From Persicimonas caeni (lineage in GTDB: Bacteria > Myxococcota_A > Bradymonadia > Bradymonadales > Bradymonadaceae), in NCBI RefSeq assembly GCF_006517175.1, contig NZ_CP041186.1, forward strand, positions 4,677,074 to 4,741,073: 64,000 nucleotides of DNA, written 5' to 3'. The translations under genes were made by a program, and so were the position numbers. Positions 1 to 64,000 of the stretch are shown here, piece after piece. Position 1 is the first letter of the stretch, and every line of letters starts with the position of its first letter. The notes under the pieces are model-generated. The model did not search any database, was not told where the DNA came from, and saw only the letters and a program-made list of their open reading frames with translations.

Positions 1-1
1 C

Positions 2-157
2 GAGCTCGATGGTGAGCCGGTGCCCCGCAGCCGCGTCGATGGCTACGATTATTTTCCCGAGACCAACTCGATCTCCTTTTTCGGCTCGTATCGTCCCGAC
101 CGGATCGAGGGCGGCGAAGGAAGGGTGAAGGTGAGCTACGAAGCGTATGGGCATTGA
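2..157 (+). CDS. 3' end of an unidentified gene (partial)
   Basis: The window opens inside a reading frame that runs without interruption from base 2 to a TGA at 155-157, giving 51 residues of a C-terminus. The tail has an N-S-I-S-F-F-G-S-Y-R-P stretch followed by a V-K-V-S-Y strand, a pattern I associate with the last beta strands of exported beta-sandwich or VWA-type proteins in this group of bacteria, but there is too little to name a family. Codon use (G/C third positions) matches the neighbours. Because it is cut by the window edge, function and full length cannot be judged. Confidence 0.5.
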   Translation, partial: ELDGEPVPRSRVDGYDYFPETNSISFFGSYRPDRIEGGEGRVKVSYEAYGH

Positions 158-249
158 GGCTCTTCGATTTGTACGATTAGAAAAGTGACCTTCTTGACCC
201 CTCCAAGAACCCCTTCAAGCCGCGATTTCGCGAGAAATCTGAAAAAAGT

Positions 250-308
250 ACGCAACGAATCGGCCCTCTCTGCCGAAAACCGTAATAGGAGGGGACGAAG
301 ACCCTCCT
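250..308 (+). promoter_or_regulatory. Sigma-28-like promoter motif followed by a hairpin
   Basis: ACGCAAC at 250-256, 13 bases, then CTGCCGAAAACCGTAATAGG from 270, followed by an inverted repeat AGGAGGG (287-293) / CCCTCCT (302-308). The same arrangement (ACGCAAC, 12 bases, CTGCCGATAACCGTAATAGG, hairpin) occurs at 45729-45780 before the RAYT gene. GCCGATAA is the consensus -10 of FliA/sigma-28 promoters and CAAC lies 15 bases upstream here, though the -35 (TAAA) is poorly matched. The AGGAGGG looks like a ribosome site but is about 58 bases from the ATG at 352 and is paired in the hairpin, so it probably does not start translation. Confidence 0.45.
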
Positions 309-351
309 CGATTCGATCCGGTTGACGACAACACGAGAGCGCAGGTGCGCG

Positions 352-1929
352 ATGGCAGACAAAATATCCGGAGCCGGCGGCTCCACCACGGGTTTGATGA
401 CCGACACGGATGCGACCTCGGCGCCGGCCGAGGGGGCGGGGAAGAGCAACGTGCAGGAGGCCCTCGACGACGTCGGTGGCTGCCTGAGCGAGACAGCGAA
501 GGATGTGTGGCAGAAGGGGCCGGCGGTCCACGAGGACTTCGAGGCGTTCGTCGGCGAGCATTCCAAAGACGGCGACGTCGAGGAGGCTGTGTTCGAGGCC
601 GGCAAGAAGACGCTGTTCGAGTTCATAGCCGAAAACTCCCGGGCGAAGGCCCGAGCGGAGAAGGCCGCGATTGACGAGGTCAGCGGGGGCGATGAACAAC
701 TCGCCGACTTTCACGAGACCCTGAGTTCCAACTCCGGCGAGCTCGCCAAGATGGATCAAAACGACATGCGGGGAATGCTCAACGACGCATTCGGCAAGAA
801 CGCTTGGGAGGAGAAGCTCGACTTCGCAGCTCAACTGCGTCCGGGCGCTCGCGCCGACTTTGCCGACAATATCTCGCGCACTCTCATGCGAAGTGGAGAT
901 GTCCCTGAAGAGCAAGTCGCCGAGATACGCGACAGGATCCTGGCGGCGACCGAAGATGTCGTGCTCAATGCGTTCGAGGACAAGTTCATCGAGGGGACTG
1001 TGACGACGTTGGAGAATGCGAAACTCTCCATTCAAAATCGGTTCAATGCCGACCCGAGCGCCCGGCGCGAAGTGCTCGCGTCGTTCGCGGAGAAATCGTC
1101 CGACAGTACCCAGATTGCTCAAATGATGGTCGCCACGCTTGGGGTTCCCGAAGATGACGCGCGCGCAATCGCCAGCGAACTCGCCGAGCTGCACGGTCAT
1201 CCGGACAAGATCGCTGCGCTACGAGGCGGCGCTGAAGGTCCGGGGGCATCGATTGTCACCGATGGCGCCTATACCGACCTGGAGCAGGCGTTGGAAGACG
1301 CTCTCGACGACGCCGCCGACAACATGCAAGGGCTTGTTCGCCGGCTCAGGAGCGATCGGTTCCGGGGCAATTCGAACGATGATCATCGCGTGTTGGTCGA
1401 CGACACCTTCAAGCTCGGCCGCCAAATGTTCATGCACAAGTTGTCGAGCGGTCCTGCCAGACTTGGCGACGATGCGTTGGAAGGGCTCCGGACGGTCATG
1501 GAGCAGGAGAAGGCTGAGGCGGAGAGCAATCTGTTCGAGGAAGACATCGCCAAGTCGAGCATCCTCATCGCTGCCGGCATCGGCGTCACCCTCGCCACGG
1601 GAGGCGCAGCTGCAGGGGGGCTAGTTGGCTTTGCTACAAGCAATGCAGGCGCCGCCCCGGGGATGGTTAACGCGTGGCAAGATGTGGAGCTCGCCGAACA
1701 GGCCCAAGCCCACGGGCAGACCGACAAAAACACCGTCGAGGCGGCGAAGCACGCCCGCAACAAAGCTATCGCGTTGCATATCGCCAGCTCGAGGGCCCCA
1801 AGTATGACGTTGAGAGGCCAGAGTGTCGTGGGAGATGCAGTGCGATGGGGGTCGAATGTGGCCATCGGCGAGGCGTACAACTTCGTCTTAGGGGAGGCGT
1901 ATGACGCGGCCTCCACAATGTTGGACTGA
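352..1929 (+). CDS. Hypothetical helical protein, possible secreted effector (525 aa)
   Basis: Not a family I recognise. The ATG at 352 (MADKISGAGG...) is preferred to an in-frame TTG at 322, although neither has a good Shine-Dalgarno. The protein is hydrophilic, acidic and almost wholly alpha-helical, without a signal peptide. Near residues 400-430 there is a Gly/Ala-rich hydrophobic segment (SSILIAAGIGVTLATGGAAA) that could insert in a membrane, followed by another helical region to the C-terminus. A membrane-anchored 200-aa gene follows after 42 bases. The combination of a soluble helical protein with an internal hydrophobic hairpin and a small membrane partner is compatible with an effector/immunity pair, but that is speculation from layout only. 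Confidence 0.6.
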   Translation: MADKISGAGGSTTGLMTDTDATSAPAEGAGKSNVQEALDDVGGCLSETAKDVWQKGPAVHEDFEAFVGEHSKDGDVEEAVFEAGKKTLFEFIAENSRAKARAEKAAIDEVSGGDEQLADFHETLSSNSGELAKMDQNDMRGMLNDAFGKNAWEEKLDFAAQLRPGARADFADNISRTLMRSGDVPEEQVAEIRDRILAATEDVVLNAFEDKFIEGTVTTLENAKLSIQNRFNADPSARREVLASFAEKSSDSTQIAQMMVATLGVPEDDARAIASELAELHGHPDKIAALRGGAEGPGASIVTDGAYTDLEQALEDALDDAADNMQGLVRRLRSDRFRGNSNDDHRVLVDDTFKLGRQMFMHKLSSGPARLGDDALEGLRTVMEQEKAEAESNLFEEDIAKSSILIAAGIGVTLATGGAAAGGLVGFATSNAGAAPGMVNAWQDVELAEQAQAHGQTDKNTVEAAKHARNKAIALHIASSRAPSMTLRGQSVVGDAVRWGSNVAIGEAYNFVLGEAYDAASTMLD

Positions 1930-1971
1930 CCCGGACGCTGACCATCCTCTTCACTCGACACGGACTTCAAA

Positions 1972-2574
1972 ATGCCACCACTTGTATGGCCCGACGGGGG
2001 CGAACTTCTCTTCTTGGCGCCTCCCGTTCTCTTGGCCCTGGGCGTCATTGTGTATTTGGTGTTTCGCCCGCACCCGCTGCAGATGGTCGCCAAGGAATTG
2101 GGGTTTGATTACCGCAAAGGCTGGTTCGAACCGAAGCGAATGCTGGGAGCATACCAAGGCGTCTTGTTCGACATTCGGGGCGGAGGTACCTCTCTCGTGT
2201 TTCGTGCCCAGCTTGGCGAACAAACTCCCGACGGGTTGGTCGTGATACCCGAGCGCGTCATTCGTTCTCAGCGGTACAACGCTGTCCTACCTGAGTTAAA
2301 CGCGGCCGTGCGTAGCCAAGAGGTCGGGCTGCCGTACCTCGAGGAGGCGTTTACGATCTGGGGCGACGATAACGATCAGATACGCCGCTACCTGAGCCGA
2401 CCGGGCGTCGAGGATTTGCTGCTGGAGCTCGGGGCCTCATCGGACTGGATGTATATCAAAGACGGCGAACTCGTTTATGGCGAGCCCGGCACGGGCGAAT
2501 ATGCGTTCGAGTACAATGAACCCTTGGAGCGATTGGTCGAGGCGGTGAGGGTGCTGGATGGGCGTGAGGTGTAG
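1972..2574 (+). CDS. Hypothetical membrane-anchored protein (200 aa)
   Basis: One N-terminal transmembrane helix (about residues 12-30, LLFLAPPVLLALGVIVYLVF) followed by a soluble domain of about 170 residues rich in charged and aromatic positions; the last 60 residues contain W-G-D-D and W-M-Y-I-K-D-G-E-L, typical of a mixed alpha/beta fold. No known family recognised. It lies 42 bases behind the 525-aa gene on the same strand with no terminator between, so the two are probably co-transcribed and functionally linked. No clear ribosome site precedes the ATG. Confidence 0.65.
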   Translation: MPPLVWPDGGELLFLAPPVLLALGVIVYLVFRPHPLQMVAKELGFDYRKGWFEPKRMLGAYQGVLFDIRGGGTSLVFRAQLGEQTPDGLVVIPERVIRSQRYNAVLPELNAAVRSQEVGLPYLEEAFTIWGDDNDQIRRYLSRPGVEDLLLELGASSDWMYIKDGELVYGEPGTGEYAFEYNEPLERLVEAVRVLDGREV

Positions 2575-2605
2575 GCCTTGCAGGTTCGTTGCGCCATCGC
2601 CCGAA

Positions 2606-3577
2606 TCACACATGCGCCGCAATTTGCCCGAGCATCTCCTCGGTTCGATCGAGCCGCCCAAGCCACATCTCCGCCATCTGCCCGGCCGGCGGCGGGCACG
2701 TCTTGGCGAACGCTCGATGCGCCTCGCGCATCTGCTCGACGAGCACGCGCAGCCCGTCGAGGACGTCGGTCAGGCCGTCGTAGTCGGCCGCCGAGCGCAG
2801 CAGGTTGTTGAGCATGGTGCGCCGGGCGCCGAAGCCCGCCGGCAACTCGCCGCCGCGCGACAGCGCGCGGATATCGTCGCGGCTCAGGTAAATCCCGCTG
2901 TACGCCGGGGTGAGCAGGTATTTGCCGATGTCGCGCAGGCCCGTCTTCGGGTCTTCGAGGATGTCGGGCGGCTCGGGGAGCTCACGCAGGCTCTGATCGT
3001 CGGGCGGCTCGAGGTCGGCGCGGTGGTCGCAGACCATCTCGAGCGTCAGGTCGGCCAGCGCGGTGAAGAACGGGTGCCCCTGGCGGCGAATCGCCACGGT
3101 GATGGGCGCAAGCCAGGCGAGCAGGTGCTCGTCGAGGAAGGTGCGGGTGAGCCGGCGGGCGTGCTCGGCGTCGTCGCCTGTGTGCTCCGACTCCATGCGC
3201 GCCAAAAAGCCCAGAAAGTTGAGCTCGACGCCCAGATGGTCGGCGGCCTCGCCGGTCTCGACCACCGGGAAGCCGGCGGCGAGGTAGGCGTCGGTGACGC
3301 GCTCGGTCTCGTCGCCGCCCACGCGGGCGGTCTCGTCGAGAAAAGTCGACCCGAACGCAAAGACGTTGAACCCGAAGATATGCTGGTAGTCGGCGGCCGC
3401 GCTGTCGAGGTCGAGCTCGCCTGTCTGGGCACGGAAGACCGACAGCGCGTCGGCCAACTCGTCGACCGCGCGCACGTGAGGTAGCGTCTCGTCGGTCAGA
3501 CCGTACAAAAAGAGCTTGCCGAGCAGGTGATAGACCCGGCTTCTTGCCAGTGCTGTTTGGGATGCGTCGAGAGTCAC
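2606..3577 (-). CDS. TorD/DmsD-family chaperone of the molybdoenzyme (323 aa)
   Basis: All-helical protein beginning at a GTG that overlaps the TGA of the catalytic subunit (GTGA), so translation is coupled. The N-terminus has the TorD-type R-x-x-x-Y-x-L-L-G-K-L-F-L-Y motif, and the centre has E-T-G-E-A-A-D-H-L-G-V-E-L-N-F-L, a variant of the family's E-P-x-D-H-x-x-x-E-L motif. TorD-family proteins bind the apo form of DMSO-reductase-family enzymes and hold them for cofactor insertion; the adjoining molybdopterin subunit is the obvious client. At 323 residues it is longer than TorD/DmsD (about 200), the extra length lying in the C-terminal half. It is the last gene of the three-gene unit. Confidence 0.85.
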   Translation of the reverse strand: MTLDASQTALARSRVYHLLGKLFLYGLTDETLPHVRAVDELADALSVFRAQTGELDLDSAAADYQHIFGFNVFAFGSTFLDETARVGGDETERVTDAYLAAGFPVVETGEAADHLGVELNFLGFLARMESEHTGDDAEHARRLTRTFLDEHLLAWLAPITVAIRRQGHPFFTALADLTLEMVCDHRADLEPPDDQSLRELPEPPDILEDPKTGLRDIGKYLLTPAYSGIYLSRDDIRALSRGGELPAGFGARRTMLNNLLRSAADYDGLTDVLDGLRVLVEQMREAHRAFAKTCPPPAGQMAEMWLGRLDRTEEMLGQIAAHV

Positions 3578-6500
3578 TCGGCCCCCTCGCCGACCGGGGA
3601 CGGCGCTTCGGGCGCTTCCTTTGCCGGCGAAGACTTCTGGTCGCTGTCCGGCAGCTTGTAGGCTTCTTTGGTCGGCTTGATCGGACGTTTGAGCCAGTAC
3701 GGACGGCGCGTGCCGTCAGGGCTGTGCTCGCTCGCCGGCCGCGTCATGGCGAGCCAGTCGCGGTAGACCTTCATCGACTTCTTGGTGTCGACCCACACGT
3801 CGCCGTGGCGGTCGCCGGGCTCGGCCTTTTTGACGTTCCAGCACTTCTGCAGCCAGCAGTGCGCGCCGCTCAACGGATCGGGGTGGACCGGGTGCGTCAG
3901 GTTTTGGTGCACGCCGACGTCCTCCCACCAGATGCGGCTGGTGTCGGGGTCGAAGCTCTTCCAGGCGCGCGCGCCGTGCAGGATATTGAGCTTGTGCTCG
4001 CCCTTGCCGTCCTCTTCGAGGCGCGCGACCGCCGTCGTGCCCTTGTTGCCGCCCAAATCTTCTTCGAGGCGCCAGCGCCCCAGGTGGTGGCTCATGGCGA
4101 TGATGCCGGGCTTGATGCCCTCGGTGACCCAGACGCGGTCGACCATGTAGCCGATCTCGGTGGTCGCACGCACCAGGTCGCCGGTCTCGACGCCCAGACG
4201 CTCGGCGTCGACGGGGTTCATCCAGATCGGGTTTTTGTGGCTGATCTCGTAGAGCCACTTGGCGTTGGCGCTGCGGGTGTGGATGAGCGTGGGGAGTCGG
4301 AAGTTCGGAAGCAGGAGCATCTCCCCGTCGGCGATGTCGATCTCGTCGGGATGCACGTGGCTTCGAAGGGTCCACGGGATCACGTGTTGCTGCTCCGGCC
4401 AGCCCCATTCGGCGATCGTGGGCGAGAAGAACTCGAGCTTGCGGCTGGGCGTGCCAAAGCCCTCGTAGAGCTCGCCGTCGATCTCGAGGCCGACGGGGTT
4501 GCCGTCGGCGTCGAGCGCGCGGCCGAATTCGTCGGTCTCCTCGGCCTTGGCGGCGTCGAGTCGGCGGGCATACGGCGTGTAGTAGTCGCTCTCGACCTCG
4601 AAGGCGCCGAATTTACGCATGTACTCCATCGGCTCGAGGCCCTCTTTGGCGGCTGCTTCGGGCAGCCCGGGCACGCTGTTCTCGAAGATCCAGCGGAAGT
4701 ATTCGTCGACGGTGACGACTTCGCCGTCGCGATACGGGCTCTCGAACCACTGGCGCACGCCAAGCTCGCCGTCGGGATCCATGCGCACCGACAGGTCGAT
4801 CCAGAACTCGCTCTCCTCCCAGACCTCGCCCGGGTTGGCCTCCCAGGTCTTGTCGACCGTCTTGCCCGCGCGCTCCATGGCCACGCGGCGCACCGGCTGG
4901 CGAAACGCGATCCACTGGCCGGCGTGGGTCTCCTGGCTCATCAGGTCGTGGCGCTCGGCGCTGTGGCCCATCGGCAGCACGTAATCGGCGAACCACGCCG
5001 TCTCGTTCCAGGTGGGCGTGAGCGCGACGTGCAGCTTGATCTTGTCGGGGTCTTTGAGCGCGTCGAGCCACACGAAGCCGTCCGGGTTGATCCACATGGG
5101 GTTGTAGACCCGGGTGAAATAGACGTCGATGTCGCCGCGACCTTCGTTGAGGAAATGGGGCAGCAAGAAGCTCATCTCGAAGAAGGCCATCGGGTACTCG
5201 TCCGGCAGCTGCATCTCGTCCCAGGCCGGCTGCGGGTCGGGCACCGACATCGGCTTGGGCTTGAACTTGTTCCAGCTGTTGAACGAGGTGCCCCCGGGCG
5301 TGCCCACGCTGCCGGTGAGCACGTTGAGGAAGAAGAGACAGCGGGCGACCTGCCAGCCGCCCAGGTTGCCGATGGAGGCGCTACGCCAGGTGTGGGTGGC
5401 GAGCTTGCCGTCACAGTCGGCCACGAGCTCGGCGGCCTGGCGGACGCGTTCGACCTCGACCTGGGCCTCTTTGGCGGCGCGCTCGAAGGTGAATTCGGCG
5501 TACAGCGCCTTGAGGACGCGGTCGAATAGCTCGAACGAAGGCTCGTCGAATTCACCTGCAGCCTGTGCCTTCTCGATGACCGCGCGTGCTTTGGGGCTCT
5601 CGATGTGGTCGGTCCAGCCGGCCAAGAACTCCCTCCAGTTGACCCACTTGCGCACGAACTCCTTGTCGTACAGGTCGTTCTGGATCAGGTGGTTGGCGAT
5701 CGCCAGGAGCACCGTGGGCTCGCTGCCGGGCCAGGTCGACAGCCACACGTCACTCTTCGAGGCGGTGTTGCTCAGGCGCGGGTCGAAGTTGATGATCTTG
5801 GCGCCTTTCTCCTTCGCCTCCATGATGCGCTGGGCGTGCGGGTTGAAGTAGTGGCCCGTCTCGAGGTGGCTCGAGATGAGCAACATGACCCGCGCGTTGG
5901 CATGGTCGGGGCTCGGCCGGTCGAAGCCGCCCCAGAACCAGTAGCCGAAGCGCGCGCCCGACGAGCAGATGTTGGTGTGGCTGTTGTGCCCGTCGACACC
6001 CCAGGCGGCCACGCAGCGGTTGGCGAAGCCGTCCTCGCCGGGGCGGCCGACGTGGTAGGTGATGCCGTCGCGGCGCTTTTTGCGGCTCTCGCGCATCTTC
6101 TGGGCGATATCCTCCAGGGCCTCCTCCCAACTGACCCGCTTCCACTTGCCCTCGCCGCGCTCGCCGACGCGCTTGAGCGGGTAGAGGATACGCTCGGGGT
6201 CGTAGATCTGGTTGTGCGTGGCTGGGCCCTTGGCGCAGTTGCGCCCGCGGCTGCCCGGGTGGGCCGGGTTCCCCTCGAAGCGCTTGATCTCGTAGGTCTT
6301 CTTGTCGACGTAGGCCAACAGGCCGCAGGCGCTCTCGCAGTTGAAGCAGACCGTGGGCACCAAGGTGTAGTTGCGCGCGACCTTTTTGGGCCACGCCTTG
6401 GCGTCCCACTCGACCCAATCGTCCCACTTGTCGGCGGGCGGATATTGGCTCATGCGCCCGTCGTCATGCTCGATCTCGAGCATCTCGACGCGCTCGGGCT

Positions 6501-6618
6501 TGGCCTCGGCGAAGGTCGGCAGCGCTTCGCCGGCCGCGTTGGTGGGGCCGTCTGCCGGTTTCTCGGAGCCCAGAGGGCCCGCGTCGAGCATGATGGAGAG
6601 GAGTTTTTTGATGTTCAT
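3574..6618 (-). CDS. Molybdopterin oxidoreductase, catalytic subunit (1014 aa)
   Basis: Large subunit of a complex iron-sulfur molybdoenzyme. The [4Fe-4S] site C-F-N-C-E-S-A-C ... G-R-N-C-A-K-G-P lies near the N-terminus, followed by the bis-MGD domains; N-I-C-S-S-G-A-R at about residue 240 supplies a Cys as likely Mo ligand, as in polysulfide/thiosulfate/tetrathionate-type enzymes rather than the Ser of DMSO reductase. There is no twin-arginine signal, so the active site is probably cytoplasmic, as in SoeA sulfite dehydrogenases. The start is uncertain: ATG at 6618 gives MNIKKLL, but a TTG at 6738 in frame, overlapping the upstream stop and preceded by AGGAGG at 10 bases, would add 40 low-complexity residues. 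Substrate cannot be read from sequence. Confidence 0.88.
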   Translation of the reverse strand: MNIKKLLSIMLDAGPLGSEKPADGPTNAAGEALPTFAEAKPERVEMLEIEHDDGRMSQYPPADKWDDWVEWDAKAWPKKVARNYTLVPTVCFNCESACGLLAYVDKKTYEIKRFEGNPAHPGSRGRNCAKGPATHNQIYDPERILYPLKRVGERGEGKWKRVSWEEALEDIAQKMRESRKKRRDGITYHVGRPGEDGFANRCVAAWGVDGHNSHTNICSSGARFGYWFWGGFDRPSPDHANARVMLLISSHLETGHYFNPHAQRIMEAKEKGAKIINFDPRLSNTASKSDVWLSTWPGSEPTVLLAIANHLIQNDLYDKEFVRKWVNWREFLAGWTDHIESPKARAVIEKAQAAGEFDEPSFELFDRVLKALYAEFTFERAAKEAQVEVERVRQAAELVADCDGKLATHTWRSASIGNLGGWQVARCLFFLNVLTGSVGTPGGTSFNSWNKFKPKPMSVPDPQPAWDEMQLPDEYPMAFFEMSFLLPHFLNEGRGDIDVYFTRVYNPMWINPDGFVWLDALKDPDKIKLHVALTPTWNETAWFADYVLPMGHSAERHDLMSQETHAGQWIAFRQPVRRVAMERAGKTVDKTWEANPGEVWEESEFWIDLSVRMDPDGELGVRQWFESPYRDGEVVTVDEYFRWIFENSVPGLPEAAAKEGLEPMEYMRKFGAFEVESDYYTPYARRLDAAKAEETDEFGRALDADGNPVGLEIDGELYEGFGTPSRKLEFFSPTIAEWGWPEQQHVIPWTLRSHVHPDEIDIADGEMLLLPNFRLPTLIHTRSANAKWLYEISHKNPIWMNPVDAERLGVETGDLVRATTEIGYMVDRVWVTEGIKPGIIAMSHHLGRWRLEEDLGGNKGTTAVARLEEDGKGEHKLNILHGARAWKSFDPDTSRIWWEDVGVHQNLTHPVHPDPLSGAHCWLQKCWNVKKAEPGDRHGDVWVDTKKSMKVYRDWLAMTRPASEHSPDGTRRPYWLKRPIKPTKEAYKLPDSDQKSSPAKEAPEAPSPVGEGAE

Positions 6619-6734
6619 GGTGTTCTGCTGTCTAGAGAGTCGCAACTTTCGATCGCGGAGCGGCTGCTTGCTGCCCGCGAAGCACTCGCCGGCTCCGCTC
6701 GGGGCAAGCCCCGGCTCCGCGAACTGCAAAAGGC

Positions 6735-8435
6735 TCAACTATTGGGCACCTCCTGGGGTGCCATTACAAACGCGTGTTCGAACAAGTACAATCCGATGAT
6801 GGCGCAGACGCCCGCCACTGCCGCCGCGATGGGCGCGCCGACGAGCAAGAGTCCCAGCGGGACGAGGTGGCCGAGCACGATGGCGCCGCCCCAGAAGTAG
6901 CCCTTGTAGGCGCCGTGCGAGATCTCGTGGGCTGCGCGCGCCGCCACCTCGCTTGCGTGGGGCATGCCGAACTCGCCGAGCAAGGTCACGAAGAGGTCGA
7001 CGACGAGGGAAACGGCGAAGAAGCCGACCGCCAGGCTCATCAGGCCTTCGGGAAACGCCATCACCGCGCCCATGATCGAGACGACCGCGCCGCCCATCAT
7101 CGCCGCTTGGACGACGAGGTGCAGCGGCAAGAGCGTGCTCTGCCACAGGTCGCGGCCCTCGGCCTGGCCGAACAAAAAGGCAGTGTAGATCGCGGTGCCG
7201 ATGGCAAATGGCGTGCCCACGCCCAACAGCCAGGGGCGAGCGGCCTCGGCCACCGAGAGGTCCATCCAACCCATCCAAGCGGCGGTCTCGAGCGCCCACC
7301 ACACTGTGGCGATGCCCGAAAACCCGATCAGGAGCAGCGCTCCGCGGGCGAGCCAGCTCTTCCATTGGGGCCGAAACAGAATATTGAGGAAGCGCTCGGG
7401 GCGCTCGAGGTCGAAGACGAGAAGGCCGGTGGTGGCGGCCAAAAAGACCACCGAGATCAACGCGCCCACCGAGGCGACCGGCGCGGTCAGCGTGCTCAAG
7501 CCGGTAAACGCGGCCAGGGCGAGCAGCAAAAAGACGCCTGCGGCGATGCCCTTGGTGACCAGGTAGGCGGGCACCGGCCAGTGCCACGGGATTTCGTGCT
7601 GGGCGTTGTAGGCGACCTGGACCATGTGCTCGGCGCGGCGGCCTTGGCCGAGCTGGATGGGGCCGCCCTGGGGCAAGCCCTGCGTTTGCGGCTCGCGAAT
7701 GCGCACACCCGAGTCGGCGCGCTTGGTCGCGGCGAGTTGAGCAACGCCCGTGCTGCCGTTCGATTTGTGGGCGTGGCCGTTGGTCTTTTGGGCCTTGGCT
7801 CCGTGGGGCTCGACGGTGTCGGCCCACATGTACGTCTCCGGGGTGCGCTCGGTCGCCGTCGGGTGCATCGTGACGTCGTCGCCGTCGATGTAGAAGAGCT
7901 TGGGCGAGGTGCCCTGCTCGGGCTTACGCACGGTGACGCGCTCTTTGGCGAGCACCTTGCTGATCTCGGAGTTCGGGTCGTTCATGTCGCCCGCGATGAT
8001 CGAGTGGGTCGGGCAGACGACCACACACGCCGGCTCCAGGCCCACCTCGGTGCGATGGGCGCAGTAATGGCATTTGGACGCCGTGCCGCTGTCCGGGTCG
8101 ATGTGAATCGCGTCGTAGGGGCACGCCTGCATGCACGCCTTGCAGCCGATGCACGCCTCCGGGTCGAATTCGACGATGCCGTCGTCGCGCTGGTACATCG
8201 CGGTGACCGGGCAGATGCGCACGCACGGCGGGTTCGCGCAGTGGTTGCACCGCGTTACCTGAAATTGACGCCGAGCGTTGGGGTATTCGCCGACCTCAGT
8301 GTACTTTACCCAGGTTCGGTACACGCCCAGCGGCACCTCGTTTTCGCTCTTGCAGGCCGTCGAGCAGGCATGACAGCCGATGCACGAGCGATTGTTGATG
8401 ACGAATCCGTAATTATGTGTTTCAGATTGTGTCAC
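6735..8435 (-). CDS. Fused ferredoxin (PsrB/DmsB-like) and NrfD/PsrC-like membrane subunit (566 aa)
   Basis: Residues 1-200 form a four-cluster ferredoxin: C-I-G-C-H-A-C-S-T-A-C, C-N-H-C-A-N-P-P-C, C-I-G-C-K-A-C-M-Q-A-C and C-H-Y-C ... C. A low-complexity linker (about 200-290) leads to about eight to ten transmembrane helices of the NrfD/PsrC family (290-566). PsrB and PsrC are separate subunits in polysulfide reductase; here one chain carries both, so electron wire and quinone site are covalently tied. With the downstream catalytic subunit this makes a complete quinone-linked molybdoenzyme. The likely start is the GTG at 8435. No Tat or Sec signal precedes the ferredoxin, consistent with a cytoplasm-facing complex. 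Confidence 0.9.
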   Translation of the reverse strand: MTQSETHNYGFVINNRSCIGCHACSTACKSENEVPLGVYRTWVKYTEVGEYPNARRQFQVTRCNHCANPPCVRICPVTAMYQRDDGIVEFDPEACIGCKACMQACPYDAIHIDPDSGTASKCHYCAHRTEVGLEPACVVVCPTHSIIAGDMNDPNSEISKVLAKERVTVRKPEQGTSPKLFYIDGDDVTMHPTATERTPETYMWADTVEPHGAKAQKTNGHAHKSNGSTGVAQLAATKRADSGVRIREPQTQGLPQGGPIQLGQGRRAEHMVQVAYNAQHEIPWHWPVPAYLVTKGIAAGVFLLLALAAFTGLSTLTAPVASVGALISVVFLAATTGLLVFDLERPERFLNILFRPQWKSWLARGALLLIGFSGIATVWWALETAAWMGWMDLSVAEAARPWLLGVGTPFAIGTAIYTAFLFGQAEGRDLWQSTLLPLHLVVQAAMMGGAVVSIMGAVMAFPEGLMSLAVGFFAVSLVVDLFVTLLGEFGMPHASEVAARAAHEISHGAYKGYFWGGAIVLGHLVPLGLLLVGAPIAAAVAGVCAIIGLYLFEHAFVMAPQEVPNS

Positions 8436-8673
8436 GGTGTTTCAACGAAAGTGGACAAGTGAGGGCGCGAGGCCGGCCGAGAGCGTGTCTAATGTGGGAA
8501 CGCCCGGAAGATCTGCAAGAGGAGTGCCATGATGGGCCGATCTTATCGTTCGAGAGGGCTGGACACCACCGTCACCGTCCTACATTTGCTCTCGTTGGCC
8601 CATCGGTCGCTGCGAAGGGGGCCAGTGCAGCGGCTCAGATCACACCACAACCAGACAACAAGGGAGGTAGAAG

Positions 8674-9258
8674 ATGTCCACGCAAGCACGTCCGCCGGAG
8701 CAATCGCCTTCGCAAGATCATATCAACGGGATCGACACCGAGACGCTCTTCGAGAAGCTCGACCAGCTCGAGGCCAATCCGGACCTGGCCCAGACGACCT
8801 GGCGAGCGACAACGAGTTGGGAGGGAGGAGATATCACCCGAACCCATATCGGTTCGTGGGTGCTCGGCGGGGAGGAGAACCCACAAGATTTCGAGATCAT
8901 GATCGACGAGCCGGTCGAGTTGCTGGGACAGGGCAAATACCCCAACCCGCAGCAGGTGCTCTTTGCCGCCATCAACGCGTGCATCATGAACACGTTTGTG
9001 GTCAACGCAGCGGTCAAAGGGATCCGTCTCGACAAGCTCGAGATCGAACTCGAGGGCGACATCGACCTACGCGGCTTCTTGGGGATCGACGAGTCGGTGC
9101 CCAAAGGCTACGAGGAGCTCAATTTCGTGGCCCGGGTCAGCGGGGATGGCACGCGCGAGCAGTACGAGGAGCTGTTGAAGGCCGCCTGCGGCCACTCGCC
9201 GAACTACTACACCGTCACCAACCCGGTGCCGATCAACGGGCGCGTCGAGATGATCTGA
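8674..9258 (+). CDS. OsmC-family protein (194 aa)
   Basis: OsmC/Ohr-type fold with both redox cysteines: I-N-A-C-I-M-N in the central helix region and A-A-C-G-H-S-P-N-Y near the C-terminus, followed by the V-T-N-P-V-P-I strand typical of the family. Such proteins reduce organic hydroperoxides through a reactive Cys pair; some family members have other roles. A strong ribosome site (AAGGGAGGT, six bases before the ATG) fixes the start. The first 45 residues are an extension with no recognised domain. It is divergent from the molybdoenzyme unit across 238 bases of intergenic DNA in which I see no clear terminator. Confidence 0.88.
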   Translation: MSTQARPPEQSPSQDHINGIDTETLFEKLDQLEANPDLAQTTWRATTSWEGGDITRTHIGSWVLGGEENPQDFEIMIDEPVELLGQGKYPNPQQVLFAAINACIMNTFVVNAAVKGIRLDKLEIELEGDIDLRGFLGIDESVPKGYEELNFVARVSGDGTREQYEELLKAACGHSPNYYTVTNPVPINGRVEMI

Positions 9259-9266
9259 TCGCCTTC

Positions 9267-9518
9267 ACACCTCCAGCTCCGCTTCGCTACGCAGGAGGCT
9301 ATCAAAGAAGGGATGCCGCCCTCCGGGCTCCAGGTGTTGTAAGGCCTCAGTTCGAGCATGGCCCGCGCCACCTGTAGCTCCTTGGCAACTCAACCCCAAG
9401 GTCGACATGTGGTGAACTGGGCAGGGCCGACGAGAAGCGAGCCCGAAGGGCGCTACCACCCTTTGATAGCCCCCTGCGCAGCGAGCGCGTAGTGCGACCG
9501 GAGCTGGGGGATGGAGGT
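9267..9518. repeat. MITE-like palindromic element, copy 1
   Basis: About 250 bp with long imperfect terminal inverted repeats. Left arm from 9271 (CTCCAGCTCCGC..., CTACGC, AGGAGGCTATCAAAG, CGCCCTCCGGGCT); right arm 9448-9518 is its complement (AGCCCGAAGGGCG, CTTTGATAGCCCCCTGCG, CGGAGCTGGGGG). The core (about 9330-9445) has no ORF. A second copy in opposite orientation, sharing core sequence such as GCCACCTG and TTGGCAACTC, lies at 40541-42305 and is split by an insertion sequence. The element ends four bases from the stop of the SDR gene and may also serve as a transcription terminator between convergent genes. Confidence 0.8.
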
Positions 9519-9521
9519 CAA

Positions 9522-10601
9522 CTAACGACGCCGACTCAAATTCTGAAATTGTTCGGTGGCCTTTTGGCCGAGCGCGGCGAAGGTGTCGAGCAGGGAGCGG
9601 GCGTCGTCGTCGAGCGTGTCGTAGACCTCGCTGCCCGGCTCGGCTCGTTGGTGGGCGCCGTCGGCCGACGGCAACACCAGGCGGTTGATCGCGCCCATCA
9701 TCTTCGTGGTGGTGCCGGGCAGCAGCCCGTGGAACCAGCTCAACAGCTTGGCCGGAGCCGACAACACACGCTCGGCGCTGCCGCGCTTGGTCGCGGCGAT
9801 GATGCGCCGGGCGGCGCGCTCGACGTTCATCGAGATCATCGGCAGGCCTGCGCCCATCGAAAACCAGGTGAACTCCTCGTCGCGCTTGCCCTTGAACAGG
9901 GCGTTGACGTGCGATCCGGTGCGCATCAGCCCCGGCGCAATCGTGATGATGTCGACGCCGCGGCCGGCCATCTCGGCGCGCAGCCCCTCGGAAAAGCCCA
10001 CCGCGGCGAACTTCGCGCAGCAATAGGGAAGCAGATGCGGCACGCTGACCTTGCCGCCGATCGAGGTGATGTTGACGATGCGGCCCTCGCCGCGGGCGAG
10101 CATCTGCGGGAGCACGGCGCGTGTGGGGTGCAACACCCCCCAGAACATCGTGTCCATGGCCATCTCGAAGTCGTCGACGTCGAGGTTTTCGACCGGGCCC
10201 ACCTGGATGATGCCGGCGTTGTTGACCAAGATGTCGACCGGCCCGAACGCCTCGGCGACCTCGCCCACGAAGCGGTCGACCTGGGCTTGGTCGGCCACGT
10301 CACACACGCCGGTGACCACTTGGGCGTCCTCGTCTTCGAGGCGGCGCCGGGCGATGTCGAGCTCCTCTTCGTCGCGCGCGCAGATCGCCACCGGACAGCC
10401 CATGCGCGCAAAGTCGCGCGCCAGCACAAAGCCCAGGCCCTTCGAGCCTCCGGTGATGAGCACCGTCTTTCCCGACAGGTCGTCGGCGCGAAAGCGCTGG
10501 ATACCCAGATATCCGGCAGCCAGCCCCACGGCGAATGACAAAAGATTTCCGGCTTCCATGACTCCCCCGGCAATGGCTTCTCGAAAAGAAAACGCCCGCA
10601 C
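9522..10601 (-). CDS. Membrane-anchored short-chain dehydrogenase/reductase (359 aa)
   Basis: Classical SDR Rossmann fold: cofactor loop T-G-G-S-K-G-L-G, N-N-A-G, catalytic Ser in N-I-T-S-I-G-G and the Y-C-C-A-K active-site pair. An Arg after the second beta strand (C-A-R-D-E-E-E) favours NADP(H). Before the Rossmann fold is one hydrophobic segment (NLLSFAVGLAAGYLGIQRF) that probably anchors the enzyme to the membrane, and about 90 residues follow the core. Start choice: GTG at 10601 has AGGAG five bases upstream; a GTG at 10607 and ATG at 10559 are alternatives. Substrate unknown; lipid or aldehyde substrates would fit a membrane anchor. Confidence 0.85.
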   Translation of the reverse strand: MRAFSFREAIAGGVMEAGNLLSFAVGLAAGYLGIQRFRADDLSGKTVLITGGSKGLGFVLARDFARMGCPVAICARDEEELDIARRRLEDEDAQVVTGVCDVADQAQVDRFVGEVAEAFGPVDILVNNAGIIQVGPVENLDVDDFEMAMDTMFWGVLHPTRAVLPQMLARGEGRIVNITSIGGKVSVPHLLPYCCAKFAAVGFSEGLRAEMAGRGVDIITIAPGLMRTGSHVNALFKGKRDEEFTWFSMGAGLPMISMNVERAARRIIAATKRGSAERVLSAPAKLLSWFHGLLPGTTTKMMGAINRLVLPSADGAHQRAEPGSEVYDTLDDDARSLLDTFAALGQKATEQFQNLSRRR

Positions 10602-10667
10602 GATCACTCCTTAAGCGTAATCGCGCGGGCGGGTTCCAGTAGGTCGGGGGCTGTCGGTCGGCGGGCC

Positions 10668-11615
10668 TTATTCGGCCGGGTCGACCGCCCCGTCGGTCGC
10701 CGGAGGACCGTCATGCTCGGCGCGCACCCGCCTGCTGATGACCGCCACCTTTTTGTGCAACTCCTCGAGCGCCTGGTCGAGCTCGAACAGCTCGTGCTCG
10801 ACGGTGTGCTCCGGCTCGGTGATGCCCTGCTTCTTCATGCGCTCGCGCTCGTCGAACTCCTCCTGCTCCATGGTCGCCTCTTCCATGCCGTTCATGATGA
10901 CACCGATGAACAGGTTGAGGATGACCATCGTGCCCAAGAGCACGAAGCTAACGAAGAAGGCCGACGCCACAACGGGCATGGCGTTGGGGTCGGTGCACAG
11001 GTGCTCGACGCCGTCGTAGCCGTACTCGTCGCAGCCGTACATGTTGATGTACATCACGTCGGTCCAGTCCTCGAGGGTGACCACCCGGAACAGGCTGAGC
11101 GTGGCCAGGTGCAGCGTCTCGAAGTGCATCGGGTCGTTGGCGCCGAAGATGAACACCGCGGCGACCGCGTACACGTAGAACAAAAGCCCCAACAGGATCG
11201 TCACGTAACCCATCGACGGAAGACTCTTGAGCAGCGCTCCGACGAGCAACTGCAGCCTGGGCAGCGCGCTCAGCAGCTTCAAGACACGCAGCAGGCGCAC
11301 CAGACGCAGGATCACCGCGTAACTTCCCGCTCCCGGCACGAAACAGACCGCCACGATGAAGAAGTCGAAGACGTTCCACGGGTCCTTGAAATAGTTCCAC
11401 GGCTTGGAGCCCTCGGCGCCCATCTTGACGACGACCTCGGCCACGAAGATCCACAAGATGATCTCGTTGAGGATGTGCAGTTCGGTCTCGTAGGCCTCGA
11501 CGACCGACGGGTAGGTCTCCATGCCGACGACCACGCCGGCGAGGATGATGACGAAGGTGATGAAGTTGGTAAACCACTTCGCCTCGGCGATCTCTTGGAG
11601 CTTCTCGACAAGCAA
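10668..11615 (-). CDS. Voltage-gated cation channel, bacterial NaV/CaV type (315 aa)
   Basis: One-domain, six-helix ion channel (NaChBac family), acting as a tetramer in the inner membrane. S4 carries the gating charges R104-R107-R110-K113. The pore filter is T-L-E-D-W-T-D (residues 180-186). NavAb has TLESWSM and its engineered calcium-selective form CavAb has TLDDWSD, so this natural filter carries both added aspartates of the calcium version. Between filter and S6 is an unusual acidic insert with two cysteines (C195, C207) that could form an external disulfide. After S6 comes a charged linker and a C-terminal heptad region, the usual tetramer coiled coil. A TTG start with AGGAGG six bases upstream is well supported. 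Confidence 0.9.
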   Translation of the reverse strand: MLVEKLQEIAEAKWFTNFITFVIILAGVVVGMETYPSVVEAYETELHILNEIILWIFVAEVVVKMGAEGSKPWNYFKDPWNVFDFFIVAVCFVPGAGSYAVILRLVRLLRVLKLLSALPRLQLLVGALLKSLPSMGYVTILLGLLFYVYAVAAVFIFGANDPMHFETLHLATLSLFRVVTLEDWTDVMYINMYGCDEYGYDGVEHLCTDPNAMPVVASAFFVSFVLLGTMVILNLFIGVIMNGMEEATMEQEEFDERERMKKQGITEPEHTVEHELFELDQALEELHKKVAVISRRVRAEHDGPPATDGAVDPAE

Positions 11616-11848
11616 AACGCGCCTCCTTAGGCGTGAGCGAGCTATAGAGTCGGGCCCTGAATTCCGACTCAGTTTTCGGATTGAAGTGGCGGCAGTTTAG
11701 GGGGAATTCGAACAGGATACAACGACGTTTGCGCAAAATTTACGCGGCTTTAGCCTCTTCAATGGTTTCCTCTTGCGCACGATGGGAGGCTAGGGCGAGA
11801 ATGCCGCCCGCTTTCGTGCCGACCGAGACTGCTGTGTGGAGGGGAGAG

Positions 11849-13708
11849 ATGAGGAGCCGCCAAATGAGACATTGTTCGAGATTCGCTTTGGCGGCCTCGT
11901 TGTGTTGGATATGCCTGTGCGCTGCGTGCGCACCCACACCGCGCGACCTGCAACTCGCCGCCGCCGAGCATATGACCCCTTCACAGACGTACTCGTCGAC
12001 TGCGGAGGCCGCCGAGACGATCGACAAGCCCGAAGAGCTCGTGCACTTGAAGGTGCGGGTGTATGCCGGGGCGGGCTACCGGGCAGAAACCGTGCGCTGG
12101 CGCGAGCGTATCGAAGAGCAGATCGAGGCGGCTGGCAGAGTGACCCGAGAGCAGTTCAACTTCGACTTGCAGGTCGTGCAGATCGTCGAGTGGCAACCGC
12201 AGAGCGACGGCAGCAACTTGCAGCAGGTCCTCGCCGAGCTCAGGGGCAAAGATCCGGCCGACGACGTCGACTTCGTCATCGGCATGACCAAGTCGCTGGC
12301 CGCCTTCCAGCCGTCGATTCACTTGTTGGGGATGGCCGAGTCGTACGGTCAACACATCGTGCTGCGGGCGATGAACGACGCCGCCGAGCGCGAGCATTTC
12401 GATCAGGCCTTCGACGAGCTGACTGACGAGGAGCGCGACCGGCTTTACGGCGCTCGGCTCGAGCACAAGGAGACGTCGGTGGTGCTCCACGAGCTTGGCC
12501 ACGCCCTCGGCGCCGTGCACACCCGCGAGCCGACCTGGTTGATGGGCGCGGCGAGCAGCACCGAACAGCAGGCGTTCGGCCCGGCGAACACGCGTATCAT
12601 CCGCCTGGCGGTCAAGCTTCGCGCCGAGCATGACAGCCACGACGCGTGGCGTCGCGCCTTTTTGAAGGGGCTGCTCGAGGAGCTCGACGGTCGGTATCGA
12701 GACGCGTTCGATCCGAAAGCGAGGGAGAGATCCGTGGCGCTCGCCAAGGCGTATCTGGACGTCAACGTGCTCACCCGCCGCGAGGCCACCCGGCTGCAGC
12801 GCACGCGCGAGTTGGCCGGTCAGGGGCGCTTCGACGAGGCTTGGAAGCACCTCCAGCCGCTCGCCTCGTCGCGCCAGCACAATCCGCCGGTGATGGCAGC
12901 GGCGTGCTACGTGCGCTCGCGGGCCTTCGGGATGACCGACGCAACGCGCGAGCAGTGCGAGCTTGCCTTTGCCGTCGCCAAGGAGAACCCGTCGCCGGCG
13001 CTGATGCTCGCCATCTTTCATCTCGAGCGCGACGAGCGTGACGAGGCGCTCGCGATGATCGACGAGGGCCGCCGGCGCATCGACGCCGCCGAGCGCGTCG
13101 AGGGCTTCCAATGGCTCAGCCTCGCCCGTCTGTACGCCGAGGCGGGCGCCTTGACCCGTTCCGAAGACGCCATCGCCAAGGTGCCGATGATGAAGGGCGC
13201 CCAGGAGGTCCGCGAGCATATCGCCGACATCCGCAAGTTCTTCGGCGTCAAAAAAGGCGCGGTGCCGCCCGACGAGGAGGCCGATTACGTCTACCACGCC
13301 CGCAAGGCCGCCGAACTGCTCGACAAGCGCCAGAACAAAGAGGCCAAAGCGATCATCGACGCGCTCGCCGAGAGCCACGCCGACGTCGCCGCCACTCAGG
13401 CACTGAAGTGCCAACTCGCCGGCAACTCGAGCGACCTTCACCGCGCCAGCAAGGCCTGCAAGCGCGCTCTCGAGCTCGACGACAACTGTGCGTTGGGCCA
13501 CATGATGTCGGGTTATCTGGCGATGCTGCAGAACAAGCAGGGCGCCACCGAGCGCCACTTCGTCAAGGCGCGCGACCTGGTGCCGAGCAACGTGCAGCTT
13601 TGGGTCTCCCTGGCCGGCTACTACCGGCGAGTGGGCAAGACGACGGCGCTGGCGAAGCTGCAGGACGACTTCGAGGCGCGCTTCGGCACGCAGATCCCGA
13701 TGCGCTGA
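11849..13708 (+). CDS. Lipoprotein zinc metalloprotease with TPR half (619 aa)
   Basis: The ATG at 11849 follows GGAGGGGAG and gives a lipoprotein signal peptide (FALAASLCWICLCAAC, lipobox L-C-A-A-C). The N-terminal half is a metzincin-like domain with H-E-L-G-H-A-L-G-A-V-H (residues 214-224), matching HExxHxxGxxH, followed by T-W-L-M-G as candidate Met-turn. Residues 300-619 are helical tetratricopeptide-type repeats (for example EKAIDAL/ALEL-type pairs and CKRALELDDNCALGHMMSG). It should sit in the outer membrane or periplasm and cleave unknown proteins, with the TPR half binding partners. A 233-bp gap separates it from the divergent ion channel gene. In-frame starts upstream to 11681 lack a signal-peptide context. 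Confidence 0.85.
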   Translation: MRSRQMRHCSRFALAASLCWICLCAACAPTPRDLQLAAAEHMTPSQTYSSTAEAAETIDKPEELVHLKVRVYAGAGYRAETVRWRERIEEQIEAAGRVTREQFNFDLQVVQIVEWQPQSDGSNLQQVLAELRGKDPADDVDFVIGMTKSLAAFQPSIHLLGMAESYGQHIVLRAMNDAAEREHFDQAFDELTDEERDRLYGARLEHKETSVVLHELGHALGAVHTREPTWLMGAASSTEQQAFGPANTRIIRLAVKLRAEHDSHDAWRRAFLKGLLEELDGRYRDAFDPKARERSVALAKAYLDVNVLTRREATRLQRTRELAGQGRFDEAWKHLQPLASSRQHNPPVMAAACYVRSRAFGMTDATREQCELAFAVAKENPSPALMLAIFHLERDERDEALAMIDEGRRRIDAAERVEGFQWLSLARLYAEAGALTRSEDAIAKVPMMKGAQEVREHIADIRKFFGVKKGAVPPDEEADYVYHARKAAELLDKRQNKEAKAIIDALAESHADVAATQALKCQLAGNSSDLHRASKACKRALELDDNCALGHMMSGYLAMLQNKQGATERHFVKARDLVPSNVQLWVSLAGYYRRVGKTTALAKLQDDFEARFGTQIPMR

Positions 13709-13837
13709 GCTAGTCGCCGCATCATCGGGTGTTGCAAAGTCGTTACATTTCAGGGGGTTGAACGGTTCGCTTCTGCGTTGTACAAGTCCGCGAGCTCATC
13801 TCGGGCTTCTCCAAGATTCGTAGCAGTTGGGGAAACG

Positions 13838-15487
13838 ATGCTTCAGAAGCGCACTACACTTCGCATCGGCTCATTGTGGTTCGACGAGCCGACGCCCTCC
13901 ATCGAGACATTTCTAATCGAAGAGCTTGGCGCCGAGGAATTCTTGGTCGGCCTGCTCCAAACCGGTCCGCTCGCGGGCCAAGACGCCGCTCGCGGCTGGC
14001 TCGCCATGACCTGCCGGCGCGGCTTCTTGCTGTGGGAGGCCGCCGGTGGTGTGCTGCACGTCGAGGAGTTGGCGCGAGCCGCCGCTTGGCGCGTGGAGAC
14101 GGGGTGGGGCCGCGATCGGTTCTTCGTCGGTGAACGCGAGTTGTTTGGCGGCCCGTTGGTCGCCGGCAAATGGCTTCGCCAGTTGTTCGAGCTCGGCGCC
14201 AAGGAGCCTGTCGAGCGGCTGGTCGCCGCTGCGCAGGAGCATCAGTCGGCCGGGGTGTGCGACTGGACCGACGGGGCGTCGACCGAGGCGATGGCCGTGT
14301 GCGAGGCCTATCTCGAGGCGGCAAGCCAAGCCGAAGAGGAGGGCGCCTTCGAGCAGGCCGTCGAGCTGTACGTGGGCGCGCTCCGCTGGCAAGTGCGGCG
14401 CCTGGAGGCGTACGAGGCGCTCTCGCGGCTGACCTGGTCGGTGAGCCGCGCGAGACGCCATCAAATCACGACGGCCAAGAGCGTACTCGAGCTCGTCAAC
14501 CCCCAAGCGGCCAGCGAGGTTTTTGGCGACTCGACCTGTGGCGTTCTGTCGGTCGGCGCGGCCGCGGCACGACTGGGCACGCTCGACGACGAAGCTCACG
14601 ACACCCGACTGGTCCACCCCGACGAGCACGACCGCAAGGCCGCCCTGCATCGGCTCACTGCGCGCTGGGCGTGCGGCGAGCGCGATGACGACGCCCTTCG
14701 CGCCCATTGCGAGCGCGCCGATGCGCAGACTTATCCCAAGCTCCACGCCCGGCTCGAGCGCGTCGCCACGTTGCTGGGGATTCCGGCGCCGCCGGTGCAT
14801 CTGAGCCGCCAAGAAGCCGGAGCGTGTGCGTTGGGGCGCGGCAAGCGGCCGTTCATTTTGCTCGCCAAGTCCCACCTCGAAGATGGGAGCACGCGACAAC
14901 TCACCGACGCGCAGCTCGACTTCGTGCTCGCCAGCCAGGTCGAGCATATCCGCGCCGGACACCTGCTGTTCACCCGTGCGGAGTACGTACAGGGGGTCAA
15001 AGAACGCAGCGTGGAGTTGGCGTTGATGGCCGGTGAATGGCTCGGCGCTCGCGGCTTGCTGGGGGCAAAGAAGACCAAGGCCATCAAGCTGGCCAAACCC
15101 GTCTGGGGAGCACGACATGCGGCGGGCTCGGAGTGGCTGGCGCTCACACGCGACGCTGCGAAGGCCGAGTCGACCGCGCTGGCTCGCTGGGGCCGCACAC
15201 GCGCGCTGCACTGCGACGACGACGAGGCGTGCGAGCATTCGCTCGTGCGGCGCGAGCTAGCGAAGTTCTCGCGCATTGCCCGTTATACCGCCGACCGCGC
15301 CGGTCTGCTCGCCTGTGGCAGCCTGCACGCGGCCGTCGACGCGATGCGCTTGCTCGAGCCGGAGATTAACGAGCCTGCGAGCGAAGAAAAGCGCGCGCGG
15401 GTCGACGCGCTGATCCACTTTGCGCTCTCAGAAGACTACTTCGCCCTGCGTAGCGCGGTCGATGAGGGGGCTTGGGCCCGGATATAA
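13838..15487 (+). CDS. M48-like protein with a degenerate active site (549 aa)
   Basis: Unknown cytoplasmic protein, helical N-terminal half with TPR-like pairs (residues 150-210), then a segment that reads like an M48 peptidase: L-D-F-V-L-A-S-Q-V-E-H-I-R-A-G-H-L. In active M48 enzymes the aligned motif is H-E-x-x-H; here the first His is Ser and the catalytic Glu is Gln. The later Y-T-A-D-R-A-G-L-L-A-C region of the family is kept. I infer a catalytically dead protease domain used for binding. The ATG at 13838 begins MLQKRTTLRIGSLW; an upstream in-frame start at 13778 is less likely. It lies 69 bases before the STAND regulator on the same strand. Confidence 0.65.
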   Translation: MLQKRTTLRIGSLWFDEPTPSIETFLIEELGAEEFLVGLLQTGPLAGQDAARGWLAMTCRRGFLLWEAAGGVLHVEELARAAAWRVETGWGRDRFFVGERELFGGPLVAGKWLRQLFELGAKEPVERLVAAAQEHQSAGVCDWTDGASTEAMAVCEAYLEAASQAEEEGAFEQAVELYVGALRWQVRRLEAYEALSRLTWSVSRARRHQITTAKSVLELVNPQAASEVFGDSTCGVLSVGAAAARLGTLDDEAHDTRLVHPDEHDRKAALHRLTARWACGERDDDALRAHCERADAQTYPKLHARLERVATLLGIPAPPVHLSRQEAGACALGRGKRPFILLAKSHLEDGSTRQLTDAQLDFVLASQVEHIRAGHLLFTRAEYVQGVKERSVELALMAGEWLGARGLLGAKKTKAIKLAKPVWGARHAAGSEWLALTRDAAKAESTALARWGRTRALHCDDDEACEHSLVRRELAKFSRIARYTADRAGLLACGSLHAAVDAMRLLEPEINEPASEEKRARVDALIHFALSEDYFALRSAVDEGAWARI

Positions 15488-15555
15488 CCATCTTGATTTT
15501 GCACCTTACCAACTGTCACAATTGGCTGAGGTAGTCTTCCAACCCGGCCAAATGC

Positions 15556-18500
15556 ATGTCGAAAACGTTTCTCAGCGTCGTTTCCACGAAAATCGCTGGG
15601 GCGGACCGTCTCTGGAGAGATCGGCCCGAGGCGATGCGAGCGAGCGTGGAGTTGCTTCTGGGGCGGCTCGACAGCGCGCTCCAAGTGCACGACGGCCGAG
15701 CACTTCTGTGTAATGAGGGCGGCCATTTGGCCGCGTTCGACGCGCCGCTCGGGGCGTTGCGTTGGTGCTTGAACGTGCAGCGTTCGCTGTTGGAGGTGGC
15801 TTGGCCCGATGCTCTCCTCGAGCACCCCGACGCCGAGGCCATCCATTCGGACGACGGCGTCCTGTTGTACCGTGGTCTGCGCGTCAAGATGGGCCTGGAC
15901 CTGGGCAAGCTCTTCGAGCGGCGTGCGCCGTTCTCGGGCGAGGTTCGCCACGGAGGCCGCGCGATTCGTCGCGCCACGACCCTCGCCACCTTTGCCGGCG
16001 CCGGCCAAACGGTCGTCAGCGTCGGCGTCCACCACTATATCGGCAAGGAGGCGTGGGCGGAGTTCGAGCCGTCGGTGCTCGAGCTGCACGAGTTTTGTGG
16101 GCAGACCCGGCTCTCCGAATCGGGTTTTGTGGTCCTGCCGGCCGAACTCGCCGAGCGTCGCGCCTACAGCGTGTCCGGAGAGCCGCTTCGGCGCAGCAAC
16201 TTGCCGACCTTTCACACAAATTTCGTCGACCGCTCCGTCGAACTGGCGCGCTTGGCCGAACGGATTGGCGCGGCCTCGCGCTGGATCACGCTTGTCGGGC
16301 CTGCGGGCGCAGGCAAGACGCGCTTGGCCGTGGAGTTTGGCGACCAGTGGCTCGAAGAGCGCGCAGGTGTGGCTGCTGAAGCCTGGTTCTGCGACTTGAC
16401 CGCCGCGCGCGACGTGGGCGCGGCGCTGGCGATCATCGCGCGGGCCGTGGAGGTGCAGTTGCCCGCCAGCGACGACCCGGTGCGCGCCGCCAAGGCCATC
16501 GAGGGGGCGCTGGGCGGACGCGGTGAGGTGCTGATGGTGCTCGATAACGTCGAGCAGTTGGCCGGCGTCGAGCCTTCGGAGCAGGGGGGCTCGCTTGCCG
16601 AGATGATCGCCGGTTGGATCGACGCCGGCCCGGGCGTGCAGATCGTGGCCACCAGCCGACGCAGCTTCGGCCACGAGCGAGAGTGTGTGCAGAGTGTCGA
16701 TTCCATGGGCGAAGACGCCGCGCTGGCGCTCTTGGTCGACCGCCTCTTTCAGGCGCGCGGCGCCCACGTGGGCTTCAACGAGAGCGATCACGCGGCGCTG
16801 CGCGAGATCGCCACCCAATGCGCGAGGCTCCCGCTGGCGATCGAGTTGGTCGCTGCGGGCGGAAAGCTATTGTCGCCGACCGAGTTGCTCGACGCATGGA
16901 GTGAGCACGCTGCCGCGCGCACCGGATCACAGCTCGAACAGGCGATCGAGCGGTCTTGGAAACTGCTCAAGCCGTGGGAGCGTCGGGCGGTGGCCCAGTG
17001 TGCGAGCTTCGAGGGCGGCTTCACCGTCGAGGCTGCCGAGCAGGTTCTCGAGCTCGACGCTCCCGAGGCGCCACCGATCATCGAGGTGCTCGAGGCGCTC
17101 CACAGCCACTCCCTTTTGCGCTCGCCGCCCGGCAGCGAGTCGGCCACGCGTGCACGGCTGTCGCTGTACGAGCCGGTGCGCGAGTTTGTGCGTGCCCGCC
17201 AGAGCGGTGAGGCGTTGGACGCGGCTGCTCGTCGGCACGCGAGCTATTTCTGCGAGTGGGGTCAAAACCAGATGGCGCTGCTCGACACCGAAGGCGAACT
17301 CGAGGCGGTACGCCGCATGACCGAGGAGCTGGCGAACCTGCAACAGGCGCTGCGTCAGTGCGTGGCCGATGAGCCTGCGCGCGCAGTGCGTCTGGTCGTG
17401 GCGCTGAGCGAGCTCGACCGGCGTATCGGTCCCCTCCCCGGACAGCTCGAGCGCGTCGAACAAGCTGTGGCGCTGGCCGAGGCGCTCTCGGACCCGCAGC
17501 TCGAGATTTTGGCATTCGAAGCGCGCGCGCGGGCGCGGCAGTGGCTGCACCAGCACGACCAGGCCCGGGACGACTATGCAGCGGCGCTTTCTTTGGCTGA
17601 AGATGCAGTCGAAGAGGAGGGCGATCCGACGTTCCAAATCGCGCCGCTGATCGGACTCGCCTCCGTGACCCACCGGCTGGGCCAGCACTCTACCACCGAA
17701 GAGTACGTGCATCGCGCGCTCGAACTCGTCGAAGGGTCGACGACTCCCGAGGAGGTGACCGTCCTGCAGCAACTGGGCGTGCTGCACAGTTGGCGAGGCG
17801 AGCGTGACGAGGCGGCGCGCTACCTGCACGAGGCTCAGATCTGTGCGCGGCGTATCGGCAACCCCAGCGCGCTGGCCGAGGTCCTGGCGCTGTACGGGCC
17901 GGCGATCACCGCCCACTTCAGATACGACGAGGCCGAGCGTTATATGGAGGAGGCGCTCGAGATCTTCACCGCGCTGGGCAACCGTCGAAAGATGGTGGTG
18001 ATCACCTTCCAACTGGCGTTTGTCTACATCAAGACCGGCCGTCCCGAGCAAGCGGAGCGCGCTTACGGGCGCGCGCTCGAGATCATCGACTCGGCTGGCT
18101 TGACGAAGGCCGATCGCGGCGCGGTGCTTCGCGGCCGCGGCGAGGCGAGGTTTTGGCGCGGGCACTACGCGCAGGCGGAAGCCGATTTGACCGAGGCACT
18201 CAGCCTCATCGACGCCGGAGCAGTGGTGCGCGCGCTGTATGCGCGGCTCTACCTGGCCGCTAGCCTCGCGATGCTCGACCGGCACGCCGAATCGCGCGAG
18301 CATTTCGAGCGCGCAGCCGAGCAACTCGACGAGACCGAGCTACCCACCGAGCGCGCCTTGGCGCGAACCCTCGAAGGTTATTTGATGGCTGCCCTGGCCA
18401 GGATGGCCCACGCCGAGGAAGACGTCACCGCGGCAGTGACCGCGCTGCAGAAGGCCTACGCAGGTGTGGAGGCCGGCGAGAATAGTTCGCATACGGCCGT

Positions 18501-18909
18501 TCAAGACGAGGCCGAGCGTCTGCGAGCTTACCTCGACGAGCTCGTGGCGACCGGGGCTGTCCCAGCGCTCGACGCCGACGGTGAGCCCGACCTGGAGGTC
18601 GCCGCCGACGCACGCTGGCTGGAGGTCAAAGGCGAGGAGAGGGTCGACATCAGCCGACGTGGTGCGCTGAAGCGCATTTTGCACGCCCTCGTCGAGCGAC
18701 GGCTCACTGCACCGGGCGAGCCGCTCAGCCTCGACGAAACCCTCGAGGCAGGTTGGCCCGGTGAGGTGATCATGCCCGAGGCGGGCGCGCGTCGGGTCTA
18801 TACGACGATCAACCGCATGCGCGACCTCGGACTACAAGACATCCTCGTGACCACCGACGACGGCTATATGCTCGAGCCGACCAAGCTCGTGCGGCGCGAC
18901 TCGCAGTGA
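15556..18909 (+). CDS. STAND-type ATPase regulator: degenerate cyclase + NB-ARC-like + TPR + winged helix (1117 aa)
   Basis: Domain order: a nucleotide-cyclase-like domain (about 1-190) ending in A-G-A-G-Q-T-V-V-S; a STAND NTPase with Walker A G-P-A-G-A-G-K-T (248-255), Walker [11 protein letters not shown] (about 324-333) and a following A-T-S-R-R sensor; helical and TPR repeats (about 450-1010); a C-terminal winged-helix DNA-binding domain of the OmpR/SARP kind (about 1030-1117, ending T-T-D-D-G-Y-M-L). The cyclase domain lacks the metal-binding Asp residues (F-T-D is V-S-T; the G-D turn is G-G), so it probably senses or oligomerises rather than making cAMP. Expected to be a ligand- or nucleotide-controlled transcription factor. 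Target and ligand unknown. Confidence 0.82.
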
Positions 18910-19016
18910 GCCATCGCGACGGCCGGGCGGCTAAAGTTGCGCGATCGCCGTTCAGTTGGCACTCTGGCCGTGTGATCATGAATCGCGCGAATCACGAATT
19001 GCCAAGGAGTGGCGAA

Positions 19017-19283
19017 GTGTCTTCGGAATGGTATCTGTACGTCCTCGAGTGCGTCGACGAAACGCTCTACACCGGCATCACCACGGATCTCGAGCGGCGC
19101 CTTCACGAGCACAATCATACGGCCAAGGGGGCCAAATACACGCGCTGCCGGCGTCCGGTCGAGTTGGTCGCCTCGTGGACCTACGAGTCGCGCTCGGACG
19201 CGGCGAGCGCCGAGTGGCACTTCAAACAGTTGACCCGCCGGCAGAAGCTGCGGCGGGTCGAAGAGCGTGCGGCGGCCGAGTAG
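19017..19283 (+). CDS. GIY-YIG nuclease-like protein, UPF0213/YhbQ type (88 aa)
   Basis: Small single-domain GIY-YIG protein: W-Y-L-Y-V-L-E-C then [17 protein letters not shown], and G-A-K-Y-T-R, which together are the hallmark of the YhbQ/UPF0213 group. The catalytic Tyr, Arg and Glu of the fold appear to be present. The GTG at 19017 has AAGGAG seven bases upstream and gives the usual family length; the longer frame from 18906 overlaps the end of the STAND gene and carries 37 residues of unrelated sequence. The family is linked to DNA damage in some bacteria but the role is not settled. Confidence 0.87.
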
Positions 19284-19286
19284 CGC

Positions 19287-19727
19287 TCAGTGACGCTTCT
19301 GCAGATCCGTGCGCGCCTGCTTCAACGTGGCAAACTGGTCGGCGATCTTCTGCTGGATCTCGGGCGTCCAGTCGGTCTGCATCGCGTCCTCATACTGGTC
19401 GATGAGCGCGCCTTCCATGCGCTGGGTCTCCTCGAGCATGCTCTCGAGGTCGTCTTCACTGAGCGCCGACTTGAGCTTCATCCAACCCTGGTAGATCTTA
19501 CCCAGCGAGGTCTCCTCGGCCTCCTCGACTCGTCCGGCGAGCGTGTTCGCCTGGGTCTCGAGATCATTGGCAAATTGGGAGTGCTCGCGCTCGTACTTGC
19601 GAAAGAGCGTGCTGTACTCGGTCTTGTCGACTTTCTGTGCGGCGGTGTCGAAGCTGCCGGCCGCGTCTTTGTTGTAGCGGGCCAGGCGCTTGAGTTGGCG
19701 TGCCATCTCTTCGTTGGTTGCAGACAT
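19287..19727 (-). CDS. DUF2383/PA2169-type four-helix protein (146 aa)
   Basis: Wholly helical, highly charged protein (K-D-A-A-G-S-F-D-T-A-A, then repeated heptad-like helices), matching the ferritin-like DUF2383 family seen near stress genes, though metal ligands cannot be assigned with confidence. The ATG at 19727 follows GAGGAG by three to four bases; the longer frame to 19862 is not needed. It converges with the GIY-YIG gene, leaving only three bases between the stops, and is separated from the upstream histidine kinase by 131 bases. No signal peptide, so cytoplasmic. Confidence 0.7.
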   Translation of the reverse strand: MSATNEEMARQLKRLARYNKDAAGSFDTAAQKVDKTEYSTLFRKYEREHSQFANDLETQANTLAGRVEEAEETSLGKIYQGWMKLKSALSEDDLESMLEETQRMEGALIDQYEDAMQTDWTPEIQQKIADQFATLKQARTDLQKRH

Positions 19728-19858
19728 TTTCTCCTCGCTTTGAATAGGGCTATCTTGCTTCGAATACGCGCTAAGATCTGTAACCGCGAATACTTCGCGC
19801 TCAAGGTCGAGTTCGGACGGCGAGTGGCGAGAGAGGGCGGTTGGCGCGTGGAAGGTGC

Positions 19859-20974
19859 TCACTTCGCGCGAGGAAGATAGACCCCGAAAGTCGCCCCTTT
19901 ACCAGGCGTCGACTCCACGCTGACATATCCGCGTCCGTTGCTGACGATCCCATAGACAGTCGATAGACCGAGTCCGTGTCCTTTTTGTTGCTTCGTCGAG
20001 AAGAATGGCTCGAAGAGTTGCTCGCGGGTTTCTGGATCGATGCCAGCTCCGGTGTCGCGGACCTCGATATAGGCATATTCGTCGGCTTCTAAATCCTCGA
20101 TTTCCTCAGGACCAACGCTCTGGCGGCTCGTCATGATGGTGATCGTTCCCGACGCTTGCTGCTTCTGAATGGCGTCGCGAGCGTTGACCAGAAGGTTCAT
20201 TATGATCTGGTCGAATTGGATCGGAACCGCTCGAATGACCGGTACGTCTTCGTCGAGTTCGTAGTTGACCTCGATGTCCGGTGGGAGGATGTAGTCGATG
20301 AAGTCTTGCATGTGGCAGAGCTGTTCATTGACGTCGACTTCCTCGGCCTCCTCTTCACCACTCCTGCCGAACTCCATGAGACTTTGGGCGAACTGAGAGC
20401 CCCGATCGAGAAGCATATGTGCTTTGTGAAGATGCTTCGATGTGGCCTCGTCCTGTGCAGTCTCGCCGATCACGTCGAGGTTCAACTCGAGCGCCTGAAC
20501 CAGATTATTGAGGTCGTGTGCGATGCCGCGCACCATCTTGCCCAACGTGGCATCCGTATCCGCTCGAACGAGCATGCGCTCGATCTCTTGGCGCCGAGAG
20601 ATATCGACCACTTGCTCGAGTACCAGCGTCTCGCCGAGCGAGTCAGTCGCCAGCGGCACATCGGCGATGGAGGTCCAGACCCAGAAGCCCTCTTTGTGCC
20701 GGTGGCGGATTTCGGTCTCGTTGTACTTCAACTCCCCGGCGACCAGCTTGTCAAAACGCGAGTGGAACCGATACAGATCGGCGCTGTGGACCATCTCGGC
20801 CTGAGTCATTTGGCGTAGTTCATCTTCCGAGTAGCCAACCATCTGCTGGAACGTCGTGTTTGTGTACAGTAGCTCGTTGTTCGCGTTGAGAACTTTCATG
20901 CCGATTGGTGCGGCCTCGAAAAACTCCCGAAAGCTGCTGACGATTTCATCGAGTCTGGGGCGTTCGTCGGCCAT
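19859..20974 (-). CDS. Orphan PAS-domain sensor histidine kinase (371 aa)
   Basis: Soluble kinase without membrane helices. One PAS domain (about residues 12-128) with P-I-G-M-K-V-L-N-A-N and the PAC end V-D-I-S-R-R-Q-E. The dimerisation helix carries the phospho-acceptor in I-A-H-D-L-N-N (H153), of the HDLNN type used by NtrB-like kinases. The ATPase follows: N-box N-L-L-V-N-A-R-D-A-I, G1 D-T-G-A-G-I-D, F-box F-F-S-T-K and G2 G-H-G-L-G-L-S. No response regulator gene is adjacent, so partner and signal are unknown; a PAS pocket suggests a small molecule, redox or cofactor signal. Confidence 0.92.
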   Translation of the reverse strand: MADERPRLDEIVSSFREFFEAAPIGMKVLNANNELLYTNTTFQQMVGYSEDELRQMTQAEMVHSADLYRFHSRFDKLVAGELKYNETEIRHRHKEGFWVWTSIADVPLATDSLGETLVLEQVVDISRRQEIERMLVRADTDATLGKMVRGIAHDLNNLVQALELNLDVIGETAQDEATSKHLHKAHMLLDRGSQFAQSLMEFGRSGEEEAEEVDVNEQLCHMQDFIDYILPPDIEVNYELDEDVPVIRAVPIQFDQIIMNLLVNARDAIQKQQASGTITIMTSRQSVGPEEIEDLEADEYAYIEVRDTGAGIDPETREQLFEPFFSTKQQKGHGLGLSTVYGIVSNGRGYVSVESTPGKGATFGVYLPRAK

Positions 20975-21204
20975 GAGGCTCCCGACTTGCCAAGAGTTGA
21001 GACGACGGGGCGAGCGGTTGGCTCTGTCGGAATTTAACTCCTACTCGTGCTCGGACAACCGCGGGGCAGGCCGTGCTTGGCGCTCGGAGGCACTGGGAGC
21101 GCACTCGTTCGAGGAGCGCTGAATGATTCGGGCACGGGGAGAGCAACTCCACCGAGAGAGACGACGAGACGGAGGCAGTCAAGCCGATGTGACAACAAGA
21201 AACG

Positions 21205-21236
21205 AAAAAAGCCTCGCCATATGGCGAGGCCTTTTC
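21205..21236 (-). terminator. Intrinsic terminator behind tRNA-Leu (possibly bidirectional)
   Basis: Perfect 8-bp stem GCCTCGCC (21211-21218) / GGCGAGGC (21223-21230) with an ATAT loop. Read on the minus strand it is followed by TTTTTT, fitting termination of the tRNA transcript; the plus-strand side also has CTTTT. Confidence 0.88.
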
Positions 21237-21250
21237 GATTTTTAGCTCAG

Positions 21251-21336
21251 TGCGGAAGAGAGGACTCGAACCTCCACGGGGTATTATCCCCACCAGATCC
21301 TTAGTCTGGCGCGTCTACCAATTCCGCCACTTCCGC
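21251..21336 (-). tRNA. tRNA-Leu, anticodon AAG
   Basis: Full cloverleaf of 86 nt with long variable arm: acceptor GCGGAAG / CTTCCGC with discriminator A, D-arm G-G-C-G-G-A-A-T-T-G-G-T, anticodon stem CCAGA / TCTGG, T-arm GGAGG-TTCGAGT-CCTC. The anticodon loop reads C-T-A-A-G-G-A, so positions 34-36 are AAG. No CCA is encoded. A strong sigma-70 promoter upstream and a terminator downstream make it a single-gene unit. AAG is an uncommon Leu anticodon in bacteria; A34 would need deamination to inosine to read CUU, CUC and CUA. Confidence 0.95.
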
Positions 21337-21388
21337 GTGGCTGTTTCCTGCCCGTTTATTTTCCCTAGAAGGGCCGGGCGGGAGGCGT

Positions 21389-21417
21389 TTTATAGTGACA
21401 ACCGAAGTGGGTGTCAA
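21389..21417 (-). promoter_or_regulatory. Sigma-70 promoter of tRNA-Leu
   Basis: On the minus strand TTGACA (21412-21417), 17-base spacer, TATAAA (21389-21394): a consensus -35, ideal spacing and near-consensus -10, about 52 bases from the mature tRNA 5' end. It shows that the housekeeping promoter consensus of this organism is the usual one. Confidence 0.85.
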
Positions 21418-21512
21418 CACAATTTTTTTCATCTTGTGTCAAACCCTTCGTCGGGCGCCATCGGACCCCATTAACTGGTGGCCTGACACCGATATTCCAG
21501 CGGTGGGATGAA

Positions 21513-21562
21513 CGGCAAAGGGCGCAAAAGGAATCAGTGAAACCCTCTGCGCCCTCTGGGTC
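21513..21562 (-). terminator. Probable terminator hairpin behind the CBS gene
   Basis: Inverted repeat AGGGCGCA / TGCGCCCT with additional AGG/CCT pairing, about 20-base loop, then CTTT on the minus strand. The T-run is weak, so termination may be inefficient. Confidence 0.4.
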
Positions 21563-21575
21563 TGTCTTCAGCTGT

Positions 21576-21995
21576 TTAGAAGCTGAATTCGTCTTCGGCA
21601 AGGCGCAGCACGTCGATGTAGCTGACGATGCCGACCAGGCCGCCTTCGAGCGAGTCGACCACGGGGATGGCGCCGACTTTGTGATCGATCATCAGCGCGA
21701 TGACCTCGCTGAGCTCGGCGTCGGTGCCCACCGAGATGACGTCGCCCTGCATGACGTCGCTGACCGGGGCGGCCGAGCGCTGGTTTTCGGCGTCGCTGCT
21801 GTCGACGCCGGTCGAGAACGGCAGCGAGAAGCTGCGCAGGTCGCGGTCACTGAGCATGCCGAGCAGCTCATCATTTTCGTTGACCACCGGCAGGTGGCGC
21901 ACGTCCATCTCGAAGAGTTTGGTGATCGCATCCGAGATCGTATCGGTGACGTAGACGCGCTCCGGGTTCGGGGTCATGATTTCTTCGACGTTCAC
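21576..21995 (-). CDS. Two-CBS-domain protein (139 aa)
   Basis: Consists of one Bateman pair: CBS1 begins M-T-P-N-P-E-R-V-Y-V-T-D-T and ends with M-L-S-D-R-D-L-R; CBS2 begins V-M-Q-G-D-V-I-S-V-G-T-D and ends with I-V-S-Y-I-D-V-L. Such stand-alone CBS pairs bind adenine nucleotides and modulate partner proteins. A GTG start with CAGGAG seven bases before it is well supported. A loop of about 25 residues between the domains is Ser/Asp-rich. No fused effector domain and no obvious partner in the neighbourhood. Confidence 0.9.
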   Translation of the reverse strand: MNVEEIMTPNPERVYVTDTISDAITKLFEMDVRHLPVVNENDELLGMLSDRDLRSFSLPFSTGVDSSDAENQRSAAPVSDVMQGDVISVGTDAELSEVIALMIDHKVGAIPVVDSLEGGLVGIVSYIDVLRLAEDEFSF

Positions 21996-22117
21996 GGCAG
22001 ACTCCTGTGAGACAGTATTTGGTCAAAATCGGAAATTGTAGCGCACTGCTAAGCTAAACCATCGAGGCTGAGCTTCAAGGCGCGATTTGCGTAATTCGGC
22101 GGTTGGCGCGGGTCTGT

Positions 22118-23923
22118 CTACTCCGCAGCCTTCCCTCCGCTATACATCCCCTCGATCTCGTCCGCATACTTCGACTCGACGACGCGTCGCTTGATCTTTT
22201 GAGTGGGCGTGAGCTCGTCGGTCTCCTGAGAGAAGTCCTGGGGCAGCACGACCCACTTTTTGACGGTGGAGACGCGGGCCAATTCGTTGTTGGCCGCCTC
22301 GACCTCGCGGTCGATGTACTCGCGGAACTCGGGGTGGTCGACCAGCTCGTCCGGATCGGTCGGCCAGCCCTTCTCCTCGGCCATGGCCGGGCCGCGTTCG
22401 GCGTCGATGGTCAGCAGCGCCGACAGGAACTTGCGCCGGTCGCCGATGACGACCGCCTGGCCGATGCCGTCGATCTTTTTGAGGAGGCTCTCGATCTTGG
22501 CCGGGGCGATATTCTTGCCGCCGGCGGTGATGATGATCTCCTTTTTGCGCCCGGTGATGCGAAGGAAGCCGTCCTTGTCGAACTGGCCGATGTCGCCCGA
22601 GTGCAGCCAGCCGTCGGTCAGCGTCTCGTTGGTGGCGTCTTCGTTCTTGTAGTAGCCCTTGAAGACGTTGCGGCCCTTGACCAAGATCTCGCCGTCCTCG
22701 GCGATCTTGACGTCGACGTCGGGGATGGGCAGGCCGACGGTGCCGAGCTTGGTCTGGCCGGGCATTGGCCGGTTGGCGGTGGTCGGGCCGGTATCCTCGG
22801 ATTGGCCGTAGATCTCGCGGATGATGATGTCGAAGCTGGCGAAGAACTCGAGCACGTCGAGGCCGATGGGCGCCGCCGCGCTCACCGCCATGCGCAGCCG
22901 GTCGAAGCCGAGCTTGCCCTTGAGCTTGCTGAACACCAGCTTGTTGGCCAGCGCGTACTGGATCTTGAGCGCGCCTCGCACGTCGCCATGCTCGATCTGC
23001 TGGTAGGCTGCTTTGACGCCCACGCCGCGCGCCCAGTCGACCAGCTTGGCCTTGGCGCCCGTGGCCTCGGCGAGCTTGTTTTCGAGCGCCGATTTGAACT
23101 TTTCCCACACCCGGGGCACCCCGAAGAATACGGTGGGGCGGGCGACCTCGATGGTCTCTTTGACCTTGGCGATGTCGTCGCAGAACCAAATCGGGTAGCC
23201 AAACGTCGCCGCCAGGTGGATGGTGAACATCTGCTCGGCGATATGCGACAGCGGCAGATAACTTACCAGGCAGTCGTCGGGCTCCATGCCGCCGATCATC
23301 TTCTGGGCGGAGCCGGCGGTGAACGCCAGGTTGTCGTGGGTGAGCATCACCCCTTTGGGCTTGGAGGTGGTACCGCTGGTGTAGATCATGGTGGCGACTT
23401 CATCCATCTCGATGCCCGAGATGCGCTCGTCGACGTCGTCGAGGTGTTCGCGGCCGCTCTCCAAGAAGTCGTCGAAGGAGACGACCATCTCGTCGTCGAC
23501 CTGGTCGGCGTCGCGGATCATCACCAGATGCTCCAAGTTGGGCATCTCGTCGCGCGCCTTGTCGACTTTTTCCCACTGCTCTTTGTCCTCGAGCACCATC
23601 ACCTTCGACTCGCAGTGGTCGGCGATATAGGCGACCTCCGACGGCGAGTTGGTCTGGTAGATGCCCACCGGCACGCAGCGAGCCATCATCGCGCCCATGT
23701 CGGCCATGACCCACTCGGGGCAGTTGTTGCCGATGATGGTGATGTGTTGGTGGGGCTCGATGCCCCGGGCGACGAGCCCGCCAGCGAACAAACGGCACTT
23801 CTTGGCGTAGTTCGCCCAGTTGATGTACTTCCACTTTCCGTCAAGATTCGCCCAGGCGGCGGGCTTTCCGGCATGCTTCTCGCTGTTGTCGAGAAAGCGG
23901 TCGACAATCGAATCGCGGGCCAC
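22118..23923 (-). CDS. Long-chain acyl-CoA synthetase, AMP-forming (601 aa)
   Basis: ANL-superfamily enzyme activating fatty acids to acyl-CoA through acyl-AMP. The P-loop-like motif I-Y-T-S-G-T-T-S-K-P-K-G-V-M is followed by L-P-L-S-H-I-A-E and G-V-P-R-V-W-E-K as in bacterial FadD/FAA-like proteins; Y-G-Q-S-E-D (acyl/adenylate motif), H-S-G-D-I-G and G-R-K-K-E-I-I-I-T-A-G-G-K-N (C-terminal domain hinge) are all intact. Length is typical. The GTG start at 23923 has GGAGGT four bases upstream. No membrane segment; probably peripheral at the inner membrane. No operon partner: the next gene on the strand begins upstream after its own stop 76 bases away. Confidence 0.93.
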   Translation of the reverse strand: MARDSIVDRFLDNSEKHAGKPAAWANLDGKWKYINWANYAKKCRLFAGGLVARGIEPHQHITIIGNNCPEWVMADMGAMMARCVPVGIYQTNSPSEVAYIADHCESKVMVLEDKEQWEKVDKARDEMPNLEHLVMIRDADQVDDEMVVSFDDFLESGREHLDDVDERISGIEMDEVATMIYTSGTTSKPKGVMLTHDNLAFTAGSAQKMIGGMEPDDCLVSYLPLSHIAEQMFTIHLAATFGYPIWFCDDIAKVKETIEVARPTVFFGVPRVWEKFKSALENKLAEATGAKAKLVDWARGVGVKAAYQQIEHGDVRGALKIQYALANKLVFSKLKGKLGFDRLRMAVSAAAPIGLDVLEFFASFDIIIREIYGQSEDTGPTTANRPMPGQTKLGTVGLPIPDVDVKIAEDGEILVKGRNVFKGYYKNEDATNETLTDGWLHSGDIGQFDKDGFLRITGRKKEIIITAGGKNIAPAKIESLLKKIDGIGQAVVIGDRRKFLSALLTIDAERGPAMAEEKGWPTDPDELVDHPEFREYIDREVEAANNELARVSTVKKWVVLPQDFSQETDELTPTQKIKRRVVESKYADEIEGMYSGGKAAE

Positions 23924-23999
23924 GGTGACCTCCGATGTTTCGGTTTTGGTGAGGTCCTAGTTTTAATCCATATCGGGTGGGAGAGTAAAGAGGCGTGCG

Positions 24000-24743
24000 T
24001 CAGTCAATCAGTGGCACGAAGCCATATTCGCGGATGAGCAGCTTGCGCCGACGTGCGGCGAGGTGCTCGCGACGAGCCTCGGGGCTCATGATGGCGAGGT
24101 CGACGCGGTTCTGTTCGCTGATGGCGTCTTCGATGCGGTCCTGTTCGGCACGGTCGAGGGCGCGAAAATACCCGTCGACCAGCGCGTCTTCGATGGCGGC
24201 GAGTTCCGAGAACGGATCGTCGACCTGGCTGGCGTCGACCAGCGTTTTGATCTCGCGCCACGCCTCGCGGTAGACCTGACGGATCTGCTCTTGGTCACAA
24301 TTTTTGCCGGCGCGCTCGATATTGGCCAGCGCTTCTTCGAAGAGGCTGGAGTAGGCGTTGCCCGACGATTGGGTGGGCGCCTGGTCGGTCGACTCGCTGG
24401 GCGGGTTCGACTGTGACGGATGATTGGCTCCCGACGGCCTGCTGGTTTGCGACGGCGGGGCGTATCCGCCATGGGCGCCGGCCGAGCGGTCGCGCGCGCT
24501 CTCGATGGCCGCTTCGATATGGCCGCGGCACGCGTAGATATTTCGCGGCGGGTCCTCCTCTCCCATACTGTCGATGGCCTCTTTGATGCCGCGACAGATC
24601 ACCTTGGCGCTGGCGCCTTCGTCGCGCCACTGGCTCAACAGCTCCAAATCCCGACCGCCGAACATAATGCCCCGGCCGGTCACTTCCAGAAAGTAGACCT
24701 GGATGGTGTCGAAAAAGCTGGGGTTTTGGGGAGAATGGCTCAT
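24000..24743 (-). CDS. Conserved protein of unknown function (247 aa)
   Basis: Not a named family. The N-terminus (F-F-D-T-I-Q-V-Y-F-L-E-V-T-G-R-G, then G-R-D-L-E-L-L-S-Q-W-R-D-E-G) reads like a compact helical DNA- or protein-binding domain, followed by I-C-R-G-I-K-E-A-I. A Ser/Pro/Gln-rich linker (about residues 90-130) joins it to a C-terminal helical domain rich in charged residues and ending in Y-G-F-V-P-L-I-D. I believe similar proteins occur widely in myxobacteria-like genomes but cannot name one. It lies downstream of the RecD2-type helicase gene across a 230-bp gap containing a large inverted repeat, so co-transcription is possible. Confidence 0.7.
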   Translation of the reverse strand: MSHSPQNPSFFDTIQVYFLEVTGRGIMFGGRDLELLSQWRDEGASAKVICRGIKEAIDSMGEEDPPRNIYACRGHIEAAIESARDRSAGAHGGYAPPSQTSRPSGANHPSQSNPPSESTDQAPTQSSGNAYSSLFEEALANIERAGKNCDQEQIRQVYREAWREIKTLVDASQVDDPFSELAAIEDALVDGYFRALDRAEQDRIEDAISEQNRVDLAIMSPEARREHLAARRRKLLIREYGFVPLID

Positions 24744-24797
24744 TTGTTACGGCGTTTGGTTGTTTCTCTCGAAGGCGGTGGCCTTGCAGAAGTTGGG

Positions 24798-24896
24798 GCG
24801 CCATCTACATAGGCATCTAAGGACATGAGGGCTGCGAATCGACCAGGTGTGGCAACTCGCAACCCCTATGTCCTTAATTGCTTATGTAGCAGGCGC
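24798..24896. repeat. Large imperfect inverted repeat between recD2 and the 247-aa gene
   Basis: Left arm 24798-24831 and right arm 24863-24896 are nearly complementary over 34 bases, sharing GCGCC, CTACATA, GCA and TAAGGACAT, around a 31-base loop that itself contains TTGCGA/CTGCGAA-type pairing. As RNA it would form a strong stem-loop in the transcript from the helicase gene; no T-run follows, so it is more likely an mRNA-processing or mobile palindromic element than a simple terminator. Confidence 0.7.
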
Positions 24897-24973
24897 TGCG
24901 AACCTGAATCACTTACTCTCCAAATTTGGGCTCGCCGAGCACTTTCGCCAAGCTAGGGGTCTTCGCATCACGA

Positions 24974-27190
24974 TCACTTACGGGCGATCTCGCGCAGGCG
25001 CTCGTCGAGGCGCGTGTAGCGTAGCTGCGAGCGGTTGTTGCGCACGGCGATGCCGACCGCTTTTTCGCTGCCGACGACGACGACGAGCTTCTTAGCGCGG
25101 GTGACCGCCGTGTACAAAAGGTTTCTCTGCAACATGACATAATGCTGGGTGAGCACCGGCAGGATCACCGCGGCGTACTCGCTGCCCTGGCTCTTGTGCA
25201 CGGTGATGGCGTAGGCGAGCACCAGCTCGTCGAGGTCGGTAAAGTCGTAGGTGACGCGGCGGCCGTCGAAGTTGACCCAGACGGTGTCGTCGTCGCGGTT
25301 GATGAGCGAGATCTGGCCGATGTCGCCGTTGAAGACCTCGAGCTCGTAGTTGTTGCGGATCTGCATGACCTTGTCGCCGACCTTCCACTTCTTCGAGCCG
25401 CGCTCGAGAGCGTCGGCGCCGGGGTTGAAGCGCGCCTGCAGCTTTCGGTTGAGCGCCGAGCAGCCCACGTCGCCTTTGTGCATGGGCGACAAGATCTGGA
25501 CCTCGTCGATGGGGTCGTAGCCGAAGGCGTTGGGCACGCGGTCGCTGACGAGCTCGATGATCTTTTCCTGCGCCTCCTGTGGGCTCTTCGCGGCGATGGT
25601 GTAGAAGTCGACGAGCTCGCCGGCCTTGCGCTGGGGCACCACGGGCATCTGGCCGGCGTTGATGCGGTGGGCGTTGGTGACGATCGCCGACTGCTCGGCC
25701 TGGCGAAAGACCTCGGTCAGGCGCACGACCTCGACGGTGTCGCTGTCGATGATGTCGCCGAGCACGTTGCCCGGCCCGACGCTCGGGAGCTGGTCGACGT
25801 CGCCGACCAACAACAGCGCGGTCGACTCGGGCAGGGCGCGTACGATCGCGTGGAGCAGATAGGTGTCGATCATCGACGCCTCGTCGACGATCAGCAGATC
25901 GACGTCGAGGGGGCGCTCCTCGTTGTACTTGAAGCCGCCTTCTTTGGGCGTGAACTCGAGCAGCCGGTGCACTGTGCTCGCGTCGCGGCCGGTCGCTTCG
26001 TTCATGCGCTTGGCGGCGCGGCCTGTCGGCGCGGCCAGCTTGACGTGACGGTCGAGCTGCTCGGCCAGCGTGACGACCGCCCGGATGATCGTCGTCTTGC
26101 CCGTGCCCGGCCCGCCGGTCACGACGACCGTCTTGTGCTCGAAAATCGCCAGCGCGGCCTGCTTTTGGGCACGCGCGAGCTCGACGCCCATGCTGCGCTC
26201 GATGTCGGCGAGCTTGTCGTCGAGGTCCGAGAAGGTCAGCCAGTGCTCGGCGCGCACGAGCTGGCCCAGGTGGCGCGCCGCGCCCAGCTCGGCGCGGTAG
26301 GCTGGGGCGCGAAACACCGCCGGCGGGCGTCCGTCGCCCAGAGGCTCGGTCACGATGCGCTCGTCCTGGGCGAGGTCGGCCACCGCCGCGCCGAGCATAT
26401 CGTCGGGCACGCCCAAGATCTCGACCGCGCGGTGCTTGAGCTCGCCGAGCGGCAGGTACATGTGGCCGTCGGAGTGGGCCTCGCGAAGGCAGTACAAGAG
26501 CCCCGCGCGAAGACGCGCCAGCGAGTCCTTCTCCAGGCCCGCCTCGAGCGCAATGGCGTCCGCAGTCTTGAAGCCGATGCCGTGGATATCCTCGGCGAGC
26601 TTGTAGGGATTCTCGCGCACGATCCGGATGGAGCGCTCGGCGTACTGCTTCCAGATCTTGACCGCAAAACCCGGCGAGACGCCGTGCGACTGCAAAAAAA
26701 CCATCACCGAGCGCACCTGGCGCTGCTCGGCCCACGCGCTCATGATGCGCTTCGCGCGCACCTTGCCGATGCCGTCGACCTCGGTGATCCGCTCCGGATT
26801 CTCGTCGAGCAGATCGAGCGTATCCTCGCCGAAGTGGTCGACGATGCGCTCGGCGAGCACCGGCCCAATCCCCTCGACGAACCCGCTCGAAAGATATTTC
26901 TCGATGCCCTCGCGAGTCGTCGGCGGCACCGGCCGGATCGCGTCGATGGCGAATTGGCGCCCGTAGCGCGCGTCGTTCTGCCATTGCCCGTTGACCTCGA
27001 CGGTCTCGCCGGGGCGCGAAGACATGATATTGCCCACGATGGTGACCTTGCGCCCGCTCGACATCTCGAGTTCGCACACCGCGAACTCGCCGTTGTCGCT
27101 CTCGAAGCGAATCTTGCTGAGCGTGCCCTTGATCATTTCTGATGCCTGCGTCTCGGAAGAGCGGGCAGCGATGTCGCGTGATCGAGTCAT
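24974..27190 (-). CDS. recD2: RecD2-type ATP-dependent DNA helicase (738 aa)
   Basis: Superfamily 1B helicase of the RecD2 group found in bacteria without or beside RecBCD. An N-terminal OB-like domain (about 20-90) and helix-hairpin-helix region (about 95-210, with G-I-G-P-V-L-A-E-R-I and G-I-G-K-V-R-A-K-R-I) precede the motor. Walker A is T-G-G-P-G-T-G-K-T-T, Walker B L-L-I-V-D-E-A-S-M-I-D, motif III G-D-V-D-Q-L-P-S-V-G, and the C-terminal UvrD-like motif A-I-T-V-H-K-S-Q-G-S-E. It unwinds DNA 5' to 3' and is linked to repair and recombination. Start uncertain: ATG at 27190, or the ATG at 27136 that begins the OB domain. Confidence 0.93.
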   Translation of the reverse strand: MTRSRDIAARSSETQASEMIKGTLSKIRFESDNGEFAVCELEMSSGRKVTIVGNIMSSRPGETVEVNGQWQNDARYGRQFAIDAIRPVPPTTREGIEKYLSSGFVEGIGPVLAERIVDHFGEDTLDLLDENPERITEVDGIGKVRAKRIMSAWAEQRQVRSVMVFLQSHGVSPGFAVKIWKQYAERSIRIVRENPYKLAEDIHGIGFKTADAIALEAGLEKDSLARLRAGLLYCLREAHSDGHMYLPLGELKHRAVEILGVPDDMLGAAVADLAQDERIVTEPLGDGRPPAVFRAPAYRAELGAARHLGQLVRAEHWLTFSDLDDKLADIERSMGVELARAQKQAALAIFEHKTVVVTGGPGTGKTTIIRAVVTLAEQLDRHVKLAAPTGRAAKRMNEATGRDASTVHRLLEFTPKEGGFKYNEERPLDVDLLIVDEASMIDTYLLHAIVRALPESTALLLVGDVDQLPSVGPGNVLGDIIDSDTVEVVRLTEVFRQAEQSAIVTNAHRINAGQMPVVPQRKAGELVDFYTIAAKSPQEAQEKIIELVSDRVPNAFGYDPIDEVQILSPMHKGDVGCSALNRKLQARFNPGADALERGSKKWKVGDKVMQIRNNYELEVFNGDIGQISLINRDDDTVWVNFDGRRVTYDFTDLDELVLAYAITVHKSQGSEYAAVILPVLTQHYVMLQRNLLYTAVTRAKKLVVVVGSEKAVGIAVRNNRSQLRYTRLDERLREIARK

Positions 27191-27242
27191 AGCCCCGATG
27201 GTAATTGCCGGGCGGTTGGCGAGCAACCGACGGTTGGGCTAG

Positions 27243-27415
27243 CCCGCGACCGCGCCCCCGCCCGCGACCGCGCCCCCGTAGTTCAACCTGAAAGGCGTGC
27301 AGAACTGCGACTCCGCTGCGGATGCACGACTAAGGACGATTGGGACCAACAGCCAAATCGACCTCATTGCAGTGAAACGACGGGGCGGGGGCGCGGTCGC
27401 GGGCGTGGGCGCGGG
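27243..27415. repeat. GC-rich palindromic element, copy A
   Basis: About 170 bp with terminal inverted repeats built from CCCGCGACCGCGCCCC and its complement, and an inner pair (CCGTAGTTCAACCTG / TTGCAGTGAAACGACGG). The core contains GATGCACGA and ATTGGGACCAACAG. Copy B at 28045-28204 is a direct repeat; the two flank the four-helix-bundle gene. Confidence 0.85.
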
Positions 27416-27457
27416 TACAGGACAACGGGACGTGGTCGCAGCTGTGCTCCACCCGGA

Positions 27458-27814
27458 TTATTGTTGGGCGACTCGATTGAGAATCATGCTATTCAACATC
27501 GACACAACTCGCTTGAGCAACCATTTACCCTGTTCGTGGTCATGATCGCTGATCAGTCGTCGCACCTGCAGCGCGTCGTAGACGGCCGCAGATTCGAACG
27601 CCGACCCGCGGGCAATCGTGTAGAAGTTGGCCTTGTCGGCAGGCAACCGCTTTCCGGCGCCTTCCGCAATGTTCAGCATGATCGAGGTCGATGCTCGGTC
27701 GAGCTGATCCTTCAGCTTACTGTGCCCTCGCGGGATTGCTTCCAAGGTTCCGGATGTCAGTGCAAAGAACTCCAGGGCAACACCGTAAACTTCGAGCTTC
27801 TCGTGACCTAACAT
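27458..27814 (-). CDS. Four-helix-bundle protein, S23/23S rRNA IVP family (118 aa)
   Basis: Compact helical protein beginning M-L-G-H-E-K-L-E-V-Y with the family landmarks A-S-T-S-I-M-L-N-I-A-E-G-A-G and A-R-G-S-A-F-E-S-A-A-V-Y-D. The family was first seen inside intervening sequences of 23S rRNA genes and includes the Avd accessory proteins of diversity-generating retroelements; stand-alone members like this one have no settled function. The ATG at 27814 has GGAGG seven bases upstream. No reverse transcriptase or rRNA is nearby. It is flanked by two direct copies of a 170-bp palindromic element, a hint that gene plus elements may have moved together. Confidence 0.88.
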   Translation of the reverse strand: MLGHEKLEVYGVALEFFALTSGTLEAIPRGHSKLKDQLDRASTSIMLNIAEGAGKRLPADKANFYTIARGSAFESAAVYDALQVRRLISDHDHEQGKWLLKRVVSMLNSMILNRVAQQ

Positions 27815-28044
27815 TTTATAGCCTCCAGTACGTTGAGTAGTAGGTGGATATCGTCTCCCCCTCGTATTGGTTTTCGGCAAAATCGCAGATTTGTTGCGTG
27901 ATCTGGCTGATATTTTTTTCAGCGAGCGTCGCCGGTGGTTTGAATTGTCTCGTGTTTTCAGTTTCTTACGGTGCTCTTCTTCGGCGGTGCGTTCCATCCG
28001 GATCTCTGTTTGCCATCCACAAGCGTTGTCAGAGCCGGCAACAT

Positions 28045-28204
28045 CCCGCGACCGCGCCCTCGCCCGCGACCGCGCCCCGTAGTTCAACCTGCAGGGCGTG
28101 CAGAACTACGACTCCGCTCCGGATGCACGAATTGGGTCGATTGGGACCAACAGGCAAACCGACCTCATTGCAGTGAAACGACGGGGCGGGGGCGCGGCCG
28201 CGGG
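28045..28204. repeat. GC-rich palindromic element, copy B
   Basis: Second copy of the element at 27243-27415, same orientation, with the same terminal inverted repeats and core words (GATTGGGACCAACAG, CGACCTCATTGCAGTGAAAC). The rest of the 27815-28391 gap shows no ORF I would support; a plausible NUDIX leader occupies its last 180 bases. Confidence 0.85.
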
Positions 28205-28391
28205 TGCTGGGCTCCGCAGGGGCCAAGGCCCCGCTCCGCCAACGGCACGGCTCTCCCCCCGATCCCAAACCATTCGGGAATCCCGCGGACGATAATCCCG
28301 TTGTATCTTTGGATAGAATTTCCCAAGCTTCCGCCTGTACCTATACTCAGGCGAGAATAAATAGAGAACGGCAAGGCAGCGAGGATCACCG

Positions 28392-28817
28392 ATGGCGTCT
28401 GCATGGGCGTTGATAGAGGATGACGGGCAGCTTCTGTTCGTAAGGCGGGCTCTCGATTTGGGCCGCGGCGGGCAGTGGTGCCCGCCGGGTGGCACCATCT
28501 GGAAAGATGAGTGGCCGGAGGTGGCCTGCGTGCGCGAGGCTTTCGAGGAGACCGGGCTTCGGGTGACGGTCAAGCGACCGATCGCCAAGTTCGAGTCGGC
28601 CTGGTACTTTTTGTGCTCGCTGAACAACGGGCGCGGGGACATGAAGCTCAGGCCGCGCGAGTGCATCGACGCGCGCTGGGTCATGCCGCGCGAGTTGCTC
28701 GGCCTGGGCACGGTCATGGACCTGCGCCGGATCATCCCGCTTTTGGAGTTGTCGGGGTTTCGCGCCCCGTCGATGCCGCGCGGGTTGGAGCCGGCGGTGC
28801 CCGAAAAGCTATTCTGA
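28392..28817 (+). CDS. NUDIX hydrolase (141 aa)
   Basis: Complete Nudix box G-x5-E-x7-R-E-A-F-E-E-T-G-L starting at G34 (G-T-I-W-K-D-E ... R-E-A-F-E-E-T-G-L), so the metal-binding Glu residues are intact. The family hydrolyses nucleoside diphosphates linked to another moiety; substrate is not evident, though the preceding W-C-P-P-G-G is common in sanitising enzymes. ATG at 28392 follows GCGAGG. The C-terminus overlaps the stop of the convergent glycosyltransferase gene by nine bases. Confidence 0.92.
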   Translation: MASAWALIEDDGQLLFVRRALDLGRGGQWCPPGGTIWKDEWPEVACVREAFEETGLRVTVKRPIAKFESAWYFLCSLNNGRGDMKLRPRECIDARWVMPRELLGLGTVMDLRRIIPLLELSGFRAPSMPRGLEPAVPEKLF

Positions 28818-30821
28818 GGGAGCTTCGGGCGGCGCACAGATGCCGCCAACTCCGTCGACGTAGAGCCCGGCTTGACCGTGGATACCAGTGAGCACGCTTC
28901 CGGGCGGACATCGTAGCCGAAAGCTTGTTTCGCCCGTCGATTTAGAGGGGCGATTCGCAGTTGGGCTGCATGTCGGCTCGAGATGCTCGATCAGCCCTTC
29001 GGCGTGACCCTCGAGGCCGACGGCGAGTTCTCCTTCGGGGCATCGAAGCTCGTCGGGGCCGTCGGCTGAGCGGTGCTTCCCCTTCCAAGGTCCCACCGTG
29101 CCTTGTTGACGCGGTTGTTGCTGGCGCTGTTGGTCGCCAACCGGCGCGCACGATGCTTGAAGCGCACCCACGACCTCACCGTCCCTGGCGCGGTGGATAT
29201 TCAGGCCGGCGATCGCCTGGCCTTCTGGACACTCCCATACAAATGCCGAGCCTCCCTTGCCTCCCACGGCGCGAAGGTAAATCACGTCGCTATCTTGCTC
29301 GACCTTCCATAGCGAGTAGTGCTTCCCCCGCTCGACCTCGACGAGCTGGCTTTGCAGCGTCTTGTCGCGGCGCATCATTTTCGTGGCGCGACGTCGGTCG
29401 TCTTTGGTCCACAGGACGTAGGGCGCCTCTTCGTCGGTGCACGCGATGAAGCCTGGCACCGCTTCGCCATCATAAAACCAGCCGCGGTGCCGGGCGTTGA
29501 AGAAGAGCGCCGGATGGCGCGAGGTGCTGACGAACTTCTCGCCCGGGGCGAGGTTTTTGCGCACCAGTCGGCTCGCCTCCTGGATGTCGGCGGGGACGTC
29601 GTCGTTGAAGTAGCCGTTCTCCCAGCCGCGGGTCGGTCCGAGCAGAATGTGGTAGCTGGTGACCGCATAGACGACCAGCGCGACAGCCGTGGCAGCGCGA
29701 CCGGCATGGCCCGCGCGCCACAGGATTCGTGCGCCGACCCCGATGAGGATCGAGGCGGGCACCACGATCGGCAATTGGTAGTAGATATGCGTCTCGTTTC
29801 CTCGAAGTGTCGCACACACAAACAAGATGAACGCGATGGCCCACACCGCCGCGAAGCGGACGACCTCGCGCCCTCGAGCGCGGGTCGCGCCGACGACGGC
29901 GAGCATCAGACCGCTCCAGGTCAGGATGTCGAAGACGAGGCGCTCGGAGAGCTTTCGCCAGGTGGCTGGATCGCTAAAGATCTGCCAGTCGGTGAACTTG
30001 CTACCCGAGCGGTTCCCCCAGATGCCGAAGGTCCACGGAAAGTCGTGGGCGTAGAGCGACCAGGCGGCGACCGGCACGAGGATCGCCACTCCCCAGAGCC
30101 AGTATTGGGGCGTGCGCAGCGCTCCGACGAGTCCTTTGCGGCTGATGAAGAGATACAGCGCCGGAAATACCAGGAAGCCGTTGGACAGCTTGAGCAACAG
30201 CACGAGGGTGGCAAAGACCCCGCTGAGCACCGCGTCGGCGAGCCGATCGTCTTCGAGCCAGACCAACAGGTGGTACAGAAAGGCGATCCCGAAGAACAGC
30301 GACGGGCCGTCGGGCTGGATGGTTCGGGTAAAGTAGATCGACAGCGGCAGCAGACAGAGGGCGGCCACCGCCAGCAAGGCCTCGGATTCCTCGCCGCCCA
30401 GGCGAAGCACCATCAGGTACAGGTACAAGCAGGTCAGCGCGAAGAAGAGGAGCGAGATGGCGCGCAGGTACCACGCGGGCGGAAAGTCGACGCCCAGGGC
30501 GGCCAGAGGCAACGCGGCGAGCCAGCCGACGACCGGAAGCTCGGCCTCGACGAGACCAAAGGGCTCTCCTTGGAGCTCGCACGGGTAGCGATCGACGGTC
30601 GGGTGGAACGGGTTGAGCGTCTCGTCGAGGTAGCCGTGGGTGAACGCGGCGGTGTCGGCCTGACGCCAAGCGTGAAAGTCGGTGATGCCCGGCTCGGTGA
30701 GCTGGTAGCAGCGGATACCGACGCCCATCAGCACAATGGCCAAGAGTAGCCACCACGATCGGTGGGTGAAAGGTCGACGCGACTGCAGAGACGGACGATC
30801 TCGCTGCGGTGAATTCGTCAT
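28809..30821 (-). CDS. GT39/ArnT-like membrane protein with Cys-bracketed C-terminal repeats (670 aa)
   Basis: About eleven transmembrane helices after a short cytoplasmic tail; the first external loop has D-F-H-A-W-R-Q-A-D-T-A, the Asp/Glu-containing loop of polyprenol-phosphate-sugar-dependent transferases, and T-I-Q-P-D-G-P-S later. This suggests a glycosyltransferase acting on the periplasmic face. The last 170 residues hold three repeats of the form C-P-x-G-x4-G-(I/L) ... V-(D/E)-x-(I/V/L) ... C, for example C-P-E-G-Q-A-I-A-G-L and C-P-P-G-S-V-L-T-G-I-H-G. The same repeat ends the neighbouring 811-aa membrane protein, so the two genes probably share a partner or ligand. Confidence 0.75.
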   Translation of the reverse strand: MTNSPQRDRPSLQSRRPFTHRSWWLLLAIVLMGVGIRCYQLTEPGITDFHAWRQADTAAFTHGYLDETLNPFHPTVDRYPCELQGEPFGLVEAELPVVGWLAALPLAALGVDFPPAWYLRAISLLFFALTCLYLYLMVLRLGGEESEALLAVAALCLLPLSIYFTRTIQPDGPSLFFGIAFLYHLLVWLEDDRLADAVLSGVFATLVLLLKLSNGFLVFPALYLFISRKGLVGALRTPQYWLWGVAILVPVAAWSLYAHDFPWTFGIWGNRSGSKFTDWQIFSDPATWRKLSERLVFDILTWSGLMLAVVGATRARGREVVRFAAVWAIAFILFVCATLRGNETHIYYQLPIVVPASILIGVGARILWRAGHAGRAATAVALVVYAVTSYHILLGPTRGWENGYFNDDVPADIQEASRLVRKNLAPGEKFVSTSRHPALFFNARHRGWFYDGEAVPGFIACTDEEAPYVLWTKDDRRRATKMMRRDKTLQSQLVEVERGKHYSLWKVEQDSDVIYLRAVGGKGGSAFVWECPEGQAIAGLNIHRARDGEVVGALQASCAPVGDQQRQQQPRQQGTVGPWKGKHRSADGPDELRCPEGELAVGLEGHAEGLIEHLEPTCSPTANRPSKSTGETSFRLRCPPGSVLTGIHGQAGLYVDGVGGICAPPEAPSE

Positions 30822-30948
30822 GGTGGCGTGACAGTCCCCCTGGCTGGTTGAGGCTCAAACTATTTAGGTGAGACAGAAGCTAGTTGGGTGAGACTAAAGC
30901 AGGCGAGGTGACGTTGCCGAACTTCGTCTCGCATTTCAAATGCTCGAT

Positions 30949-33384
30949 CTATCTATCGTGATCTTTTTTGGGGGCTTTCTTTTTCGAAGGGTTTTTCTCT
31001 TTAGTGCTCTTTTTCTCGGTGGCTTTCTTGTCGGCGCTTTCGTCGAGTCGATCGAGCTCCACGCACTCGATGCCGATAGCGTCGAGCTTGTCGCCGTTTC
31101 TGCCGGTGATCCCTTGGATGACGCTTCCCTCGGGGCAGCGAAGCTCGAACGCCTTACCTTGGTCGTCAGCGGCCTTGCCTTGGTCGTCAGCGGCCTTGTC
31201 TTGGTCGTCAGCGGCCTTGCCTTGGTCGTCAGCGGCCTTGCCTTGGTCGTCAGCGGCCTTGCCTTGGTCGTCAGCGGCCTTGCCTTGGTCGTCACCGACC
31301 GCGGAGGTTCGACTGACGTCGCGTACCTTCCAGTCCGCGTCTTTGGCGCGCTTGCGAGACGCATGGGCGCAGATCAAGCCGAGCTTCTCGACGAGCGTGT
31401 CTGCCCTTCCGTAGACGCCCGCCGCAAATTTGCCCGAGTCGCATTGCAGGTGCTCGCGCCCGGACTCTTTGCCCGGCGTTGCTAGTCGGGGGCCGGCGGT
31501 GCCACCGGTGGTCAGGCGGGCGCTCGTTCGGTTGACCCGCGCCTTGCGGCAGTGCGGGCGAAGCTCGCCGATGTGCTCTTTGTCCTCTCCGTGGCGGATT
31601 TCGAGCTTCGAGAGTGCCTGGCCTTCCGGGCAGAACCACTCGAAGGGAAAGCCGCCGTAGCCGCCGGCCATGGCCGAGTGCGTCGTGGGCCGGTCGAAGT
31701 CGTGGACTCGGTACAGGTGCCAGGTCTGGATCTGCTCGTCCTGTTTCTGCTCGTCCTGTTTCTGCTCGTCCTGTTTCTGCTCGCCCCCGGCTGTGGCGGT
31801 GTCGACGAGTGAGACGAGGCCGTCGTGCGGGATGCGCTTCTCTTCGTCGGTGATGATGAAGTCCCATGCCTGCAGCCGCGCGACGTCGTCGAAGCCGGTG
31901 TGGTGCAGGTCGGCGTAGTTTTCGCCGGGGCGAAACTTGATGGGGTTGAAGCCGGTGGCCGGAAAATGAAACCCGCCAAAGCTCTGGGTGCGCATCTGGA
32001 CCAGGCCCGGGCAGTTGTGGTTCAGGGCGCTGCCGTGAAAGCGCGTCTCGTTGTAGCCGCGAATCTGGGCGCACTCGACGCGCGATTGGGGCGGGATATG
32101 CTCGGTGAGCTCGAGGATGGGCCCAAACTCGTCCCGCGCAAATTGCTCGACGTTTTGAGCGATAAACGGACCAAACCAAAACGGCATCGCCACGGCGACG
32201 ACTCCGGCGAGGCCCGCCAGCCAACTGTGGTGCGGCAGCCGGGGCAGCAGGGCGGCGCACATGACGAATAGCGGCACCACGCGCGTGTCGATGTTGGTCT
32301 GGTGGATGTGTGAGGGAAAGATCGCGATGGCGATGCCCAGACAAACCACCACCAGGAGCAGCGTGTGTCGCTTTCCTTCTTCATACACGCGAAGCAGCGC
32401 CTGACGCAGCTTCTCGAGCACTCCCCGTGCGTTTTGGGGCGCTTCGAACGACGGGACATCGACGCCTCGAGACACGCCCATCCACACCAGCCAAACGCCG
32501 AACAGGATGGCGAGAACCTCCACCTCGACCTCGGTCGAGGTGGCGTTGATGGCGTGGTCAACGAACCCCTGGACTTTGCCCATCGGTGTGTTCCAGCGCG
32601 CGTGGCGCGCCAGCATCTCGCCGATACCTCCCGAGGGCATGCCGCTGGCGTTCTGCATCGTGGCGTTCCAGTACACCCAAAGGGCGACGGCGGGCACGAA
32701 GGCGAGCAGGTGCACGGCGTCGCGAGGGCGAGCCAGCGAGAAGAAGAGCACGAACGCAGCCGCACCGATGGTAAACACGCAGCCCAAGCCATGGGCGAAG
32801 AAGCTCGCCAGGCAAATCGCCCCCAGCGCCACGCTCCACCGCCAGTCGCTGGTCTGGCCGGCTTTGCGCGCGGCGGCGAGCGCGGCGAAGAAGAACGGGA
32901 TGACGGCGACGTAGTTGATCATCCCCCAATGCAGGCCGGTGTGCCACAAAAACGGCACGCACAGAAAGACGAGCCAGCGCGATCGGTCGAACACGCGCGC
33001 CATCCACACCAGCGCGCCGACGGTGGCGGCCATCATCAAGCTGGTGAACAGTCGCAACGAGGCCAGCGGCTCGAGCAGCGGGTAGAGGAGGCTGGCAAAC
33101 CGAGACGGCAGCGTGTTGGGCACCAGGCCGTCGTTGAGCACGAACATCTCGCGGTACAGCGCGACCTCGTCGTAGCGCGCCCACACGTCGGCCATCGCCG
33201 CGTGGCCGCCAAAGTCGGTCAGCGGGGGCATCGGGCCCAGCCAGAGCGGATAGATCACCGCCAGGGTCGCTCCTGCGAGAAGCCCCCAGAATAAAGAGTC
33301 GCTCGCCCACCGCTTCGCTCGACCGGGTTGGTCGAGATGGAGCCGGTCGCGGACGCGGTCGAGAAGATGTTTGAAGCTGGCCAT
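30949..33384 (-). CDS. Multi-pass membrane protein with Cys-bracketed C-terminal repeats (811 aa)
   Basis: About a dozen transmembrane helices (residues 30-430), an external domain, then the three-fold C-x-(E/S)-G-x5-G ... C repeats also found at the end of the 670-aa neighbour. Two low-complexity tracts lie between: E-Q-K-Q-D repeated three times (15-bp DNA units near 31735-31785) and A-A-D-D-Q-G-K repeated seven times (21-bp units, 31150-31300); both could change length by slippage. The topology resembles integral-membrane glycosyltransferase or YfhO-like proteins, but no catalytic motif is certain. The ATG at 33384 is chosen because the frame upstream to 33522 looks non-coding. It lies 127 bases upstream of the 670-aa gene. 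Confidence 0.7.
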   Translation of the reverse strand: MASFKHLLDRVRDRLHLDQPGRAKRWASDSLFWGLLAGATLAVIYPLWLGPMPPLTDFGGHAAMADVWARYDEVALYREMFVLNDGLVPNTLPSRFASLLYPLLEPLASLRLFTSLMMAATVGALVWMARVFDRSRWLVFLCVPFLWHTGLHWGMINYVAVIPFFFAALAAARKAGQTSDWRWSVALGAICLASFFAHGLGCVFTIGAAAFVLFFSLARPRDAVHLLAFVPAVALWVYWNATMQNASGMPSGGIGEMLARHARWNTPMGKVQGFVDHAINATSTEVEVEVLAILFGVWLVWMGVSRGVDVPSFEAPQNARGVLEKLRQALLRVYEEGKRHTLLLVVVCLGIAIAIFPSHIHQTNIDTRVVPLFVMCAALLPRLPHHSWLAGLAGVVAVAMPFWFGPFIAQNVEQFARDEFGPILELTEHIPPQSRVECAQIRGYNETRFHGSALNHNCPGLVQMRTQSFGGFHFPATGFNPIKFRPGENYADLHHTGFDDVARLQAWDFIITDEEKRIPHDGLVSLVDTATAGGEQKQDEQKQDEQKQDEQIQTWHLYRVHDFDRPTTHSAMAGGYGGFPFEWFCPEGQALSKLEIRHGEDKEHIGELRPHCRKARVNRTSARLTTGGTAGPRLATPGKESGREHLQCDSGKFAAGVYGRADTLVEKLGLICAHASRKRAKDADWKVRDVSRTSAVGDDQGKAADDQGKAADDQGKAADDQGKAADDQDKAADDQGKAADDQGKAFELRCPEGSVIQGITGRNGDKLDAIGIECVELDRLDESADKKATEKKSTKEKNPSKKKAPKKDHDR

Positions 33385-33541
33385 GCAGTACAGTCGAGAG
33401 ACACTGGGTTGATCGGCGCGGATCTCATCGCAAACCCTGTCACGATGCAAGTCGCGAATATTCGACAGCCCCCGACACGTTTCTACTATTGTGGTAAGAG
33501 TCCGTCTGGCAATTGCCCGCAAATCGAGCTGTGAGAAAGGT

Positions 33542-34237
33542 ATGCAATATCAAGTTGCCTGGCCCCCGTTCACCAAGAATATCAAGATCTCGATCTTCGG
33601 CCTGGTCGCGCTCTTCTTGGTCACCGTCTTCGTCCCCGCGTTCAATGACGTGGCGAGGCAGTACCTGTGGACCTCGAAGGTGCACGTATTCGACTGGGGC
33701 TACGTGTGGACGATCATCACCTACGCCTTTTTCCACGCCGACTTCAATCACATCTTGTTCAACTCGTTCGCCCTGTGGATGTTCGGCGGCTACCTCGACG
33801 AGATGTGGAGCACCAAGAAGTTCTGGACGGTCAGCCTGCTGAGCGCGCTGGGCGGCGGTATCGCCGTGGTGCTCAGCCAACTCGTCTTCGGCACCGTGGC
33901 GCCCACCCTGGGCTACTCGGGGGCGGTCATGGGACTGGTGGCCGCGTATTGCTGGTACAACTGGGACCGCAGCCTCAACTTCTTCTTCCTGCCGATGACC
34001 GGCAAGACCTTACTGCTGTTCTTCGTGGTCCTGGACATCTTCTTTGTGGTCTTTGCCCGCGAGCCGATCAGCATCGCCGGCCACCTGGGCGGCATGGTCA
34101 CCGGCTTGCTGCTGGCGACCGATTATTGGCGCCCGCGACGCATCAAGCAGTGGTGGCGTCGGCGCTCGATGAAGAAGAAATTCCGCGAAGCGACGAGGGA
34201 GGTCGACCGCAAAAGGAACGGTAAATGGGTTAACTAG
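33542..34237 (+). CDS. Rhomboid-family intramembrane serine protease (231 aa)
   Basis: Six transmembrane helices with the rhomboid signatures: H-A-D-F-N-H-I-L-F-N in TM2, the catalytic Ser in L-G-Y-S-G-A-V-M-G (GxSG) and the catalytic His in A-G-H-L-G-G-M. It cleaves transmembrane helices of substrate proteins within the membrane. A basic cytoplasmic tail of about 35 residues follows the last helix. The ATG at 33542 gives family length; the frame upstream to 33491 is not hydrophobic and overlaps no signal. Divergent from the 811-aa membrane gene. Confidence 0.9.
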   Translation: MQYQVAWPPFTKNIKISIFGLVALFLVTVFVPAFNDVARQYLWTSKVHVFDWGYVWTIITYAFFHADFNHILFNSFALWMFGGYLDEMWSTKKFWTVSLLSALGGGIAVVLSQLVFGTVAPTLGYSGAVMGLVAAYCWYNWDRSLNFFFLPMTGKTLLLFFVVLDIFFVVFAREPISIAGHLGGMVTGLLLATDYWRPRRIKQWWRRRSMKKKFREATREVDRKRNGKWVN

Positions 34238-34365
34238 CAAAAGAGCCAAAGAGCAAAAAAGCAAGAGAGCAAAAGAGCAAAAAAGCAAGAGAGCAAAAGT
34301 AGCGAAAAAGTAAATGAGTTACGTGCGCCGCTGTTGCTCTTTAGCTCTTTCGCTTATTGGCTCTT
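34238..34365. repeat. A-rich tandem repeat with complementary T-rich tract
   Basis: From the rhomboid stop, AAAGAGC/AAAAAAGC words are repeated (a 24-bp unit twice), followed at 34335-34365 by GCTCTTTAGCTCTTTCGC and GGCTCTTTT, which can pair back. The RNA would form a long A-U-rich hairpin ending in U-runs and probably terminates the rhomboid transcript. A similar structure stands behind the phosphorylase gene at 52787-52990. Confidence 0.6.
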
Positions 34366-34458
34366 TTACTTCCTGCACTTGATTGCACCCGCTCCCGTTC
34401 CTACACTGCGCCAAATATCCTGCGAACGACCACACCTTTAGCATCGGACGTCAAGAAT

Positions 34459-35727
34459 ATGGAAAAACTCGAGATTACTCGCGAATTCGTCGAGCGTATG
34501 CCCAAGACGGATTTGCACGTGCACCTAGATGGAAGCCTTCGCCTGGAGACGATCCTCGAACTCGCCGAAGAGCAGGGCGTCAAGCTGCCCAACGGGGCGG
34601 ACACCCCCGAGAAGCTCGCCAAGGCGATTCATATGGGCGAGGTGTGCAAGGACCTGACTGACTACCTCAAGGCGTTCGACGTGACGTTGAGCGTGCTGCA
34701 GACCGAAGAGGCGCTGTACCGCGCGGCCTTCGAGCTGGGCGAAGACGCCGCCAAAGAGGGCGTCAAGTACATGGAAGTGCGCTACTCGCCGCTGCTTCAC
34801 ACCGAGCAGGGCTTGAGCTTTCCGGTCATCGTCGAAGCCGTCGGCGAGGGCCTGCGCGAAGCCAAGCGCCAGTACGGATTGATGAGCGGCCAGATCATCT
34901 GCGGCATCCGCCACATCACCCCCGAGTCGTCGCTGCGGCTCGCCGAGCTGTGTGTCGCCTTCAAGAACAAAGGCGTCGTCGGCTTCGACCTGGCCGGCGC
35001 CGAGGCGAATAACCCGCCCAAAGACCACCGCGACGCGTTCTACCTGATCCGCAACAACAACGTGAATCTGACCATCCACGCCGGCGAGGCCTACGGCCCC
35101 GAGAGCGTACACCAGGCGATTCACATGTGCGGCGCGCACCGCATCGGCCACGGCGTTCGCCTTCGCGAGGACGGCGACCTGCTCAACTACGTCAATGACC
35201 ACCGCATCCCGCTGGAGATGTGCCCGACGTCGAACGTGCAGACCCGCGCCTGCGAGAGCTTCGAGAGCCACCCGCTGCCGTTCTACCTGTCGTACGGGCT
35301 GCGCGTGACGATCAACACCGACAACCGCCTGGTCACCGACACGACGATGACCGAGGAGATCTGGCGCTGCGTGGAGCACTACGACCTGAATATCGGCGAC
35401 CTGCGCAAGCTGATGATCGCCGGGTTCAAGTCCTCGTTCATGCCGTACCGCAAAAAGCGCACCGTCACCGCCCGCGCCTGCGCCGAGTTCGACAAGCTCG
35501 TCGCCGAGTTCGAAGAGAGCCAGGGCGCCAAGGCCGTGCAAGATCCGCGCGTGGCCCAGGAGATCGCCATCCAGAAGGCCTCGGCCGACGCAACCAAGCC
35601 GCAGGTCGAGCTCGACCCGTATTCGGGCCGCAGCGGTGTGACGCCCGAAGATGCCGAGTACGACCTGAACGCCGCCTCGAGCGTCGAAGAGGTCAGCGAG
35701 GTGACTGAAGACGAGAAAGCTTCGTAA
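34459..35727 (+). CDS. add: Adenosine deaminase (422 aa)
   Basis: Metal-dependent TIM-barrel deaminase converting adenosine (and deoxyadenosine) to inosine. Zinc ligands and catalytic residues are all visible: K-T-D-L-H-V-H-L-D-G-S near the N-terminus, I-H-A-G-E (catalytic Glu), H-R-I-G-H-G, and the N-T-D-N-R variant of the S-T-D-[DN] motif. The ATG at 34459 starts M-E-K-L-E-I-T, family-like. A C-terminal extension of about 70 acidic residues (after F-E-E-S-Q-G-A-K) exceeds usual bacterial enzymes of 330-350 residues and has no recognised domain. Cytoplasmic, purine salvage. Confidence 0.93.
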   Translation: MEKLEITREFVERMPKTDLHVHLDGSLRLETILELAEEQGVKLPNGADTPEKLAKAIHMGEVCKDLTDYLKAFDVTLSVLQTEEALYRAAFELGEDAAKEGVKYMEVRYSPLLHTEQGLSFPVIVEAVGEGLREAKRQYGLMSGQIICGIRHITPESSLRLAELCVAFKNKGVVGFDLAGAEANNPPKDHRDAFYLIRNNNVNLTIHAGEAYGPESVHQAIHMCGAHRIGHGVRLREDGDLLNYVNDHRIPLEMCPTSNVQTRACESFESHPLPFYLSYGLRVTINTDNRLVTDTTMTEEIWRCVEHYDLNIGDLRKLMIAGFKSSFMPYRKKRTVTARACAEFDKLVAEFEESQGAKAVQDPRVAQEIAIQKASADATKPQVELDPYSGRSGVTPEDAEYDLNAASSVEEVSEVTEDEKAS

Positions 35728-35736
35728 CGGTTGATT

Positions 35737-36014
35737 CACCACGGGGAGCACGGGGACACGGGGAAAGGCATTTAGTTATGTAGTCCCCGTGTCGCTGTGT
35801 CCTCCGTGGTGAAAATAGACGTTTGCAGCAGAGAATTTACCACGGGGAGCACGGGGACACGGGGAAAGGCATTTAGTTATGTAGTCCCCGTGTCGCTGTG
35901 TCCTCCGTGGTGAAAATAGACGTTTGCAGCAGAGAATTTACCACGGGGAGCACGGGACACGGGGGAAAGACATTTAATCTGCGTATTCCCCGTGTCTCCG
36001 TGCTCCCCGTGGTG
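35737..36014. repeat. Three tandem hairpin repeats (about 101-bp period)
   Basis: Copies at 35737-35814, 35839-35912 and 35940-36014. Each starts ACCACGGGGAGCACGGGGAC, has an AT-rich centre, and ends with a complementary CCCCGTGT...CCGTGGT, forming a long stem. The first two copies and their spacer (GAAAATAGACGTTTGCAGCA) are almost identical, the third diverged, which points to tandem duplication. They fill the whole gap between the adenosine deaminase and GlmU genes. Confidence 0.92.
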
Positions 36015-36063
36015 AAAATCGCCGTTCGCAGTCTCACAAGTGATTCGAATTGGGTGATCCAAA

Positions 36064-37473
36064 ATGGATAACAAGACGAGTTTTCAGGCAGTGATCATGG
36101 CCGCGGGCAAGGGCACGCGCCTCAAGTCGGAGCAGCCGAAGGTTCTCCACGAGGTGTTGGGAAAGCCGATGGTCGCCTATGCGGTCGACGCCGCCCTCGA
36201 GGCGGGCGCCGAGCGGGTGGTCGTGGTGCTCGGCTACGGGCGTGAGCAGGTCCAGTCGTGGCTCGAGGAGCATCGCGACTCCGAGCGGATCGAGTTCGCC
36301 GTGCAGGAGAACCAGCTCGGCACCGCCCACGCGGTGTACGCCGCGCGCGATTACTTCGACGCGGCGCCCGAGTACACCGCGATCCTGTCGGGCGACGTGC
36401 CCAACATGAACGCCGAGGCACTCGGCGACTTCGTCACGAAGACGGCCAACTCGATGTATCCGCTGGGCATGATGACCGCCAAGCTCGACGACCCGGCGCA
36501 CTACGGGCGCGTGCTGCGCAACCCCGACGGCGAGGTCACCGGCGTCATCGAGTACAAGGATGCCACCGAAAAGCAGCGCCAGGTCGACGAGATCAACGCC
36601 GGATTCTACGCGGTCGAGACCGAGTTTCTGGCGCGGTACCTGCCCGAGATCTGCGAGGGGCCGGCCGACAACGCCCAAGGCGAGTACTATCTGACCGACC
36701 TGATCGCCGTCGCCGCGAATCACGCGGGCGTCCACGGCTGGATCATCGACGACATCGGGCTCATCCAGGGCGTCAACACGCGTCGAGACCTCGCCGAGGC
36801 GACGCGTTTTGCCCAAAAGCGCATCAACCAAAAATGGATGGACGAGGGCGTCACCTTCATCGACCCCGACGCCACCTACATCGAGCCCGACGTGCAGCTA
36901 GGCACCGACGTCACGCTGTATCCGGGCGTGCACCTCAAGGGCCAGACGCGCATCGGCTCGGGCACCGTGGTCGAGAACGGCTCGGTCATCACAGACTGCC
37001 AACTCGCCGCGAACGTCCACGTCAAAGCCAACTGCTACCTGACGCTCGCCCGCGTCGACAGCGGCACCGCGCTGGGCCCGTTCGCCCACCTTCGGCCCGG
37101 GTCCGACATCGGCAAGGACTGTAAGGTCGGAAACTTCGTCGAGGTCAAAAAGTCGAAGTTCGAGGACGGCGTCAAAGCCGGCCACTTGAGCTACTTGGGC
37201 GACGCGCACCTGGGCAAAGGCACCAACGTGGGCGCAGGCACGATCACCTGCAACTACGACGGCAAGAAGAAGCACCGCACCGAGGTCGGCGAGGGGTCGT
37301 TCATCGGCTCGAACACCGCCATCGTCGCGCCCGCCAAGCTCGGCAAAAAGGCGTATATCGGCGCCGGCAGCGTGATCACCGACGAAGTCCCCGACGAGTC
37401 GCTCGCGATTGCGCGCGGTCGTCAGAAGAACTTCGACGGTTGGGTGCGTAAGAAGGAAGAAGAGGAGGGTTAA
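36064..37473 (+). CDS. glmU: Bifunctional GlmU: GlcNAc-1-P uridyltransferase / GlcN-1-P acetyltransferase (469 aa)
   Basis: Makes UDP-GlcNAc for peptidoglycan and LPS. The N-terminal nucleotidyltransferase has M-A-A-G-K-G-T-R-L-K-S-E-Q-P-K-V-L-H and the Q-E-N-Q-L-G-T-A-H-A and S-G-D-V-P loops. The C-terminal left-handed beta-helix carries the acetyltransferase residues in A-G-H-L-S-Y-L-G-D and T-C-N-Y-D-G, and ends in the usual I-A-R-G-R-Q. Length is typical. No good ribosome site is seen right before the ATG. The stop overlaps that of the convergent adenosyltransferase gene by two bases. glmS is not adjacent. Confidence 0.95.
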   Translation: MDNKTSFQAVIMAAGKGTRLKSEQPKVLHEVLGKPMVAYAVDAALEAGAERVVVVLGYGREQVQSWLEEHRDSERIEFAVQENQLGTAHAVYAARDYFDAAPEYTAILSGDVPNMNAEALGDFVTKTANSMYPLGMMTAKLDDPAHYGRVLRNPDGEVTGVIEYKDATEKQRQVDEINAGFYAVETEFLARYLPEICEGPADNAQGEYYLTDLIAVAANHAGVHGWIIDDIGLIQGVNTRRDLAEATRFAQKRINQKWMDEGVTFIDPDATYIEPDVQLGTDVTLYPGVHLKGQTRIGSGTVVENGSVITDCQLAANVHVKANCYLTLARVDSGTALGPFAHLRPGSDIGKDCKVGNFVEVKKSKFEDGVKAGHLSYLGDAHLGKGTNVGAGTITCNYDGKKKHRTEVGEGSFIGSNTAIVAPAKLGKKAYIGAGSVITDEVPDESLAIARGRQKNFDGWVRKKEEEEG

Positions 37474-38108
37474 GCGGAGCTACCGGCCGACAGGTTCGGA
37501 TCCCACAGGACCTCGTCGGCCCCGCTTCCCTTCACCGCCGCCCAGCGGCTCCACACGAACAACGCATCACTCAGACGGTTCAGGTACGCGATGGCGTTCG
37601 GGTCGACCTCCTCGGTCTCGGCCAGCGCCACCGTCTTGCGCTCGGCGCGGCGGCAGACCGTGCGCCCCAGGTGCAGCTCGGCGTTCAGCCGCGAGCCGCC
37701 GGGCAGCACGAACGAGCGAAGCTCCGGCAGCTCCTCGTTCATCTTGTCGATGCTCGCCTCGAGCGCAGCCACGTCGGTCTCGTCGACGCGCGGCATCTTC
37801 TCGCCGATATCCTCCGGCAGCGTCGCCAGAATACTCCCCAGGTTGAACAACTCGTGCTGCACGCGCAGCAGCGTGTGCGCCAACTCGTCGAAGGCGTCGT
37901 TGTCGCCGTGCTCGTCGATGAGCGTCTGGCGACACATGCCGATGATGGCGTTGAGCTCGTCGACGGTGCCGTACGAGTCGATGCGCGCGGCGGTCTTCGG
38001 CACGCGCTGGCCGCCGACCAGGCTCGTCTGGCCGCTGTCGCCCTTGCGGGTGTAGACGCGGTTGATGGCTAGTTGGGGATCTTCGAATTTTTTATCTCTT
38101 TCGCTCAT
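37470..38108 (-). CDS. PduO-type cob(I)alamin adenosyltransferase (212 aa)
   Basis: Transfers the adenosyl group of ATP to cob(I)alamin to make coenzyme B12. The ATP site Y-T-R-K-G-D-S-G-Q-T-S-L is at residues 19-30, followed by R-I-D-S-Y-G-T-V-D-E-L-N-A; the C-terminal half has L-P-G-G-S-R-L-N-A-E-L-H, C-R-R-A-E-R and Y-L-N-R-L-S-D-A-L-F, all diagnostic of the PduO/MMAB group. The ATG at 38108 is preceded by AAAGGAG at six bases. Its presence about 4 kb from the cobalamin-riboswitch operon fits use of imported B12. A large hairpin lies just upstream in its leader or promoter. Confidence 0.94.
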   Translation of the reverse strand: MSERDKKFEDPQLAINRVYTRKGDSGQTSLVGGQRVPKTAARIDSYGTVDELNAIIGMCRQTLIDEHGDNDAFDELAHTLLRVQHELFNLGSILATLPEDIGEKMPRVDETDVAALEASIDKMNEELPELRSFVLPGGSRLNAELHLGRTVCRRAERKTVALAETEEVDPNAIAYLNRLSDALFVWSRWAAVKGSGADEVLWDPNLSAGSSA

Positions 38109-38134
38109 CTTACACTCCTTTGATTCATCCAAAT

Positions 38135-38284
38135 GGTTGAGTGGTTGGAGTGGTCGAGTGGTTTCTTGGCTGTAGTGGGTATCCAACTCGCGGCGCCACA
38201 GCCGATGAGACCGCTTTGCTGGAACTTCTCGACCGGGCGAATTCGCTCAATCAAGAAACCACTGTTCCACTGAACCACTCTCCT
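38135..38284. repeat. Inverted repeat upstream of the adenosyltransferase gene
   Basis: GAGTGGTTGGAGTGG...GAGTGGTTTCTTG (38139-38167) pairs with CAAGAAACCACTGTTCCACTGAACCACTC (38250-38279). Both arms also contain short direct GAGTGGT repeats. It lies between the stop of the prolyl oligopeptidase gene and the start of the adenosyltransferase gene; both are on the minus strand, so it may end one transcript or shape the leader of the next. Confidence 0.7.
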
Positions 38285-38286
38285 GC

Positions 38287-40461
<2,175 letters not shown>

Positions 40462-40540
40462 GCGTTGTCTTGGGCGAAAGGAGTCGGGTTTTCGATGGGT
40501 TAGGGTTAATCGAGGAGACGCGACATGTCTAGATTCGTGA

Positions 40541-40762
40541 CACCCACCCCCAGCTCCGGCTATGCCTACGCAGGGGGCTATCAAATCGGAGTTAACGCCC
40601 TTCGGGCTTGCAGTTCGGCGGCCTTGCACGTCCGACGACAGTTAGGGCTCGAGGCGAGTTGCCAGGCAGTTCAGGTGGCGTGGGACGTTCTTCAACTGGG
40701 GCCTTCGCTACCTGGAGCCCGAAGGGCGGAATCCTCCCTTTGATAGCCCCCTGCGAAGGGAG
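40541..40762. repeat. MITE-like element, copy 2, left and central part (interrupted)
   Basis: Left arm CACCCCCAGCTCCGG ... CTACGCAGGGGGCTATCAAA and CGCCCTTCGGGCT, then a core that matches the reverse complement of copy 1 (9267-9518), then the start of the right arm (AGCCCGAAGGGCGG, CCTTTGATAGCCCCCTGCG) up to about 40762. The outer part of the right arm is missing here and reappears at 42277-42305 beyond the IS110-family element. Confidence 0.82.
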
Positions 40763-40841
40763 ATAGGATCGAAGAACGCCCCCTGAAGGGTGTACGGTGT
40801 GGTTGCGATTCCAATCCACCATTCACCCAAAAGGAGGCGTG

Positions 40842-41909
40842 ATGAGTACTATGTACGTTGGCGCAGACATTCACAAGTCGACCTCAACCGTTGTGGTCAA
40901 AGACGAGCAAGGGAGGACGGTAAGCAAGTGGGTCGGCCACACCAGCGCAGAGAATCTGTCGACGCAGGTCATGGCCATCCCCGGTACAGTGCACATGACC
41001 TTTGAAGAGTCTCCGTACGCTGCTTGGATGTGGGATACGCTGCATCCGCTTGTCGACAAGCTGGTGGTGTGTGACCCGAGACGAAACAAGCTCATTGCCG
41101 AAGATGACAAGAGTGACGAAATCGATGCGGAGACCCTGGCTGATCTGCTCCGCGGTGGATTCCTCAAGCCAGTGTACCATGGCTCCCATAGCAGCCGTGA
41201 TATTCGCCATCTGGTCAAGAGTTATCAGCAGGTCATCTCGGATCGAGTGCGCATTAAAAACCGTTTATGCGGGCTCTTCGACGGCTACGGTGTTCGGACA
41301 AACGCCAAAGAGCGCTACACATGTGATCAAAAGGCTCGCGAGACACTGCTCAAGAAGCTTCCAGGGCGCGGCATCCAACAGCGAGGGCGTCGACTCTATG
41401 TCCAGCTTGATCTGCTCGATGAACTGGTCGACGAGGCCCTTCGAGACATGATCGCTGAGGCTCGGCGCTTCGATGCCTTCGAATGGATCAAGAGCATCCC
41501 GGGATTCGGTGATAAGCGAGCTGCCGCGACCATCGGCTGGGTGCGCACCCCCCATCGGTTTCGAGGCAAGCGCCAGTTCTTCAAGTATGTCGGATTGGCT
41601 GTCGTGCATCGAAGCACGTCAGATTGGAGGCAAGGAGCAAAAGGCCTCGAGCGAAAGAACAATGGCCAGACGATGGGGCTCAACAACAAGTACAGCCGGC
41701 CGCTCAAAGATATCATCAAAGGCGCCGCAGTGACGGCCGCAACGACGGACCCGGCATGGGGCGCACATGAGGCTGCACTGATCGATGACGGGATGGACCG
41801 GGAGATCGCCCGGCTGACCATCGCCCGGAAGCTCGCGTCGATCTTATTGTCCATCTGGAAACGAGGAGAACACTACAACGCAGAAAAGACAGTGCTAAGA
41901 GGGTCGTGA
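40842..41909 (+). CDS. IS110/IS1111-family transposase (355 aa)
   Basis: DEDD-type recombinase. The N-terminal RuvC-like domain has V-G-A-D-I-H-K-S-T (first Asp), F-E-E-S-P-Y (Glu) and K-S-D-E-I-D-A-E-T-L (Asp pair). The C-terminal Transposase_20 domain has S-I-P-G-F-G-D-K-R-A-A-A-T-I-G and Y-V-G-L-A-V-V-H-R-S-T-S, where the catalytic Ser is expected. The ATG at 40842 follows AAGGAGG; the 15-codon frame upstream is leader. The reading frame is intact, so the element may still be mobile. IS110 transposases act with a guide (bridge) RNA encoded in the element's non-coding end. Confidence 0.95.
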   Translation: MSTMYVGADIHKSTSTVVVKDEQGRTVSKWVGHTSAENLSTQVMAIPGTVHMTFEESPYAAWMWDTLHPLVDKLVVCDPRRNKLIAEDDKSDEIDAETLADLLRGGFLKPVYHGSHSSRDIRHLVKSYQQVISDRVRIKNRLCGLFDGYGVRTNAKERYTCDQKARETLLKKLPGRGIQQRGRRLYVQLDLLDELVDEALRDMIAEARRFDAFEWIKSIPGFGDKRAAATIGWVRTPHRFRGKRQFFKYVGLAVVHRSTSDWRQGAKGLERKNNGQTMGLNNKYSRPLKDIIKGAAVTAATTDPAWGAHEAALIDDGMDREIARLTIARKLASILLSIWKRGEHYNAEKTVLRGS

Positions 41910-42270
41910 CGTCCACCTGACTCGGAGCGCCAGCTGGCGAGTCCGTGAACAGCGTGGGACGACCTGGTCGGGAAGAGACTCTCGTCGCTTCGTGAGCCGG
42001 CTCAAGCCAGCCGAGTTCCACTGGGAGATTAGTCCACCCGCATGACCAGAACTTATCTTGGCCCTCGAGGTCCAAATAGGAGCGTGGTCGGCACTTTTGC
42101 TACGACCCGATTTAGATAAATGCCCCCCATGAGCATTCACCCAGACTTGTCGCAGGAGATCTCCGAACATACGGGGGTTCCGGACGACACAACCGGTGTT
42201 GCCGGGGGCTAGAAGCTCAAAAGACGAGGGCCCCTTGGAACGAACCACTCTGCTCTTGACCTTCTTCTTC
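41910..42270 (+). ncRNA. Candidate bridge-RNA region of the IS element
   Basis: The 360-base 3' non-coding end of the IS holds no ORF I support. In IS1111-type elements the guide RNA lies in this end. Paired segments are visible (for example GCCAGCTGGC at 41930-41939, GACTCTCGTCGCTTCGTGAGCCGG, CCGGTTGTGTCGTCCGG on the minus strand), consistent with structured RNA. Limits, strand and loop sequences are not determined. Confidence 0.4.
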
Positions 42271-42276
42271 ATAGGA

Positions 42277-42305
42277 GCGTAGCGACCGTAGCTGGGGGAG
42301 GCGTG
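42277..42305. repeat. Outer right arm of MITE-like copy 2, separated by the IS
   Basis: GCGTAGCGACCGTAGCTGGGGGAGG matches GCGTAGTGCGACCGGAGCTGGGGG at the right end of copy 1 and complements the left arm at 40549. Joining 40762 directly to this segment restores a complete element. Confidence 0.8.
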
Positions 42306-42336
42306 GCGAATCATCCACACATCCAACGTCCCCCGA

Positions 42337-43575
42337 TCACCATCCCAACCCCACCCGCCCCATCACGTTCGACAACGTCATCACAAAATACACCTCATCG
42401 CCGACCACCTGCAGATCGACCGGGCCCTCCAAATACCCGTCGGTCGTGCCCAGGTCGAGGGGCCCGGCGAGCACTGCGTCGCAGGAGGTGTCGAACAGGT
42501 AGAGCGCGTCGTCGTTGAAGGCGGTCAGGTAGATGACGCCGCGTGCGTCGATGGTGGCGTTGTGCAGCGACTTATCGTCGGTGGCGTAGACCTCGAGGGG
42601 GTCGCTCGTATCGTGCAGCCACTGCATCGCCTGCAGGTCGAACACGAAGAGGACCGGCGCGGTGGCGCTGGCGAGGTACAGGCGGGTCGCGTCCGGGGTG
42701 ACGAGCGGGCGTCCCGGCGCGCCCATGCGCTCGTCGTCGGTGCGTTCGAGCGCGAAGATCTGGCGCTCCGGGGCGGTCGGGTCGTCGGTCTCGGTCCAAA
42801 GCTCGAGCGCACCGTCGGACGTGACCGTGCCCGAGTAGTGAATCGCGCCGCTACTCACCACGGCGATGCGGGGGCCGTGGGGCGTGTCGATGGCGGCGAT
42901 ATATTGCGGGTTTTTCTTGGCGGTGGGGATGCTCCCGAGAACCTCGCGCGTGTCGCGGTCGAGCACGGTCACCGAGCCCTCGTCAAAGCCTCGGCCGCGC
43001 AGATGCGTGTTGGTCACGTAGATATAGTCGTCGCTGGCCGTGACCCCCTGCGGGGCGTCGAACGCCTCGGTGCCCGCGCCGATCTCGGCGACGACCTCGC
43101 CGGTCTGCGTGCTCGCCACCGTGAGCGTATTCGCCCCCTGGTTGGCGATGTAGGCGAGGTCTCTGGGCGCGTCGACGTACAGGTCGTAGGGGTTGCGGTT
43201 AACCCCGAGGTCGATGAAGAAGGCGTCGAAGGCGCCGGTGGCGGGATCGAAGCGGCTGACGGTGTTGTCGCTGCTCTCGACAACCCACAGGTATCCGTCG
43301 CCGCGGGCGATGGCGTTGGGGTCGGCACCGAGCGTCTGGAAGTCGGCCCAGACGGTCGCGCGGGGCGCGCTCGGGCCCGCCTCACAGACGGGCCCCGCGG
43401 CCTCGTAAGAGCGCGTCGGACCCCCTGCCTCGTCAGGCTCCCCGCACCCAACCAAGCAGAGCGCCACAACCACGACAAGCGAGCACAGCGAGCGCGCCGC
43501 GCGCAGTGTTGCGCGGCCTCGGTAGCCCCGGGCGACCGAAGGGAGTCCGGGGTTGTGCAATCGCCTACTCACCAT
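42337..43575 (-). CDS. BtuG-like beta-propeller lipoprotein (412 aa)
   Basis: Lipoprotein signal (SLVVVVALCLVGC, lipobox L-V-G-C) followed by a YncE/BtuG-like propeller: repeated blades such as G-Y-L-W-V-V-E-S-S-D-N-T-V-S-R-F, N-P-Y-D-L-Y-V-D and Y-I-A-N-Q-G-A-N-T-L-T-V-A. BtuG proteins of Bacteroidetes are surface propellers that bind vitamin B12 very tightly and pass it to BtuB. Here the gene is third in an operon headed by a cobalamin riboswitch, and its ATG (GGTGAGTAG overlap) lies inside the end of the preceding lipoprotein gene, so translation is coupled. I infer B12 binding; the propeller alone would not prove it. Confidence 0.8.
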   Translation of the reverse strand: MVSRRLHNPGLPSVARGYRGRATLRAARSLCSLVVVVALCLVGCGEPDEAGGPTRSYEAAGPVCEAGPSAPRATVWADFQTLGADPNAIARGDGYLWVVESSDNTVSRFDPATGAFDAFFIDLGVNRNPYDLYVDAPRDLAYIANQGANTLTVASTQTGEVVAEIGAGTEAFDAPQGVTASDDYIYVTNTHLRGRGFDEGSVTVLDRDTREVLGSIPTAKKNPQYIAAIDTPHGPRIAVVSSGAIHYSGTVTSDGALELWTETDDPTAPERQIFALERTDDERMGAPGRPLVTPDATRLYLASATAPVLFVFDLQAMQWLHDTSDPLEVYATDDKSLHNATIDARGVIYLTAFNDDALYLFDTSCDAVLAGPLDLGTTDGYLEGPVDLQVVGDEVYFVMTLSNVMGRVGLGW

Positions 43576-44284
43576 GCACCACGCCCACCGCGTCGAGGTC
43601 GAAGCCGACGTTGTCGGCCTCGGAGTTGGTGTTGTCGAGCATGTCGCGGATGCGCACGTAGCGCACCCGGTCGACGCGCTGGTTACCCGAATTCTGGTCG
43701 TCCCAGTTCAGGTCGGCCAAGTCGAACGCGTCACCGCCGGTGATCTGCGGGTCGAGGGGGACGACGGCCGCGGGGTCGTAGGCGTTGGTGGGCGTCCAGC
43801 CCGCGCACCCGGGCCAGCGGCCCGGCTTGGTGGGCTCGTCGGAGCACTCGAAGGTATGCCAGGTCTCGCCGTCGGCGCTGACCGACACCTCGGCGAGCTC
43901 GGCCCACACCTCGTCGGGGTTGTCACGAATCCAAAACGCGTTTTCGAAGACCACGAAATCGGCCCCGGGACCGTCGACGATCGCCCGGTCGAAGCCGAGC
44001 ACGATCTCGCCGCCCGCCCCCAGGCTGAGCACCCAGTGGCGCTCGGCCGCAGGCGTGCTGCTGAACGCCCCGTCGGGCTCCCCGAGCACGTTGTCCGGCA
44101 GGTAGTGCTGCCCCCATCCGGCTCCCTTGCCCGGCTCGAACGACACGACCTCGGTCGCATAGAGCGACGGCTCGGCCGGCCCATCGGCCGCCTCCCCACA
44201 ACCCACGCCAAGCCCCAAGACCCCAAGACTCAAGACCACAAGCCTCCAAGACCCAAGACCCCAAGACAGTTTGCCGTTGCACAT
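43565..44284 (-). CDS. Surface lipoprotein of the B12-regulated operon (239 aa)
   Basis: Lipoprotein (VVLSLGVLGLGVGC lipobox G-V-G-C) with a beta-rich domain: V-L-G-E-P-D-G, L-G-A-G-G-E-I-V-L-G-F-D, I-V-D-G-P-G-A-D-F-V-V-F-E-N-A-F-W, then A-E-V-S-V-S-A-D-G-E-T-W and A-G-W-T-P-T-N. This is the 'cell surface protein' type often found beside TonB receptors; related proteins sit in B12-uptake operons of Bacteroidetes. The ATG at 44284 is preceded by AGGTAGGTG. Second gene of the operon, 48 bases after the first and overlapping the propeller gene. A ligand is not identifiable; a second B12-capture or hand-over role is my inference. Confidence 0.75.
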   Translation of the reverse strand: MCNGKLSWGLGSWRLVVLSLGVLGLGVGCGEAADGPAEPSLYATEVVSFEPGKGAGWGQHYLPDNVLGEPDGAFSSTPAAERHWVLSLGAGGEIVLGFDRAIVDGPGADFVVFENAFWIRDNPDEVWAELAEVSVSADGETWHTFECSDEPTKPGRWPGCAGWTPTNAYDPAAVVPLDPQITGGDAFDLADLNWDDQNSGNQRVDRVRYVRIRDMLDNTNSEADNVGFDLDAVGVVHGE

Positions 44285-44316
44285 CACACACCTACCTCTG
44301 CTCGAGAAGCCCAAAC

Positions 44317-44334
44317 GATCGCCCACCGGCGATC
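44317..44334 (-). promoter_or_regulatory. Intercistronic hairpin between lipoprotein genes 1 and 2
   Basis: Perfect 7-bp stem GATCGCC / GGCGATC with CACC loop, overlapping the stop codon of the first lipoprotein gene. No T-run follows, so it more likely stabilises or partitions the operon mRNA than terminates it. Confidence 0.5.
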
Positions 44335-44974
44335 ACTCCGGGGTCATCTGCGTCCACGAAAACCCACCGCAGCCACCGTTGGCCGGATCGGTGTCGTCGG
44401 CCGTCTCCCCCGTCGTGCGCGCCGCCTCGGCGGTCTCCAGCCCGTAGTCGACGATGCAGTAGAAGAACGCGCCCTGGCTGTCGGGCTCGGTCCACACCAG
44501 CTTGCTGTAGGTGTCCGGGTTGTACTCGGCATCCTGCGGGGTGTAGGTCACCGCCCAGTTGTCGGCGTTGTCGAAATCCTCGATGGGATTGTCGTTCCAC
44601 ATGTCGGCGGTGATCGTCTCGGTCGTGTCGAATTGGGTGGTGTAGGTGCCCTCGACCTCGATCGTGGCGGCGCCGGCGTCCTCATCGGTGCCGGTATCTT
44701 CGTCGGTACCGGCGTCAGTGCCGGTATCTTCGTCGGTACCGGTGTCGTCGTCGGTGCCGGTATCGTCGGTGAACGCATCTTCCTCGGACCCGGTATCCTC
44801 ATCGGCGCCGGTATCTTGCTCCGTCACGTCAGAGCCGGCGTCGGCGGCCGTGTTGTTGGCGGCGTTGTTGGTGGTGTCGTCGTCATCGCCGCAAGCGGCG
44901 AGCGCGAGCGAAAAGGCGAGAATGCACGTCAGCGCGCCCCACCGGCGCAGGTTACACAGCTTCGAAAACATCAT
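44333..44974 (-). CDS. First lipoprotein of the B12-regulated operon, Asp/Thr-rich linker (213 aa)
   Basis: ATG at 44974 follows GAGGAG by seven bases and gives a lipoprotein signal (ALTCILAFSLALAAC). A low-complexity linker of about 70 residues built from D-T-G-T-D and E-D-T-G units (15- and 18-bp DNA repeats at 44690-44830) projects a C-terminal domain of about 110 residues with W-N-D-N-P, W-A-V-T-Y-T-P, Y-S-K-L-V-W-T and paired cysteines (F-Y-C-I-V-D-Y-G ... N-G-G-C-G-G-F-S-W-T). The domain is one I have seen only in uncharacterised proteins. Directly downstream of the cobalamin riboswitch, it is a strong candidate for an unrecognised corrinoid-handling protein. Confidence 0.75.
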   Translation of the reverse strand: MMFSKLCNLRRWGALTCILAFSLALAACGDDDDTTNNAANNTAADAGSDVTEQDTGADEDTGSEEDAFTDDTGTDDDTGTDEDTGTDAGTDEDTGTDEDAGAATIEVEGTYTTQFDTTETITADMWNDNPIEDFDNADNWAVTYTPQDAEYNPDTYSKLVWTEPDSQGAFFYCIVDYGLETAEAARTTGETADDTDPANGGCGGFSWTQMTPE

Positions 44975-45099
44975 GGGGGTACTCCTCAAGTAGCATGGGT
45001 TCGGGTCGAGGAGCAGAGAGGAGCAGAGGGAGAGAAAACACGGTAAGCCGCGTCGAACCCACGCGCCGCACGCTTCCGACCCGAAGCGAAAAATGGCTA

Positions 45100-45248
45100 T
45101 GTCGCAGCACGCAATATCCTGGCTTGCGGGTCATCCTCGCCCGACACCTTCCCAACTCCGTTAGGAGCCAGTGGATTCGTCGAGTTCGTCACCGCTTACA
45201 GTTGCGGGGGCAGCGCCGGTTTTCCACCGGCTTCCTGCGTGGTTGCGG
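45100..45248 (-). promoter_or_regulatory. Cobalamin (B12) riboswitch
   Basis: Read on the minus strand the segment has all conserved blocks in order: GCAGGAAGCCGGTGGAAAAC, CCGGCGCTGCCCCCGC, CAACTGTAAGCGG, a variable arm, GGGAAGG, GGGCGAGGATGACCCGC and AAGCCAGGATATTG. These match the AdoCbl riboswitch core (the P3-P6 junction with CCCGCAACTGTAA and the final GCCAGGAGAC-type block). It lies 126 bases before the first lipoprotein start; the region between (44975-45099) can form hairpins and could sequester the GAGGAG ribosome site. Expected to shut off the three-lipoprotein operon when B12 is plentiful. Confidence 0.94.
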
Positions 45249-45335
45249 ATTTGTCTAGTAGCAGGCGGGAGGTCGCGGCGTCAAATGTGAAGGTGTGGGG
45301 CGGGGCGACGGCGCGGTTCCACGGGGCGCGACACA

Positions 45336-45534
45336 AAGCCGGTTTGCGATCGGAGCGATCGAAGGGGGGGAGATCACAAGGCGCGTTTGTGATTGGACCC
45401 CTCGAAGGGGGGCGGAAGACAAAGCGGCTTTGTATTTGGACCCCTCGAAGGGGGTCGGAAGGCAAAGCGGCTTTGTGTTTGGACCCCTCGAAGGGGGTCG
45501 GAAGGCAAGGCGGCTTTGTGTTGGGACGGTCCGA
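45336..45534. repeat. 43-bp tandem repeat with double hairpins
   Basis: TTTGTGTTTGGACCCCTCGA, AGGGGGTCGGAAGGCAAAGC and GGC repeat with a 43-bp period: starts at 45386, 45429, 45472 and 45515 (last one partial), with degraded sequence before 45386. Each unit has two perfect small palindromes, CCCCT-CGA-AGGGG and CAAAGC-G-GCTTTG. The units are contiguous with no spacers, so this is not a CRISPR. All lie between the riboswitch and the RAYT gene. Confidence 0.93.
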
Positions 45535-45558
45535 GTGTGTGTGGAGGGCGAAGCTTGT

Positions 45559-45672
45559 TGAGGCGCGCAGCTAGGGACACGCAAGCTGCGGCCGGGAGAC
45601 CGCAGGGCGGGCCGGAGGCGCCGCGCCCCGACCTGTACGCCCCGCACAGATCGGGGCGCGCCGAACGTGTCC
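45559..45672. repeat. REP-like core upstream of the RAYT gene
   Basis: One copy of the core also found six times behind the RAYT gene: GGGACACGCAAG, then CTGCGGCCGGGAGACCGCAG from 45586 (stem CTGCGG/CCGCAG), GGCGGGCCGGAGGCG, and GCGCCCCGACCTG ... GATCGGGGCGCG (stem). Confidence 0.88.
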
Positions 45673-45728
45673 CATCGACGAGCAGCAAACAGAGAAATCG
45701 GCGCGTGGCTGCCGCCACGCCACGATCC

Positions 45729-45780
45729 ACGCAACAAAATCTCTCTTCTGCCGATAACCGTAATAGGGGCGCCAACGCCC
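45729..45780 (+). promoter_or_regulatory. Sigma-28-like motif plus hairpin before the RAYT gene
   Basis: ACGCAAC (45729-45735), 12 bases, CTGCCGATAACCGTAATAGG, then hairpin GGGGCG-CCAA-CGCCCC. The block GCCGATAA is the exact FliA -10 consensus. It duplicates the motif at 250-308 at the same spacing and with its own compensating hairpin, so the hairpin structure rather than its sequence is kept. Confidence 0.5.
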
Positions 45781-45806
45781 CACGACCATCGACAGAAGGA
45801 GACACA

Positions 45807-46442
45807 ATGACGAATACAGAGATCAATACAGAGATCAAGTACTCGCGGGGCTACCTGCCCCACATTCACACCGAACACGGTCAGACGATCACGTTGAGAC
45901 TGCACGATTCACTGCCCGTCGCATCATTCAAACGCATGGAGGCGACGGCCGATAGCCCCGAAGAGCGTCACAAAATCGTGGCGCGGTTTCTCGACGAGGG
46001 CCGCGGCTCCTGCATTTTGGAGCGCCCGGAGGTTGCTGCGATCGTGCGCGACAGCATTTTGTGGTGCGACGGACGCAAATACGACCTCAAGGACTGGGTG
46101 GTGATGCCGAACCACGCCCATGTCTCCTACCGCAACGGGCGGAAGATACCGACGCGGGTGGCCGGAGAGATCAAGTCGTTTACGGCCAAGGAGATCATCA
46201 AGGTGTCGGAGGACGTCGAGGCGCCGGTGTGGATGCCCGGGACCTTCGACCGCTACATCCGCGACGAGGTGCACGATTTCAACGTGCAGCGGTATATCTG
46301 GTTCAATCCGGTGCGGGCGGGGCTTGTGGAGGATCCGTGGGATTGGGAGTTTTCGAGCATTCACGACTCGCCGTTCGACAAGGAGGAGTTGCGGCGGTGG
46401 TTCGAGCAGAACAAGGATGGATTTTGGGATAACGGGTTTTGA
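45807..46442 (+). CDS. REP-associated tyrosine transposase, RAYT (211 aa)
   Basis: Y1 HUH single-strand transposase domesticated as a RAYT. HUH motif in V-V-M-P-N-H-A-H-V (residues about 96-104) and the catalytic Tyr in F-D-R-Y-I-R-D-E, followed by the RAYT signature R-Y-I-W-F-N-P-V-R-A-G-L-V and W-D-W-E-F-S-S. ATG at 45807 has AGAAGGAG six bases before; the long frame upstream to 45393 is only repeats. It is flanked on both sides by REP-like palindromes, the usual context in which RAYTs act on REP/BIME DNA. It lies between a B12-regulated operon and a TonB receptor but has no metabolic link to them. Confidence 0.93.
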   Translation: MTNTEINTEIKYSRGYLPHIHTEHGQTITLRLHDSLPVASFKRMEATADSPEERHKIVARFLDEGRGSCILERPEVAAIVRDSILWCDGRKYDLKDWVVMPNHAHVSYRNGRKIPTRVAGEIKSFTAKEIIKVSEDVEAPVWMPGTFDRYIRDEVHDFNVQRYIWFNPVRAGLVEDPWDWEFSSIHDSPFDKEELRRWFEQNKDGFWDNGF

Positions 46443-47372
46443 GGCGCGCAGCGAGGGACACGCAAGCTGCGGCCGGGAGACCGCAGGGCGGGCCGGAGGC
46501 GCCGCGCCCCGACCTGTAAGCCTCGCGCGGGTCGGGGCGCGGGCGTCCCCGCCCGCCGGCGTCGCCTCCGGCGCGCCGAACATGTCTGCCGCAACAAGCA
46601 GAGGCGCCCAGCCAGCGCGAAGAACACGCAAGCTGCGGCCGGGAGACCGCAGGGCGGGCCGGAGGCGCCGCGCCCCGACCTGTAAGCCTCGCGCGGGTCG
46701 GGGCGCGGGCGTCCCCGCCCGCCGGCGTCGCCTCCGGCGCGCCGAACATGTCTGCCGCAACAAGCAGAGGCGCCCAGCCAGCGCGAAGAACACGCAAGCT
46801 GCGGCCGGGAGACCGCAGGGCGGGCCGGAGGCGCGGGCGTCCCCGCCCGTCGGCGTCGCCTCCGGCGCGCCGAACATGTCTGCCGCAACAAGCAGAGGCG
46901 CCCAGCCAGCGCGAAGAACACGCAAGCTGCGGCCGGGAGACCGCAGGGCGGGCCGGAGGCGCCGCGCCCCGACTGGTGTGAGGAGCGCAGCGAGGGACAC
47001 GCAAGCTGCGGCCGGGAGACCGCAGGGCGGGCCGGAGGCGCCGCGCCCCGACCTGTAAGCCTCGCGCGGGTCGGGGCGCGGGCGTCCCCGCCCGCCGGCG
47101 TCGCCTCCGGCGCGCCGAACATGTTCGCCTCAACCTTGCCGGGGCTCACAACCAGGTCGGGGCGCGGGCGTCCCCGCCCGCCGGCGTCGCCTCCGGCGCG
47201 CCGAACATGTTCGCCTCAACCTTGCCGGGGCTCACAACCAGGTCGGGGCGCGGGCGTCCCCGCCCGCCGGCGTCGCCTCCGGCGCGCCGAACATGTCCGC
47301 CGCAACAAGCAGAGGAGGTCAGCTAAGCCAAGAACACACAAGCTGCGGCCGGGAGACCGCGCCGCGCCCCGA
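46443..47372. repeat. REP/BIME-like array downstream of the RAYT gene
   Basis: Six copies of the core CTGCGGCCGGGAGACCGCAG-type hairpin start at 46467, 46633, 46799, 46927, 47006 and 47343; the first three are spaced exactly 166 bp apart. Full units also carry GCGCCCCGACC ... GGTCGGGGCGC (11-bp stem), CGGGCGTCCCCGCCCG and CCTCCGGCGCGCCGAACATG. Within 47120-47300 an 86-bp segment (ACCAGGTCGG ... TTGCCGGGGCTCAC) is tandemly duplicated. Long open frames across the array on both strands arise only from the periodic GC-rich sequence. No gene is supported between 46443 and 47418. Confidence 0.92.
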
Positions 47373-47418
47373 TCAACGTCCTTGCAAGATCGACGCGAAG
47401 TCTGCCACGATCCGCCCC

Positions 47419-49425
47419 GTGAAAAAGCCGTCCCACATACCCACCTGCCTCCTCGCCACGCTGCTGCTGGCGCCCGGCCTCGCCCGCGCCGAAGACGCCG
47501 AAGAGCCCGACGAGAACACCGTCAAGACCGTCTCGCCCAAGGAGCGGTCGGTCGACGATGCGCGCCTGCCCTCCGGCTTCGTCACCCGCGTCGAGGTCGA
47601 CGAGGCGACCGGGAGTGGGCGCGATCTCGGCGACGAACTCGAGCGGGTGCCCGGGGTGACGGTGCGCCAGACGTCGAGCTTCGGGCGTCCGGCGTTTGCG
47701 ACGGTGCGCGGGGGCAATTCGCGCCAGCTCGCCGTGTCGCTCAACGGGATGCGCATCAGCGCGCCGGCGGGGGTGGGGTTCGACGTGGGGAGCTTGTCGC
47801 TTGCGGGGGTGGAGGCGGTCGACGTGTATCGCGGGGCGGCGGGGGCCGTGCACGGGGCGGGGGCGCTCAGCGGGGCGCTCGACCTGCGTACGCGGCTGCC
47901 GAAGAACGACGCCGGCTGGCAGGGCGCGGCGACCGGGCTGGGCGGAAGCTACGCGACCTACGGAGTCTTCGGGCATACGGCCTACGGCGGGGAGTCGTAC
48001 GCGGTGCGCCTCGACGCCGGTTGGCGCCAGAGCGAGGGCGACTTCGCGTTTGTCGACCGGCAGGGCACCGCGCAGGAGCGCGTGAACAACGACCACCGGC
48101 AGTTGAGCGTGCTGGCGGCCGGGCGCGTCGACGTCGGCGAGGGCCACCTCGAGCCGCTGGTGATGTACGACGGGGGCTCGGGCGGCGCGCCCGGGCCCAG
48201 CGAGTCGCCCGAGCGCTTCGACGAGGCGCGCGTCGACCAGAGGCGCCTCGTCGGCCAGCTCGCCTGGCGGCAGCGAAACCTCGCTGCAGGCGATTGGGGC
48301 GCGATGGATGCTCGCGCGATGGCGGGCTACGGGCGGCGCGACACCGACTACGACAATCCGGAGTCGTACCTGGGCGGCGCGCAGATCTCGGACACCTCGA
48401 CCCTGCACACCTTCGAGGTCGACGCGCAGGCGAGCACCTTCTTTGCGTTCGGGGATATCCTGCACCTGACGCTCGAGGGCCGCCGGCAAAGCTACGAGGC
48501 GGCGCACGAGGAGGTCTTCGCCGACGCGACCGACCGGTCGAGCATCGAAGCCTCGCGGCTGAGCCTGGCGGCGGGCGTGTCGAACGAGTTGCTGCTGGCG
48601 GGCGACGCCGTCAGCCTCGTCGCCGCGCTGCGCCTCGAGCACTTGAAGGACGCGCGCCAGGCGGCCGCCGACCGTGCGTGGACGCCGCTGATGCCGTCGG
48701 TGGGGGCGATCTGGCGGGCGCACCGGTGGTTGGAGTTCAAGTCGAACCTCGCGCGCACCTTCCGTGCGCCCGATTTCGACGAGCTCTACCTGCGCATGGC
48801 CGGCCTGGAGGGCAATCCCGACCTCGCCCCGGAGCGCGCGCTGAGCGCCGACGCCGGCGTGCGGCTCGGGCCCGAGGAGGGCCCCGTATCGCTCGAAGCG
48901 ATCTACTTTCGCAACGCGCTCGACGAGTCGATCTACTTTGTGGCCGTGTCGGCGTGGAAGTTTCAGGCCCAGAATCTGGGGGCGGGGACGAGCCAGGGCG
49001 TCGAGACGACGCTGTCGGTGCGGCCGAGTGAGCGTGTCGACCTGCTTGCAAGCTACACGCTGACTGACGCCACCCTCGACGGGCTTCCCGACGGGGTGAC
49101 CTTGCTCGGCCAGCCGGTCCACCAGGGCTCGGTGCGCGCGGAGGTCGAATTGGGCGGGCTGGGGCCCTTCGACGGTGTGTCTTCGATGCGTCTGTTCGGC
49201 GAGGGCTTCTGGCGAAGCCGAGTCTACTTCGACAACTTCGGCCATATCTCCAACCCGCCGTTTTGGACGGCGGACCTGGGCGCGGCGTTCGCGCCGGTCG
49301 ACTGGGTCGAGCTGACCTTCAACGCCCGCAACCTGGCCGACAACCGGCGAGGGGCCGACAGCCTGCAGAGGCCGTTGCCGGGGCGGGCGTTTTATGGGGC
49401 GGTGAGCGTGGAGTTTGGGGAGTAG
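47419..49425 (+). CDS. TonB-dependent outer-membrane receptor, BtuB-like (668 aa)
   Basis: GTG at 47419 starts a Sec signal peptide (IPTCLLATLLLAPGLARA). The plug domain follows: D-E-L-E-R-V-P-G-V-T-V-R-Q-T-S, V-R-G-G-N-S-R-Q-L-A-V-S-L-N-G and V-E-A-V-D-V-Y-R-G-A-A-G-A-V-H-G-A-G-A-L. The remainder is a 22-strand-type barrel with F-R-A-P-D-F-D-E-L-Y, N-P-D-L-A-P-E and the closing N-A-R-N-L-A-D-N-R ... P-L-P-G-R-A-F motif, ending in a C-terminal V-S-V-E-F. Size is like BtuB/FhuA-short receptors. It is divergent from the riboswitch-led lipoprotein operon across the REP island; B12 as substrate is inferred from that context only. Confidence 0.88.
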   Translation: MKKPSHIPTCLLATLLLAPGLARAEDAEEPDENTVKTVSPKERSVDDARLPSGFVTRVEVDEATGSGRDLGDELERVPGVTVRQTSSFGRPAFATVRGGNSRQLAVSLNGMRISAPAGVGFDVGSLSLAGVEAVDVYRGAAGAVHGAGALSGALDLRTRLPKNDAGWQGAATGLGGSYATYGVFGHTAYGGESYAVRLDAGWRQSEGDFAFVDRQGTAQERVNNDHRQLSVLAAGRVDVGEGHLEPLVMYDGGSGGAPGPSESPERFDEARVDQRRLVGQLAWRQRNLAAGDWGAMDARAMAGYGRRDTDYDNPESYLGGAQISDTSTLHTFEVDAQASTFFAFGDILHLTLEGRRQSYEAAHEEVFADATDRSSIEASRLSLAAGVSNELLLAGDAVSLVAALRLEHLKDARQAAADRAWTPLMPSVGAIWRAHRWLEFKSNLARTFRAPDFDELYLRMAGLEGNPDLAPERALSADAGVRLGPEEGPVSLEAIYFRNALDESIYFVAVSAWKFQAQNLGAGTSQGVETTLSVRPSERVDLLASYTLTDATLDGLPDGVTLLGQPVHQGSVRAEVELGGLGPFDGVSSMRLFGEGFWRSRVYFDNFGHISNPPFWTADLGAAFAPVDWVELTFNARNLADNRRGADSLQRPLPGRAFYGAVSVEFGE

Positions 49426-49443
49426 GGGGGAGTGGGGGAAGAG

Positions 49444-50388
49444 TTACTTGATGATGATCTCGACCCTCGGCCCCGCCTCGAGCGTGACTTCCCCACTGTC
49501 GGCCACGTGCATGTCGCCGTCGATGGTGTAGGCAATGGGCTCGTCGGAGACGAACACCGCCTTGGCCGACACTGCCGACCGGAAGACGTCTTCGGGGACG
49601 GGCAGTCCCAGTCGAATGCGCGGCAGTTGCAGGGCGGTGCCCACCGCGCCTTCGGTGACCCCGAGCAGGTGGAACGCCCCCGCCGACTCTTCGCTGCGGA
49701 TAAACGGGCGGAAGCCCAGCCCGATCTGGTCGACCGTCGAGGCGAGCACAGCGGTGTAGTCGCGCTCTTGCCAGACCTCGTCGTCGAGCTCGATGCGCGC
49801 GCGAAACGGGCGGAACAGCTCGCGGTTGATGTCGCTGTCGAAGGGCATCGTGGCCACGGCTTTGGCCAGAAGCTTGGCGGCGGTGGTCGGGCTCGGATTG
49901 CCGGTGCCGTAGTACAGCTCCAGAAAGTTGGCCACCAGGCCGTTGCCGAAGATGAATCCGTAGCGCGTGCCCGTCTCGTCGCGGACGGCCAGCAGGTCGC
50001 GCTCGGTCGTCTCGAAGGGCTGTTTGGTGTAGTATTTTTCGACCAGATTCGCCAACAGCCGCGCCGGCGTGCCCTTGACTCCGACCGCGTTGGACACAGT
50101 GTTCATGGTACCCCCACGAAGAAGGGCTACCTTGGGAAGGGGGGCGTCACCCCACACCTCGATGAACTTGGTCAAGGTGACATGGTTGGTGCCGTCACCG
50201 CCGTTGAGCGCCAGGATGTCGATGTCGTTGTCCCGGAATTGACGGGCGGCGTCGCTGACGTCCTCGATGCGGTTAGTCAGCTCGTAGGTGTCGTCTTGGC
50301 CCAAGATGTAGGCGAGCCGGCGCATCTGTTCGGGATGGCGCCGGTTGCGGCGGCTGTGAGGGTTGCTGATAATTCCGATGCCGGGCAT
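49444..50388 (-). CDS. Diacylglycerol/lipid kinase family protein (314 aa)
   Basis: DAGK catalytic domain: I-I-S-N-P-H-S-R-R-N at the N-terminus and the nucleotide motif A-L-N-G-G-D-G-T-N-H; L-R-G-G-T-M-N-T-V-S-N-A follows (the G-T-x-N substrate loop). The C-terminal beta-sandwich ends with Y-T-I-D-G-D-M-H. Soluble, likely peripheral at the inner membrane; phosphorylates a lipid or long-chain base. ATG at 50388 is preceded by CGGAG seven bases upstream. Convergent with the TonB receptor gene (18 bases between stops). Confidence 0.88.
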   Translation of the reverse strand: MPGIGIISNPHSRRNRRHPEQMRRLAYILGQDDTYELTNRIEDVSDAARQFRDNDIDILALNGGDGTNHVTLTKFIEVWGDAPLPKVALLRGGTMNTVSNAVGVKGTPARLLANLVEKYYTKQPFETTERDLLAVRDETGTRYGFIFGNGLVANFLELYYGTGNPSPTTAAKLLAKAVATMPFDSDINRELFRPFRARIELDDEVWQERDYTAVLASTVDQIGLGFRPFIRSEESAGAFHLLGVTEGAVGTALQLPRIRLGLPVPEDVFRSAVSAKAVFVSDEPIAYTIDGDMHVADSGEVTLEAGPRVEIIIK

Positions 50389-50650
50389 CTGCTGTACTCC
50401 GTGGGCGAGCCTTGCTAAACCTCAGGCGATTGCTAAACCATAGAAGGAATAGCAAAGTGACCTTTCCCGCGGCAAGCGCAACTGCTTTGGCGCGGCAGGT
50501 GCAACGATGGCAGGGGCAACGATGTGGGGGGCCGGCGAGACGGCCGGTCAGATATATGGCTCGATGTTGATGGTTTGAATGGATATTAATTCACCGCGTC
50601 CGGTGGCGACCGGCCGCGTTCAGTGACTAGCAGGACAAGAGGCGTTGGTC

Positions 50651-52786
50651 ATGGCAGATAACAGATTTCCGTTGGTTCAGAAGCTCGAAGAGATTGCCCA
50701 AAACCTGTGGTGGTGCTGGCAACCTGACGGCTGGTTGGTCTTTCGCGACCTCGACCCGGAGCTGTGGCACAAGACCAACCACAATCCGATCGCGTTTTTG
50801 GACGCCCTGTCGCCCAAAGAGATCGAAGATCGCGCCCAGCGCACCGCGGTGGCCAGCCGCATCCAGAATGCCCATCGAAAGCTGCGTGACTACGTCGACA
50901 AGTCCGGCCCGAAGGCGTGCATGAGCGCCGGCACCCTGCACACCAAGCCGGTGGCCTACTTCTGCGCCGAGTTCGGCATCCACGAGTCATTCCCGATCTA
51001 TTCGGGCGGACTGGGCATCCTCGCCGGCGACCACATGAAGGCTTCGAGCGACCTCGGCATTCCCATCGTCGGGGTGGGTCTGTTCTACCCGCTGGGCTAC
51101 TTCCAGCAGTCCATCGACAGCAACGGCTGGCAGCAAGAGGAGTATGGCCGCACCGACATCGAGACGCTGCCGCTGACCAAGGTCAAAAACGAGGACGGCC
51201 GGCCGGTGACCATCGAGGTCGAGGTGGGCCAGGGCACCATCAAATCCCACATCTGGCGGGCCCCCGTGGGCCGAAACCAGCTGTTGATGCTCGACTCGGA
51301 TGTGCCGGGTAACAACCCGGAGGACCGCCAGCTGACCAGCCAATTGTACGGCGGCGACCAGCGCATGCGTATCCGCCAGGAGATCTTGCTGGGCATCGGC
51401 GGGGTGCGCGCGCTCGAAGCGCTCGATATCACCCCCGGCGTCTATCATCTCAACGAGGGCCACAGCGCGTTTGCCACCTTCGAGCTCGCCCGGCGTTATA
51501 TGGAGCGCGAGGAGCTCTTCTTCGACGAGGCGCGCGACAAGGTCATGCGCCAGACGGTGTTCACCACGCACACCCCGGTGCCCGCCGGCCACGACCGCTT
51601 CCCCATCCAGCTCTTCGAGGACATGCTCGGCTGGATGCGCCCCAAGCTCAAGCTCGACCATCGTCAGTTCCACGGCTACGGGCGCATCGATCTCGACGAC
51701 CCCAACGAGCCGTTCTGCATGACTGTCTTGGCGCTCAAGATGAGCCGGTACCGCAACGGCGTCAGTAACCTGCACGGCGAGGTCAGCCGACGCATGTGGA
51801 AAGACCTGTGGCCCGAGCGCGAGGTCAAGGACGTGCCCATCGGCCACATCACCAACGGCGTGCACGTCAACTCGTTCCTCGCCCCGGAGATGCGCGGGTT
51901 GTACGACAAGTATCTCGAGCCGGGCTGGGAGAACCGTCTCGCCACCCGCGAGGGTTGGGCGGGCTTGGGCAACCTCGAGCCCGGAGAGTTGTGGGAGACC
52001 CACCAGCTCTTGAAGTCCAAGCTCATCGATTTCATCAACGAGCGCGTGCAGAACCAAAAGGCGCCCAGCGGCGACAAAGAGGGCCAGGTCACGCCCGGCA
52101 GTGGCTTCGACCAGGAGACCCTGACGATTGGCTTTGCGCGGCGCTTCGCGACCTACAAGCGCGCCGACTTGCTCATGCGCGACATGGAGCGGTTCAAAAA
52201 GCTGATCAACGACGCCGAACGCCCCGTCCAGTTGGTCTTCGCCGGCAAGGCCCACCCGGCCGACGAGTACGGAAAAGCGCTCATCCAGAAGATCGTCAAG
52301 GCGACCACCGACCCGGTCTTCGAGGGGCGGATCGTGTTCTTGACGGACTACGACATGAATATCGCCCGCCACATGCTCCAGGGCGTCGACGTCTGGCTCA
52401 ACAACCCGCGTCGCCCGCAGGAAGCCTGTGGTACCAGCGGCCAGAAGGTCGTCCTCAACGGCGCGCTCAACTGCTCGATCCTCGACGGTTGGTGGGCCGA
52501 GGCCTACGACGGGCGTAATGGTTTCGCGATTGGAAACGGCACCGAGTACGCCGACCCGGGCAAGCAGGACGCCCACGACGCCAAAGAGCTCTACAAGGTG
52601 CTCGAGAACGAAGTCATCCCGCTGTACTACGACAAAGATCAGACGGGCATGCCCCGCGAGTGGATCGAGCGGGTCAAGTGGAGCATTATCAGCCTCGGCT
52701 GGCGCTTTTGCGCGAGCCGCATGCTGCTCGACTACCTGAACCACGCCTACCTGCCGGCCAGCGGCGCGACCAGCGCGGAGATGTAG
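50651..52786 (+). CDS. glgP: Alpha-glucan (glycogen/maltodextrin) phosphorylase (711 aa)
   Basis: GT35 enzyme releasing glucose-1-phosphate from glycogen or maltodextrin. The N-terminal region has A-Q-N-L-W-W-C-W and the family motifs A-Y-F-C-A-E-F-G-I-H-E-S-F-P-I-Y-S-G-G-L-G; H-L-N-E-G-H-S-A and T-T-H-T-P-V follow; the PLP lysine lies in G-T-S-G-Q-K-V-V-L-N-G, where most relatives have T-S-G-M-K. It belongs to the shorter TIGR02094-like bacterial/archaeal branch (700-850 aa). ATG at 50651; the in-frame start at 50645 lies only two codons earlier. The 262-base upstream gap contains no other gene; a hairpin terminator follows. Confidence 0.93.
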   Translation: MADNRFPLVQKLEEIAQNLWWCWQPDGWLVFRDLDPELWHKTNHNPIAFLDALSPKEIEDRAQRTAVASRIQNAHRKLRDYVDKSGPKACMSAGTLHTKPVAYFCAEFGIHESFPIYSGGLGILAGDHMKASSDLGIPIVGVGLFYPLGYFQQSIDSNGWQQEEYGRTDIETLPLTKVKNEDGRPVTIEVEVGQGTIKSHIWRAPVGRNQLLMLDSDVPGNNPEDRQLTSQLYGGDQRMRIRQEILLGIGGVRALEALDITPGVYHLNEGHSAFATFELARRYMEREELFFDEARDKVMRQTVFTTHTPVPAGHDRFPIQLFEDMLGWMRPKLKLDHRQFHGYGRIDLDDPNEPFCMTVLALKMSRYRNGVSNLHGEVSRRMWKDLWPEREVKDVPIGHITNGVHVNSFLAPEMRGLYDKYLEPGWENRLATREGWAGLGNLEPGELWETHQLLKSKLIDFINERVQNQKAPSGDKEGQVTPGSGFDQETLTIGFARRFATYKRADLLMRDMERFKKLINDAERPVQLVFAGKAHPADEYGKALIQKIVKATTDPVFEGRIVFLTDYDMNIARHMLQGVDVWLNNPRRPQEACGTSGQKVVLNGALNCSILDGWWAEAYDGRNGFAIGNGTEYADPGKQDAHDAKELYKVLENEVIPLYYDKDQTGMPREWIERVKWSIISLGWRFCASRMLLDYLNHAYLPASGATSAEM

Positions 52787-52849
52787 AGGCGGCGAAGAAG
52801 CAAAAGAGCAAAGAAGCGAAGAAGCAAAAAAGCGAAGAAGGGAAAAAGC

Positions 52850-52990
52850 AAAGAGGGCGCTCGCATCGGCGGGCGCCCTCTTTGACTTTTTAGCTCATTA
52901 GCTCATTAGCTTTTTAGCTTTTTAGCTTTTTAGCTTTTTAGCTCATTAGCTTTTTAGCTCATTAGCTTTTTAGCTCATTAGCTTTTTGCT
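52850..52990 (+). terminator. Terminator hairpin of glgP followed by 8-bp tandem repeats
   Basis: AAAGAGGGCGC (52850-52860) pairs with GCGCCCTCTTT (52873-52883), followed by GACTTTTT. Immediately after, AGCTTTTT and AGCTCATT units repeat about twelve times with an 8-bp period to 52990. The bases between the glgP stop and the hairpin (52787-52849) are A/G-rich (GAAGCAAAAAAGC words), much like the tract at 34238. The structure may serve both this gene and the convergent Hsp70 gene. Confidence 0.85.
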
Positions 52991-52992
52991 CA

Positions 52993-54546
52993 CTACGCCG
53001 TTTGTTGGCGTTTCATCGCCCGCTGCAATTCCTCTTCGGACAGACCGGAGTGGCCTTCGACCGTGATCGACTGACTCTTGTCGGTGTTCAAATCTTTGGC
53101 GGACACCGCGACGATGCCGTCGGTGTCGATCTCGAAGGCCACCTCGATGCGCGGCTTGCCCTTGGGCTGCGGCGGGATGCCCGTCAGGTTGAACATGCCC
53201 AATAGCGTGTTCTCGCTGGCGGTTTGCTCCTCGCCCTGCAGCACCGTGATCGTCACCATGTCCTGATTGGCTTCGGTGGTGGTGAAGATCTTGGTCTCAC
53301 GCGTGGGGATGGAGGTGTTCTTCTGGATGATCTTCGAGAAGCGATCGCCCGCCACGCGAATGCCCAGGCTGAGCGGGGTGACGTCGAGTAGGATGACCTC
53401 CTGGACTTCACCGCCGAGGATGCCCGATTGGATGGCGGCGCCCACGGCGACGACCTCGTCGGGGTTGACCCCTTTGCTCGGCTTGCAGGTAAAGATCTCT
53501 TCGACCTTCTCCTGAACCAGGGGCATGCGGGTCATGCCGCCGACGAGCAGCACGTCGTCGATGTCGGAGGGCTGGATGCCTGCATCCTTCATCGCCGTGC
53601 GGCACGGCTTCTCGAGACGCTCGACCAAGTCGTAGCACAGGTCATTGAGCTGCGAGCGCGACAGGGACAGCGAAAGGTGGCGCGGGCCGGCGTCGTCAAC
53701 CGCCAGGAAGGGCAAGTTGATGTTGGTCTCGGTCAGCGTCGACAGCTCACACTTGGCGTTCTCGGCGGCCTCCTTGAGCCGCTGAAGCGCCATTTTGTCC
53801 TCGGAGACGTCGATGCCCGTCTCGTCTTTGAATCGCTCGAGCAAAAAGTCGAGGATGGCGCGGTCGAAGTCTTCGCCGCCCAGGTGGTTGTCACCGCAGG
53901 TGGCGGCGACCTCAAAGACGCCGCCGCGAAGCTGGACCACGGAGACGTCGAAGGTTCCGCCGCCCAAGTCGAACACGATCAGGTTGGCGTCGTCGGTCTT
54001 CGAGTAGCCGTAGGCGAGGGCGGCAGCGGTCGGCTCGTTGATGATGCGGCGCACCGTCAGGCCGGCGATCTTGCCGGCGTCTTTGGTCGCGCTGCGCTGG
54101 GCGTCGTTGAAATAAGCCGGCACGGTGATGACGGCTTCCTCGATCTCTTCGCCGAAATAATCCTCCGCCGTCTGCTTCATCTTGCGCAGGATCATCGCCG
54201 AGATCTCTTGGGGGCTGTACTGCTGCCCGCTGACCTCCACCCAGGCGTCGCCGTTGGTGTTCTCGACAATCTCGTAGGGAAGCGTCTTTTTGAGCTTCTT
54301 GACCAGAGACGAGTTGTACTTCTGGCCGATCATCCGCTTGATGTCGTAGATGGTGCGCTCGGGATTGATGATCGCCTGGCGCTTGGCCTGCTGACCGACG
54401 AAACGCTCATCGTCTTCCGTAAAGCCGACCATCGACGGAGTGGTGCGCGAACCTTCACTGTTCGGCAGCACGAGAGGGTCGCCGCCTTCGATGACCGCCA
54501 CACAGGAGTTGGTCGTACCGAGGTCGATTCCGATGATTTTGCCCAT
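52993..54546 (-). CDS. DnaK/Hsp70-type chaperone lacking the C-terminal lid (517 aa)
   Basis: Nucleotide-binding domain is intact and DnaK-like ([11 protein letters not shown] at the start, [42 protein letters not shown]), as is the linker D-V-T-P-L-S-L-G-I and the beta-sandwich substrate domain. The protein then stops after [15 protein letters not shown], where other DnaKs continue for about 100 residues as the helical lid. No frameshift is visible: a clear stop follows. It is the third gene of a unit with a J-domain protein and a TPR membrane protein, not of a dnaK-dnaJ-grpE operon, so I read it as a specialised Hsp70. Confidence 0.92.
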
Positions 54547-54666
54547 ACGATTCTAATTCCTTGAAACTCAACCTGATTCTAGGCTGCCGGCCCATCACCA
54601 TACCACGGTCAGATGGGCCCCTCCAGTGATCTCATTTCGATGCCACACAACGAGGTTAGGGCGTAT

Positions 54667-56880
54667 TTACTTCTTAAACAAGTTTTTAAGAAAGCTGCCC
54701 GCGTCGCTCTCATCGTTGCTCTCGTCCTTGTGGCGCATCTGGTACAGGCGCAACTCGCGTTCGGCCTCACGCGACTTCGGGTTGAGCTTGTGCGCTATCT
54801 TAAAATGCTTCATCGCCTGCCGAGACTTGTCTTTGACCTTCAGGATATGTCCGAGGAACAGGTGTGCGTCCGGAAGCGACTGGCGGTCGCCAATTTCGAT
54901 CGCTTTCTCCAAGACCTTTTGAGCCTCATCGCGCTTGTCGGGCTCGTTGAGGAACAGGAAATAGCCGTAAAAGGTCATGTAGGTCGGGTTGTCCGGCTCG
55001 AGGTTGTAGGCCGTCGAGAAGTAACGGAAGGCGAGGTGCTCGTTTTCGTTTTCCCGGTAGGCTTTATAACCTTCGTTGAACGCCTTTTTGGCCTTGTCTC
55101 CGCGGTTATGAATCCCGCTGGTGGTGCCGCTGGTGGACTTGCGTCGAAGCTTCTCGAGCCTGGCCTTGCGCTCCTCACTTCCCTGACGCAACTCGCTCTT
55201 GCGCGTCTTGCCCTGCACGATCGGCGTGGAGGGTTCGCGGCCCAGGCCGATGGGCGTGGCGCGGCGCTTGGCCTTGAGACGCTCGACCCGCGACTGACGC
55301 GCCGAGTCGTCGGTATCCACCTCCTCGGATGCCATTTGGGTCGCCGGCTCGGCGCCGAAGCTCGGCTCGTCGAGGCCGGTGCTCGCAGCAGACACACCTG
55401 TGTTCAGCGTCTCGGTCGACGGGCCTGCGACGCTTTTGCCACCGGAATTCGTCGAGGTGCGCCCGGAGGTCATCGGCTCGGAGATGGAGTCGCCAACGCC
55501 GGTCGACTCGCGCGGGTCTGGTCGCGTCTGCTCCTTCTCGACCTTGAGCAGTTCGGTGTAGGCGTCTTTGATGGCGATGAAGATCTCCTGGGCGAGGCGT
55601 TTGACGTCGCCAGAGACGTTGCCACCGTAGACGTCTGGGTGGTGCATCTTGACCATCTTGTAGAACTTGGTCTTGATCGGCTCGCGGCCGCAGCCCTCCC
55701 AGACATCGAAGATCTCGTAAGGGGTCGCCTGCTCGATCTCGTCGAGAAAGTCGTGCAGTTCCTTTTCCAGATCGAGACGTCCCGTGCCGGTGGCGCGGTA
55801 GGCCTTGGTCGCCTTCTTCTCCTCTTCGACCCGCTGCTGCTGGGCCTGCTCGACGGCCGCGTCGTACTGGACGTTCACCCCCTCGGGGGTGGGCTGGCTG
55901 CGCAGCATGATCAGGTCGGTATGGCGCGCATACAGGCTCGCCTTGAACCCGGCGGTCGCATCGGCACCCAGCGCTGCCAGCGCCTTCTCCAGGTGCGTCT
56001 CGCCATCACACGCCTTCATGAACTTGTCGAGGATCGCGTTGGCTTTGACCGCATCGCGCCGCTTGGCCCACAGGTTGGTGACCGTGGGGTAGGTGCGCAT
56101 GTGCGGCATCATCGACTGCATGACACGTCGTTGGGGGACGTGGCGGTCGAGGCTGTTGAAGATGAAAGGGAGCACGTCGATGGGCTCCCCGTCGGGAACG
56201 CTGGTCTTCGCAAACGCGTACTGGCCTCCCTGCCAAGCAAACGCGCTGGCGAGTGTCTCGATGTCGGAGAACGCCGCGCTCTTGAGTTCGAGTGGTTGCC
56301 CTTCGCGGATGGCGTAGCGCCGCTTGATACTATCGTTTTGAAGCTGGAGCAGGCCGGTGGCGCGCGTCTGCGCCAGGGTGTAGAGCACGCGCGGCAAGCT
56401 CACCTTGTCGAGCAACCCCTTTTCGAGGGAGGGCAGGTGCACTTCGACGAGCGTGGGCCCGACGTCGGCTTCTGGAGCCTGCGCCTGCTCTCGATCCGCC
56501 GCGGCCTCGGCGAGAAGGTCTTGGAGGTGAGGTGCGAGCAGTTCGACGCTCGGCTCGGCGCCGCCCAGCTCGATGGAGTCCCGAAATGAATCGAGCGAAC
56601 TGATGAACTGCTTGGCGCGCTGCGACGCTTTGCGCAGCAGTAGAACGCCGGGAGTCAGCTCCTTCTGGAGAATATTGTCCAGCAGGATAAAGGCATCGAG
56701 CCCCTCGATTTTGATGGCGTCGTAGTCGATGCACACCGCGTCGAAGCGGTCCTTGAACAGCGCGTCCTTCGCTTCGGACCATTCGCCGCAACTTTCTACG
56801 GTGGCATCGAGCTTGGCGACACACTGCGCGACAGTTTGGCGCAGTGTGTCATCTTCAGTTATGAGAAAGACCTTCTTCAT
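54667..56880 (-). CDS. Receiver-like + DUF4388/PATAN-like + J-domain + TPR co-chaperone (737 aa)
   Basis: Residues 1-120 look like a response-regulator receiver (K-K-V-F-L-I-T-E-D-D-T-L) with candidate Asp in C-I-D-Y-D. About 155-270 resemble the DUF4388/PATAN domain (G-L-L-Q-L-Q-N-D ... Y-A-I-R-E-G-Q-P). About 380-445 form a J-domain with the H-P-D motif in V-K-M-H-H-P-D-V, the site that stimulates Hsp70 ATPase. A Ser/Thr-rich linker leads to C-terminal TPRs (about 600-725). It starts six bases after the 1516-aa gene and ends 120 bases before the lidless Hsp70, so it probably recruits that chaperone. No C-terminal client-binding DnaJ domain is present. Confidence 0.88.
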   Translation of the reverse strand: MKKVFLITEDDTLRQTVAQCVAKLDATVESCGEWSEAKDALFKDRFDAVCIDYDAIKIEGLDAFILLDNILQKELTPGVLLLRKASQRAKQFISSLDSFRDSIELGGAEPSVELLAPHLQDLLAEAAADREQAQAPEADVGPTLVEVHLPSLEKGLLDKVSLPRVLYTLAQTRATGLLQLQNDSIKRRYAIREGQPLELKSAAFSDIETLASAFAWQGGQYAFAKTSVPDGEPIDVLPFIFNSLDRHVPQRRVMQSMMPHMRTYPTVTNLWAKRRDAVKANAILDKFMKACDGETHLEKALAALGADATAGFKASLYARHTDLIMLRSQPTPEGVNVQYDAAVEQAQQQRVEEEKKATKAYRATGTGRLDLEKELHDFLDEIEQATPYEIFDVWEGCGREPIKTKFYKMVKMHHPDVYGGNVSGDVKRLAQEIFIAIKDAYTELLKVEKEQTRPDPRESTGVGDSISEPMTSGRTSTNSGGKSVAGPSTETLNTGVSAASTGLDEPSFGAEPATQMASEEVDTDDSARQSRVERLKAKRRATPIGLGREPSTPIVQGKTRKSELRQGSEERKARLEKLRRKSTSGTTSGIHNRGDKAKKAFNEGYKAYRENENEHLAFRYFSTAYNLEPDNPTYMTFYGYFLFLNEPDKRDEAQKVLEKAIEIGDRQSLPDAHLFLGHILKVKDKSRQAMKHFKIAHKLNPKSREAERELRLYQMRHKDESNDESDAGSFLKNLFKK

Positions 56881-56886
56881 GCGTGC

Positions 56887-59800
56887 TCACAGGCTTCCGC
56901 CGAGTTCTTCAATCTGTCGGAGCATCTCGCGCTTGGTGGCCACCGGTACGGTCTCCTTGGTGGCGATTCGCTTGAGGTACTCTTTGAACGACTTGACCGC
57001 CAGCTTGTTCTTGCGCATGCGCTTGTAGAGATAGCCAAGCGTGCGGAAGACCTCCGGGTCGTCATAGCCGTAGCGCACTGCGTTTTGCAGGTGCTCGACA
57101 CTCTCGAGCTCCTTGCCGGTGTACTGCAGTGCCATGCCGAGCTTGTACTGGACTTCGGCATGCTCGGGACGCTTCTCGAGGACGTCCTCGAAGTTCTCGA
57201 TCGCCTCGTCATAGTTCTGCTCGCCGTAGTTGGCTTCGCCCATGGCGATGAGCGCCTCGGTCATGTCGGGCGCCAACTCCAGCGCGCGGGCAATGTCCTG
57301 CTTGCCCTGCACCGAGTAGCCGAGTCGAGACAGCAGGCGGCCGCGGCGCACGTACAGTTGCGGGTTGGTCAAACCGTAGCTCTCGTCGACGGCCGTGGCC
57401 TTGCGGTACTCCTCGAGTGCCTGCGTAAGGCGCTCTTCGGCCTCGTAGGAACGTCCCATCCAGTAACGAAATTCTCCTTCGTTGGGACGGTAATCGAGAA
57501 CGTGGCGGAAGATCTTCATCGCCTTCTTGTAGTCGCCCTGCTCGAAGGCCGTACGACCCACGAAGAAGTACGCGTCGTGGTAGCGAGGGTCGAGTTCGTA
57601 GGCCTTGTTGAAGTCCTCGCGCGCCGTATCGAAGTTCCCCTGGTCGAAGTAGATGCGACCGCGGATGAAGATATACTCCTGATTCTTGGGGTACTGCTCG
57701 ATGACCTTGTTGATCTGCTCGACGGCCTTGGCGAAGCGCTCGGACTGGCGATAAGCGTCGGCCAGGTAAGCCGACAGGCGGATGTCCTGGATCCCCTCTT
57801 CTTTAGCTCGCTCGAGGAGGGTCAGCGCCTTTTCGTCTTCGCCGTTCTCCAGGTACATGCGCGCCAGCGCCAGGCGAGCCGGCCAGTAGTTCGGGTCGCG
57901 CTGCAGCGATGCCTTGTACCACTGCTCGGCCAGGTCGCGTCGGTTGCTCATCTTGAAGTAGGCGGCGACGTCGGTGGCGACGCCGGCGTCGATCTGCTCG
58001 GGCTGCTGGCGAATCTGCTGGATATGAGATTCGGCTTTCTCGACGTCTTCGTCGACCTTCCAGGCCAACTGCGCGAGGGCCGCGTGGGCCGACAGCAGCG
58101 CCGGGTCGATTTGCACGGCGCGCTGCAGCGCCTTTTGGGCGTCGAAGAACGCACCGCGTTTGCGGTTGAGCTTGCCCAGGTACAGCGGGAAGCGTGCGTC
58201 GTTCGGGAAGAGCTTCTCGCCCTCCTCGAGCTGGCGGATCGCTTCGTCCCACTTCTCCAGGCCCATATACGAGCGCACGATACCGAGCATCACCTCGGGA
58301 TCCTTTTCGCCCAAATTCTTGTTGCTCGTAAAGAAGTTCAGCGCCTCCTGATACTTTTCGGCGGCGGCATACTCCTCGGCCAGCGCGCGTAGCGTATCGG
58401 TGCGGCTGGCGTCGATGCTCAGCGCCTGGGTGTACGCTTTGATCGCCTCTTCGCTCTGCTGGCGTGCCGAGTGGACGCGGCCGACCAGGTGGTGGGCACG
58501 AGCCTGCTCGTTGGCGGCTGCGAGTTGCTTGAACTTGCTGAGCACCTTCTCGAGGCTCTCGGTGGCGTTGTTCAAGTCGCCGCGCTCGTAGTAGGCCTCG
58601 CCAAGGTCGACCAACGAGGCGATATGCTGCTCCGATTTTTCCAGTGCCGACTTCCATGCGGCGATGGCCTTCTGGCGGTCACCGCCGAGTTCGTACAGAC
58701 GTCCGAGCCAGTAGTGGGGCAGGGCGGCCTTGGCGTTCGCCTCACTGGCGGCCTTCAATGCCGTGCGTGCGCGGGCGGCCAGTTGCTTGGCGGTGCTGTC
58801 GAAACCCGTGGACTTGGCGATCTTCTTTTTGACTTGTTTGTCTTTGGCCGCGGGCTCGTCTTTCGCTTCGGGCGCCTCTTCGGCGCGCTTGTCGCCGGCC
58901 GCTTTGTCGTCCGGCTTCTCAGCTCCTTCGCCAGCCTTCTCAGCGTCGGCAACCTCGCCTTGTTTGGGCTCTTCAGCTCCGTTGGCTTCGGCGCCCTCAC
59001 CGTCAGCCTTGCCCTTTTCGGCGGCGTCTTTCTTCGCCGCGTCCTCGGTCTCCTTTTCACCCGGCTCGTTTTCGGCCTTCGGTGCAGCAGCATCGTCGGC
59101 GCCCAGGTGCTTCTCGAGGGCGATGACGTCACCGACGCCCATCATCAGCTGAGCGTAGTAGCCGAGCTCGCCCGACTCACCGACCAGCGGCTCGAGGTAC
59201 GAGCGCGCGGCGTCGGCGCTGCCGCTTTGAGCTTCGTAAGCTCCGCGAGCCAAGGCTTCCCAGCCGCCCGATGCATTGGCGTACTTCTTGGCGAGTTTGG
59301 CGGCGTGTTTGGCGACGTCTTTGTCGTCATAGCGCGACAGGAAAAGCGACTCGACGACAAGCAGCTTGGGCTCCTCGCCGGCGTCGAGCTTGGCCTTTTT
59401 CGACTGGTCGATGACCGCCAGTAGATCCCCGTAGTTGTCCGAGGAGGCCATCTTCATGTCGACGGTCTTGGGGCCGGTGTCTTTGACGACCTTTTTGACC
59501 TCATCGCCAGAATCGGCGAAGAAATACGAGTAGATGCCATAGCCGGCACCGCCGATCACCAACAGGGCGACCAACGGCACGCCGATCATGGTGGTCAAGC
59601 CACGCTTTTTGTCCTCTTCGACGGCTTCATCGCGCGTCTTTTGTGCCGGAATGCCTCGCGAGGCGGGCTGACGCGGGCCAGAGGAGGCGGGGCGGAACGG
59701 ATCGTCGTCGTCGAGGCCACCGTCATCCAGGCCGGCATCGTCGAAGCCACCGCCAAAGTCGTCATCCCACGAATCGCCGCCACCGTCGTCGAAACGTCCG

Positions 59801-61437
59801 GTATCGAAGGCGTCGTCGGCCGGGGCGCTGCCCATCAGATCGTCGCCCCACTCACCCGATTTGCCGGCGAGGTCGTCAGGACCCCCGTCGTCTCCGGCTG
59901 CATCGGCCGAGTCGTCCAGGAAGGAGAAGCTGGCGTCACCCGACAGAAAGTCGTCGTCCTCACCTCCGCCATCGTCGAACAGCGCGTCGGCTTCTAGGCC
60001 GCCATCTTCAAAGAGATCGTCCTCGTCGTCATCGGCCGGCGCGGCGAATAGGTCCTCGGAGTCTTCGTCGCCAAAGCCGGCGTCTGCGCCACCGTCCGGT
60101 GCTCCAAAAGGATCATCGTCGACCGGCGCGGCAAACAGATCGTCGTCGTCCTCTTCGGCCGCAGGCGCGTCGAACAGGTCGTCGTCATCGTCGGGGGCGC
60201 CGAAGAGATCATCTTCGTCCTCTTCGGGGGTGCCGAATAGGTCGTCTTCGTCGTCGTCGACGGGAGCGCCGAACAGGTCGTCCTCGTCATCGTCGACGGG
60301 AGCGCCAAACAGGTCGTCCTCGTCGTCGTCGTCGACGGGAGCGCCCGGGGCGCCGAACAGATCGTCTTCGTCGTCGTCGACGGGAGCGCCGAATAGGTCG
60401 TCCTCGTCGTCGGCCGGAGCGCCGAACAGATCGTCTGCGTCGTCGTCGACGGGAGCGCCGAACAGATCGTCCTCGTCGTCGAGCGGAGCGCTGAACGGAT
60501 CATCGTCTTGCGCGATCGGCAGGGCGTCCTCGCCTTTGGCTTGCGGCAGACTGTCGCTGCCTTTGGCCGCAGGAAGACTGCCGTTCTTCGAGGCGGGCAA
60601 GTCAGGGGCGCCCGATTTGGCTTGCGGCAGCCCGGTCGATGCGGACTGTGGCAGGCCGGTCGATGCGGACTGTGGCAGGCCGGCTTCTTTCGACTGTGGC
60701 AGCCCGGCGGCGTCTTTGCTGGCGGGCAGGCCGGCAGCGTCTTTGCTCGCAGGCAGGCCAGGGCCGTCGCCTTTGGGCTTAGGGAGGTTGAGGCCTTTCG
60801 GTTTGGGCAGCCCGGGACGGCCCCCTTTAGGTTTGGGGAGTCCGGGACCATCGCCTTTGGGCTTGGGAAGTCCGGCGCCTTTGGGAGCCGGCAGACCGGG
60901 GCCGTTGTCTTTCGCCTTCGGAAGGTCGGCTCCCTTGGGAGCAGGCAGCCCTGGCCCGTCTCCCTTCGCTTTGGGAAGTTGGGGCGGACGGGCTTGAGGC
61001 AGTTCAGGCTCGTCGTCGTCGACGACCGAGGAGGCCCACCCGCCGAGCATCGTGCCGCCGGGGTTCATTCCGGGATCGTCGCCGCCGGAGGCATACTCGG
61101 CAAATTCGGGGATCTCATCGAGCCCCTGCCAACTCTCCTTGTCCGCCGAGACCTCGGCGTCGCCGCTGAGTTTGCCGGCCTCGAGCATCATCCGGATGGC
61201 ATTCTTGTCGAAGGGCCCAAACACCTTCCCCGTCGGCCGCTTGACGAAGAAGCGGTCGACTTTGCCCGAACGCCCCGAGGCGCCGAGCAGGGTCGAGCCG
61301 CCGTCGTCTTGGACGTCGTCGGGATCGACTTGAAAGGTGTGGGAGCACTTCGGGCAGCGCATCGACAAACCGTCAGCGGGTACTCGCGAGGAGTCGACCT
61401 CGTATTCCGCCGAACAGGAGGGGCACGTAATGTTCAT
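56887..61437 (-). CDS. Zinc-ribbon + GYF-like + TM + TPR giant protein (1516 aa)
   Basis: Order: MJ0042-type zinc ribbon (C-P-S-C ... C-P-K-C, residues 5-35); a GYF_2-like domain (F-G-P-F-D-K-N-A-I-R, about 60-115); Pro/Lys-rich repeats (G-L-P-A-P-K-G); an acidic tract of D-D-L-F-G-A-P-V-D-D-D units (about 310-480); one transmembrane helix (about 617-637); Glu/Lys/Ala-rich linker; and some 15-18 TPRs to the end, presumably periplasmic. The first half thus resembles GltJ/AgmX of the Myxococcus gliding machinery (zinc ribbon, GYF, TM), but with TPRs in place of the TonB-like domain. ATG at 61437 chosen over a TTG at 61455. First gene of the chaperone unit. Confidence 0.9.
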   Translation of the reverse strand: MNITCPSCSAEYEVDSSRVPADGLSMRCPKCSHTFQVDPDDVQDDGGSTLLGASGRSGKVDRFFVKRPTGKVFGPFDKNAIRMMLEAGKLSGDAEVSADKESWQGLDEIPEFAEYASGGDDPGMNPGGTMLGGWASSVVDDDEPELPQARPPQLPKAKGDGPGLPAPKGADLPKAKDNGPGLPAPKGAGLPKPKGDGPGLPKPKGGRPGLPKPKGLNLPKPKGDGPGLPASKDAAGLPASKDAAGLPQSKEAGLPQSASTGLPQSASTGLPQAKSGAPDLPASKNGSLPAAKGSDSLPQAKGEDALPIAQDDDPFSAPLDDEDDLFGAPVDDDADDLFGAPADDEDDLFGAPVDDDEDDLFGAPGAPVDDDDEDDLFGAPVDDDEDDLFGAPVDDDEDDLFGTPEEDEDDLFGAPDDDDDLFDAPAAEEDDDDLFAAPVDDDPFGAPDGGADAGFGDEDSEDLFAAPADDDEDDLFEDGGLEADALFDDGGGEDDDFLSGDASFSFLDDSADAAGDDGGPDDLAGKSGEWGDDLMGSAPADDAFDTGRFDDGGGDSWDDDFGGGFDDAGLDDGGLDDDDPFRPASSGPRQPASRGIPAQKTRDEAVEEDKKRGLTTMIGVPLVALLVIGGAGYGIYSYFFADSGDEVKKVVKDTGPKTVDMKMASSDNYGDLLAVIDQSKKAKLDAGEEPKLLVVESLFLSRYDDKDVAKHAAKLAKKYANASGGWEALARGAYEAQSGSADAARSYLEPLVGESGELGYYAQLMMGVGDVIALEKHLGADDAAAPKAENEPGEKETEDAAKKDAAEKGKADGEGAEANGAEEPKQGEVADAEKAGEGAEKPDDKAAGDKRAEEAPEAKDEPAAKDKQVKKKIAKSTGFDSTAKQLAARARTALKAASEANAKAALPHYWLGRLYELGGDRQKAIAAWKSALEKSEQHIASLVDLGEAYYERGDLNNATESLEKVLSKFKQLAAANEQARAHHLVGRVHSARQQSEEAIKAYTQALSIDASRTDTLRALAEEYAAAEKYQEALNFFTSNKNLGEKDPEVMLGIVRSYMGLEKWDEAIRQLEEGEKLFPNDARFPLYLGKLNRKRGAFFDAQKALQRAVQIDPALLSAHAALAQLAWKVDEDVEKAESHIQQIRQQPEQIDAGVATDVAAYFKMSNRRDLAEQWYKASLQRDPNYWPARLALARMYLENGEDEKALTLLERAKEEGIQDIRLSAYLADAYRQSERFAKAVEQINKVIEQYPKNQEYIFIRGRIYFDQGNFDTAREDFNKAYELDPRYHDAYFFVGRTAFEQGDYKKAMKIFRHVLDYRPNEGEFRYWMGRSYEAEERLTQALEEYRKATAVDESYGLTNPQLYVRRGRLLSRLGYSVQGKQDIARALELAPDMTEALIAMGEANYGEQNYDEAIENFEDVLEKRPEHAEVQYKLGMALQYTGKELESVEHLQNAVRYGYDDPEVFRTLGYLYKRMRKNKLAVKSFKEYLKRIATKETVPVATKREMLRQIEELGGSL

Positions 61438-61680
61438 AAGAACCGTTTCCTTCAAACGTCACGGGAACGACGCTTCCCAAAGCATCTAAAGCGCCTGTTA
61501 TGCCGTTGTGGTTCCGAGAAATGGAGTCACGCGTCACTTTACCGCCCGCTGTAGGCGTTGACAAGCAAATGACCTTGGAAACGGTGCTGAATTGGTAGGG
61601 AAATCAAAATCGGCAGCCGGGGAGGCGTGTGGCTGCGTGCGGGTGTATTCGATCGGGGGAGGGCGAGGGGTCCAAGAAAT

Positions 61681-61744
61681 AAAAAACCCCGCATGGCTGC
61701 TCGTGGGTCTTGTCCGGCCCGACTGTACCGGAAGCCATGCGGGG
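61681..61744 (-). terminator. Strong intrinsic terminator of the structured RNA
   Basis: On the minus strand CCCCGCATGGCT (61733-61744) pairs perfectly with AGCCATGCGGGG (61687-61698), with a nested stem CCGGTAC ... GCCGG, then TTTTTT. Twelve perfect base pairs followed by a U-run. Confidence 0.93.
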
Positions 61745-61843
61745 AGCGGTAGTGTCCTGGGATTTCCTAGGCTCAGCGGTAAAGTACCGCCGCGTTGTCC
61801 GTATGCTTGCCCCGAGCGGACAACGGCGCCTGGACCTTACCAA

Positions 61844-61894
61844 CTAGGAGGTCACTACCTCACCAGTCGGGTTATGTATCTTTGATCTGCGCAC
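61844..61894 (-). CDS. Short ORF with perfect extended Shine-Dalgarno (16 aa)
   Basis: GTG at 61894 starts MRRSKIHNPTGEVVTS and ends at TAG (61844-61846). Upstream AAAAGGAGGTGATCCA is complementary to the whole conserved 3' tail of 16S rRNA (GGATCACCTCCTTT), with GGAGG seven bases before the start, ideal spacing. The stop codon lies in the stem of the downstream hairpin and a terminator follows about 100 bases later, so a translating ribosome could change folding, as in attenuators. Whether the peptide matters or only its translation is unknown. Confidence 0.5.
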   Translation of the reverse strand: MRRSKIHNPTGEVVTS

Positions 61895-62059
61895 TGGATC
61901 ACCTCCTTTTCTGGGCACCACGTTTCGCGACTCCCAAGTCGCCGCGGCTGCTTGCACGCGCCCTCATGCAAGTCCGCTTCGACACGCCCTATGCGTGTCT
62001 TACCCGAGCGGTGAACCCGGGCCGACCAGCAGGCAACAACCTGAAGGCCGCTTGCGAGG

Positions 62060-62087
62060 AGTATAACAGAAGGAGCGACGAAAACAA
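62060..62087 (-). promoter_or_regulatory. Predicted promoter of the structured RNA
   Basis: Minus strand TTGTTT (62082-62087), 16-base spacer, TATACT (62060-62065). Near-consensus -10 and acceptable -35, between the Rieske gene stop and the hairpin region. Confidence 0.6.
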
Positions 62088-62125
62088 TTCCACGAGATGT
62101 CAGAAAATTCGAGAAAAGTGGAGCT

Positions 62126-62461
62126 TTACCCCACTTTGACGAACACCGACTCGTCGATCACTTCGACCGAATAGGTCATCACCGGCGCGCACTTACGCCG
62201 GTTGCATCGGCCGGTGGCCAACTCGAAATCATACTGGTGGTGGGGACACGTGATCTTGCCGTGATGGACGACTCCATAGGCCATCGACTTGTCTTTGTGC
62301 GGGCAGATCTCGTCGACTGCGTAGACCTCACCTTTGTCCTTGCACAGCAGCACGCTGCGCCCACCGGTCTGGACCTTGCGCGGCATCATCTGTGGGATCT
62401 CGTCGAGCCGGCACACCTCTTCAAAGCCGGCCTCTAGCAACTCGTCGCGCGTGCTTGACAT
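62126..62461 (-). CDS. Rieske [2Fe-2S] protein (111 aa)
   Basis: Single Rieske domain of the ferredoxin/NirD-like kind. Cluster ligands are C-P-H-K-D at residues about 55-57 and C-P-H-H-Q-Y-D-F about 18 residues later; the cysteines that give a disulfide in high-potential cytochrome bc-type Rieske proteins are absent from the loops, which points to a low-potential soluble electron carrier or an oxygenase/nitrite-reductase type partner. Two extra cysteines near the end (R-C-N-R-R-K-C) are uncommon. No enzyme subunit is next to it; 43 bases separate it from the upstream esterase-family gene on the same strand, so the two may be co-transcribed. Confidence 0.9.
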   Translation of the reverse strand: MSSTRDELLEAGFEEVCRLDEIPQMMPRKVQTGGRSVLLCKDKGEVYAVDEICPHKDKSMAYGVVHHGKITCPHHQYDFELATGRCNRRKCAPVMTYSVEVIDESVFVKVG

Positions 62462-62504
62462 CGATACTTCCTAAGAAAGAGTCGCGATTAAAGTCCAAAG
62501 GGGA

Positions 62505-63872
62505 TCACAGTCCAAAGGGGTACGTCTCGGGCATGTCGACTCCTCCGCGCGCGGCGTCTTGCCACAGCGTGGACGGGTCGAGCGGCACGACGGCGCTGGT
62601 CACGTCCATGTGAATCACCCAGTCGAACTGCTCGGAGAGGCGAGCGTCGAAGTAATGGCTGACTCGCTCGGTCTCCGGGCGGTAGATGACCCCGATGGCG
62701 CGCTCCAGGCGCGGCTCGGCCAGCGCCTCGTCTAGCTCGGCGTCGGCGTGCAGGTCGAGCAGAAAATAGCTCGGACCGGCCCTGTGGAACAAGGCTTCGA
62801 AGCTTTCGGCGAGCCCGGGGCGCACGCGCTTGTACTCGGCGTGGCTGCCCCAGTTCGACGAGGCGGTCACCGCGCCCTCGTAGGTGGTAAAGCCGACGTT
62901 GAGCACCTGGTCGCCGAAGCGCTGGCGCAGCAGCTGACCCACGTTGTGCTCGCCTCGCCGCGACATCGCCGTAGCCCGCGCGTCGCCCAGGTGCGAGTTG
63001 TGCGCCCAGATAATGGCCTTGCTGGTGCTTCCCTGCTTCTGCAGGTGATCGAGCAGGGACGACGCCGTCTCGGCCATGTGCTGGTCGCGCAGGTTCCAGG
63101 TCGACGCGCGTCCGTAGTACATCGAGCGGTAATACTCTTCGGCGTTTTTGGCCACGCGGGCGTTCTGCTCGGCGAAGAAGAACTCCTCCTCGGCCGTCGT
63201 GCCGTCGTGAGCGCGCATCTTGTCGGCCAGGAGCTGGGCGCGGTTTTGCTCGAGCTCGACGAGTTGCTCGACAACCTCGTCTTCGCACGTCTCGGCGCCG
63301 CGGCGACCGGCCGTATAGCCGTAGGCCTGGGCGTCGGGTCCGAAGTGGTCGAAGCAGGCGTAGCGTTCGCGCGCACGCCGGGCTGCGTCGGGATTGTGCT
63401 CGTCGAGGTAGTCAATGACCGCGTTCATCGACCGGTGCAGGCTGTACAAGTCGAAGCCGTAGAAGCCGGCGCGGTCGGCCGGGGCGTGGTCGCGATTGCG
63501 CACGCGCATCCATTCGACGAGCTCGACGACGTCCTCGTTACGCCACATCCAGCGCGGGTAACGCTCGAAGTCGCCGAGCGCCTCGGAGGCGTCGGGCTCT
63601 TGGCGGGCGTGCTGCACGTAGCGGTTGACTCGGTAAGCGTCGGGCCAGTCGGCTTCGACCAGCACCGCCGAAAATCCGTGCTCTTCGATCAGGCGTTTGG
63701 TGAGCTCGGCGCGCACCCGATAGAACTCGTGGGTGCCGTGGCTGGCTTCGCCCAACAAGACGAAGCGTCGGTCGGCCGCTTGCTCGACCAACGGGTCCAG
63801 GTTGCGCGGCGAGCCGCGAAAGGGGTGGGCGGTCTGGGTGATGAGGTGTTCGAGCGGGTCGCTGAGTGTCAT
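62505..63872 (-). CDS. Erythromycin-esterase-family protein (455 aa)
   Basis: Full-length member of the EreA/EreB-like hydrolase family: V-L-L-G-E-A-S-H-G-T-H-E-F-Y near the N-terminus carries the catalytic His and Glu, A-V-L-V-E-A-D-W-P-D-A-Y the next conserved block, and I-I-W-A-H-N-S-H-L-G-D-A-R the C-terminal active-site block. True erythromycin esterases are one branch; most chromosomal members have unknown substrates, so resistance should not be assumed. ATG at 63872 (M-T-L-S-D-P-L) is preferred to a TTG two codons upstream. It is cytoplasmic and precedes the Rieske gene. Confidence 0.9.
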   Translation of the reverse strand: MTLSDPLEHLITQTAHPFRGSPRNLDPLVEQAADRRFVLLGEASHGTHEFYRVRAELTKRLIEEHGFSAVLVEADWPDAYRVNRYVQHARQEPDASEALGDFERYPRWMWRNEDVVELVEWMRVRNRDHAPADRAGFYGFDLYSLHRSMNAVIDYLDEHNPDAARRARERYACFDHFGPDAQAYGYTAGRRGAETCEDEVVEQLVELEQNRAQLLADKMRAHDGTTAEEEFFFAEQNARVAKNAEEYYRSMYYGRASTWNLRDQHMAETASSLLDHLQKQGSTSKAIIWAHNSHLGDARATAMSRRGEHNVGQLLRQRFGDQVLNVGFTTYEGAVTASSNWGSHAEYKRVRPGLAESFEALFHRAGPSYFLLDLHADAELDEALAEPRLERAIGVIYRPETERVSHYFDARLSEQFDWVIHMDVTSAVVPLDPSTLWQDAARGGVDMPETYPFGL

Positions 63873-64000
63873 GGCCAAAGCTGCCTGATTCGTTGGAAAA
63901 CGAAACCTTCGGGCGCGTGCTCTCGTGTTAAGAGATAAGCACGCGCCCAGAGGCTGTCAGGCAGACGAGGCCTTGCAGAGATCGAGGCGCTTTCAACATG

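Follow-up and report, generated by a model that had tools for sequence, protein, structure and literature searches.

The window, a 64,000-nucleotide stretch of the Persicimonas caeni genome, carries on its minus strand (42337-45237) a cobalamin riboswitch and its leader, followed by three genes whose products each start with a lipobox signal peptide (Table 1). The aptamer, which the initial annotation had proposed from the letters alone, clearly exceeds the gathering score of its Rfam model and is the only cobalamin riboswitch in the whole 8.05 Mb genome, a genome-wide scan having returned no second one; the probability, for a genome with a single riboswitch, of finding it by chance within 1 kb of a given operon and in the right orientation is about 6e-5. 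The lipoboxes read LAAC in gene 1, where an Asp/Thr-rich linker follows, GVGC in gene 2, which is a weaker one, and LVGC in gene 3. The close or overlapping arrangement of these genes was likewise borne out, with about 140 nt between the aptamer and gene 1, 48 nt between genes 1 and 2, and an overlap of 11 nt between genes 2 and 3.

Table 1. Features of the putative B12 salvage locus, with positions in the window
Feature	Position	Strand	Evidence or remark
Cobalamin riboswitch aptamer (RF00174)	45112..45237	-	87.9 bits (gathering score 31.5), E 2.5e-20
Leader, aptamer to gene 1	44975..45111	-	possible translational expression platform
Gene 1, lipoprotein, Asp/Thr-rich linker and C-terminal ~110-aa beta domain, LIC13354-like, putative cobamide capture	44333..44974	-	
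Gene 2, lipoprotein, predicted BtuH-type B12-binding-domain fold, LIC13355-like	43565..44284	-	AF2 model, VIA, profile
Gene 3, lipoprotein, YVTN/YncE-type beta-propeller, putative BtuG-like receptor cap	42337..43575	-	TIGR02276
TonB-dependent receptor, likely BtuB	47419..49425	+	PF07715 (Plug), PF00593 (barrel); best PDB relatives are BtuB
PduO-type cobalamin adenosyltransferase	37470..38108	-	TIGR00636, 181.6 bits (cut-off 108)

The leader contains CUCCUC stretches able to pair with a GAGGAG Shine-Dalgarno sequence and may work as a translational off-switch. Its reading as a terminator was rejected, there being no terminator-like site on the minus strand and no improvement of the RNA fold over shuffled sequences (z 0.17). 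The corrin-synthesis marker CbiC (precorrin isomerase) is absent from the host genome and the B12-dependent methionine synthase MetH is present; almost all genomes of the Bradymonabacteria are reported to lack de novo synthesis of vitamin B12 (PMC7460792), and the host, a marine predatory bradymonad, is apparently unable to make it. The genome encodes six TonB receptors, as counted by the plug domain, and four FecCD permeases. A receptor/FecCD region at 2.39 Mb (G000:C1) was considered as an alternative B12 locus and set aside, its receptor being heme-receptor-like and having no riboswitch.

The TonB-dependent receptor is present and divergent from the operon, as had been claimed, but is not close-packed with it: it lies 2.2 kb from the riboswitch, with a transposase-like ORF and GC-rich repeats in between, and has no riboswitch of its own. 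Its score against the BtuB model TIGR01779 (68 bits) falls below the equivalog cut-off of 599.7, and its identity as BtuB is likely. The nearby adenosyltransferase was confirmed by its family model. The description of gene 3 as a BtuG-like propeller was borne out by its context and its type of domain, not by its sequence: the gene 3 profile matched 14 PDB sequences without a BtuG chain among them, the matches being generic propellers such as 1l0q, YncE and Lp49, and the identification of gene 3 as BtuG by sequence was accordingly dropped. The likeness to BtuG of the BtuB-BtuG complexes (PMC10404256) lies in the lipoprotein propeller itself and in the orthologues of gene 3, which stand together with a BtuB-like receptor in riboswitch operons.

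In six relatives of the family (L174, L175, L176, L177, L180 and L185), a second cobalamin riboswitch is followed by the receptor, the propeller and the adenosyltransferase as one operon, with identities to the window proteins of 33-44%, 31-43% (against gene 3) and 65-68%, respectively; in L179 only the receptor is seen, at a contig end. The BtuG-type layout, in which a lipoprotein propeller and a BtuB-type receptor stand under one riboswitch, is therefore found in these six relatives, whereas the receptor of the window is divergent. Because the orthologues form a single riboswitch operon there, gene 3, the receptor and the adenosyltransferase, scattered as they are in the window, belong together. 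Some relatives have yet another riboswitch, ahead of the subunits of ribonucleotide reductase (L181), which is a usual target of B12 riboswitches.

For gene 2, a single-sequence search of the PDB gave nothing useful. An AlphaFold2 model made from 78 sequences (pLDDT 90.1, pTM 0.88) had BtuGH (8blw) and BtuH2 (7biz) as its top Foldseek matches over solved structures, with BtuH-domain entries at ranks 1, 2 and 4. In VIA, the model was superposed on chain residues 315-592 of BtuH2 7biz with Z 13.9 (164 residues, 3.6 A) and on residues 388-660 of BtuGH 8blw with Z 13.4, the next entry, an unrelated one, reaching Z 9.2. Residues 315-592 of 7biz are the B12-binding domain of BtuH2 (PMC8941943). The gene 2 sequence profile matched the BtuH part of BtuGH 8blw with E 5.6e-4, BtuGH being its sole BtuH-type match, and a Bacteroidetes-weighted profile gave a weaker match to BtuH (E 0.066). 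Because the fold of the model and the independent profile lead to the same part of 8blw, we conclude that gene 2 most probably encodes a distant BtuH-domain protein. Galactose-binding-like folds are known to bind many different ligands. With BtuH2 (BT_1956) and BtuGH (BT_1490) of Bacteroides thetaiotaomicron, gene 2 would share the B12-binding-domain fold, the lipoprotein nature and the riboswitch operon, but its identity to BtuH in the aligned region is only about 20%, it is a free-standing protein lacking PKD domains, and it belongs to another phylum. The ligand residues were compared by spacing only: BtuH2 contacts B12 through Gln333, Asn399, His476, Tyr510, Trp511 and Trp577 (PMC8941943), and the invariant Asn87 and near-invariant Phe89 of the gene 2 family seem to be spaced as Asn399 and Phe401 of BtuH2, which is suggestive only.

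Homologues of gene 2 were present in 176 of the 284 genomes covered by the phylum search, and in a scan of named genomes the family turned up in Myxococcota, Bacteroidetes, Planctomycetes, Verrucomicrobia, Cyanobacteria and others; a search of plasmids gave no homologue. A covariance model made from ten riboswitches placed a same-strand cobalamin riboswitch upstream of 60 of the 83 distinct loci, mostly less than 1.5 kb away. Rfam's model confirmed the riboswitch at 11 of the 12 loci tested first and at all eight loci of a further set, L098 and L108 included, so that the linkage is not an artefact of the custom model. The other 23 loci showed no riboswitch, several of them lying at contig ends or beside a receptor, and the ten of these rechecked with Rfam were negative too.

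The surroundings of these homologues belong to B12 biology as well. In Bacteroidetes-type loci the gene 2 homologue adjoins a TonB receptor and a propeller, and many loci are found beside BtuB-type receptors; the sole propeller tested, that of L072, is a true BtuG (8p97, E 6.6e-35). Just upstream of the gene 2 homologue and after the riboswitch, DUF4465 was met in eight of ten scanned genes from Bacteroidetes- and Verrucomicrobia-type loci, and B12 binding has been demonstrated for several distant members of this family (PMC12751083, PMC13398666). Membership of genes 1 and 2 in DUF4465 was excluded, as PF14717 matched neither of them nor any of the 78 gene 2 members.

The operon is very probably one for vitamin B12 (cobamide) salvage. 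When B12 is scarce, the riboswitch would permit the making of the three outer-membrane lipoproteins, of which gene 2, through its predicted BtuH fold, and probably also gene 1, on its flexible Asp/Thr linker, would catch cobamides at the cell surface. The propeller of gene 3 probably sits on the TonB receptor as BtuG does, taking the part of BtuG by context, and would pass the ligand inward, where the adenosyltransferase could convert it to coenzyme B12; plentiful B12 would bind the leader RNA and shut the operon. B12 binding by each protein, exposure at the surface and hand-over to the receptor are steps that we infer. The initial annotation had seen in the first two lipoproteins possible unrecognised corrinoid binders, and this idea has gained strength from the modelled fold of gene 2 and from the independent riboswitch control of gene 1 described below. 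It had also made the association of homologues with B12 genes or riboswitches a point to be checked, and this association was found at most of the gene 2 loci, at most of the gene 1 loci unlinked to gene 2 and in the receptor-propeller-adenosyltransferase operons of relatives.

The conservation of gene 1 is confined to its C-terminal 111 residues, and the family profile was built from this domain only, since natural fusions draw gene 2 in. The domain occurs in 99 of 269 genomes of the phylum. An AlphaFold2 model predicts a small beta domain with high confidence (pLDDT 96.5); the family conserves a pair of Cys residues, and several of its Trp residues are invariant or nearly so. No confident match was found in the PDB, the best being avidin-like in Foldseek (E 0.65) and lipocalin-like in VIA (Z 6.9); both assignments were rejected, such values being at the level of common arrangements. 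At 14 of the 20 loci unlinked to gene 2, that is, with gene 1 on another contig than gene 2 of the same genome, a cobalamin riboswitch of its own, confirmed by Rfam's model, immediately precedes the gene 1 homologue in the same orientation, and in L098 and L108 genes 1 and 2 have separate riboswitches. Because of these 14 riboswitches, gene 1 must be able to function without gene 2. Its regulation points strongly to a role in B12 biology, and it may itself be a cobamide binder. In its place directly before gene 2, it corresponds to DUF4465 (BtuJ) of the Bacteroidetes-type loci, which is also a surface protein under a B12 riboswitch, but the DUF4465 model finds neither gene.

A variant of the salvage reading, compatible with it, leaves B12 binding to genes 2 and 3 and makes gene 1 a linker or a receptor-docking protein. 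No relation of gene 1 to known B12 binders was detected, and it often comes in tandem copies, as spacer domains do; however, its frequent place directly after a riboswitch away from gene 2, its strongly conserved Trp residues and Cys pair, and its position in the stead of DUF4465 argue for more than a spacer, and this variant, although a serious candidate, is the more doubtful view of gene 1.

The salvage reading is also supported by the fusions found in relatives. In L047 and L052, a single protein consists of two consecutive gene 1 parts followed by gene 2, and a riboswitch lies within 150 nt ahead of its gene; in L046, the propeller and gene 2 form one protein, which is the layout of BtuGH. 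The trio is therefore joined functionally. The same proteins lead to two NCBI families named after Leptospira loci. Gene 2 of the window scores 41 bits against NF033170 (the LIC_13355 family), below the cut-off of 120, but the gene 2 domains of the riboswitch-linked L047 (133.1 bits) and of the propeller fusion L046 (123.9 bits) exceed it. Gene 1 of the window scores 22 bits against NF047669 (the LIC13354 family; cut-off 130), and this model was matched by 24 of the 30 gene 1 family members at E <=0.01. Judged by these profiles, genes 1 and 2 appear as relatives of the LIC13354 and LIC13355 families, which in Leptospira stand at consecutive loci in the same order, although their members have been described as an exoprotein and an adhesin lipoprotein.

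A rival explanation is that the operon is B12-regulated, but that its lipoproteins are structural, adhesive or vesicle-forming partners, or serve the docking to prey or surfaces, and bind no cobamide. There are precedents for it in the lipoprotein BtuL of B. thetaiotaomicron, which is encoded in a B12 uptake operon yet does not bind B12 (PMC12751083), and in LIC_13355, of the family that gene 2 resembles, for which binding of laminin and plasminogen has been reported; the latter data, however, came from refolded insoluble protein (PMC11891782). Such a function is improbable, since the B12-binding domain of BtuH2 and BtuGH fits gene 2 far more closely than other solved folds do, and since DUF4465, BtuB and BtuG are found at loci of the gene 2 family. 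Still far less credible is the import of another tetrapyrrole or metal complex, with the riboswitch merely coordinating metal homeostasis: some cobalamin riboswitches do control cobalt transport genes, but a cobalamin adenosyltransferase and a BtuB-like receptor are encoded in the operon of the orthologues, and the gene 2 family, with its predicted BtuH fold, sits with a true BtuG and DUF4465.

What is known of accessory lipoproteins for B12 capture comes mainly from gut Bacteroides, and the logic of riboswitch, capture lipoproteins and BtuB found here in predatory Myxococcota that apparently do not make B12 is that of Bacteroides; the scavenging of B12 with helper lipoproteins would thus reach well past the gut Bacteroidetes. 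The analogous uptake system outside Bacteroidetes, as suggested at the outset, is well supported, although DUF4465 has been noted before in Myxococcota, and for this family B12-binding lipoproteins beyond Bacteroidetes are already known (PMC13398666). The open-access literature on cobalamin riboswitches or BtuG with Myxococcota, and on BtuH with Leptospira, yielded nothing further, and, as far as could be found, the BtuH-fold family outside Bacteroidetes and a domain without earlier link to B12 are new. The range of domains to be considered as possible B12 binders is widened, and a testable function is offered for the two families hitherto named only after their Leptospira loci.

In its widest form, the salvage reading would make gene 1 (about 110 residues, Cys-paired, with no clear PDB match) the founder of a new class of cobamide-binding surface domains, which together with the BtuH-fold gene 2 would form a B12-capture pair across Myxococcota and Spirochaetes, and LIC13354 and LIC13355 would thus be a vitamin-scavenging pair of Leptospira; we hold this for a tentative proposal whose chances are rather evenly balanced. 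The adhesin reading of LIC_13355 is thereby questioned, B12 capture may explain this Leptospira protein, and we suggest that the proteins of its family are worth testing for B12 binding. The two cobalamin riboswitches reported in L. interrogans sit at other genes than LIC13354 and LIC13355, both of which are induced about 3.7-fold in host-adapted cells (PMC3953431).

The interval between the cobalamin riboswitch and the TonB-dependent receptor holds an ORF that resembles REP-associated transposases and is accompanied by GC-rich direct repeats, and the short repeats at window 45380-45560 also flank this ORF, for which the Pfam scan at a cut-off of 1e-5 returned zero matches. The transposase-like ORF may have split an older arrangement. 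An IS110-family transposase lies immediately downstream of the three-lipoprotein operon.

Coordinates of mobile-element-like features and of genes in other genomes (L loci)
Feature	Locus	Coordinates	Strand	Basis
REP-associated-transposase-like ORF; GC-rich direct repeats	window	45804-46442; 46450-47300	+ (ORF)	likeness judged by eye
IS110-family transposase	window	40797-41909	+	PF01548 (Pfam scan)
MotB/OmpA-like genes	L175	4457-6135
MotB/OmpA-like genes	L185	1945-3656
Class I ribonucleotide reductase alpha; beta	L181	5868-8255; 4852-5871
Gene 2 domain fusion; gene 1 domain gene (cyanobacterium Moorena)	L067	7875-10313; 10546-10959
Gene preceding gene 2 homologue	L064	6527-7750		weak DUF4430 match, E 2e-5

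In the receptor-propeller operon of relatives (L175, L185), the adenosyltransferase is followed by MotB/OmpA-like genes. An additional cobalamin riboswitch was found in relatives upstream of the class I ribonucleotide reductase alpha/beta genes (L181), and the similar locus L182 carries ORFs equal to these genes in size.

At the Moorena locus, where no cobalamin riboswitch was seen, RTX-type calcium repeats are joined to the domain of the BtuH-type-fold lipoprotein (gene 2) in one protein, and the fusion gene is adjoined on the opposite strand by a gene for the domain of the Asp/Thr-linker lipoprotein (gene 1). DUF4430 is similar to the C-terminal domain of transcobalamin and intrinsic factor; the L064 product weakly matching it ends in a T9SS sorting tail.
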